A stretch of DNA of 34,417 nt from contig MEPR01000083.1 in assembly GCA_001769835.1 (NCBI GenBank), forward strand, positions 13,025 to 47,441, written 5' to 3'. This DNA comes from Bdellovibrionales bacterium GWB1_55_8. Its GTDB lineage: Bacteria > Bdellovibrionota > UBA1018. Shown piece by piece: positions 1 to 34,417 of the stretch. Position 1 is the first letter of the stretch. Every line of letters starts with the position of its first letter. Below the pieces are notes generated by a model that worked only from the letters and a program-made list of their open reading frames with translations, made no database searches and was not told the origin of the DNA. A program made the position numbers and the translations under genes.

Positions 1-1
1 T

Positions 2-433
2 TTCGCGACTGAACTCTGCACCTTGCTTCCTTCGGATCTTATGGAGGCGGCGCGAGAGCGCGACGTCACGGGCTACGAGCACGCGCTGATTCAGGCAGGC
101 TGGAGCGTCTTCCTCGCATTGAATCTGGGCTATGTGGAGCTTGCGTTCATCAATCGGCTTTACGAACGTGTCTTCCGGCACTATGGCCTCGGCGAGGCGT
201 TCCCCGAAGTCGCGGTGGGCGCCGGAGCAGAGCTTGAGGATCTGATCACTTTCTCCCATGACGTCATGGCGGGCAGGGAATTCGAGCAAGTGAATCCGAG
301 CGCCTGGTCGGGGCGCGCGGAAGGCGTTGCCCGGAAAATTGCCGCGCGTTTTCAACGATTCACGACTCAGTTCAAGCTTCATGGCACGGCGTTGGCGACC
401 ATTCACGGAGAACGGGGGTTTGCTGATGTCTAA
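2..433 (+). CDS. Unknown protein, C-terminal part (5' end outside the window)
   Basis: The reading frame is open from the first bases of the window, so this is the C-terminal part (about 143 residues) of a longer protein. A TTG at 23 lies in frame but is unlikely to be the true start. The visible part is soluble, with no membrane segment or signal peptide. It is probably mostly helical, with an aromatic patch near the start (motifs GWSVFLALNLGY and NRLYERVFRHYG). I do not recognise the family. Its stop codon at 431-433 overlaps the ATG of the next gene by 8 bases, so the two are probably co-transcribed and translationally coupled. Coding status is well supported by the overlap and frame; function is unknown. 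Confidence 0.7.
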   Translation, partial: FATELCTLLPSDLMEAARERDVTGYEHALIQAGWSVFLALNLGYVELAFINRLYERVFRHYGLGEAFPEVAVGAGAELEDLITFSHDVMAGREFEQVNPSAWSGRAEGVARKIAARFQRFTTQFKLHGTALATIHGERGFADV

Positions 434-2396
434 GCAGGGACCTGCTCTGACAGCCGCATCGCCCGCCTCCTTTGGCATCGGGAACATCCTCGCGCCGAAT
501 ACTCGAATCTATTATGACAACCTTTTCTCGACGCAGTACCTGGGTCGTGTTTCGGATCTCCTTGCCGCGCAACTTCGCACGCAAGGCTTGGATGAGCTGA
601 GATTTCGAGCGGTTCTGCTTTTCGCGGTCTTCGAAGGGTATAGGAGCCAGACTGACGGTGAAGTGCTTGCGCAGCCTCTCGTGCTTGAGTGCGGCGTAGA
701 CGCTGAGAAGGTGGTGATCGGGATCTCGTTCCGACGAGCACAGGAAAAAGGAAAGCTCGCGATCGAGGGTCTTTCCGAACGTCTGGTTTCAAAGCATCCC
801 GGTGGACCCTTTGAGGTACTGCTTGGGGAACTCCACGCGCAATCGGATCGCCTCGTCATTCGCATCGAGCCGGACACGGGCCGCTTTGAAGCAGTCGCGA
901 TTCTTTCACTTTCCGGCGCTGCAGGAGAAAAGGCCGCTCCTGAAGTTCAATTGATCGGTTCAGCCGAACCCGGTGAACGGACCTCGGATTCCTACACACA
1001 GCTTGCGGATCTGGACTACCAGGCGCTGCTGAAAGCACCTTCTGCGATAAAAGTGAAAGCGCAGTCGCCGCTTGGCGAGTTGATCGCACGAGTGGCCAAG
1101 GGGCAGACCGAAAGTACCGAAAATATTCGTGTGGCAGGGCCTGCTTACGCCGAGTTCGACGAATCCAGGAACGTCGTGACGGGTGTCACTGATCACATCG
1201 GTTCAGATGAAAGTCATACCATCAGTGGCAGCGGCGACAGCGCCGTGCCGGGTGGCGAGAACGAGCGCTTTCGTTCCTATCAGGAAAAAATCGCGGAACT
1301 GGAGCAGCAGCTTTCAGAGAAGTCGCGGAATGAACGCCCAAGCGTCATGAATCCGAGCGCGCTAACGGGACTTCTCAAGAAAGCCTGGCCTTTCCGGCGT
1401 GCGAAAGTACAGGTGGACGAAACGCCACGAGAGGAAAAATTCACCATTATCGAGCCGCCGCCGATCTTTGAAGCGGACCTTGCGAGTGAAGCGCAGAGCG
1501 CCAGCAGCGCCCAGGCGACGACAGCAACGGCCACGGACGCGGCGACCGGACCGGACGAGAGTCCGTCTGAAACCGCCGGAAAGCTGGTACGTGAGATTCA
1601 CAGCGGGGGATTTAACCAGGCCGTTACCCGCGTGCAGCAGAAGGCCGCTGAAATCCGCGAGGAGCTCTCAAGCGAGCGTGCTCAAGGGTGGATGGATGGC
1701 ATGCTCGGCGAATTGGTGGCTGAAAAATCGCGACTGCACGACCTCGCCAAGCAGGTGAACCTTTCGGTCCGAAGGAAGGAACATCACTTCAAATCACGCG
1801 AACAGGCGCTTCAGGAAGAGCTTCGCAGGAAGGATGAAGCCCTTCGGCAGAAAGACGTCTCCCTCGGGCGCCTTCGCGACCAGCTTTCCGAGGTGAATAT
1901 GACCTTGGAACGCTCCAAAACGATTACGAAAACGACGAGCGACACGGGGCAGTTCAAACACAAATACATGCTCTCCCAAAGGATGCTGGTTTCCGCCAAA
2001 GAAGAGAATTCCCTGCTCAAGTCGAAGGTCGATGACCTTCGTTCTCAGCTTCTTTCGGCGCAATCCGCGAGCAAGCTGGGCAGCGCACCGCTGGCCGAGC
2101 TTTCAGCTCTTCGCATGAAACACGAGCGCACCAACCGGCAGCTCGAGGACCTTCGTCAGCAGCACAAACAGATTTCCGACAAGCTTGCCGAGGTCAAGAA
2201 GGACCGGAGCATCAGCGGCGGCAACGTAGAAGACCTGAAGCGGCGCCTGGACGCTGCAACGAAGCTTGCCATCTCGAATTCGAAGGAAGCGGAGCAGCTC
2301 AAGCTTCAAGTCGAAGAGCTGAAGCGCGAAGAGGGAAGGCTCAAAATGGAGCTTCAGCGCGGCCAGCAGGAACTTCGCGACAAAAAGATTGCTTAA
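426..2396 (+). CDS. Large coiled-coil protein of unknown function
   Basis: A 656-residue protein beginning MSKQGP. I prefer the ATG at 426 over an in-frame start at 327 because a purine-rich stretch (GGAGAACGGGGG) lies just upstream and the 8-base overlap with the previous gene suggests coupling. Residues about 1-200 look globular and contain alternating beta/alpha-like segments. Residues about 280-300 form a short heptad-rich helix. Residues about 350-382 are low-complexity Ala/Thr/Ser. Residues about 400-500 and 510-656 are strongly charged Leu/Glu/Lys/Gln heptad sequence typical of a long coiled coil. No signal peptide or membrane segment is visible, so it is probably cytoplasmic. The shape (globular head, flexible linker, long coiled coil) suggests a scaffold or polar-organiser role, which is only inference. 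Family not recognised. Confidence 0.85.
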   Translation: MSKQGPALTAASPASFGIGNILAPNTRIYYDNLFSTQYLGRVSDLLAAQLRTQGLDELRFRAVLLFAVFEGYRSQTDGEVLAQPLVLECGVDAEKVVIGISFRRAQEKGKLAIEGLSERLVSKHPGGPFEVLLGELHAQSDRLVIRIEPDTGRFEAVAILSLSGAAGEKAAPEVQLIGSAEPGERTSDSYTQLADLDYQALLKAPSAIKVKAQSPLGELIARVAKGQTESTENIRVAGPAYAEFDESRNVVTGVTDHIGSDESHTISGSGDSAVPGGENERFRSYQEKIAELEQQLSEKSRNERPSVMNPSALTGLLKKAWPFRRAKVQVDETPREEKFTIIEPPPIFEADLASEAQSASSAQATTATATDAATGPDESPSETAGKLVREIHSGGFNQAVTRVQQKAAEIREELSSERAQGWMDGMLGELVAEKSRLHDLAKQVNLSVRRKEHHFKSREQALQEELRRKDEALRQKDVSLGRLRDQLSEVNMTLERSKTITKTTSDTGQFKHKYMLSQRMLVSAKEENSLLKSKVDDLRSQLLSAQSASKLGSAPLAELSALRMKHERTNRQLEDLRQQHKQISDKLAEVKKDRSISGGNVEDLKRRLDAATKLAISNSKEAEQLKLQVEELKREEGRLKMELQRGQQELRDKKIA

Positions 2397-2425
2397 CCGT
2401 CCTTAAAACCTTAAAAACGGGATGT

Positions 2426-2509
2426 GCTCGCGTGGTGGAATGGCAGACACGCTGGTCTTAGGAACCAGTGGGGTAACCCGTGACAGTTCGAGTCTGTCCG
2501 CGAGCACCA
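2426..2509 (+). tRNA. tRNA-Leu (anticodon UAG)
   Basis: The 84-base sequence folds as a class II tRNA. The acceptor stem GCTCGCG (2426-2432) pairs with CGCGAGC (2499-2505), followed by discriminator A and an encoded CCA (2507-2509). The anticodon stem CTGGT/ACCAG encloses loop CTTAGGA, giving anticodon TAG. There is a long variable arm, as expected for Leu, and a T arm GACAG-TTCGAGT-CTGTC. It decodes CUN leucine codons, mainly CUA/CUG. It lies 29 bases after the coiled-coil protein gene; no separate promoter or T-rich terminator is obvious around it. Confidence 0.97.
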
Positions 2510-2585
2510 ACTTCTTATATTTCCTCAAAATCTCCTTTAGTAGATTACTTGACGCTTCGCGCTAGGTCATGGTACTCGGCCTGCC

Positions 2586-3719
2586 ATGAAACACGCGCTT
2601 TTATTGTTGGGTTTCCTGAGCTTCTCCCAAGTGGTCGTCGCAGGCCCTCGAATCGATCTTCGTGAGCTGCTTCCGGAAAACAACAATGCGTGTCCTACGC
2701 TCAGTCCGATCCCTTTCAGGGCCGTTGTCCTGAACGAGGGCCTTTCCTGTGCTGACACGACCGGTGTCCGCAATATCATGAGCAAGCTCGGTGCCTGGAT
2801 GCCTCCACGCGCCACGAAACCCCGGCTGGCTCTCGTACTGACGGCGGAAGACGATAACGCTTATTACTCGGGCTATGCCTTGAATGTACCCTTGAGATTG
2901 AAAGGGAGTTTGGGCGCGGGTCGTTCTGCCAGGTATTTTCCGAACGATATTTCGAGGGGGGTTGTGGCACACGAATACGGCCATGCGATGTTGAATTCTG
3001 CTCTCGCTTCGAGAAACGCGGAATTCCGTGAGGAACTCGCCTTGATGACCCGACTTGGTGAGCATATGGCGATCCAGCAGGTGGTCCAGCTGAAGTATCT
3101 CCGTGAATACCGTATGCTGGAGCAGTCCTTTACCCGGAAGTACGGGCCGAAATCTAAGTGGACAGCCGAGCAAGCAAGAGAGTTTGAGGCGACAGTGGTT
3201 CGGCTGAGCAAAAAATACGAGCCGCAAGCTCAGCTGAACGACAAGCTGCTGCAGGAAGCCGGATCAAAAGTCAGCGAGCACACAAACAAGCACTTTTCCA
3301 TACTATCCAGCTACCATGAGTTTTTCGCCGATCTGGTCGCGGTGCTGGATGGCCAGGACTGGGCGCTTACCGGAAAGATCATCAGCATCCTGGTGAACGA
3401 TCGCGCCGCAGGCCTGCCGCGCGACTTCACGAATGCGGGAAACGCTTTCGAAAATGTTGCCCGTGTTGAATCGCATGAACTCCTTGGGCCAGCTCGCTAC
3501 GCGCTTTATCAGCGGCTCAAATCGAAACGCTGCCTGCGTCCTGATCCGAAATTGCTTATCCCGGCGGTGATTGATGCCATTCATGAGCAATCGCGTACGG
3601 CCTGGGGTTCTTCAGAGGTCTCCACGGTCGCGGGTCGCATCGCGTTCAACCGCGCATTCGTGAATTCGATTTTCTGGCGGCTGGATCGCCTGGGCGCGGG
3701 GCTTTGCCGAGCTCGCTGA
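2586..3719 (+). CDS. Secreted zinc metalloprotease-like protein (HEYGH)
   Basis: A 377-residue protein with an N-terminal signal peptide (MKHALLLLGFLSFSQVVVA, cleavage near residue 19-20), so it is exported. The zinc-binding motif HEYGH lies at residues 129-133 in the context VVAHEYGHAM, with the two His as ligands and Glu as catalytic base. A second motif, HEFFAD at 244-249, matches the position and style of the third-ligand Glu region of gluzincin-type peptidases. Between them is a charged helical insertion (about 140-235). The exact peptidase family is not recognised; inactive relatives exist, but both key motifs are intact here. The gene converges on the PRC-barrel gene with a 3-base gap. 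No clear Shine-Dalgarno precedes the ATG; a poor TTGACG (2549-2554) element lies upstream. Confidence 0.8.
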   Translation: MKHALLLLGFLSFSQVVVAGPRIDLRELLPENNNACPTLSPIPFRAVVLNEGLSCADTTGVRNIMSKLGAWMPPRATKPRLALVLTAEDDNAYYSGYALNVPLRLKGSLGAGRSARYFPNDISRGVVAHEYGHAMLNSALASRNAEFREELALMTRLGEHMAIQQVVQLKYLREYRMLEQSFTRKYGPKSKWTAEQAREFEATVVRLSKKYEPQAQLNDKLLQEAGSKVSEHTNKHFSILSSYHEFFADLVAVLDGQDWALTGKIISILVNDRAAGLPRDFTNAGNAFENVARVESHELLGPARYALYQRLKSKRCLRPDPKLLIPAVIDAIHEQSRTAWGSSEVSTVAGRIAFNRAFVNSIFWRLDRLGAGLCRAR

Positions 3720-3722
3720 TCT

Positions 3723-4514
3723 TCAGGCCGCAAGGCGATCCCAGTAGCCGGTCTTGCCATAATGTGAGTAAAGCCGTGCTTCGAAAGTGCGATCGAAGGG
3801 GACATGGGGGCTCAGCGCCGGCGCTGATTTGATCTGTTCCGGATCCAGATCCACCCGGATCAGGCTTTTCTCCCACGAGATGTCCGTAATCCATTCCGTC
3901 GATATCGGCACCGGAAGCGAGGGCCACCAGCTTTTTGTGTCCACCAGAAGGTATCTGAGGGCCCAGCTTTCATTGTCCACGAAGGCATCCTCGATATGCC
4001 CGAAGACGGAGCCTCTGGCATCAATGTGATAGCCTCTCAATTCCTTGATCGACCGCAGGTGCGGATTCAATTCAGAACCTTCGGGTGAAAGTAAAAACGG
4101 AGGGGGAGAGTCCTTCTCAACCGCTTCGTCAGAATGCCTTTCGATCGGATAAAGCTGAGGTTTGTCGCTCTCACGCCAGAGGCCCATGCCTCCCCAGTAG
4201 ACGGGCCAATTGTAGTAACGCAGAAGTTGCATCTCGTGCTCTCTTGAGACCGGCATCTCCGTGTCGATGTCAGGACTGTCCTTCACCTGTTGTTGCGAGA
4301 GATTCACGACGATTTCGCCTGCCACTTTGTCCAGGCGACTGACGGCATGAGGTGAGATCAGAACCTTTCGCCCGAACAGCCAGAATCCCGTATTCACGAC
4401 AATGAAACGAATTCCGAATTTTTCATCATCAAGGAGGAAGTCCTCCGCGTGGCCGATGTCCCCGTCCGTGGCCAGGATCCGGTATCCATCGAGTTCTTTC
4501 ATTCGCGTAAGCAT
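3723..4514 (-). CDS. Double PRC-barrel domain protein
   Basis: A 263-residue soluble protein built from two copies of a PRC-barrel-like domain, at residues about 5-80 and 157-232. Each copy begins with K-E-L-x-G-Y, contains a G-x-x-x-G-H-x-E-D stretch (IGHAEDFLLDD and FGHIEDAFVD) followed by a hydrophobic strand (IRFIVVNT and LRYLLVDT), and is joined to the other by an acidic/proline linker. PRC barrels are small beta-barrels known from photosynthetic reaction centre H subunits and RimM, and are common in stress-related proteins of soil bacteria. The ATG is preceded by GTGAGGT, a good ribosome site. It lies 20 bases downstream of the site-2 protease gene on the same strand, so the two probably form an operon. 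A scaffolding or stress role is inferred from context. Confidence 0.88.
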   Translation of the reverse strand: MLTRMKELDGYRILATDGDIGHAEDFLLDDEKFGIRFIVVNTGFWLFGRKVLISPHAVSRLDKVAGEIVVNLSQQQVKDSPDIDTEMPVSREHEMQLLRYYNWPVYWGGMGLWRESDKPQLYPIERHSDEAVEKDSPPPFLLSPEGSELNPHLRSIKELRGYHIDARGSVFGHIEDAFVDNESWALRYLLVDTKSWWPSLPVPISTEWITDISWEKSLIRVDLDPEQIKSAPALSPHVPFDRTFEARLYSHYGKTGYWDRLAA

Positions 4515-4534
4515 GTTGACCTCACTTTCGCATA

Positions 4535-5701
4535 TCAGGCCGCTCGTTTGTGATCGTCTCGATCACGGGCTGACGCCGATGATTCAGGTCGCAGGCTGCG
4601 GAACTGCATCAACTCAAAGACGTCGGCCGAGCGCACGATGCCGACGATCCTGCCGTCCTCTGTTTTCAATGGCAGCGCGCCTCCCGGATTGCTCGCAAGC
4701 ACCGGGAGATTGTCCGAAAGCGGTTCATTCACGTCGAGAACTTTGGCAACCGGCTCCATGACGCTCTCGATTCGGGTGTGCCGCCAATGGTCGCGCGGAA
4801 TACGGCGAAAAGATGCCAGGCGTACGATTGCTGCTCCCGGAGGAGCCATGATTCGAACCGGCAGGATGCTTGTTCGCAAGGTGATCATTTCCTCAGCCGT
4901 CGAATCCATGAATTCGGCCTGTTCGAGCACACGGGTTCTGATCCCGATTTCGCCCGCCTTGACGTCTTTCAGGAGCGTTCGACTTGTGAGGAGGAAAAGC
5001 TCGCTGTTTGCCGCCGTGTAAACGAAAAACGCGATCAGGATCAGGAGGAAGTTCATGCCCATCAGTCCCAGGATGCCGAGAGCCCAGGCCAGGGACTTGC
5101 TGATGGCGACCGCGACTTGCGTGCCGCGAAGTTTTCCCTGTCGCGCCGACAGCACCGATCTGAGCGCTCTTCCGCCGTCAAGAGGGAAGGCAGGGACCAG
5201 GTTGAAGATGGCGAGCACGAGGTTCACCGTTCCAAGCCACGAAGTGAACAGGACGAGTTCACCTGAAGAAGTCAGGGAACGAAGAAAGAAGAGGAGGCCC
5301 GCGATCGCGAAGCTGACAATCGGGCCGATGATCGAGAGTTTGAATTCCGCGTAGGGTTTTTCCGGCATTTCTTCCATTTCGGACATCCCACCCAACATCA
5401 TCAGTGTGATCCCGCGCACGCGCACCCCGTGCGCTTGAGCGACCAGCACATGTCCGAATTCATGGATAGCGACCGAGACGAGCAGCGCGATCGCGAAAAT
5501 GAAGCCCCAGATCAGGGGCCCCCCGCGCAGGGAGGCCGGATCCAGCCCCGCCTGCTTTGCCACCAACGGGTATTGCATGCTCGCCACCATAACCACATAA
5601 ACGAGGAGGATGAGCAGGCTGAAGTGTAACTTCAGTTCGACACCGCGGATCGTCGCGATTTTCCAGCTTCTGCTGTTAGCCATTAAGGCCAGTCGTAGCA
5701 A
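4535..5701 (-). CDS. Site-2 protease family (M50) membrane metalloprotease with C-terminal CBS-like region
   Basis: A 388-residue inner-membrane protein. The M50 zinc motif HEFGH is at residues 80-84 inside a membrane helix. The second conserved motif, NLVPAFPLDGGR (about 167-178), supplies the third ligand Asp175. Five to six hydrophobic helices lie at about 27-42, 64-86, 122-140, 150-170 and 205-230. Residues about 312-366 (SVMEPVAKVLDVNEPL...GRIVGIVRSADVFELM) resemble a CBS module, so this is the Rv2625c/archaeal-type class with a nucleotide-sensing tail rather than a PDZ-type RseP. Start choice: TTG at 5701 follows GGAGAGGG with 8-base spacing; an ATG six codons later (5683) is the alternative. 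It is followed by the PRC-barrel gene and is divergent from a universal stress protein gene. Confidence 0.9.
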   Translation of the reverse strand: MLRLALMANSRSWKIATIRGVELKLHFSLLILLVYVVMVASMQYPLVAKQAGLDPASLRGGPLIWGFIFAIALLVSVAIHEFGHVLVAQAHGVRVRGITLMMLGGMSEMEEMPEKPYAEFKLSIIGPIVSFAIAGLLFFLRSLTSSGELVLFTSWLGTVNLVLAIFNLVPAFPLDGGRALRSVLSARQGKLRGTQVAVAISKSLAWALGILGLMGMNFLLILIAFFVYTAANSELFLLTSRTLLKDVKAGEIGIRTRVLEQAEFMDSTAEEMITLRTSILPVRIMAPPGAAIVRLASFRRIPRDHWRHTRIESVMEPVAKVLDVNEPLSDNLPVLASNPGGALPLKTEDGRIVGIVRSADVFELMQFRSLRPESSASARDRDDHKRAA

Positions 5702-5702
5702 T

Positions 5703-5739
5703 TACGAAGCCCTCTCCGGAGCACGTGGCTTGCTTCGTA
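5703..5739. promoter_or_regulatory. Inverted repeat in the 45-base divergent intergenic region
   Basis: TACGAAGC (5703-5710) is repeated inverted as GCTTCGTA (5732-5739) with a 21-base spacer that contains a CACGTG palindrome (5722-5727). The repeat fills almost all of the space between the divergent site-2 protease and Usp genes, so it could be an operator controlling both. It could also be chance, and part of it serves as leader of the minus-strand gene. Confidence 0.35.
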
Positions 5740-5746
5740 CTCAGGC

Positions 5747-6562
5747 ATGACGGAAATATCGGTAGCGGAAAGCTGGCGTCTGATCCTCCTGAGCGCCGAC
5801 GGAACGGCAACACCTCACCAGGCGGGCGGCTTTGTTGATCTGCTCGCCAAGCAGTTGCGGGCAGAGGTGCTGCCTTTGTCGATGGGCTCCATCGAGGAGA
5901 GCCTTTCGGAGAGAGTGGATAAAATTCGGGAAGGGGTGGTTTCATTGCGAGGCGACCTGGTTCTTTATCCCGCCCACCCGGAAACCAAGCGGCGCGACAA
6001 GCTTTCCGAAAAGCTGCTCCTCTCATGCCCTGTTCCCATCCTGCGTTATGCGCATACCGCGGCGTTCGCGTCAAAAGGATCGCCCAAGATCCTTTTCCCG
6101 ACCGATTTTCATTACGAAGCCAGAAAGGTCATCGATCGGCTGATTCCCTTTGCACGGCGGTTGGGGGCCTCCGTGACGCTCTTTCACGAGGTTCCGCGTC
6201 CCGCCGGCAGTGCGTTGGAAGTCGGGAGCGCGCCTGAAGCATTTCAGGTGGCTTGGGACGATGATCGGGAGGAAAGACGAAAAATTGCTGAGCGGTTCGC
6301 CGGAATCCTGAATGCGGCGGGTATTCCGACTTCCATCGAGTTGAACCCCCCTGGCAAGGTACTGGTGCACGCCATCTGGGAGGCGGCTTCATCGGGAGGA
6401 TACGCGTTCATAGCCGTTGGAGCTCGCAGTGGTCCGATCGAAACCTATTTCACGGGCTTGACCACCCGGCAGTTGTTCTCAGCCCTGTCCTGTCCTGTCT
6501 GGGCGATCCATGAGCGGGTTCTCAAGTCCGACGAATCCATGCCGGGGGAGAAAGTGGCTTGA
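5747..6562 (+). CDS. Universal stress protein, tandem UspA-type domains
   Basis: A 271-residue cytoplasmic protein. The C-terminal domain (about 112-257) is a recognisable UspA fold: it starts with a beta strand and acidic residue (PKILFPTDF), ends with FIAVGARSG followed by TTRQLFSALSCPVWAI, and keeps a form of the G-x2-G-x9-G(S/T) nucleotide loop, although the final glycine is not ideal. The N-terminal half (about 8-108) is a degenerate copy ending LSCPVPILRYAH. Tandem Usp proteins bind ATP or other ligands and act in stress survival. The gene is divergent from the site-2 protease/PRC-barrel pair with 45 bases between starts, which suggests a shared regulatory region and stress function (inference). 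No strong ribosome site is seen. Confidence 0.85.
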   Translation: MTEISVAESWRLILLSADGTATPHQAGGFVDLLAKQLRAEVLPLSMGSIEESLSERVDKIREGVVSLRGDLVLYPAHPETKRRDKLSEKLLLSCPVPILRYAHTAAFASKGSPKILFPTDFHYEARKVIDRLIPFARRLGASVTLFHEVPRPAGSALEVGSAPEAFQVAWDDDREERRKIAERFAGILNAAGIPTSIELNPPGKVLVHAIWEAASSGGYAFIAVGARSGPIETYFTGLTTRQLFSALSCPVWAIHERVLKSDESMPGEKVA

Positions 6563-6589
6563 GTCAGGCAGACATGAGAGAGTGGTCGC

Positions 6590-7276
6590 ATGTCTGCAGT
6601 GAAGGTTTCCGATTCTGAGAAAAAAAGAGTGGCTGAAGTGATTCGCGTCCTTGAACGTGAATATCCGGAGGCCGCCTGCAGCCTGGACTTCAAGAACCCT
6701 TTTCAGCTCCTTGTGGCGACCGTGCTTTCAGCTCAGTGCACCGATAAGCGGGTCAACCTGATCACGCCCGAAATCTTTCGAAGGTTCCCGGATGCTCACG
6801 CGATGGCTAAAGCCAAATTGAGTGAACTCGAGCGTCTCGTGAAATCCACGGGATTTTACAAGAACAAGGCAAAGGCCTTGAAGAAGTCCGCTGCCCAGAT
6901 CGCTGAACTGCATCACGGTAAGGTCCCCGGCACTCGCGAAGAGCTCGTCAAGTTGCCGGGGGTCGGCAGGAAAACCGCGAACGTGATTCTTGGCAATGCG
7001 TTTGGAATAGCCACCGGCATCGCCGTGGATACGCATGTGGGCCGGGTTTCGCGGCGCCTGGGCCTGACAGCATCGAAGAATCCGGAAATCGTTGAAAGGG
7101 AATTGCTGAAGCTTGTTCCGGAAAAACATTGGATACACTTCTCTCATCTTCTGATTCAACACGGACGCGAGATTTGCTCGGCCCGACGCGCGTATTGCGA
7201 GCGATGCCCTATCTCACGTTTTTGCCCGAAGGTGGGGGTCACGCCGCCGGTTGGACCGCCAGGCGAATGGGTTTGA
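6590..7276 (+). CDS. nth: Endonuclease III (DNA glycosylase/AP lyase)
   Basis: A 228-residue base-excision repair enzyme that removes oxidised pyrimidines and nicks abasic sites. The helix-hairpin-helix motif LPGVGRKTANV carries the catalytic Lys, and the downstream AVDTHVGR holds the catalytic Asp. The C-terminus has the [4Fe-4S] cluster pattern C-x6-C-x2-C-x5-C (CSARRAYCERCPISRFC). The substrate-side motif SAQCTDKRVN is also conserved. Length is slightly above the E. coli protein (211). It begins 27 bases after the Usp gene, with GAGAGAG upstream of the ATG. The last 38 bases overlap the 3' end of lon on the opposite strand, so the transcripts are antisense to each other there. Confidence 0.97.
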   Translation: MSAVKVSDSEKKRVAEVIRVLEREYPEAACSLDFKNPFQLLVATVLSAQCTDKRVNLITPEIFRRFPDAHAMAKAKLSELERLVKSTGFYKNKAKALKKSAAQIAELHHGKVPGTREELVKLPGVGRKTANVILGNAFGIATGIAVDTHVGRVSRRLGLTASKNPEIVERELLKLVPEKHWIHFSHLLIQHGREICSARRAYCERCPISRFCPKVGVTPPVGPPGEWV

Positions 7277-9617
7277 TCCCCAGGGTGAATTCCAGAGCCT
7301 CATCGACCGTGTCGACATAGCGGAACTGCAGTTGCGAGCGCGTTTCCTGCGGAACGTCCACGAGATCCTGCTGGTTCTTCCTTGGAAGCACGATCGTTTG
7401 CAGTCCCGCTCGCGCGGCGGCAAGAACTTTCTCCTTGATGCCGCCCACTGGGAGTATCGCTCCGCGAAGGGTGATCTCGCCGGTCATTCCGATCTTGGGA
7501 TCCACCGGTCGCCCAAGCAGCAGGGAGACGATCGAGGTCAGCATGGCCACTCCAGCGGAAGGCCCGTCCTTCTGAATGGCGCCTGCGGGGACGTGAAGGT
7601 GGATATCATGACGCGAGAACGCGAAATCGCGGTATTCCATGTTCGCGGAGATCGAGCGGGCGATACTCATCGCGATTTGTGCGGATTCTTTCATCACGTC
7701 TCCGAGCTGACCCGTGAGCGTCAGGCTCGATCTTTCCGATGGCATCGCGGCTGCCTCGATGAAAAGAATGTCCCCTCCATGAGGGGTCCATGCGAGCCCG
7801 GTGGCCACGCCCGGTTTCATCGCCCGTTCAGCGAGTTCCGGATAAAAACGTTCGGGTCCCAGAAGTTGATTCAGCCGATCGGGCGTGAGTTCGATGACGG
7901 GTTGCGTGTCGGGCTCATCGTTGGTGCCCCGTCGTGCAACGATTTCTTCAGCCGCTGATCGAAGAAGGGCGGCGATCTTACGCTGAAGTTCCCGCACTCC
8001 CGCTTCGCGGGTGTAATGCGTGATGATCCGTTCGATGGTTTCATCCGGCAGGTGAATCCACTCGGGTTTGACCCCGTGGTCCGCCAGAAGCTTCGGCATG
8101 AGATATCGGGTGGCGATGTGAAGTTTCTCCAGAGACGTGTAGCCGTTGACTTCGATGATCTCCATACGGTCCTTGAGCGCGGAAGGAATGGTGTCGATCA
8201 CGTTCGCCGTGCAGATGAAAAACACATCTGACAGGTCAAACGCGAGATCGAGATAGTGGTCGGTAAAGCTTTTGTTCTGTTCCGGGTCGAGCACTTCGAG
8301 CATGGCTGCCGAAGGGTCGCCATGGAAGTCGGCGCGAAGCTTGTCAATTTCGTCCAGCATCATCAGTGGGTTTCGCGTTCCTGCCCGTTTGATGCTTTGG
8401 ATGATCCTGCCCGGCATCGCCCCGACATACGTGCGGCGATGACCGCGGATCTCCGCCTCGTCCCGGACGCCTCCGAGCGAGGTCCGGATGAACTTTCGTC
8501 CCATGGCGCGGGCGATGGACTCGCCGAGCGAGGTTTTCCCCACACCGGGGGGGCCAACGAGGCAAAGAATCGGGCCGTGAAGGTCATTCTTCAGTTTCGC
8601 GACTGCGAGGAACTGCAGGATACGTTTTTTGACCGCTTCGAGTCCGTAGTGATCTTCATCCAGGATCTGACGCGCGCGTGCTACGTCAATCCGGCTTTCG
8701 CTGCGCTTGTACCAGGGCAGCGCCGCAAGCCATTCCAGATAGGTGCGGATCACATGGTATTCAGCTGAAGCGGGTGGGAGTGCCCGAAGCCGATTCAGTT
8801 CATCACGCGCCTGTTTGGCGGCTTCTTCGGGAAGGCGCCCATCCCGTAATTTCTGATCGAGTTCGTCTGCGGCATCTTCAGATGCTTCTTCGCCAAGCTC
8901 CGAGCGAATGGTTCGGAGCTGTTCGCGCAAGAGGGCTTCCCGCTGCGCTTTATTGAGACGCTCGGACATTTTATCGCGTATTTCGCGCTGGATCGTGAGC
9001 ACCTCGCGCTCCTTGCGCATGTGAGACAGAAGAAGCTCCATCCTGCGCTCCACCTGAACTGTTTCTAAGAGTTCCTGCTTCTGGGGAAGTGAGAGGTTCA
9101 GGTACGCTGCACAGACGTTGCTCAGGTACGCCGAATCATCGACTTGGTCGATCAGCTTGATCAGGGGTTCCATTGCGCCGGGCAGCAGCTCGAGAATTTC
9201 GCGGGTGAGTTCTTTCAGGTGATTGAAGAGGGCTTCGTTTCGAATCGGGTCCTCGCTGTGGATATCGGCCACAGTCTCTCCGCGAGCCGTCAAATAAGTC
9301 TCCGTCGCATCGAGCTCGACGCGTGCGATCCGGTACCGGGCAATGCCGGTGACAACGATCTGGCGGCTGCTCTCTTCCGTGGAAACGACACTCTCTATTT
9401 TGCAGAGCGTGCCGATCTCGTAGAGGTCTCCTGGTTCCGGATCGCCGGGCGTCAAAACACGCTGTGCGACAATCACCAGAAAATTGTCGAACTGAGCGGC
9501 TTCCTGGACCGCCTTGATGCTCCGGCCGCGTCCAATGACCAGCGGCATGGAAATCGAGGGAAATAGGACAGTGTTTCGGATAGGCAGGACGGGCAGGACC
9601 GGCGGAAACTGCTCCAT
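7239..9617 (-). CDS. lon: ATP-dependent protease Lon
   Basis: A 792-residue cytoplasmic AAA+ protease, typical in length for Lon A. The N-terminal substrate domain begins PVLPVLPIRNTVLFP. The ATPase module has Walker A GPPGVGKT (355-362), Walker B MMLDEIDKL (about 419-427), and a sensor region following. The protease domain has KDGPSAG with nucleophile Ser687, and GGIKEK (725-730) carrying the catalytic Lys (Lys730 by the usual 43-residue spacing). It degrades misfolded and regulatory proteins. The ATG at 9617 is preceded by GGATGA. A small basic protein gene lies 74 bases upstream on the same strand, probably co-transcribed, with a bulged stem-loop (CGGTCGC at 9664-9670 against GCGGACCG at 9677-9684) in the gap. 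No heat-shock sigma promoter is obvious. Confidence 0.98.
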   Translation of the reverse strand: MEQFPPVLPVLPIRNTVLFPSISMPLVIGRGRSIKAVQEAAQFDNFLVIVAQRVLTPGDPEPGDLYEIGTLCKIESVVSTEESSRQIVVTGIARYRIARVELDATETYLTARGETVADIHSEDPIRNEALFNHLKELTREILELLPGAMEPLIKLIDQVDDSAYLSNVCAAYLNLSLPQKQELLETVQVERRMELLLSHMRKEREVLTIQREIRDKMSERLNKAQREALLREQLRTIRSELGEEASEDAADELDQKLRDGRLPEEAAKQARDELNRLRALPPASAEYHVIRTYLEWLAALPWYKRSESRIDVARARQILDEDHYGLEAVKKRILQFLAVAKLKNDLHGPILCLVGPPGVGKTSLGESIARAMGRKFIRTSLGGVRDEAEIRGHRRTYVGAMPGRIIQSIKRAGTRNPLMMLDEIDKLRADFHGDPSAAMLEVLDPEQNKSFTDHYLDLAFDLSDVFFICTANVIDTIPSALKDRMEIIEVNGYTSLEKLHIATRYLMPKLLADHGVKPEWIHLPDETIERIITHYTREAGVRELQRKIAALLRSAAEEIVARRGTNDEPDTQPVIELTPDRLNQLLGPERFYPELAERAMKPGVATGLAWTPHGGDILFIEAAAMPSERSSLTLTGQLGDVMKESAQIAMSIARSISANMEYRDFAFSRHDIHLHVPAGAIQKDGPSAGVAMLTSIVSLLLGRPVDPKIGMTGEITLRGAILPVGGIKEKVLAAARAGLQTIVLPRKNQQDLVDVPQETRSQLQFRYVDTVDEALEFTLGIKPIRLAVQPAA

Positions 9618-9691
9618 GCCATCATCCGGAGCAATTCATGCGCCGAAGAGGTCAGATCTGTGCCGGTCGCACCCAAGCGGACCGAATGCGA

Positions 9692-9838
9692 TTAGACGGA
9701 AGGGTTCGCTTTGCGCTTCTTGGCGCGGCTGCTGCGTTCCACCGCGATCTTGTGCGGGCGCGGGGCGTTTCCGGCTAGGTATTCGGCGGCCTTGCGGCGG
9801 GCGATTTTACGATGCTTCGTGCTGAGTCTCTTTGCCAT
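9692..9838 (-). CDS. Small highly basic protein (48 residues), unknown
   Basis: A short frame starting ATG at 9838 and ending TAA at 9692. The protein begins MAKRLSTKHRKIARRKAAEY and contains 16 Lys/Arg but only 2 Glu and no Asp in 48 residues, so it is strongly cationic. A perfect Shine-Dalgarno (AAAAGGA, complement of 9847-9853) sits 8 bases before the ATG, which makes translation very credible. A TTGTCA/TAGAAA promoter-like pair with 15-base spacing lies upstream on the minus strand and overlaps the TTGACA box of the divergent gene. Composition suggests RNA, DNA or ribosome binding; the family is not recognised. It precedes lon in the same direction, so it may be a Lon substrate or simply a co-transcribed partner (inference). 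Confidence 0.75.
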   Translation of the reverse strand: MAKRLSTKHRKIARRKAAEYLAGNAPRPHKIAVERSSRAKKRKANPSV

Positions 9839-9905
9839 GATACGAGTCCTTTTGTTGTTCTCTGTCTAGCACCTTGCGTTGCGAGTTTCTAGCCTTTTCC
9901 GTTTG

Positions 9906-9933
9906 TTGACAATCGGGTGTGAGTGGCTAAGCT
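9906..9933 (+). promoter_or_regulatory. Sigma70-type promoter for the acyl-CoA synthetase gene
   Basis: A perfect -35 box TTGACA (9906-9911) is followed after 16 bases by TAAGCT (9928-9933), a 3/6 match to TATAAT. The predicted start would lie near 9940, leaving a leader of about 35 bases containing GGAGAG before the ATG at 9976. The -35 box is shared, as its reverse complement TTGTCAA, with a possible divergent promoter toward the small basic protein and lon. Confidence 0.45.
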
Positions 9934-9975
9934 GGGAAAAACCTGTGGCTTTAAGCCGAAGACCGGAGAGATTTT

Positions 9976-11796
9976 ATGCCAACCGTACTGCATCGACTCG
10001 GACGTTGGGCCGAAGAACTGCCAAACATGCCGGCACAGCGCTACAAAAAAGGCGGTGAGTGGAAGCCTATCAGTGCTGCCGAATTCCGCGATCGTGTTTA
10101 CCACCTGGCGCTTTTCCTGGAATCGCGCGGGCTGACCCAGGATGGGGTGAGCTGCATTCTTTCGGCAAACTGTCCCCAATGGGTCCACATGGACCTCGCG
10201 GCCATGCTAGTGGGGGCAAAATCAGCGGGTCTTTATCCAAACTCGATGCCGAAGGACATCGAGTACATTCTTTCGCATACGGAAACCCGTTTTCTGGCCG
10301 TACAAAATACGGCTTTTTTCAACAAACTCGTCGAGGCGCCCGGCTCCGCCGCGGTTCTGGAACGGCTTCAACTTGTGATCACGTTTGACGAGGATACCGC
10401 TTTTTCGCCCAAGGCCATCACCTACAAGGCGGCACTGGAAGAGGGCAGGAGGCTTGCGGTTGCGTCCGGCGCGAGGAAATGGAACGAATATATCGCGGCC
10501 GTCGATGCCCATAAGCCGGCGTTCATTATTTACACATCGGGAACCACGGGAAATCCGAAAGGGGCTCTTTTGTCCCACGATAATCTCGTGTTCACGGCCG
10601 ACGCCGTGACCCGCCACTGGAGGTTGCCGCAAGGAACTCTCGAAAAAGAACAGCGGCTGTTTTCGTTTCTGCCACTCTGTCATATTGCCGAGAAACTCCA
10701 GAACATCGGGGTCGGCATTTCGTGCCGCAATGCCGTAAGCTTCGCCTCGAAGTTCGAGAATGTCTCGATCGAACTCCCCGAGGTTCAGCCGACACTGCTT
10801 CTGTCCGTGCCGCGCCTTTGGGAAAAGATGATGGAAGGCGTAAACATCAAAGTGCGCGCGTTCCCGCCCCCTCGGAAGCAGCTTGCGCATTGGGCGCTGG
10901 ATGTCGGCGAGCGAGTGGCCAATGCCAAATACTCGGGCAGAATGCCAAGCCCGCTTGACTTGATTCAGTACAAGATTGCTGACCGCATTATCCTCGGGAA
11001 AGTGCGCACTGCGCTTGGACTGGGTGCTTCGGAACGCCTCGCCTCCGGCGCCGCTGCCCTTCCCGCCTATGTGGCCCGCTGGTTCCGGCGGATCGGCCTC
11101 GAGATCATGGAAGACTTCGGTCAGACGGAATCCACCGGCGTGATCTGCATGACCGAAATCGGAGTGGAGGGCGCCGGCACGGTGGGTAAGCCTGTTTCTC
11201 CGATTGAGGTGAAAATCGCGGAGGACGGTGAGGTTCTGTGCCGCGGCAGGAACGTCTTCAAGGGCTACTTCAGGGATGATGCGGCGACGGCCTCCACGCT
11301 TGAAGCCGGATGGCTGCATACAGGGGATATCGGTGAATTCAATGAACGCGGCATGCTCCGGATCATGGGGCGCAAGAAGGAAGTTCTCAAGACCTCTGGC
11401 GGCAAGATGGTCGCCCCTTTGCCGATCGAGGAAAATCTGAAGGCTTCGCCTTTGATCAGCCAGGTTTGCATGGTGGGTGATGGCCGGAAGTATCTTTCCG
11501 CGCTGATCACGCTCGCCGAAGCACCGCTTGCCGAACTGAAGGCCAAGGGTCTCGCCAACGGGGCGGTGATTGAGGATTCGGTCATCGTAGCTGAGGTGAA
11601 AAAAGAGATCGAAAAGCTGAACAAGACGCTTGCGACTTACGAGCAGATCAAACGTTTTTCGATTCTTGCGCGGGAATTCTCGATCGAAGAGGGGGAGATG
11701 ACACCCACGCTGAAAATGAAGCGGAACATCATTGATAAGAATTTCCGCAAGATCATCGACAGCATGTATTCCTCGAACGGGAATAGCGGCGATTGA
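9976..11796 (+). CDS. Long-chain fatty acid-CoA ligase (AMP-forming acyl-CoA synthetase)
   Basis: A 606-residue member of the ANL adenylating superfamily. The P-loop YTSGTTGNPKG is at residues 186-196, the adenine-binding motif FGQTES at 381-386, and HTGD (448-451) with GRKKEVLKTSGGK after it, which is the hinge and start of the small C-terminal domain. The overall layout (about 600 residues, LPLCHIAE and SVPRLWEKM motifs) matches the very-long-chain/Bubblegum-type FACS group rather than E. coli FadD. It activates fatty acids to acyl-CoA for beta-oxidation or lipid synthesis at the inner face of the membrane. GGAGAG precedes the ATG. The Nudix gene follows after 15 bases. Substrate length cannot be read from the sequence. 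Confidence 0.95.
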   Translation: MPTVLHRLGRWAEELPNMPAQRYKKGGEWKPISAAEFRDRVYHLALFLESRGLTQDGVSCILSANCPQWVHMDLAAMLVGAKSAGLYPNSMPKDIEYILSHTETRFLAVQNTAFFNKLVEAPGSAAVLERLQLVITFDEDTAFSPKAITYKAALEEGRRLAVASGARKWNEYIAAVDAHKPAFIIYTSGTTGNPKGALLSHDNLVFTADAVTRHWRLPQGTLEKEQRLFSFLPLCHIAEKLQNIGVGISCRNAVSFASKFENVSIELPEVQPTLLLSVPRLWEKMMEGVNIKVRAFPPPRKQLAHWALDVGERVANAKYSGRMPSPLDLIQYKIADRIILGKVRTALGLGASERLASGAAALPAYVARWFRRIGLEIMEDFGQTESTGVICMTEIGVEGAGTVGKPVSPIEVKIAEDGEVLCRGRNVFKGYFRDDAATASTLEAGWLHTGDIGEFNERGMLRIMGRKKEVLKTSGGKMVAPLPIEENLKASPLISQVCMVGDGRKYLSALITLAEAPLAELKAKGLANGAVIEDSVIVAEVKKEIEKLNKTLATYEQIKRFSILAREFSIEEGEMTPTLKMKRNIIDKNFRKIIDSMYSSNGNSGD

Positions 11797-11811
11797 GACG
11801 GCGGCGTTTTC

Positions 11812-12324
11812 GTGAATCCATTTGAGTCGGGTGCTAGAAAAGCGATTCCAGCAGTGCTGGTGTACGCTCGGCGCTCTGGTCGGGTGCTTATGATTCATCG
11901 TGACGCCCGCGACCAGGCGAGCGATTACCATTCCGGGAAATGGAACGGGCTCGGAGGAAAATGCGAGCCGGACGAGTCTCCCAGGCAGACAGCCAAACGC
12001 GAGCTACGGGAGGAATCGGGCCTGGACCTTGCCGAAGAATCCTTTAGGCCTCTTGGCGTGCTTCAGTTCCCGAATTTCAAAGCCCATAAGAGTGAGGACT
12101 GGCTGGCCTTCGTTTTTACGGTCGATGTTCCTGATGCAGCTCAGGTTCTTGGCGGTCCCGAGGGGAGCTTGCATTGGATCCCCGACTCCGATGTTCCCTC
12201 GCTTGCGCTTTGGAAGGGCGATGCGCTTTTCTTGCCGTATGTACTGGCCCAGCGTCCCTTTATCGGGACCATTTGGTACGAAGGCGAAGAAGTGAGCAGA
12301 CATTGGATTCAAGTGCTTTCGTAA
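11812..12324 (+). CDS. Nudix hydrolase, MTH1/MutT-like (8-oxo-dGTP diphosphatase type)
   Basis: A 170-residue protein starting at GTG. The Nudix box GX5EX7REUXEEXGU is complete at residues 49-71 (Gly49, Glu55, Arg63-Glu64, Glu67-Glu68, Gly70). The context GLGGKCEPDES and the C-terminal part (LHWIPDSDVPSLALWKGDA, then PFIGTIWYEGEE) resemble animal MTH1 more than E. coli MutT. In that family these regions contribute the purine pocket, with W and D residues. The likely role is sanitising oxidised purine nucleotides. Only 15 bases separate it from the acyl-CoA synthetase stop, so it is probably in the same transcript. No strong ribosome site is seen; no earlier start exists in frame that would be better supported. 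Confidence 0.88.
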   Translation: MNPFESGARKAIPAVLVYARRSGRVLMIHRDARDQASDYHSGKWNGLGGKCEPDESPRQTAKRELREESGLDLAEESFRPLGVLQFPNFKAHKSEDWLAFVFTVDVPDAAQVLGGPEGSLHWIPDSDVPSLALWKGDALFLPYVLAQRPFIGTIWYEGEEVSRHWIQVLS

Positions 12325-12371
12325 GTGCGAATTTTCTGGTTGTGCGGTGACCAATCGAGTAATTCCGCATG

Positions 12372-12698
12372 ATGCCTCGAATCACTACTTATGCGATTTC
12401 ATTTGAGACGGTTAAGAAAGCGTCTTCAGCCATTCAGGAGCAGATTTCATCTCTTCTCTCGCTTCCGTCCGAGTACGTCACTATCGCCGTGAATGCCGAC
12501 ACGTTCATTCAGGACGGGGCTGTCGTCCAGGGTTCTCCCTTTGTCGAGATCTGTCTTTTCGATCGAGGTGAGGAACAAGAAGACGCGATAGCGCATGTCG
12601 TGACAGCAGAGCTGCGGAAATCAGGCTGCGGGGACGTGGACGTCTATCTGACGAAGCTTGAGCGCCGGCGCTATTTCGAAAACGGCAAACACTTCTGA
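12372..12698 (+). CDS. DUF1904 family protein (tautomerase/MIF-like fold)
   Basis: A 108-residue protein if read from the second of two adjacent ATG codons (12369 and 12372). That start gives Met-Pro-Arg-Ile, and after Met removal an N-terminal proline, the hallmark catalytic residue of the tautomerase superfamily to which DUF1904 is structurally related. The core PFVEICLFDRGEEQEDAIA, the DVDVYLTKLER segment and the end YFENGKHF are typical of DUF1904, and length fits (about 108). The function of the family is not established. It follows the Nudix gene and converges on prfC with an 11-base gap. No clear Shine-Dalgarno is present. Confidence 0.85.
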   Translation: MPRITTYAISFETVKKASSAIQEQISSLLSLPSEYVTIAVNADTFIQDGAVVQGSPFVEICLFDRGEEQEDAIAHVVTAELRKSGCGDVDVYLTKLERRRYFENGKHF

Positions 12699-12709
12699 GC
12701 TGATTCCGG

Positions 12710-14350
12710 TTAACCCTGCACCATCGGTGCGGTTTTGTGAAACTGGAGAGCCTTGTAGTTTTCCTGTGCCCAGCGCAAACCCCAGTCGGACTTGAACAGG
12801 ATGACTGGCTGTCCATCGCGATCTTCGAGGCAGCGACTGTCCTCGCGCCTCTCGAAATAATCAGCATCCAGTCCGGCTCCGGTCACCCAGCGCGCGTGAA
12901 TATAGGGCAGACGTTCAATTCTGACATCCACCCCGTACTCCGCCTTCAGACGGAACTGCAGTACTTCGAACTGCAAAGCGCCGACCGCGCCCAGGATGGG
13001 ATCCTTGTCTCCGAGGCCGCGTTGCTTGTAAATCTGCACAACGCCTTCCTCTGCAAGCTGTTCCAGCCCCTTCTTCAGCTGTTTCCGCTTCATCGGGTCC
13101 AGGATCATCACGCTGACAAAGTGCTCGGGCGAAAAGCGCGGCACACCCTCGTACTCAAACTGTGCCCGCTCACAAAGCGTGTCGCCGATGCGAAGGTCTC
13201 CTGTGGTATCCAGGAGACCCACGATATCGCCCGGCCAGGCCTCTTCGATGATCACGCGCTCCTGCGCGAAGAAATTCAGCGGGCGCGAGAGTTTCACTTC
13301 TTTTTTCATCCGAACGTGATTCACGCTCATGTTACGGGTGAATTTGCCGGAGCATACCCGCATGAAGGCCACGCGATCGCGATGGGAAGGATCCATGTTC
13401 GCCTGAATCTTGAAAATAAATCCGGAGAAGCGTGGATCTATCGGTTCGATCGGACCATCCACCGTCGTGCGCGGCGCGGGGGCCGGAGCCATTTCGATGA
13501 AACGTTGAAGAAAGCGCTCGATTCCGAAATTATTCATGGCGCTTCCGAAAAATACCGGTGAAAGCTGACCTGCAAGCACCTGATTCTTGTCGAACGCGTC
13601 GCCAGCCATTTCGATCAGTTCCAGTTCGGAGCGGAGCTGGTCGTGCAGCTCTTTCGCCTCATCAGCATCACCTTCGGGACCGGCGAGCAGTTGGATGAAC
13701 GCGGGGTCATCCACGCCACTGACTCCTTTTGGAGCCAGGCGCCCTTTGACATTTGCTTCCCCTTCGGTCTGATAGAGAAGCACTTCGCGCGCATGGCGAT
13801 CGTACACGCCCTTAAAGCGATCACCCGCGCCGATGGGCCAGGTCATGGGGTAGGTGCGGATTCCGAGAACTTTTTCGAGTTCGTCGAGCAGGTCCAGCGG
13901 GTCACGGCTGGGCCGGTCGAGTTTGTTCATGAACGTGAAAATCGGAATGCCGCGCATTCGGCAGACTTCAAACAGCTTCCGCGTTTGCGGCTCAACGCCC
14001 TTGGCTGCGTCAATGAGCATGACGGCAGCGTCGGCAGCAGTCAGGGTGCGATAGGTGTCCTCGGAGAAATCCTTGTGGCCGGGAGTATCCAGGAGGTTTA
14101 CCTGAACACCCTGATACTCGAACTGAAGGACGCTCGAGCTGATTGAAATTCCACGCTGTTTTTCGATTTCCATCCAGTCTGAGGTTGTATGTCGCTGGTT
14201 GGCTTTTGCGCGTACTGCACCGGCCAGGTGAATGGCTCCACCGTAGAGAAGAAGCTTCTCTGTCAGGGTCGTTTTGCCCGCGTCAGGGTGCGAAATAATT
14301 GCGAAAGTACGCCTTCTGGCCACTTCCCGCTGAAGGTCAACTAAACTCAT
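12710..14350 (-). CDS. prfC: Peptide chain release factor 3 (RF3)
   Basis: A 546-residue translational GTPase that recycles RF1/RF2 from the ribosome after termination. The G motifs are HPDAGKTT (21-28, with the His-Pro-Asp typical of RF3), RGISI (66-70, switch I), DTPGH (88-92) and NKLD (142-145). The later domains (SGFIFKIQANMDPSHRDRVAFMRVCSG; QFEVLQFRLKAEYGVDV) are RF3-specific. It is slightly longer than E. coli RF3 (529). The ATG at 14350 has no strong ribosome site; the 150-base gap upstream contains a GGGTCC/GGACCC hairpin (14409-14424) without a T tract. Confidence 0.97.
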   Translation of the reverse strand: MSLVDLQREVARRRTFAIISHPDAGKTTLTEKLLLYGGAIHLAGAVRAKANQRHTTSDWMEIEKQRGISISSSVLQFEYQGVQVNLLDTPGHKDFSEDTYRTLTAADAAVMLIDAAKGVEPQTRKLFEVCRMRGIPIFTFMNKLDRPSRDPLDLLDELEKVLGIRTYPMTWPIGAGDRFKGVYDRHAREVLLYQTEGEANVKGRLAPKGVSGVDDPAFIQLLAGPEGDADEAKELHDQLRSELELIEMAGDAFDKNQVLAGQLSPVFFGSAMNNFGIERFLQRFIEMAPAPAPRTTVDGPIEPIDPRFSGFIFKIQANMDPSHRDRVAFMRVCSGKFTRNMSVNHVRMKKEVKLSRPLNFFAQERVIIEEAWPGDIVGLLDTTGDLRIGDTLCERAQFEYEGVPRFSPEHFVSVMILDPMKRKQLKKGLEQLAEEGVVQIYKQRGLGDKDPILGAVGALQFEVLQFRLKAEYGVDVRIERLPYIHARWVTGAGLDADYFERREDSRCLEDRDGQPVILFKSDWGLRWAQENYKALQFHKTAPMVQG

Positions 14351-14500
14351 AAAGGTGCCACAACATGCCTTAAAAAGGTCCAGTTTACCAGCACTTTGGA
14401 AAGGGGGAGGGTCCAGAAGGACCCGATATTGTTAACTAACTCAGTCAGGTATTGAAGTGGTCCGAAGAGTATTGTGGGAACAGCAGAAGGCAAAGGAAAC

Positions 14501-14956
14501 ATGAGATCAGCAACCATCGCGCTGGTAGTACGCTTTGAGGGCGGAAAACCGTCCCTTGTGGAAACCCTTTCAGATGAACGCGAAATATTATTTTTGGAAA
14601 ACGCATGTGAAGAGGGCGAGGAAGCTCCGCTGAATGAGCTGCATCGTCGTCGCGCGCTCCAAAGCCGGGAGGACGACGAATTCGGCGATTATGTCGAAAC
14701 GCTCCTGACGCAACCGTTTCTCCGGTCGGACATCCGAGACCATGGGGTGCAGTGGCTCCGGTCCAAACTGCGCATCGAAGAATACCAGCAGACAGAAAGA
14801 GAAGCAGCGACCACCATCGCCAGCTATGCGTTTCAGGTATACGAACAAGATCCTGATATGACTGATTTCTCCCTGTCGGGTACGGCCTCGCTGGTGCGAG
14901 TCAGAGTTTTCGTCCTCAATAAAGGACAAGAAACTTCTGAGTCGAAGGCAGCCTGA
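14501..14956 (+). CDS. Hypothetical acidic protein
   Basis: A 151-residue soluble protein beginning MRSATIALVVRFEGG. I chose the ATG at 14501 because AGAAGGCAAAGGAAAC lies directly upstream; a GTG at 14474 is the alternative and would add nine residues. The sequence has a beta-rich start (residues 3-30), an acidic helical centre (35-110) with several Glu/Arg clusters, and a hydrophobic strand near the end (SLVRVRVFVLN). No signal peptide, membrane segment or known catalytic motif is visible. It stands alone between divergent prfC and the secreted DUF3465-like gene. Family not recognised. Confidence 0.7.
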   Translation: MRSATIALVVRFEGGKPSLVETLSDEREILFLENACEEGEEAPLNELHRRRALQSREDDEFGDYVETLLTQPFLRSDIRDHGVQWLRSKLRIEEYQQTEREAATTIASYAFQVYEQDPDMTDFSLSGTASLVRVRVFVLNKGQETSESKAA

Positions 14957-14998
14957 AAACTCGTTTTTCGTTCTCAACTTTTCTTGATTAATCCCGCT

Positions 14999-15013
14999 TG
15001 GCAGGGTATTCGC
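14999..15013 (+). promoter_or_regulatory. Candidate sigma54 (-24/-12) promoter
   Basis: TGGCAGG (14999-15005), four bases, then TCGC (15010-15013). The invariant GG and GC dinucleotides have the required 10-base separation, and 9 of 11 positions fit TGGCACG-N4-TTGC. The predicted start near 15025 would give a leader of about 53 bases for the secreted protein at 15078. No enhancer-binding regulator gene is nearby, so this could be chance. Confidence 0.3.
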
Positions 15014-15077
15014 CCCTCATTCAAAAAACTGATTTCCATTAGCTCATTTCAGATTGAAGGGGCTACGGGGGGGGAAC

Positions 15078-15680
15078 ATGGAATTTACCTTGCTGCAGAA
15101 GCGCTGGCTGAACGTCCGCGTTGTGTCTTTCACGCCGGTTTTCGCTCTTTTGTTCGCGTTTGCGAACGCCACCGTTTCAGTCGCGGCTGATCATGCCCCG
15201 GAATGCATTGCCTATGGACGTAATATTCCGGTCAATAATCAGCAGGTCCTTCACTGGAAGCGAACCACCTCCAATCAGTTCCGTGAGCGCGCGCACATCC
15301 AGGGCGTCGTCGTGGATGTTTTTCCGGATAAAAACGGACACGAGCATTTCGAAATCAACATCGGAAAACACGGTGAAGACGTCATTGAAGTTATCTATAA
15401 CCAGGACTTCGGCGCCGTTCCGAACGTTCGAGTGGGGATGGAAGTGGAAGCTTGCGGTGATTACATCACCTCGACGGCTCCCTCAGGACCGTATCCTGCG
15501 TCTCCTTCAGGCGCGATCATCCATTGGGTGCACATGAACCCGAAGCATCGGGGCCACGAGGCCGGATTCATGATGATCGATGGTACTTTGTACGGCTGGG
15601 ATATCGAAAACGCCGGCCCGAAGAAGCCTCGTCCAGACCGCCATCCGAAGCCGCGCAAACCGAAGCCCCGCAATCACTAG
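15078..15680 (+). CDS. Exported DUF3465-like protein with basic C-terminal tail
   Basis: A 200-residue protein starting MEFTLLQKRW. The ATG at 15078 is preceded by a G-rich stretch (GGGGGGGGAAC). A signal peptide ends near AVSVAADH (about residue 35), so it is exported. The central part reads like the DUF3465 family: an RAHIQGVVVDVFPDKNG strand, HEHFEINIG, and the hallmark end GAIIHWVHMNPKHRGHEAGFMMIDGTLYG. Unlike usual members it carries a 20-residue Pro/Lys/Arg/His tail that could bind acidic polymers. Function of the family is unknown; the fold is probably a small OB-like beta-barrel (inference). It is followed after 44 bases by the RNase D gene. Confidence 0.75.
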   Translation: MEFTLLQKRWLNVRVVSFTPVFALLFAFANATVSVAADHAPECIAYGRNIPVNNQQVLHWKRTTSNQFRERAHIQGVVVDVFPDKNGHEHFEINIGKHGEDVIEVIYNQDFGAVPNVRVGMEVEACGDYITSTAPSGPYPASPSGAIIHWVHMNPKHRGHEAGFMMIDGTLYGWDIENAGPKKPRPDRHPKPRKPKPRNH

Positions 15681-15724
15681 AATTCGAATTGGCCGAACTG
15701 CCGGTTTTCGAATATACCTAAAGG

Positions 15725-16945
15725 ATGCAGGCTCATCCTCTACCGCTGTCGACCGCCGCTGAAATCGAGCAGCTTGCCGCTCGATTGAAAGACTGCGACC
15801 TGATTTCCTTCGATACTGAGTTTATTCGTGAGCAGACCTTTTTTCCCGTGGTCGAACTCATTCAGGTCGCGACGGACGACGAGTCCTGGCTTGTCGATGC
15901 GAACGCTTTCAAGAAGGGATATGCGCCAGGGCCTCAGGGCGGGTTCAATCAGGGGTTGAGCCCTCTTCTTGAGATTTTCGAAAATCAGAAGATCCTGAAA
16001 ATCGTCCATGCCGCGCAAGGCGACGAGGAATGCCTTTATACGAGCTTCGGGCGCCTGGCGTCTCCTACTCTCGATACCGCGGTGGCCGCGTCGCTTTGCG
16101 GTTATGGCGATGGAATCGGCTTGGGTCGACTTCTGAAACTTGGCCTGGATGTCACGATCAAAAAGGGGCACTCACGCACGAATTGGTCTGTTCGACCGCT
16201 TCCAGAACAGCTGATCCAATATGCGCACGAGGATGTCAAACATCTCGTGGCACTCGGGCGGAAGCTTCTGACTCGTTTGGATGAACTTGGGCGCAGAGAG
16301 TGGGCTCTCGAACTTTCGTCGAAGTGGAGCGATCCCAGACTTTATGAGCCCGATGTTGATGGTATTGCGGCGAAATTGATCCGCGGCGGGCACCTGGATC
16401 GAAAGGCGCAAGCGGTGCTTCTGCAGCTCGTCCGCTGGCGCGAGGAGCGCGTGAGGCAGCTGAATCTTCCACGGCGCTGGGTTGCTGATGATTCTGTTTT
16501 GCTCGATCTCGCCCGCGTTCGGCCAAAAGACATCGCACATCTCGGCGCGTTTCGAGGCTTGAATAAAGGAGAGCTGAGGAACAGCGGGGAGGCCCTCCTG
16601 AAAGCGATCGAAAACGCAGGTGCCATCGACGAGCGCCTGAAGACACTCACGTCCGAGCGTCAGGATGCACCGAATCCGGACGAATCGCAGGTGCTCGATC
16701 TCGTGCGATTCTACGTCGGGATTTTAGCGGATCGCCATCGAATAGCAGCAAAGCATCTTGCAACAGCGGCGCAGCTCTTGCCGCTTCTTAGGAATAAAAT
16801 CGAGGGGCCGGCCGATCTCGTTCGGCTTGGAGTTCTCTCGCAGCACGCAGCTGAGCTGATCGGCGAAGAGCTGATCGCTTTTCTAAACGGGAACCGTGCC
16901 GTATCCGTGGACGGCCGTCAGATCAAGATCGTGGAAGTCTCCTAA
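15725..16945 (+). CDS. rnd: Ribonuclease D
   Basis: A 406-residue 3'-5' exoribonuclease of the DEDDy class, acting in tRNA and stable RNA 3' maturation. Exo I has DTEF (Asp30, Glu32), Exo II HAAQGDEECL (Asp100), and Exo III YAHEDVKHL (Tyr166, Asp170). An HRDC RNA-binding domain follows at about 220-290 (QAVLLQLVRWREERVRQLNLPRRWVADD is its core region), and a second, weaker helical region ends the protein, as in E. coli RNase D (375 residues). The AAGG upstream of the ATG is very close to the start codon. Neighbour upstream is the exported DUF3465-like gene; they are probably unrelated in function. Confidence 0.95.
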   Translation: MQAHPLPLSTAAEIEQLAARLKDCDLISFDTEFIREQTFFPVVELIQVATDDESWLVDANAFKKGYAPGPQGGFNQGLSPLLEIFENQKILKIVHAAQGDEECLYTSFGRLASPTLDTAVAASLCGYGDGIGLGRLLKLGLDVTIKKGHSRTNWSVRPLPEQLIQYAHEDVKHLVALGRKLLTRLDELGRREWALELSSKWSDPRLYEPDVDGIAAKLIRGGHLDRKAQAVLLQLVRWREERVRQLNLPRRWVADDSVLLDLARVRPKDIAHLGAFRGLNKGELRNSGEALLKAIENAGAIDERLKTLTSERQDAPNPDESQVLDLVRFYVGILADRHRIAAKHLATAAQLLPLLRNKIEGPADLVRLGVLSQHAAELIGEELIAFLNGNRAVSVDGRQIKIVEVS

Positions 16946-17028
16946 TTCACCGGGTTCGCCCCACCGCGTGTAACACACGTGGAACAGAGGATGCACAGCT
17001 CTTGGGTATACCAAGGGAGAACACGATT

Positions 17029-17715
17029 ATGCGCAGAATCATTATGGGATTTCTATGCACAGGACTTCTAGTAAGTCCACTCTGGGGAGGAGGCGCCGCT
17101 CTGGCGCAGGAAAGAGAACAGACCGATACCGTCACTACCGCCGAGGCGAGCGAGCTTACACGCGGTTTCCTGAAAGATGAGACCGTGGCGGTGAAGCCCC
17201 TTGTCGGCGCGATTGCCTTTGACGATGTCGACGGGAACACCGCCAGGATGGCTTACGGTTTAGAGATCGACTGGAATGCAGCTCCGCTTTTCGGGGAAAT
17301 GATGGAAAAAGACATGTTCTTCGGCCCCACTGTCGGGTTCATTTACTCACATCTGGGAGCCCCGACCTCTGACTTCATCGGAAGAAATCCGGACAACGAA
17401 GCTCTCGGTCAGGCTGGGTCGAACATGGCCGTTATTCCCACGAATCTGAAGGTCGGCTACAATGTCGCTGAAGCTGTCCGCCTGTCGGCTCACGGAGGAG
17501 GGAACATTATTTATCGTTCCGTCGCGAATTCGATCAACCTCGGTGATGACAGCACGGGATCGGATTCACTCTGGAAATATTATCCGAATGCCGGCGCTGA
17601 CATCGAGTTCGGTCTCGGACAGAACGCCGCTCTGAGCTTGCGCCCAGACTGGACCTTCGCACCCAATGATGACTTGTTCATGGGTACGGTGGCCCTTGCA
17701 ATCGGGCTAGGCTGA
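17029..17715 (+). CDS. Small predicted outer-membrane beta-barrel protein
   Basis: A 228-residue protein starting at ATG 17029, with AGGGAGA 8-9 bases upstream. A signal peptide (MRRIIMGFLCTGLLVSPLWGGGAALAQ) directs export. The mature part has short alternating amphipathic segments with Gly and aromatic residues (MFFGPTVGFIYSHLG, NLKVGYNVAEAVRLSAHGGGNIIY, AALSLRPDWTF, LFMGTVALAIGLG), as in OmpA-like eight-strand barrels. It lacks the usual C-terminal aromatic residue. A hairpin CTTGG-N5-CCAAG (17001-17015) lies just before the ribosome site and may affect translation. The gene is monocistronic: a strong terminator follows. Function (porin, sensor or structural) cannot be told. Confidence 0.75.
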   Translation: MRRIIMGFLCTGLLVSPLWGGGAALAQEREQTDTVTTAEASELTRGFLKDETVAVKPLVGAIAFDDVDGNTARMAYGLEIDWNAAPLFGEMMEKDMFFGPTVGFIYSHLGAPTSDFIGRNPDNEALGQAGSNMAVIPTNLKVGYNVAEAVRLSAHGGGNIIYRSVANSINLGDDSTGSDSLWKYYPNAGADIEFGLGQNAALSLRPDWTFAPNDDLFMGTVALAIGLG

Positions 17716-17724
17716 TCCCGCTGG

Positions 17725-17753
17725 TCATCAAAACGGCACGACCGTTTTGATGA
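17725..17753 (+). repeat. Perfect 12-base inverted repeat (stem-loop) after the barrel gene
   Basis: TCATCAAAACGG (17725-17736) and CCGTTTTGATGA (17742-17753) pair perfectly across the loop CACGA. There is no T tract directly after it. It lies 10 bases after the stop codon and 9 bases before a separate intrinsic terminator, so it may protect the mRNA 3' end or bind a protein. Confidence 0.7.
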
Positions 17754-17762
17754 AAACAAAAG

Positions 17763-17794
17763 ACCGGGTGCTTCGATGAAGCGCCCGGTTTTTT
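17763..17794 (+). terminator. Rho-independent terminator
   Basis: Stem ACCGGGTGCTT/AAGCGCCCGGT (11 pairs, one G-T) with loop CGATG, followed by TTTTTT (17789-17794). It ends the transcript of the small barrel protein. Confidence 0.92.
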
Positions 17795-17843
17795 GTTGGC
17801 GCCGCGCTATATAGTTCCGGGTCAGATGTTCCGATAAAGATAA

Positions 17844-19058
17844 ATGGACAGCAAGCAGGCAGCTATGGAGCTGGAACGTTTGTACCAGGACCTCTCGGTA
17901 AGTGAGCAAAAATTCAAAACAGTGGCTGATTACACCTCCAACTGGGAGTACTGGATCAATCCAAGCGGGCGACTGGAATGGATGTCCAGGGCATGTCAGA
18001 AGGTTACTGGTTATGCAGAAGAAGAATTTTTCAAAGATCAGCACCTCCTCGAATCCATCACGCATCCGGAAGACGCAACTATCATTCGAGATCACCTGAT
18101 ATCTATTGGTTCCAACGCACCCTGCACCGAGGAAATCGAGTTCCGGATCATTCACCGGGACGGTACTGTTCGTCAGATCCAGCACACATGCCAGTCCGTC
18201 CACGACGCTTCAGGAAATTATCTGGGTCGGCGGTCAGCGAACCGCGACGTCACTAGCCAAAAGCAGGCTGAAAAAGAAAAACATTATTTGCAGGCGCAGA
18301 TGCTTCAGTCCGCGAAGCTTGCCTCGATCGGGACCCTTGCCGCCGGCGTTGCCCATGAGATCAATAATCCGCTCACGATTTTGCTTGGCAACCTTTCGGT
18401 TCTTGTTGAACAGGTCCCGATCTGGATGAAGCCAGAGTTCCGCGAGCGCTTCGATGTCCTCGCTTTTCAAAAAAGAGTTCAGCACATGGAAGAAGCGGGA
18501 AACCGTATTGCCGCGATAATCGGCACCCTGCTCAACTACTCGCGTGGCGATTGTGGGACGTATCCCTGTGCCGTTGATCTCAATCAATGCGTCGTCGAAA
18601 CAGTGGCATTTTGTAAAACACTCCTTCAGAAGAGCGGGGTCGAGGTCGTCTGTGACCTGGCTCCCGAAAGACCGTTCATTGTCGGCAACATAGGATGCCT
18701 GAACCAGGTCGTGATGAATCTTCTGACGAATGCTCGGGATGCGATGGATTCAGTAACTGGAGAGCGGAAAATCGTAATCCGTACCCGATGCCAAGGAGAT
18801 CTGAGTCAGCTCATCGTCTCGGATGATGGCGCCGGAATTCCAGGCGCGGATGTCACCAAAATCTTCGATCCATTCTTTTCGACCAAGAGCCCCGGAAAAG
18901 GTACCGGTTTAGGACTCTCCATCGTCCATACGATTATTTCTAAATGGGAAGGCTCTATTGAGGTTCAGTCCAAACCAGGCGAAGGTGCCACTTTCACCGT
19001 CAGCCTGAAAACCGCTGCGGCTCTGCCTAAGGCGAGCAGCCAAAAATGTGCCGCGTAG
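17844..19058 (+). CDS. Soluble PAS-domain sensor histidine kinase
   Basis: A 404-residue kinase without membrane segments. A PAS/PAC domain spans about 20-135 (WEYWINPSGRLEWMS...EFRIIHRDGTVRQI). The phosphoacceptor H-box is GVAHEINNPL with His171. The ATPase domain has N box NQVVMNLLTNARDA (287-300), G1 DDGAGIP (327-333), F box FDPFFSTK (341-348) and G2 GKGTGLGLS (351-359). The HEINNP type of H-box is typical of NtrB-like kinases. It would sense a cytoplasmic ligand, redox or light signal through PAS; no conserved haem or flavin residue is obvious. No response regulator is adjacent, so it is an orphan kinase here. It follows a terminator and converges with htrA. The start at 17844 has a weak ribosome site. 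Confidence 0.93.
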   Translation: MDSKQAAMELERLYQDLSVSEQKFKTVADYTSNWEYWINPSGRLEWMSRACQKVTGYAEEEFFKDQHLLESITHPEDATIIRDHLISIGSNAPCTEEIEFRIIHRDGTVRQIQHTCQSVHDASGNYLGRRSANRDVTSQKQAEKEKHYLQAQMLQSAKLASIGTLAAGVAHEINNPLTILLGNLSVLVEQVPIWMKPEFRERFDVLAFQKRVQHMEEAGNRIAAIIGTLLNYSRGDCGTYPCAVDLNQCVVETVAFCKTLLQKSGVEVVCDLAPERPFIVGNIGCLNQVVMNLLTNARDAMDSVTGERKIVIRTRCQGDLSQLIVSDDGAGIPGADVTKIFDPFFSTKSPGKGTGLGLSIVHTIISKWEGSIEVQSKPGEGATFTVSLKTAAALPKASSQKCAA

Positions 19059-19100
19059 GTTGCGTTTAAACACGACCATTCGGGCAGTTCAGCTGTTCAA

Positions 19101-20696
19101 CTACGACGTCGTCTTCAGCGGAATGAACACCTTCTCTTTAGGGCCGCGCTGGACATAGAGAATCGCGGCCTGCCCGGCCTTGAGTTTGCCAGTGGCTTTG
19201 GCCAGATCCGCGGCTTTGCTGATCTCGGTGTCGTTTGCCTTGAGAATGATATCGCCCGGTGCAAGTCCGGCATCAAACGCCGCGCTGCCCATTCGGATTC
19301 CGACCACCAGAGCGCCTTCATCCGCCACCGATCCAAGGAACTCCGCGATTTCGGCAGGAATGTCTTCTACCGCAATGCCCAGGGATTCGAGACTGGGTTT
19401 GGGTGGTTTCGCCCCCGCGGGCGCAGCCTGCCCGGCCAGCTGAGCAATAGGTTTTTTAGGCAGAGGCTCCTCCGCAATGGTCACTGCGAGGTCCTTAGTC
19501 GAGCCTTTCCGAAGAATTTTGACCGCGACTTTTTTTCCGCTCGGCGTTTTTCCGACGAGGGCCTTGAGTTCGCCCGAGTTCCTCACAGGCGCTCCGCCGT
19601 AGTTCAGGATGACGTCGCCCGCGCGGATCGATGCTTCTGAGGCAGGGCTCTTTTCATTCACGTTGCTTATGAGAGCTCCTTGTTTTTTCGCGACTGAGAA
19701 ATGTCCGGCAAGCTGTTCGTCCAGGTCCTGCGCAGAAACTCCGAGCCAGCCCCGCTGGACTCGTCCGTGCTGGATCAGCTGCGCCACGATACCTTGTGCC
19801 AGGTTGGACGGAATCGCGAAGCCGATGCCGGTGAATGATCCACCTTGAGAGAAGATAGCTGTGTTGATCCCGATCACCTCGCCGCGCGCGTTCAGGAGCG
19901 GTCCTCCCGAGCTGCCGGGATTGATTGCGGCATCCGTCTGGATGAAGTCCTCGATATCGAGCACACCCATGTCGCCGCGCCCGATGTAGCTTATGATGCC
20001 GAAACTGACGGAGCGGCTCAGGCCGAACGGGCTGCCGATCGCGATCGCCCAGTCTCCGACTTTCATCCTGGTCGAATTTCCAAAGGGAAGTACCGGGAAC
20101 CGGGCGGGGTCGCCGGATTTTTTCTGGATCTTGAGAATCGCCAGATCTGATTTCGCATCAGCTCCGATGAGGGTCGCAGTGCGTGTCTGGTCCGTGCCCT
20201 TCGGCAATTTATCATCGGTGTTCAGGGTGACGGTGATCCGCTCGGCATTCTCCACGACGTGATTGTTGGTCATGATGAGGCCGTCTTCGCGAATGATGAT
20301 ACCGGAGCCGATTCCCATCGAGCGCCCGGGACCCTCTGGCGACAGCCCGGGGTTTCCGGGAACTCCGCCTTCCGGCGGCATGGCTTGATCACCAAACGGC
20401 AGATCTTCTGGAAACTCACCGGGAAAGCCTGCTTCTTCCGCTGTGATTGTTTTCACGGTGCTGATGCTTACGACCGCGGGCGTTGCTTGCTCCGTGATGT
20501 CATTGAAGGCGTGCGCGGCACGATTCAGAAAATCACGCGTTGCCTTCTTCGACTGGCTGACGGTTTCAACCGCGGCGGACTTCGGTGCAACGGGTGGTGG
20601 ATTGGCGCGAGCCAGGGTTCCAGAGCCGCTCCAGCCCAGCGCCAAAACGGGCACCAAGCCGGCCGTCAAACGAACGAGCCTTGGGTTTATAACCAT
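19101..20696 (-). CDS. Periplasmic serine protease Do/HtrA (DegP family)
   Basis: A 531-residue exported protease/chaperone. A signal peptide (RLVRLTAGLVPVLALGWSGSGTLARA) precedes a Pro-rich stretch. The trypsin-like domain has catalytic His146 (TNNHVVENA), Asp184 (KSDLAILKI) and Ser263 (NPGSSGGPL; numbering from ATG 20696). Two PDZ domains follow at about 307-402 and 437-522, with a Pro/Ala linker between them, so it matches DegP/DegQ rather than single-PDZ DegS. A TTG three codons upstream (20705) is the alternative start. A Gly/Pro-rich insertion (about 90-130) corresponds to the LA loop region. The ychJ gene ends about 30 bases upstream on the same strand. It handles misfolded envelope proteins. 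Confidence 0.95.
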   Translation of the reverse strand: MVINPRLVRLTAGLVPVLALGWSGSGTLARANPPPVAPKSAAVETVSQSKKATRDFLNRAAHAFNDITEQATPAVVSISTVKTITAEEAGFPGEFPEDLPFGDQAMPPEGGVPGNPGLSPEGPGRSMGIGSGIIIREDGLIMTNNHVVENAERITVTLNTDDKLPKGTDQTRTATLIGADAKSDLAILKIQKKSGDPARFPVLPFGNSTRMKVGDWAIAIGSPFGLSRSVSFGIISYIGRGDMGVLDIEDFIQTDAAINPGSSGGPLLNARGEVIGINTAIFSQGGSFTGIGFAIPSNLAQGIVAQLIQHGRVQRGWLGVSAQDLDEQLAGHFSVAKKQGALISNVNEKSPASEASIRAGDVILNYGGAPVRNSGELKALVGKTPSGKKVAVKILRKGSTKDLAVTIAEEPLPKKPIAQLAGQAAPAGAKPPKPSLESLGIAVEDIPAEIAEFLGSVADEGALVVGIRMGSAAFDAGLAPGDIILKANDTEISKAADLAKATGKLKAGQAAILYVQRGPKEKVFIPLKTTS

Positions 20697-20726
20697 GGCC
20701 CGCAAAGGTGCAGTTATGGTGCCGTT

Positions 20727-21236
20727 TCAGACAGCGCAGCATTTTTTGTGCTTTTTACCGCTACCGCAGGGACACGGGTCATTGCGGCCGACTTTCGGTT
20801 CCGCGCGGCGGACGGGTGTATGCTTCGCGGGCTGCGCATCGAGAAACCGCCACTCGGTTCCTTCTTTTTCAAACTGGCTGCGTTCCCAGTGTTCGTGAGC
20901 TTTTCCTTCGCTGACATAGCGTGCACAGAAAACGAGTGTTCCGGTCGAATCTGTTTCGCCGCCTGCTTCGCGTTCCACCACTTCCAGTCCAAGCCAGCGC
21001 GAGTCCTTGGACCATGCTTCCACTTCTTCCCGGTTCACGTCAGCGCGGGTGCGGCTGTGGTGTGTGTCGAGGATGAAATCGATGTCCCCGCGCGCAAACG
21101 CGGTGTAACGCGCGCGCAGCAGGTCCTCGGCAGTCGCGGCCTTTTTCTTCTTCTGAAGAAAAGGGCTGCAGCATTCCGCTAATTTAAGGCCAGACGTACA
21201 GGGGCAAGCTTCTGAAGCAGGGGAAGTCGTTGTCAT
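20727..21236 (-). CDS. ychJ: YchJ-like protein with SEC-C zinc motifs
   Basis: A 169-residue soluble protein of the YchJ/UPF0225 family. The N-terminal Cys cluster ([13 protein letters not shown], residues 11-23) and the C-terminal SEC-C motif ([16 protein letters not shown]) are both complete and should bind zinc; between them lies the NTF2-like core ([22 protein letters not shown]...WLGLEVVE). SEC-C motifs also end SecA, where they bind SecB and ribosomes; the exact role of YchJ is not established. It is followed by htrA on the same strand, probably one transcript. The ATG has no Shine-Dalgarno and a possible promoter (TTGGCG-N16-TAATAT) ends 9 bases before it, so the mRNA may be almost leaderless. 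Confidence 0.93.
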
Positions 21237-21301
21237 AGGCCGTTCATATTATCCGATTTTCGGCTTTCGCCAAGCTCGGAGATGGGGTTAGAAGTATTAC
21301 C

Positions 21302-21670
21302 ATGAAAAACGGGGCGGAAATCACCGAGGCGGAATTTCGAAACCTGGCCCAGGAAGTCTTTAAGCGGATTGACCGCGGTTTCGGTGGAATCGATCCCGAT
21401 GTCGCGGAATGTGAGTGGTCGCAAGGCGCGTTAGTGATCCAGTTCGCCGGCGGGTCGCGCACGGTCCTCAGTATGCAGCCGGCCGTTCGGCAGATCTGGA
21501 TTGCCATGGGCGCCAAAGGCCGGGCTTATCATTTCAATTGGAACCTGGATGCCCGAGTCTGGGTGGACCCGGACCATGCGGCGAAAGCCGCGGGTGGCGG
21601 AGCGGAGCTTTTCGACATTTTTCGAGAGCACATGCGGGAACTCACTGGCTTGGATTTTGATTTGAAGTGA
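21302..21670 (+). CDS. cyaY: Frataxin-like iron-sulfur assembly protein CyaY
   Basis: A 122-residue small acidic protein of the frataxin family, which binds iron and modulates cysteine desulfurase in Fe-S cluster assembly. The N-terminal acidic helix (ITEAEFRNLAQEVFKRID) is followed by the beta-sheet signatures DVAECEWSQGALVIQFAGGSRTVLSMQP and QIWIAMGAKGRAYHF, with WVDPD near the end, as in CyaY (106 residues in E. coli; slightly longer here). It is divergent from ychJ and followed 31 bases later by a glutaredoxin gene, a sensible partner in Fe-S and thiol metabolism. Confidence 0.93.
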   Translation: MKNGAEITEAEFRNLAQEVFKRIDRGFGGIDPDVAECEWSQGALVIQFAGGSRTVLSMQPAVRQIWIAMGAKGRAYHFNWNLDARVWVDPDHAAKAAGGGAELFDIFREHMRELTGLDFDLK

Positions 21671-21701
21671 GTCCTGTGGGTCTTGGAAGGTGAGGGTGGC
21701 T

Positions 21702-21971
21702 ATGGCTGCGGATATCGAAGTTTTCACGACAAAGTACTGCCCCTACTGCACTCGCGCAAAAGAGCTGCTGAAAATACGTGGTCTTCCCTACCGCGAGTTT
21801 CAATTTGATATGGACGATGACGCCCAATGGGATGCCCTGTGCAAGCGTTCCGGAATGCAGACGGTCCCCCAGATCTTCGCGAACGGGCGGCTCATTGGTG
21901 GATACAGCGAGCTCGCCGAATTGGATCGGAAAGACCAGCTGAAATCCCTCCTTCAGGAAGGTTCCAAATAG
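21702..21971 (+). CDS. grxC: Glutaredoxin (class I, CPYC, GrxC type)
   Basis: An 89-residue thioredoxin-fold protein. The dithiol active site CPYC lies at residues 13-16 after the strand IEVFTTKY. The cis-proline motif TVPQIF and the glutathione-binding GGYSEL follow in the usual positions. It reduces disulfides and glutathione mixed disulfides in the cytoplasm. The ATG at 21702 is preferred, since GTGAGGG precedes it; a GTG four codons upstream (21690) is possible. The 124 bases after the gene, up to the transporter, contain no clear terminator. Confidence 0.95.
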   Translation: MAADIEVFTTKYCPYCTRAKELLKIRGLPYREFQFDMDDDAQWDALCKRSGMQTVPQIFANGRLIGGYSELAELDRKDQLKSLLQEGSK

Positions 21972-22095
21972 ATGTGAAGCCGCAGTGCGTCGCGGCGTTT
22001 TCTTATGAATCCGGCGGAACCTGGGTTGAAAGGCGATTGAAACTTCGGGGCGGAGCGGCTAGTTTGCGTAAAACCTACCGGGGAGGGTACCGCAA

Positions 22096-23535
22096 ATGCT
22101 CATGACAAGTCTGACGCAGCTGTTACCGATTGTGATCCTGTTGGGCGCGATCGCGATCGTGATGACGAGATTACCGAAAGTGGAACTGGGTCATTCACCT
22201 CAGTTCCTCGCAAGAAGAAAGTTCAACTGGCTTCCGCTGGGACTCACGTACGCGTTCCTTTACATGGGACGCTATAACCTCACCGTGGCGAAAAACGCAC
22301 TCGGCGGGGCAATGACCAATGCCGATTTCGGAACCATCTTTTTTTGGGGGACGATTGTTTACGGCTTTGCCTTTGTCATCAATGGCCCCCTGACCGATAG
22401 GATCGGCGGCAGAAAGGCGATCCTGCTTGCTGCAGGTGGCGCGGCCATCATGAATTTACTGATGGGATTGGCCGTTTTCTTCGGATACACCGGGAACCTG
22501 GTCCTGGTTTTCTCGATTCTCTACGCCGGAAACATGTATTTCCAGAGCTTCGGTGCTGTTTCGATCGTGAAGGTGAATGCGCAGTGGTTCCATGTTCGTG
22601 AGCGCGGCACCTTCGGTGGGATCTTCGGGATTTTGATTTCCCTGGGCGTCTATTTCGCTTTTGATTGGGGTCGGCTGATTGTCGAGAACGCCCCCACTTA
22701 CTGGGTGTTTTTTGTTCCAGCGTTATTGCTGGCTGGATTCTTCGTTCTCGATATCTTCGCCGTAAAAGATAACCCGAGTGATGCTGGTTTCGAGGATTTC
22801 GATACCGCCGACGCTTCGTCAGGCGATACCGGCCCGCAGCTCGGTGTGGTGGAAGTCGCGAAAAAAATGCTCTCGAACCCGATCATCCTCACGATCGCTG
22901 CTATCGAGTTCTGCAGTGGCTTCCTCAGAAACGCGATCATGCACTGGTACATCATCTTCGCCAAGCAGACGGGGATCATGGGGACTTTTGTTCCGAAAAA
23001 CTGGGGTCTGCTTTTGTGCTGCGCGGGGATTCTCGGTGGGGTTTTCGCCGGAGTGCTCTCCGACAAAATCTTTCACTCCCGTCGCGGACCGATGTCGGCA
23101 CTCCTTTATGGCCTGATGGCGCTCGGTGGCGTCGTTCTACTGTTCATGCTGGACTCGTCTTTTCTGGGATGGGCGGTTGTGTTCCTCTCGATGTGCGTGA
23201 TCGGCGTTCACGGCATGCTTTCCGGGACCGCGAGCATGGACTTCGGTGGCAAGAAGAACGTTGGCGTTGCCGTCGGTCTGATCGATGGGATGGTTTACCT
23301 CGGAACCGCGACCCAATCGATTTTCTACGGCTGGGCGCTTCCGCAGGGGGATCTGGCGAAGGTTCCATCCAATTGGATGATGTGGCCCGTAGCCATGATT
23401 CCGGTCGCTCTCATTGGTTTGTTCCTGGGCACGCGCCTTTGGAACGCCAAGCCGGTTTCGAAGAAGGCTGTTGTCGAGCCTGCTGGTGTTGCACCTGTTC
23501 TTGCAACTATAGGAAATTCTTCAGAAAATACCTGA
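22096..23535 (+). CDS. OPA-family major facilitator transporter (organophosphate:phosphate antiporter type)
   Basis: A 479-residue inner-membrane protein with about 12 membrane helices plus an extra N-terminal hydrophobic segment (8-24). The signature FNWLPLGLTYAFLYMGRYNLTVAKNAL and the loop motif GPLTDRIGGRK (97-107) place it in the organophosphate:Pi antiporter branch, which includes GlpT and UhpT. YMGRYN keeps the substrate-binding Arg characteristic of the family. The substrate (glycerol-3-phosphate, hexose phosphate or another) cannot be decided. GGAGGG lies 9 bases before the ATG. A strong terminator follows 27 bases after the stop, so it is monocistronic or the last gene of a cyaY-grx transcript. 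Confidence 0.92.
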   Translation: MLMTSLTQLLPIVILLGAIAIVMTRLPKVELGHSPQFLARRKFNWLPLGLTYAFLYMGRYNLTVAKNALGGAMTNADFGTIFFWGTIVYGFAFVINGPLTDRIGGRKAILLAAGGAAIMNLLMGLAVFFGYTGNLVLVFSILYAGNMYFQSFGAVSIVKVNAQWFHVRERGTFGGIFGILISLGVYFAFDWGRLIVENAPTYWVFFVPALLLAGFFVLDIFAVKDNPSDAGFEDFDTADASSGDTGPQLGVVEVAKKMLSNPIILTIAAIEFCSGFLRNAIMHWYIIFAKQTGIMGTFVPKNWGLLLCCAGILGGVFAGVLSDKIFHSRRGPMSALLYGLMALGGVVLLFMLDSSFLGWAVVFLSMCVIGVHGMLSGTASMDFGGKKNVGVAVGLIDGMVYLGTATQSIFYGWALPQGDLAKVPSNWMMWPVAMIPVALIGLFLGTRLWNAKPVSKKAVVEPAGVAPVLATIGNSSENT

Positions 23536-23562
23536 AATAGAATTGTTCTGATTGTCCTTTTG

Positions 23563-23602
23563 AAGGGCTCTCTGCATGGATTTGCAGAGGGCCCTTTCTT
23601 TT
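23563..23602 (+). terminator. Rho-independent terminator
   Basis: A 14-pair stem, AAGGGCTCTCTGCA (23563-23576) with TGCAGAGGGCCCTT (23583-23596), one G-T pair, loop TGGATT, followed by TCTTTT. It ends the transporter transcript and separates it from the protease operon. Confidence 0.93.
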
Positions 23603-23623
23603 ACGACGATTCGCTTCAGTGAT

Positions 23624-23652
23624 TTGACGCGGTGCGTGATTCCTGATAGAAG
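23624..23652 (+). promoter_or_regulatory. Sigma70-type promoter for the protease operon
   Basis: TTGACG (23624-23629), 17-base spacer, TAGAAG (23647-23652). It lies right after a terminator and before the subtilisin lipoprotein gene. The predicted start near 23659 leaves a leader of only about 13 bases, which just contains GGAG (23660-23663). Confidence 0.5.
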
Positions 23653-23671
23653 CTGCCACGGAGATTCTTCT

Positions 23672-25108
23672 ATGAAGGTTTTCAGTTACGGGTATGTCCT
23701 GCCTGTGCTCGGCACCGGGCTCTTCATGAGTCTTCTGAGTGCTTGCAACTTCGTCGATAACCAGCAGGCGATTTCATACCAGGATCAGGGGATCGTGAAT
23801 CCGGTACCCGTCACCCGTAACTTTCTCCGGAACAATCAGACTCATCGAATTTTGCTCGGAGTGATCGACTCCGGCGTCGATTACAATCATCCTGTTCTTG
23901 CAGACCAGATTCATTTCGACCTGGATCCGGCAGGTCAGCCGACCAGCGCTGGCTTTGACTTCGTCGGGCAGGACGTCTGGCCATCTCCTTATCTCGCGCG
24001 CACGGCGATTTACGATCCGGAGGTTTCGGATGAGGATCGCGAAGCCGCCAGGAAGTCTCACAAACAAGTCGCGAACCTCCTGGCTCTTGCTCCCGAGCTT
24101 GGACGGTACCTCAACCTTCAAAGGCACATCTCGCAGGAGATTCAGGCAGGCGCGTATCACGGGACGCATGTCGCCGGACTGATGGTTTACGACCGCCCGG
24201 ACTTCGGCCTGCGCTCGTACCGGGTTCTGCCTCAGAACAAGAGCACGGACCCGCAATTCGATTACACATCAGAGGCAATCGACGCCATTTCCGAGTCGAT
24301 TCACCGAGCCGCCGCCGACGGCGTTCGAATCGTCAACATGTCGCTTGGGATTGATTATGCGAAAGCGGTCGGGGGCGAAGACAGCGAGGAGCAGGTCGGC
24401 CAATATATGAAGATGCGGCAGCTGTCGCAGAACATGGCTGATGTGATCGTCCGCTATCCACAGATTTTATTCGTGGTTGCTGCTGGAAATGACGGGCAAT
24501 GGCGCGACGGTGAGAATCTGACCGGGATTCCCTGCGGTCTCAAGCTCAGGAATGTCCTTTGTGTCGGCGCGCTCCGTGAGAACGGGGATCCGGCCGGTTT
24601 CACGAATCTCGTCAACAGTGGAGCCGATGTGGTCTTCGCACTTGGGACCAACGTGATCTCAACTGTTCCGCAGGATATGTGCGTGACAGAATCCATGAAG
24701 TCGCTCGCGCAGACTTTCATGCTCCCGCCTGAGCTTGTACCCGATGATTTTTACGGCAAAACCGCCGAAGGGCTTCGCAAAGAGTGCCCGGCACAAGGTG
24801 GGCTAGGCACTTTAAGCGGTACGTCGATGGCGGCCCCGTTGGTTGCGCACCTTGCAGCCGAGATGCTTTCCCAGAATCCTGGTCTGGACGGCGCGGGCCT
24901 CATTCGTGAACTTTATAAAAGCGCGGTTCCAAGTTTTCTCGGCACGAATCCAGTCTACAAGCTGAAGATCAAGAAGCCATCCTGGTATCCCCGTCCCATG
25001 TCTCATGCGCTTCCTTTCACCCTGAGCTCTCTCCTCGGCCTCTCTTCTTCTCGCAGCGCACCAGGGGAAGTGGATGAAAATCACTGGGAGGCCGCTTGGG
25101 TCCGTTGA
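23672..25108 (+). CDS. Subtilisin-like (S8) serine protease lipoprotein
   Basis: A 478-residue protein. The start ATG at 23672 follows GGAG with 8-base spacing; a longer frame upstream runs through the terminator and is rejected. The signal peptide ends in a lipobox LLSAC, so Cys25 should be lipidated and the enzyme anchored in the envelope. The catalytic triad is Asp66 (GVIDSGVDYNHP), His163 (YHGTHVAGL) and Ser385 (SGTSMAAPLVAH), with oxyanion Asn273 (AAGND). An insertion of about 60 residues rich in charged helix (about 110-160) lies between Asp and His. There is no obvious removable pro-domain. The gene overlaps the next exported protein gene by 13 bases, and a glutaminyl cyclase gene follows. 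Confidence 0.95.
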   Translation: MKVFSYGYVLPVLGTGLFMSLLSACNFVDNQQAISYQDQGIVNPVPVTRNFLRNNQTHRILLGVIDSGVDYNHPVLADQIHFDLDPAGQPTSAGFDFVGQDVWPSPYLARTAIYDPEVSDEDREAARKSHKQVANLLALAPELGRYLNLQRHISQEIQAGAYHGTHVAGLMVYDRPDFGLRSYRVLPQNKSTDPQFDYTSEAIDAISESIHRAAADGVRIVNMSLGIDYAKAVGGEDSEEQVGQYMKMRQLSQNMADVIVRYPQILFVVAAGNDGQWRDGENLTGIPCGLKLRNVLCVGALRENGDPAGFTNLVNSGADVVFALGTNVISTVPQDMCVTESMKSLAQTFMLPPELVPDDFYGKTAEGLRKECPAQGGLGTLSGTSMAAPLVAHLAAEMLSQNPGLDGAGLIRELYKSAVPSFLGTNPVYKLKIKKPSWYPRPMSHALPFTLSSLLGLSSSRSAPGEVDENHWEAAWVR

Positions 25109-25923
25109 GGTTCGCGCTCGCAGCAGGTCTTTTTCTGGTGGTTTCAGCCCAGAATTCGCGCGCTGAGGTGGAGCTCGGCCGCAGTGATATCGTTTTCATC
25201 GAAATTGCCGGATCGTCGGCGCGGATAGGCGCTCGTTTCGATGGACGCCTGTTTGCCATTCCGTCCGACAAGACCGATGGTTTTTGCTATACCGCTTTTT
25301 ACGGGCCGGGTTTGACGGAATGTCTGAAAACCTGCGACGGATCCCGTGTTTTTCAGCTCGGTCAGGAGGCCGATTTCGCTTCGGCGTGGAGAACCACGGA
25401 GGCGATCCGGATGGGATCCGGGTCACTTCCGCATGTTTTTTCCGGAGGCGGTTCGAAGCTGCTGCGTCTCAAGTCCCAGAATACGGCTTTTCTTCGTTTC
25501 AATCCGCCGGAAGCCGGTTCGCCGACCTGCGCACTGGGGCCGGAGGGGGATACCTGTCTCGAAAAAGTCGGAACAGAACTGTTGGTGGAAGAGTTCATCG
25601 CGCTCTATTCTGAGGCTCTCCTTGCGCGCGCCACGCAGATGGCGCCTGCAAAACAGGACCTCCGAACCGAGTTCATGGCGCTCGCGGAGCTTTCGCGCGA
25701 GCTTGAGCAGCTTCTCAACTCCGCGAAGCTTGCTGAATTCGGACGAGGCGGTTTTTTCTACGCACAGAACTTTCGGAATGCTCCGGCTCTTCTTTGCGGC
25801 GCTGCCGACGCGTCCGGGGCCTCCGGTAGTCCGTTGACGCGCGCGCTCCAGGCAAATCGGGAGGAACTTGAAAAATCCATCGAGTTCCTTCGCAGACTTT
25901 CCAGCTCGCCCGTGTCACACTGA
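25096..25923 (+). CDS. Exported protein of unknown function
   Basis: A 275-residue protein starting at TTG 25096, four bases after GGGAGG; another TTG (25105) overlaps the upstream stop as TTGA. A signal peptide (FALAAGLFLVVSAQNSRA) gives export. The mature protein has a beta-rich first half (VELGRSDIVFIEIAGSSARIGARFDGRLFAIP) with several Cys that may form disulfides (FCYTAFYGPGLTECLKTC; TCALGPEGDTC), and a helical second half (about 175-270). No catalytic motif is recognised. It is translationally coupled to the S8 protease, so it may be an inhibitor, chaperone or partner of it (inference). The cyclase gene follows after 17 bases. Confidence 0.8.
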   Translation: MGPLRFALAAGLFLVVSAQNSRAEVELGRSDIVFIEIAGSSARIGARFDGRLFAIPSDKTDGFCYTAFYGPGLTECLKTCDGSRVFQLGQEADFASAWRTTEAIRMGSGSLPHVFSGGGSKLLRLKSQNTAFLRFNPPEAGSPTCALGPEGDTCLEKVGTELLVEEFIALYSEALLARATQMAPAKQDLRTEFMALAELSRELEQLLNSAKLAEFGRGGFFYAQNFRNAPALLCGAADASGASGSPLTRALQANREELEKSIEFLRRLSSSPVSH

Positions 25924-25940
25924 TTGCAGGGTTCTGAAGA

Positions 25941-26786
25941 ATGCTGCCTCTCTTGTTCGCGCTTGTGACACCTCATATTTCCTGCACCGTTCCACCTGCA
26001 GACCTCTCTTACGAGCTTCTTGGAAGCATCAAGCGCTCGGCCACTTCCTTTACTGAAGGATTTCTTTTTGATGAGGGGCGACTTCTGGAGAGCGCTGGGC
26101 GTTATCGAGACCAGCCTGTGGTGATCAATTCCATCGATCCGAAGACGGGGAACGTTAGCGTCCTTCGCGCCGCTCCGAAGTGGAATGGCGCAACGATCTT
26201 CGGCGAGGGACTCGCTCGCTTTGAGGAAAAGGTCTATCAGCTGACGTACGACAGCGGCGTTGCTTTTGTTTACGACTCTAAATCCTGGTCCCTCCTTACA
26301 GCCATTCCCATGCGCGGTGATCTGCGGGAGGGTTGGGGGCTCTCGCGTTACAAGGACGCGCTCGTGATGAGCAATGGCACGGCTGTCCTCTATTTTCTCG
26401 AACCATCCCGATTGAAGCCCTTGCGATCGGTTCAGGCGCACGATTCCCTAGGCCGTCCCTATCCAGGGCTGAACATGTTGCAGGTCGTGGGAGACGATGT
26501 TTTCGCCAATGTCTTTCCCACGGATCGGATTCTTCAAATCGATCTCGGCACGGGATGTGTGATTGGACAGCTGGACATGAGCGCGCTCTGGCTCGAGTTC
26601 ACGGAAGAGGAACTGGGGCAGATTCGCGGCGATGCACGATCGAATGTCCTGAATGGCATTGCTTACGATTCCGCGACAAAAACGTTCTTCGTCACGGGGA
26701 AAAACTGGCCTCGGATCTTCAAGATCCGGATTGCCGCCGCTCCTTCTGCAGCCAGACATACACCAGGGCCCCGCTTGTCCCGATGA
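25941..26786 (+). CDS. Glutaminyl-peptide cyclotransferase (plant/bacterial beta-propeller type)
   Basis: A 281-residue protein of the Glu_cyclase_2 family, which converts N-terminal Gln of peptides to pyroglutamate. Family signatures are visible throughout: TSFTEGFLFDEGRLLESAGRY (about 35-55), IFGEGLARFEEKVYQLTY, EGWGLSRYKDALVMSNGT, GLNMLQVVGDDVFANVFPTDRILQID and NVLNGIAYDSATKTFFVTGKNWPRIFKI. The N-terminal hydrophobic segment (MLPLLFALVTPHISC) is a signal peptide with a possible lipobox-like Cys15. It acts outside the cytoplasm. It is the third gene of the protease operon. Its last 68 bases overlap the opposite DUF454 gene; the final 18 residues look like an unstructured extension past the usual family end. 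Confidence 0.9.
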   Translation: MLPLLFALVTPHISCTVPPADLSYELLGSIKRSATSFTEGFLFDEGRLLESAGRYRDQPVVINSIDPKTGNVSVLRAAPKWNGATIFGEGLARFEEKVYQLTYDSGVAFVYDSKSWSLLTAIPMRGDLREGWGLSRYKDALVMSNGTAVLYFLEPSRLKPLRSVQAHDSLGRPYPGLNMLQVVGDDVFANVFPTDRILQIDLGTGCVIGQLDMSALWLEFTEEELGQIRGDARSNVLNGIAYDSATKTFFVTGKNWPRIFKIRIAAAPSAARHTPGPRLSR

Positions 26787-27111
26787 TCATGACCAGCTTG
26801 GTCCAGAGGGGGATGTCCAGGAAAGCCACTGGAATGGCCACCATGGTAGCGCCTGTGATCGTGCTGAGCACCTTCGTCCGGCGGCGGATCACGTGGCCAT
26901 CGTGCCAATCCCGAATCATCTGCCCGAAAAGGGGATGGGAAAGCAGCCAGGAATGATAACGCGGAGAACCTCTCGAGAAGCAGTAGGCCGCGAACAGAAC
27001 AAAAGGCGTGGTGGGCAAGAGGGGGAGGAAAAGCCCGATGACCCCGGTCACGAGCGAGGCCGCACCCATGACAACCCAGAACGTGTTTGGCAGCGAGGGA
27101 AAGCGGCTCAT
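26719..27111 (-). CDS. DUF454 (YbaN-like) inner-membrane protein
   Basis: A 130-residue membrane protein. The family hallmark VTGVIGLFLPLLPTTPFVLFAAYCFSRGSPRYHSWLLSHPLFG spans residues about 22-63, with two hydrophobic segments before it and two at about 85-100 and 104-120. The function of DUF454 is unknown. It overlaps the upstream 349-residue membrane protein by ATGA (27108-27111), so the pair is translationally coupled. Its 3' end is antisense to the end of the glutaminyl cyclase gene for 68 bases. Confidence 0.93.
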   Translation of the reverse strand: MSRFPSLPNTFWVVMGAASLVTGVIGLFLPLLPTTPFVLFAAYCFSRGSPRYHSWLLSHPLFGQMIRDWHDGHVIRRRTKVLSTITGATMVAIPVAFLDIPLWTKLVMIIGTSGALVYVWLQKERRQSGS

Positions 27112-28157
27112 GGTGTTTCGAAAAACATCCGTCGTAGACTCTGGTCGATCGGCCAGCTGTCCCTTTGCTGCAGCGACTGGTAGGTGCGGGTTTTCTCAAG
27201 GCGGGCACGAAGTGCGCTAGTGTCAGCGGGCACTTTATCGAGAATCGAGCGGAGTTTCGCCAAAAACGATTCGTCCGTTTTTTCGTCGACCGCGAGGGCC
27301 ACCAGGGCAATGAGTGCCGCGGGCACGGCACCGGCCGGTGTGAGGAAGGAAAGGGGATTGAAGGAAAACGCGGCGAGAGGGCGTTTATCCGAGAGCTCAA
27401 CAACAGAAATCAGATCTTCGACAAATCGCACCTGAACGGGGCCAACCGGTGTTCCCGCGAGCTCAGCCGCTTTCTTTTCTTTCATGCTCTGGAGAACCAC
27501 GGCAGCGTTCATCATGACAATGCCTGTGCTCGATATCGAACGCCTCTTAGAAAGCTCCTGGAACAGAGCTACAGCCTTGTATTGTGCGGGATCAGCAACA
27601 ACCTTGTTCTTGATCTCGATCGCCGCACTGACTTCCTCGGCCAGAGAGCTGATGTAATGGGTTGTCGGATCATTCATCCAGTACGTGAGCCTGCCCAGGC
27701 CACTCGCGTAACCTCCAAGTAAAAACACTTGAGACATCAAGATGAGCGGGATGATCGTGAAAGCGAGAAGCGCCAGTGCGGCTGACGCTTTGGGTCGGCG
27801 GAAGATGAACGGAAGTTTCGCCTGTTCCGGCTTCCTTTCGCTTTTCAGCAGGAAAACGAGAAAAACCGCTCCGACCACCGGAAAGAGAAGCCATGCATTT
27901 GTCAGAAGACTTGGACGGAATTCCGGGTAGTAGATGTCCAGGAGGCGCCGATGAACCGGAAGTAATCTCCCCATGAACATCGCGAGGATTGTCTGAATCG
28001 CGACGAAGAAACCGATCGAGAGAATTTTCAGTGAGAAGTGATCGGTTTGGTATCCTTGCCAATAGACCAGTCCGGCGGCTGAGACGCAGCCGAGTTGCAG
28101 GTAGAGAAACCGGATGAACATTCGGCGGAATTCGTTTCGATTGATCGGGGCGTGCAT
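27108..28157 (-). CDS. Multi-pass membrane protein of unknown function
   Basis: A 349-residue protein with four clear membrane helices (about 16-36, 43-63, 86-105, 125-148), a soluble region (about 150-270) and one weak hydrophobic segment (about 272-290). The N-terminal layout resembles the transmembrane part preceding HAMP/cyclase outputs in some signalling proteins, but no HAMP, cyclase or kinase motif is seen. The soluble part (SLAEEVSAAIEIKNKVV...SISSTGIVMMNAAVVLQSM) looks helical. It is coupled to DUF454 by a 4-base overlap. No Shine-Dalgarno is present; TAGACT (complement of 28165-28170) ends 7 bases before the ATG. Family not recognised. Confidence 0.8.
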   Translation of the reverse strand: MHAPINRNEFRRMFIRFLYLQLGCVSAAGLVYWQGYQTDHFSLKILSIGFFVAIQTILAMFMGRLLPVHRRLLDIYYPEFRPSLLTNAWLLFPVVGAVFLVFLLKSERKPEQAKLPFIFRRPKASAALALLAFTIIPLILMSQVFLLGGYASGLGRLTYWMNDPTTHYISSLAEEVSAAIEIKNKVVADPAQYKAVALFQELSKRRSISSTGIVMMNAAVVLQSMKEKKAAELAGTPVGPVQVRFVEDLISVVELSDKRPLAAFSFNPLSFLTPAGAVPAALIALVALAVDEKTDESFLAKLRSILDKVPADTSALRARLEKTRTYQSLQQRDSWPIDQSLRRMFFETP

Positions 28158-28269
28158 GCAGGTAAGTCTAGCAGAAAAACCGGGTGGGTACCGGGAAACG
28201 AGGTTAAAATAAGACTAAATAGGCCCCATCTGCCTAGCACATTACGAATTTATAGGTATCCTTGTAAAG

Positions 28270-29541
28270 ATGGTCAACATGCTTCAGGTCGGTATCCTCC
28301 GGAAGTTGCAGATAGGCATGCTCATCTTCGGCCTCGCCATGGGTGTCGTATTCCCTGTTTACGCGCGTTTCTTTGTCGAGTTCAAACCAGGAATGCAGAA
28401 CTGGTTCAATCTCGGTTGTCTTCTCGCAGGAATAGCCGTCGGTGTATTCTCCTATGCGCTTGTGAAACTGATCCTGCTCCGTGAACTCCTGAAAATCGCC
28501 TCAGCCTGCCGGCAGGTGAGCCAGGGGGATTTACAGGTATCAGTCGATGTGCGGAGTCCGGATGCGATCGGAGAGATTGTCGGTGGTTTCAACGGGATGA
28601 CTGATGATTTACGGGCACTCCTGATCAATATCGGCGATGGCGTCCACAAACTGAAAGCGGTATCGGACACGTTATCGGCTCTGAGCGGCAGGTTGGCAAC
28701 AACCCTTGATGAGCAGAGCGGAGGACTGAGTCAGATCAGCTCAGCCACTCATCAAGCCTCCGTGACGATTTCCGATATGAGCGATAGTCTCACTGCTACT
28801 GCCGGTTTTTCGACGGACATCAAGCACCAGGCGGAGCGCACGGCGTCCTTGCTTCTGGCGTCTGATGCGACAATGACTGAAACCGCGCGATCGCTCGCGC
28901 GAATAGTGGATTCCATGAGCGCATTGAGCCAGCAATCGAAGGAAGTTGTCGCGATTCTCGCGATGATTGACGGAATTTCGCGCCAGACCAATTTGCTTTC
29001 ACTGAATGCGGCGATTGAAGCTGCCCGTGCCGGTGAGCACGGGAAAGGTTTTGCCACGGTCGCAACGGAAGTGAAGAAGCTTGCCGAGGGCAGCGCGGAG
29101 TCGACGAAAAAAATCGCCCGCATCGTGAGTGAGCTGCGGGCCGGCGTGGATGGCGCGATGAAGGAAATGGGCCATCATTCGCATCAAACTGAGGCGCTTC
29201 GGGCATCTATTTCGGAATCTACGCGGGCGATTCAGGAAATTCTTTCAAACGTGAACCGGATCGGCGAGAAGATCGAAAGCCTGGCCAATGCCTCGCTGGA
29301 ACAGAAGGCAGCTTATGGAAGCATCAGCAATTCCATGGAAGGGATTCATTCCGCCTTTTCAGAAATCACGAATTCGAGCCGAGAGGCGACCCGTGAGAGT
29401 CGGATCGTTCGCGAATTCGCCGACCAGTTGATGCGAATTCTCGGTCGTTTCAAGACCGGCAAAGACAATGGCAATATGAGTCCGGCTCCTGTAGCATCGG
29501 TGAAGACCCCATTGGCTAAAGGAGAAATTCATGTCCATTGA
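28270..29541 (+). CDS. Methyl-accepting chemotaxis protein without a periplasmic sensor domain
   Basis: A 423-residue chemoreceptor. Two membrane helices (about 13-33 and 46-70) are separated by only about 12 residues, so there is essentially no periplasmic ligand domain. A HAMP domain follows (about 70-120). The signalling hairpin (ISRQTNLLSLNAAIEAARAGEHGKGFATVATEVKKLAE, about 236-273) matches the universally conserved tip that binds CheA/CheW. It probably senses membrane energy, proton motive force or a partner protein rather than a soluble attractant (inference). The C-terminus has no CheR-tethering pentapeptide. The start at 28270 has a weak ribosome site. Its end overlaps the next small gene by 11 bases, and motA/motB follow. 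Confidence 0.95.
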   Translation: MVNMLQVGILRKLQIGMLIFGLAMGVVFPVYARFFVEFKPGMQNWFNLGCLLAGIAVGVFSYALVKLILLRELLKIASACRQVSQGDLQVSVDVRSPDAIGEIVGGFNGMTDDLRALLINIGDGVHKLKAVSDTLSALSGRLATTLDEQSGGLSQISSATHQASVTISDMSDSLTATAGFSTDIKHQAERTASLLLASDATMTETARSLARIVDSMSALSQQSKEVVAILAMIDGISRQTNLLSLNAAIEAARAGEHGKGFATVATEVKKLAEGSAESTKKIARIVSELRAGVDGAMKEMGHHSHQTEALRASISESTRAIQEILSNVNRIGEKIESLANASLEQKAAYGSISNSMEGIHSAFSEITNSSREATRESRIVREFADQLMRILGRFKTGKDNGNMSPAPVASVKTPLAKGEIHVH

Positions 29542-29719
29542 AATGCAGGTTCGCGCGTTCGCAGGTTCGTTCATTCTTCTCAGTCTCGCGCTTTCACAGC
29601 TGCATTCACCCTATTGGCTGCTATTCACCGCATTTGTCGGACTGAACCTTCTTCAATCCAGCATGACCCGATTTTGTCCGCTGGAGATCATTCTTCGAAA
29701 ACTTCAGTCCCCGAAATGA
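29531..29719 (+). CDS. DUF2892 / YgaP-like transmembrane mini-protein
   Basis: A 62-residue protein with two hydrophobic helices (about 8-25 and 28-43) and the family signature FVGLNLLQSSMTRFCPLEIILRKL, as found fused to rhodanese in YgaP and as free small proteins. The AAAGGAG ribosome site lies inside the end of the chemoreceptor gene and the frames overlap by 11 bases, so it is translationally coupled. The single Cys before Pro (FCP) is conserved in the family. Function is unknown; sulfur or membrane-stress roles are proposed for relatives. Confidence 0.9.
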   Translation: MSIEMQVRAFAGSFILLSLALSQLHSPYWLLFTAFVGLNLLQSSMTRFCPLEIILRKLQSPK

Positions 29720-29720
29720 T

Positions 29721-29747
29721 GAGCGTTTCGCTCAGATATGAGCGAAA
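29721..29747 (+). terminator. Overlapping alternative hairpins after the DUF2892 gene
   Basis: TTTCGCTCA (29726-29734) pairs perfectly with TGAGCGAAA (29739-29747) across GATA. A competing hairpin GAGCG-TTT-CGCTC (29721-29733) uses the same CGCTC. No T tract follows, so it may be a weak or factor-dependent stop, an mRNA end protector, or an attenuator before motA. Confidence 0.4.
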
Positions 29748-29781
29748 ACCACGGTAAGCCTTCAAGATTCCAAGAGCTGGG

Positions 29782-29809
29782 TTGCGCCGGACGGTGAGGC
29801 CCTTATACT
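29782..29809 (+). promoter_or_regulatory. Candidate promoter directly before motA
   Basis: TATACT (29804-29809), a 5/6 match to TATAAT, with TTGCGC (29782-29787) 16 bases upstream. Only 8 bases separate the -10 box from the motA ATG, so initiation here would give a leaderless or nearly leaderless message; no Shine-Dalgarno is present. Confidence 0.4.
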
Positions 29810-29817
29810 ATTGGAAC

Positions 29818-30597
29818 ATGAATATTTCCGCGCCTCTTGGTTTTCTCCTAGGAACCCTGGTGATCGCTTTTGTCGCGGTCACCGGTATCAAGAACCCCAG
29901 CGTCTTTCTGAGCGGGCACGCAGCAGCCATCGTGATCGGCGGCACCGCCGCGGCGGCCCTGGTCTGCTTTCCAATCAGCCACTTTTTCGGCCTGACCCGG
30001 GTTTTCATGGAAACTCTGCTGGGAAAACGGAAAGCCGAAACCCTGAGAACCATCAACGACATCGTGAGACTTTCCCAGGCGGCCAACGACGGCGCATCGC
30101 TGTCGAACGAGGTTGCCTCACTGAAGGATTCCTTTTTAAAAGAGGCCCTCGAGCTGATGGATCAGGGCGGCCTGTCCGATCACGAACTGGAAGAAGTGCT
30201 TGAAAAGCGGATGGAGCTCCAGAACGAGAAGTACAAGAGAGACAGTTTCACCTTCAAAATGATCGGTAAGTTCCCTCCGGCTTTCGGCCTCGTGGGAACA
30301 ACCATGGGCATGATCGCGCTCCTGCAGAGCTTGGGTGAAGCAGATGCCTTCGAGCGAATTGGCCCTGCGATGTCGATTGCTCTGGTGGCGACGTTCTACG
30401 GCCTCGTGTTCGCGAACGTTTTCCTGATCCCCATGGGCGAAAACCTGAATCAGGCGTCGGAAGAGGACCTTCGGATGCGAAGAATCGTGGTGGACGGAGT
30501 TCGTCTGCTGAAAGAACGAAAGCACCCGTTGCTGGTGCAGGAGTATCTGAAAAGCTACCTAGCTCCTGCCGAGCGCTCGAAAATGGCGAGGGCCTGA
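29818..30597 (+). CDS. motA: Flagellar motor stator protein MotA (PomA-like)
   Basis: A 259-residue membrane protein with four helices: about 6-24, 31-52, about 158-180 and 187-205. The conserved loop before helix 3 (RMELQNEKYKRDSFTFKMIGKFPPAFGLVGTTMGMIALL) and helix 4 (SIALVATFYGLVFANVFLIP) are diagnostic. It forms, with MotB, the ion channel that drives flagellar rotation. The start MNISAPLG at 29818 fits the family; an in-frame start 12 codons upstream (29782) would add residues before the first helix and coincides with the promoter. Together with motB (1-base gap) it forms an operon, downstream of the chemoreceptor gene. Ion specificity (H+ or Na+) cannot be decided. Confidence 0.95.
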   Translation: MNISAPLGFLLGTLVIAFVAVTGIKNPSVFLSGHAAAIVIGGTAAAALVCFPISHFFGLTRVFMETLLGKRKAETLRTINDIVRLSQAANDGASLSNEVASLKDSFLKEALELMDQGGLSDHELEEVLEKRMELQNEKYKRDSFTFKMIGKFPPAFGLVGTTMGMIALLQSLGEADAFERIGPAMSIALVATFYGLVFANVFLIPMGENLNQASEEDLRMRRIVVDGVRLLKERKHPLLVQEYLKSYLAPAERSKMARA

Positions 30598-30598
30598 G

Positions 30599-31339
30599 AT
30601 GGATCTGGGGAATGACGATCTCCCGAAAGAGCAAACCGAGAGGCCTCGCAGGTTTCAGCGGGTCAAAGAGCGCATCGTTCAGCACGATGACGGTGAAGGA
30701 AACTGGCTTGTCTCCTATGCGGATTTGATGACGTTGCTGTTCGGTCTCTTCGTGATGATCACCGCCTTCTCGACTCCTGACACCAAAAAGATGGAAAAGC
30801 TGAAGCAGGAAACGGCGAAATCGATGGGCGGGGAGTACACGCGGCCCTACGAGGAGCTTGCCCAGGACATGAAAAACATCCTGGCCGATTTCAAGCTCGA
30901 TAAGGAAGTGACGATCGAGCAGACGGACGAAGGCATCACGCTGATTTCAAAAGGCACATTGTTTTTTGATTCCGGCTCAACGGACTTGAAGCCCCGGGCG
31001 CGGGAACTGATGGAAAAGGTGGCGGAGATTCTGACCCAGAAAGCGCGCGGATTCCGGGTCATTGTTGAAGGCCACACCGATGACGTTCCGATTGTTTCGC
31101 GCATGTATCCCAGCAACTGGGATCTGTCCTCAAGTCGCGCCAGTACGGTCGTACGGCTTCTGGAATGGAAAGGTTTCCCGCACGCTGATATGCGGCCGGT
31201 CGGTCTTGCGGACACCGAACCGCTGGTTCCGAATCGTGACCCCGCCGGAGTGTCCTTGATCGACAACCAGGCACAGAATCGCCGGATCGTGGTGCGGGTG
31301 CAGAAGCAGCTGCCCCAGCGAATGGCGAAAGGTAAATAA
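30599..31339 (+). CDS. motB: Flagellar motor stator protein MotB (OmpA-like peptidoglycan anchor)
   Basis: A 246-residue partner of MotA. A cytoplasmic N-terminus is followed by one membrane helix with the ion-binding Asp42 in WLVSYADLMTLLFGLFVM (36-53). The periplasmic OmpA/MotB domain (about 115-240) contains LFFDSGSTDLKPRA, VIVEGHTDDVPI and NRRIVVRV, which bind peptidoglycan. The ATG lies one base after the motA stop (TGAGATG), indicating coupling. It is followed by convergent genes 9 bases later without a visible terminator. Confidence 0.96.
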   Translation: MDLGNDDLPKEQTERPRRFQRVKERIVQHDDGEGNWLVSYADLMTLLFGLFVMITAFSTPDTKKMEKLKQETAKSMGGEYTRPYEELAQDMKNILADFKLDKEVTIEQTDEGITLISKGTLFFDSGSTDLKPRARELMEKVAEILTQKARGFRVIVEGHTDDVPIVSRMYPSNWDLSSSRASTVVRLLEWKGFPHADMRPVGLADTEPLVPNRDPAGVSLIDNQAQNRRIVVRVQKQLPQRMAKGK

Positions 31340-31348
31340 GTCGAACGC

Positions 31349-31903
31349 TCAGTGCCGATGCAGGGCGCCTTGCAGGCCTGTTTTGGCCTGAAATCCGTTT
31401 CCAGACTGTTGAACGGGGTTACCTGTGATTCCTGCCGTCCCGCTCAGTCGGAATCCGCCCCCCTGGGATATGCCTCCGCCCGTCGTCGCTGCGAATCCGG
31501 CAACGGGGTTGGCGCTCCCAACGTAGTTGAACGCGGATGAGAGAGTGAAACTTTGGCTGTCGGGATTCGTTACCTTCAGGTCGACGAGTCCTGCGGTGTG
31601 CCCCGGCACGACACAAGTGAGCTTCGTGTCGGAGATGAAGTGGGTGGCGCGGCAGGGTTGCCCTCCGATTTCCACGGTTGCTCCTGATTCGAACGACGAG
31701 CCAAGAACCGTGAGAAGTGTACCCCCTTGCAGGGAACCGGCATTTGGTAGAACGGACGAGACCATCGGCGGCTTTACGGCGTACCCGGGTTTATAGACGG
31801 GGTCAATTTTTCCGACTGCGCCAAAAGGGTTACTGCATCCGGCAAACCAGCCTGAAAAAATAATCAGCGCCAGAGGGGTGCAGCTGCGAAACACCGTTTT
31901 CAT
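31349..31903 (-). CDS. IPT/TIG-domain lipoprotein
   Basis: A 184-residue exported lipoprotein. The signal peptide ends in lipobox WFAGC, with Cys23 as the lipidation site. A single immunoglobulin-like IPT/TIG domain spans about 46-127: it starts PPMVSSVLPNAGSLQGGTLLTVLGSSF, continues VEIGGQPCRATHFISDTKLTCVVPGHTAGLVDLKVTNPD and has a Cys pair that may form a disulfide. The rest (about 130-184) is Gly/Gln-rich and probably unstructured. Its start overlaps the end of the LysM/barrel gene by ATGA, so the two are coupled. Such proteins are usually surface or periplasmic binding and assembly factors. Confidence 0.88.
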   Translation of the reverse strand: MKTVFRSCTPLALIIFSGWFAGCSNPFGAVGKIDPVYKPGYAVKPPMVSSVLPNAGSLQGGTLLTVLGSSFESGATVEIGGQPCRATHFISDTKLTCVVPGHTAGLVDLKVTNPDSQSFTLSSAFNYVGSANPVAGFAATTGGGISQGGGFRLSGTAGITGNPVQQSGNGFQAKTGLQGALHRH

Positions 31904-33036
31904 GGGAGATCGTCCTCCTGCGATTCATTGGGGTCCGGGGTTTTCATGCGATAGCTCAATCCGAGCGTAAACCCGATGTTCTTCTGGTTTTGTGTCGCGA
32001 TGGAAGATTCCTGCGATCGAGACGAGTAGAATATTTCGCCGTTCATCCGGAGTGATTTGGATATGACCATTCCGAGTGTGGTGCCGAACTTAAATCCGGT
32101 CCCCATTCGGGCATTGTACGTGGTGCTCTTGGCGGGAGCGTAGGCCAGTCCGTGTGCGTTCAGGGAAAATGAAAAAGGCCAAAGCTCAAGAAGGTGGTAT
32201 TGAGCGCCCAAGGAAAGTTCAGGAACTCGTACGGCGTCGAGGCTCAGGCTGGTGAAACCGTTGGCGCGGACGAAGATCTCCTGTCTGAGACGGAGACTCG
32301 AATCCACCCTGAATTCGTTCGAACGAAATGGCGACCACTGCGCGAGCACACCAAACTGCGACAAATTCCGCGAGGTATGGTCGACCGTGATGCCAGCGGA
32401 TTGATAGGCGTAACTCTCTCGTCGCGCGCCAATCAGAAGAGAGGTTTGGAACCGATTGGACCAATGCTGTCCCCAGGAAAATACGAAGCCGGAGTTCAGG
32501 GTTGATAGGAAAGTCGCATTTCCGCTGGAACTCTTGTCCGTTGAGTCCAGTGCCGAAAATGAAAACACGGGTTCGACGGAAAACCATCCGTAACGATCGG
32601 GCGAGAAGGAAATGCTCGCAACCTCTTTCGGAGCAGGTGCGGGCGTTGAATGCACGATTTCCCGTTCTTGGGACGGCGGCGTGGTTGTTTGAGTGCTCTC
32701 CTCCAGTAGAAGAGCTGCTGGTGCGCGGTCCGGAACGTTGGCGGCGATGGCGGAATTTTTCGCGAATTCACCTATGTCGACCACCATGCCGGGAAAGACG
32801 CGGTTCACGTCGCGAATACTTGGATTCATTGCCTGGATCTTCGCGAGCGCGCCGTTTCTTCCCCAAATGCGCCAGGTTCGCTTCGGGAAATGGCGATCGA
32901 GAGCCTGCGACAGCGTGTCTTCCGCTTCAATTTTCAAATAGTGCGGTGGAATAAAATCGGCGGCGTAAGAGGGCCCCAGGCCGATCGCGCCTATCAAATA
33001 CCACAGAGTGATTTGAGACAATGGTCGCAGAAGCAC
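31900..33036 (-). CDS. LysM-like plus outer-membrane beta-barrel protein
   Basis: A 378-residue exported protein starting at GTG 33036; a TTG at 33021 is the alternative, since a TATATA element (complement of 33038-33043) lies immediately upstream of the GTG. The signal peptide ends near GPSYAADF. Residues about 34-92 (LKIEAEDTLSQALDRHF...ALAKIQAMNPSIRDVNRVFPGMVVDI) resemble a LysM peptidoglycan-binding domain. A Pro/Thr/Gln linker follows (about 105-140). Residues about 145-365 show a regular pattern of amphipathic beta strands (FSVEPVFSFSAL, SGFVFSWGQHW, FQTSLLIGARRESYAYQ, FGTTLGMVISKSLRMNGEIFYSS, IGFTLGLSYRM) typical of a 10-14 strand barrel. It is co-expressed with the TIG lipoprotein and divergent from the fibre-like gene. 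Confidence 0.8.
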   Translation of the reverse strand: MLLRPLSQITLWYLIGAIGLGPSYAADFIPPHYLKIEAEDTLSQALDRHFPKRTWRIWGRNGALAKIQAMNPSIRDVNRVFPGMVVDIGEFAKNSAIAANVPDRAPAALLLEESTQTTTPPSQEREIVHSTPAPAPKEVASISFSPDRYGWFSVEPVFSFSALDSTDKSSSGNATFLSTLNSGFVFSWGQHWSNRFQTSLLIGARRESYAYQSAGITVDHTSRNLSQFGVLAQWSPFRSNEFRVDSSLRLRQEIFVRANGFTSLSLDAVRVPELSLGAQYHLLELWPFSFSLNAHGLAYAPAKSTTYNARMGTGFKFGTTLGMVISKSLRMNGEIFYSSRSQESSIATQNQKNIGFTLGLSYRMKTPDPNESQEDDLP

Positions 33037-33171
33037 TTATATAGGATCGGCTGTCTTCGTGAAAAAATGAAGATCGCGCTGGAAGCCTGACCGGGCAAAC
33101 GGGTAAGTCATGAACAGGAAAGGGCAATGTTCGTGAGTGTGGGTTCTGCCACAGGCATAAAAAGACACATC

Positions 33172-33199
33172 TCAATTTAAACATCAGAATTGTCGATAA
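33172..33199 (+). promoter_or_regulatory. Possible sigma28 (FliA)-like promoter before the fibre-like gene
   Basis: GTCGATAA (33192-33199) matches 7 of 8 bases of the sigma28 -10 element GCCGATAA. TCAATTTA (33172-33179), a 5/8 match to TAAAGTTT, lies 12 bases upstream (11 in E. coli). GATAAT within it would also serve as a sigma70 -10 box. The surrounding 190-base gap between the divergent starts is AT-richer than the genes and otherwise shows no structure. Confidence 0.3.
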
Positions 33200-33226
33200 T
33201 GTGTGAAGAAATAGTTTTTCCGTCAT

Positions 33227-34417
33227 TTGGAGAATGGTACGAAAATACGAATCGTAACAGCACTTTTATGCTTGGGCATCGCAGGCGGATTACAGGTCGC
33301 ATTTGCGGCATCAGAATCCCCGCAGACTTTCACCTATCAGGGTGCGTTGACGAATGAGCAAGGCACGGCCCCTGCTACTGACGTCGTCACGATCCAGGTC
33401 GGCATTTATGATCCGAGTGGCTACTGCTTGCTCTATCAGGAGACGCAAGGTCCGATTGATCTGGCGGTTACCTCGGGTCTGTTTTCGATTCAGGTGGGTT
33501 CTCATACAGGAGATCCGAAACGCGATGCGGGAACGGACCCAGCGATTCCGATGGCGATGGTGATCGCCAATACGGGAACCCAGTTGAGAGCCCCAGGTCC
33601 GAATTGCGCGGGCGGTTATACGCCTGCTGCTGGCGATATTCGTCTGATGAGATTTTCGGTAACCCCGCAGTCCACTGGAGTGACCGTAACGCTTTCTCCG
33701 GATCAGATTTTAGGTTCAGTGCCTCAGGCGCTCGTCGCCGAAACGCTTCAGGGCTTGGACCCAGCGGATTTCATTCTGGTGAACTCAGCGCCTGGTCTGA
33801 CTCAGCTCAATGTCGAATCGCTGACGAATGGTGCAGAGGCGTCGAGTCTGCATCATCACGATGCGCTTTACGCGAAGCTCGGGACCAATGGTTCGATCAG
33901 TCTTTCGGATAATGCAACACTCGGGCTGGGACACAGCTCACCGAATACGACGGGGTGGGGGGCTACGGATGCGGGACGTACCTGGTACGACTCGGCCTCC
34001 AATCAGATAAAATACTGGGATGGTTCGGGAGTGCAGTCGCTCGGAGTTGCGGGTTCCGGGTTGCAGTCCTTGAATGGGCAAAGCGGCGGCACTCAAACGC
34101 TAGCGATCGGTACAGCGGGTTCTTCGCCTGGGTTTTCGAGCGCGGCAAACACCCACACTTTGAATATTCCCATGGCCTCGAGTGGGGGAGTTACAGCAGG
34201 CCTTCTTTCGAATACCGATCACGCCGCGTTTTCCGGCAAAGAAGAGGCGCTCACTTTTACCGCGCCGATTACTCGGGCGGTCAACGCGATCAGTATTCCT
34301 CAGGCCACCGGAGTTGCTTCGGGATACCTGGATAGCAGCGATTACATCAGCTTCAATAACAAGGTGAATCGCGCGGGTGACACGATGGGTGGAACTCTCA
34401 CGCTGTTCACGGGCACG
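33227..34417 (+). CDS. Large exported fibre-like surface protein (5' part, runs off the window)
   Basis: The frame is open from 33227 to the window end (397 residues seen). A signal peptide (KIRIVTALLCLGIAGGLQVAFA) is followed by an N-terminal beta-sandwich-like domain (FTYQGALTNEQG...IQVGIYDPSGYCLLYQE...GLFSIQVGS, about 27-165) of the kind heading large secreted proteins of Bdellovibrio-type bacteria. Then come Ser/Thr/Gly-rich stretches with motifs LHHHDALYAKLG, TWYDSASNQIKYWDGSGVQSL, LLSNTDHAAFSGK, GYLDSSDYISFNNKV and AGDTMGGTLTL, which are typical of phage tail-fibre stalks. It is probably a trimeric surface fibre or adhesin. The only in-frame start before the signal peptide is TTG 33227; an ATG at 33234 is out of frame by one base. 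Confidence 0.8.
   Translation, partial: MENGTKIRIVTALLCLGIAGGLQVAFAASESPQTFTYQGALTNEQGTAPATDVVTIQVGIYDPSGYCLLYQETQGPIDLAVTSGLFSIQVGSHTGDPKRDAGTDPAIPMAMVIANTGTQLRAPGPNCAGGYTPAAGDIRLMRFSVTPQSTGVTVTLSPDQILGSVPQALVAETLQGLDPADFILVNSAPGLTQLNVESLTNGAEASSLHHHDALYAKLGTNGSISLSDNATLGLGHSSPNTTGWGATDAGRTWYDSASNQIKYWDGSGVQSLGVAGSGLQSLNGQSGGTQTLAIGTAGSSPGFSSAANTHTLNIPMASSGGVTAGLLSNTDHAAFSGKEEALTFTAPITRAVNAISIPQATGVASGYLDSSDYISFNNKVNRAGDTMGGTLTLFTGT

Follow-up and report, generated by a model that had tools for sequence, protein, structure and literature searches.

A gene for a probable very long MAT-type surface fibre in an uncultured lineage of the Bdellovibrionota

The mosaic adhesive trimer (MAT) proteins of Bdellovibrio bacteriovorus are surface-displayed fibres known for sensing prey, the architecture of which has been shown experimentally (PMC10769870). 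Bd3182, a MAT of 922 aa that is ~550 Å long, undergoes processing of its S74 domain, again shown experimentally, and one B. bacteriovorus MAT binds Proteus glycans (PMC10769870). Bd3182-type MATs of strain HD100 consist of a signal peptide, an N-terminal beta domain of ~130 aa, a stalk with capping-loop motifs and a terminal S74 domain carrying an SDxxxK motif, and they are encoded by many paralogues per genome (PMC10769870). The gene described here shares these features from the beta domain onwards, and its product has a signal-peptide-like N-terminus. However, its product is 2183 aa long, as compared with ~1,000 aa typical of B. bacteriovorus MATs (PMC10769870), the N-terminal domain is ~35% identical to the Bdellovibrio form, and the host lies outside the Bdellovibrionaceae. 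The score of 100.6 bits against the NCBIfam model NF053851 (Bdello_MAT_N), as compared with ~200–255 bits in the best members from the genus Bdellovibrio, indicates a divergent member; the protein is thus a new addition to a known family, in which its length is also unusual. A C-terminal self-cleaving chaperone and a trimeric beta-structural style of stalk also occur in phage S74 fibres and tailspikes (endosialidase, 6f45). Unlike these, the present gene is chromosomal and its product has a putative signal peptide for export and a cell-surface type of N-terminal domain instead of a virion-binding domain.

The window, i.e. the whole stretch of 34,417 nucleotides that was analysed (G000:C83:13025–47441), comes from the genome of an uncultured lineage labelled 'Oligoflexia', not from Bdellovibrio. 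The genome is ~96% complete, and the kinship data of a phylum-wide scan place the host outside the Bdellovibrionaceae in a different class, with metagenome assemblies named 'Oligoflexia bacterium' and 'Bdellovibrio sp.' as its named relatives. The fibre gene starts near the end of the window (Table 1). Its frame has no stop between TTG 33227 and the edge of the window and includes the HHHDALYAKLG, LLSNTDHAAFSGK and AGDTMGGTLTL motifs. Which codon starts the gene is uncertain. After the TAG codon at 33212–33214, in-frame starts begin with TTG 33227, but GGAG at 33229–33232 overlaps this start, and ATG 33234 lies in another frame that closes after seven codons. An assembly gap of 53 N (L006:3443–3495) follows directly on the last base of the window. 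Past the gap, the same frame remains open up to a stop codon at L006:8801–8803, 5.4 kb beyond the window, so that the frame does continue as originally predicted and gives a full protein of 2183 aa, including 18 unread residues in the gap. Chance origin of the open reading frame is excluded by matches above the cut-off to curated models.

Table 1. Positions of the fibre gene and its parts in the window and of collagen-stalk paralogues in the same genome.
Feature	Position	Strand	Basis
MAT fibre gene, first 397 codons	33227..34417	+	ORF list and extension into contig G000:C83
Signal-peptide-like N-terminus LENGTKIRIVTALLCLGIAGGLQVAFA	33227..33307	+	By eye; ends in a cleavage motif of the AFA/AS type
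MAT N-terminal beta domain, residues 24–186	33296..33784	+	NF053851 match
Hinge motif EASSLHHHDALYAKLGT	33839..33889	+	Motif listing and translations
Proximal stalk, tail-fibre-like repeats YDSASNQIKYWDGSG, LLSNTDHAAFSGK, GDTMGGTLTL	33890..34417	+	Sequence
Collagen-stalk MAT paralogue	L016:7944-9620	-	PF01391 above cut-off
Collagen-stalk MAT paralogue	L030:4174-6084	-	PF01391 above cut-off
Collagen-stalk MAT paralogue	L008:3344-5404	+	PF01391 above cut-off
Collagen-stalk MAT paralogue	L010:6124-9747	-	PF01391 above cut-off

The part of the gene in the window, taken alone, gave no match in Pfam or PHROGs, and information came only from the full-length protein and NCBIfam. By eye, the N-terminus has a basic n-region and a hydrophobic core ahead of the AFA/AS site. 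It is followed by the MAT N-terminal domain, for which the full protein gave an NF053851 match of 100.6 bits (7.7e-29) against a curated cut-off of 60 bits, spanning model positions 6–161 of 162. This domain is 35% identical to the MAT domain of a Bdellovibrio-like genome (G073), and profile-profile comparison with MAT N-terminal domains of the genus Bdellovibrio gave a probability of 99.7%. Thus, the relationship with Bdellovibrio fibre proteins, for which a comparison of this domain had been proposed, was borne out. A single-chain model of the domain (window positions 33308–33877) showed a beta fold over construct residues ~8–137 with pLDDT mostly ~80 and a modest overall confidence (pTM 0.60), consistent with the N-terminal beta domain of the original prediction. 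Foldseek revealed no match of the model in the PDB at E ≤ 0.001, which agrees with the report that the MAT N-terminal domain has no PDB homologue (PMC10769870). In BFVD the model was weakly similar in fold to small (~110 aa) uncharacterised Caudovirales proteins (best E 4e-4), and the weak matches also included a probable tail fibre protein. Weak profile matches of the domain to PDB sequences of designed Ig-like proteins were taken as not meaningful.

The hinge motif that follows is common to the paralogues on contigs C51 and C16 and to the relatives L092–L093. In the stalk, the capping-loop motif VGIGTxxPxxxL gave 13 regular-expression matches, ~12 of them convincing. PDB sequence matches to the fibre, namely 8ond (Bd2133) and the chain of 8ojn, 8onb and 8onc, were aligned on the capping loops. 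The latter chain, labelled 'cell wall surface anchor family protein', is taken to be Bd3182 from its annotation and the MAT paper. A further match was to 6f45, the distal subunit of a phage long tail fibre. The fibre repeats expected for the complete gene are therefore present and match solved Bdellovibrio tips. An S74 chaperone had been guessed to lie outside the window, and Peptidase_S74 (PF13884) was indeed located at residues 2051–2107 of the full protein with 71.7 bits (cut-off 22 bits). The domain starts with SDARLK, which fits the SDxxxK motif reported in the S74 domains of MATs (PMC10769870).

The host genome includes 11 places matching the MAT N-terminal domain and four S74 domains. 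Contigs end inside MAT genes (C80:1, C51:1, C23:1 and the ends of C15 and C45), so that 11 is a minimum and the true number is likely to be higher; the breaks are probably due to shared modules that disrupt assembly. Modules common to the paralogues mostly share 71–84% DNA identity. Identity of 91–99% is limited to stretches of ~80–90 bp, and therefore these data do not demonstrate recent swapping of tips between paralogues. Across the phylum, NF053851 was matched above the cut-off in 89 of 291 genomes, and the strongest matches belong to genus g73 (Bdellovibrio by inference), which shares only the phylum with the host and lies in another family. One paralogue that reaches a contig end (L007:3–3104, minus strand) carries Gly_rich_2 (PF21722) on its C-terminal side and is possibly a further tip type. 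In addition, an S74 protein of up to 156 aa (L015:8188–8655, plus strand) stands alone, with no obvious signal peptide or fibre part, as an orphan chaperone domain.

At least four paralogues in the host genome, to which the fibre gene in the window does not belong by type, have the MAT N-terminal domain followed by collagen repeats (PF01391 above the cut-off; two on C21 and one each on C15 and C45), and one of them also includes S74. Collagen-like MATs were found in other members of the host family (G125 and G074) and in a genome of another family (G121), which encodes L104 (1863 aa, with S74) and L107. None of the collagen-positive proteins examined in four genomes of the genus Bdellovibrio was a MAT, the word 'collagen' is absent from the main text of the MAT paper (PMC10769870), and a literature search for collagen-like proteins together with Bdellovibrio gave nothing relevant. 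A triple helix of the collagen type would fit well with a fibre built of three chains. The collagen-stalk MATs are the freshest lead of this analysis and the most unusual thing seen in it.

Taken as a whole, the gene very probably encodes a very long trimeric cell-surface fibre that belongs to the S74 branch of MATs, and its binding partner may or may not be prey. By analogy with the characterised MATs, the signal peptide would export the protein and, as in B. bacteriovorus, the N-terminal beta domain would be located at the cell surface. The long stalk is expected to fold as a meandering trimeric beta-helix with VGIGTxxPxxxL capping loops, as in Bd2133 and Bd3182. At the C-terminus, the S74 domain would serve as a trimerising intramolecular chaperone, in line with its motif, and would then cut itself off at Ser2051 to leave the mature adhesive tip. 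The resulting fibre may attach to another cell or surface through glycans exposed there or through other epitopes of the envelope, and by simple scaling from Bd3182 its reach could be ~1300 Å.

Two other explanations concern the integrity and the origin of the gene. The join spans 53 unread bases in an assembly in which several MAT genes sit at contig ends, and an N-terminal MAT fragment could have been scaffolded to an unrelated downstream S74 protein. However, the frame matches across the gap, and the spacing from G-x-T-M-x-G to DGT(N/S)L is 43 residues here and 45 in the intact relatives L095/L096, which supports the join and makes two separate genes very unlikely. The phage-like style of the stalk, the S74 domain and the weak fold similarity to Caudovirales proteins are also what a remnant or captured tail-fibre gene of a prophage would show. 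Against this, the protein has a signal-peptide-like N-terminus, its MAT N-terminal domain is restricted to the Bdellovibrionota within what was searched, and the window part is blank in PHROGs. A scan of viral contigs with a profile of the N-terminal domain gave no relatives and tblastn of the fibre protein against phages gave no match. The neighbours are cellular, as had been predicted, with nothing phage-like among the flanking genes and no phage structural genes following. Upstream are genes for an MCP, MotA, MotB, a TIG-domain lipoprotein and, on the minus strand, an exported protein that has no Pfam match and by eye consists of LysM and a beta-barrel; downstream are genes for an exported protein with no Pfam match, an FHA protein and an ankyrin protein. 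A prophage origin is therefore scarcely credible.

The use of the fibre is far less settled. The original prediction of an exported tail-fibre-like protein that recognises prey or host is supported as regards the MAT fibre (NF053851, S74 and repeats), whereas prey recognition stays putative: the host is not Bdellovibrio and kynA is absent. The published predator signature is kynA+, waaL+ and gntR−, with kynA in 14/14 predators (PMC4646340). No kynA match (PF03301) was found in the host genome, whereas the gene is present in three MAT-rich Bdellovibrio control genomes. Within the host family, kynA was found in two of seven MAT-bearing and six of nine MAT-less genomes tested, so that it does not track the presence of MATs, and only in a shorter form (an open frame of ~270–330 aa, as compared with 361–385 aa in the controls). 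On these grounds, prey recognition is only a putative role of this fibre. A fibre used for other purposes (surfaces, biofilm, particles or eukaryotic hosts) by a non-predatory or facultative bacterium is a real possibility, to which we give somewhat less than an even chance. It is consistent with the kynA data, with the patchy occurrence of MATs in the host's own family (10 of 35 genomes) and with the MAT paper, which allows MATs in bacteria 'predatory and otherwise' (PMC10769870). On the other hand, gntR (PF00392) likewise gave no match in the host genome, as in predators, and the eleven paralogues, which differ in their C-termini, resemble a repertoire for recognition. Moreover, the kynA marker comes from a training set of 14 predator genomes (PMC4646340) and the host genome is ~96% complete. 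The isoprenoid-pathway markers of predation, Dxr and HMG-CoA synthase, were absent from all 19 genomes, including the Bdellovibrio controls, and are thus uninformative. The absence of both kynA and gntR neither proves nor excludes predation.

The MAT fibre described here takes the MAT repertoire well beyond the genus of its original description and into an uncultured lineage of unproven predation. A MAT-rich genome that lacks kynA separates the two readings, and the question of whether MATs mean predation becomes testable. Tentatively, and as the less probable outcome, MATs may serve the Bdellovibrionota as a general toolkit for surface recognition, which non-predators also use and have expanded with stalk types of their own, such as the collagen-like stalks of the paralogues. 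If so, the recognition of prey by Bdellovibrio would represent one specialised application of this toolkit.
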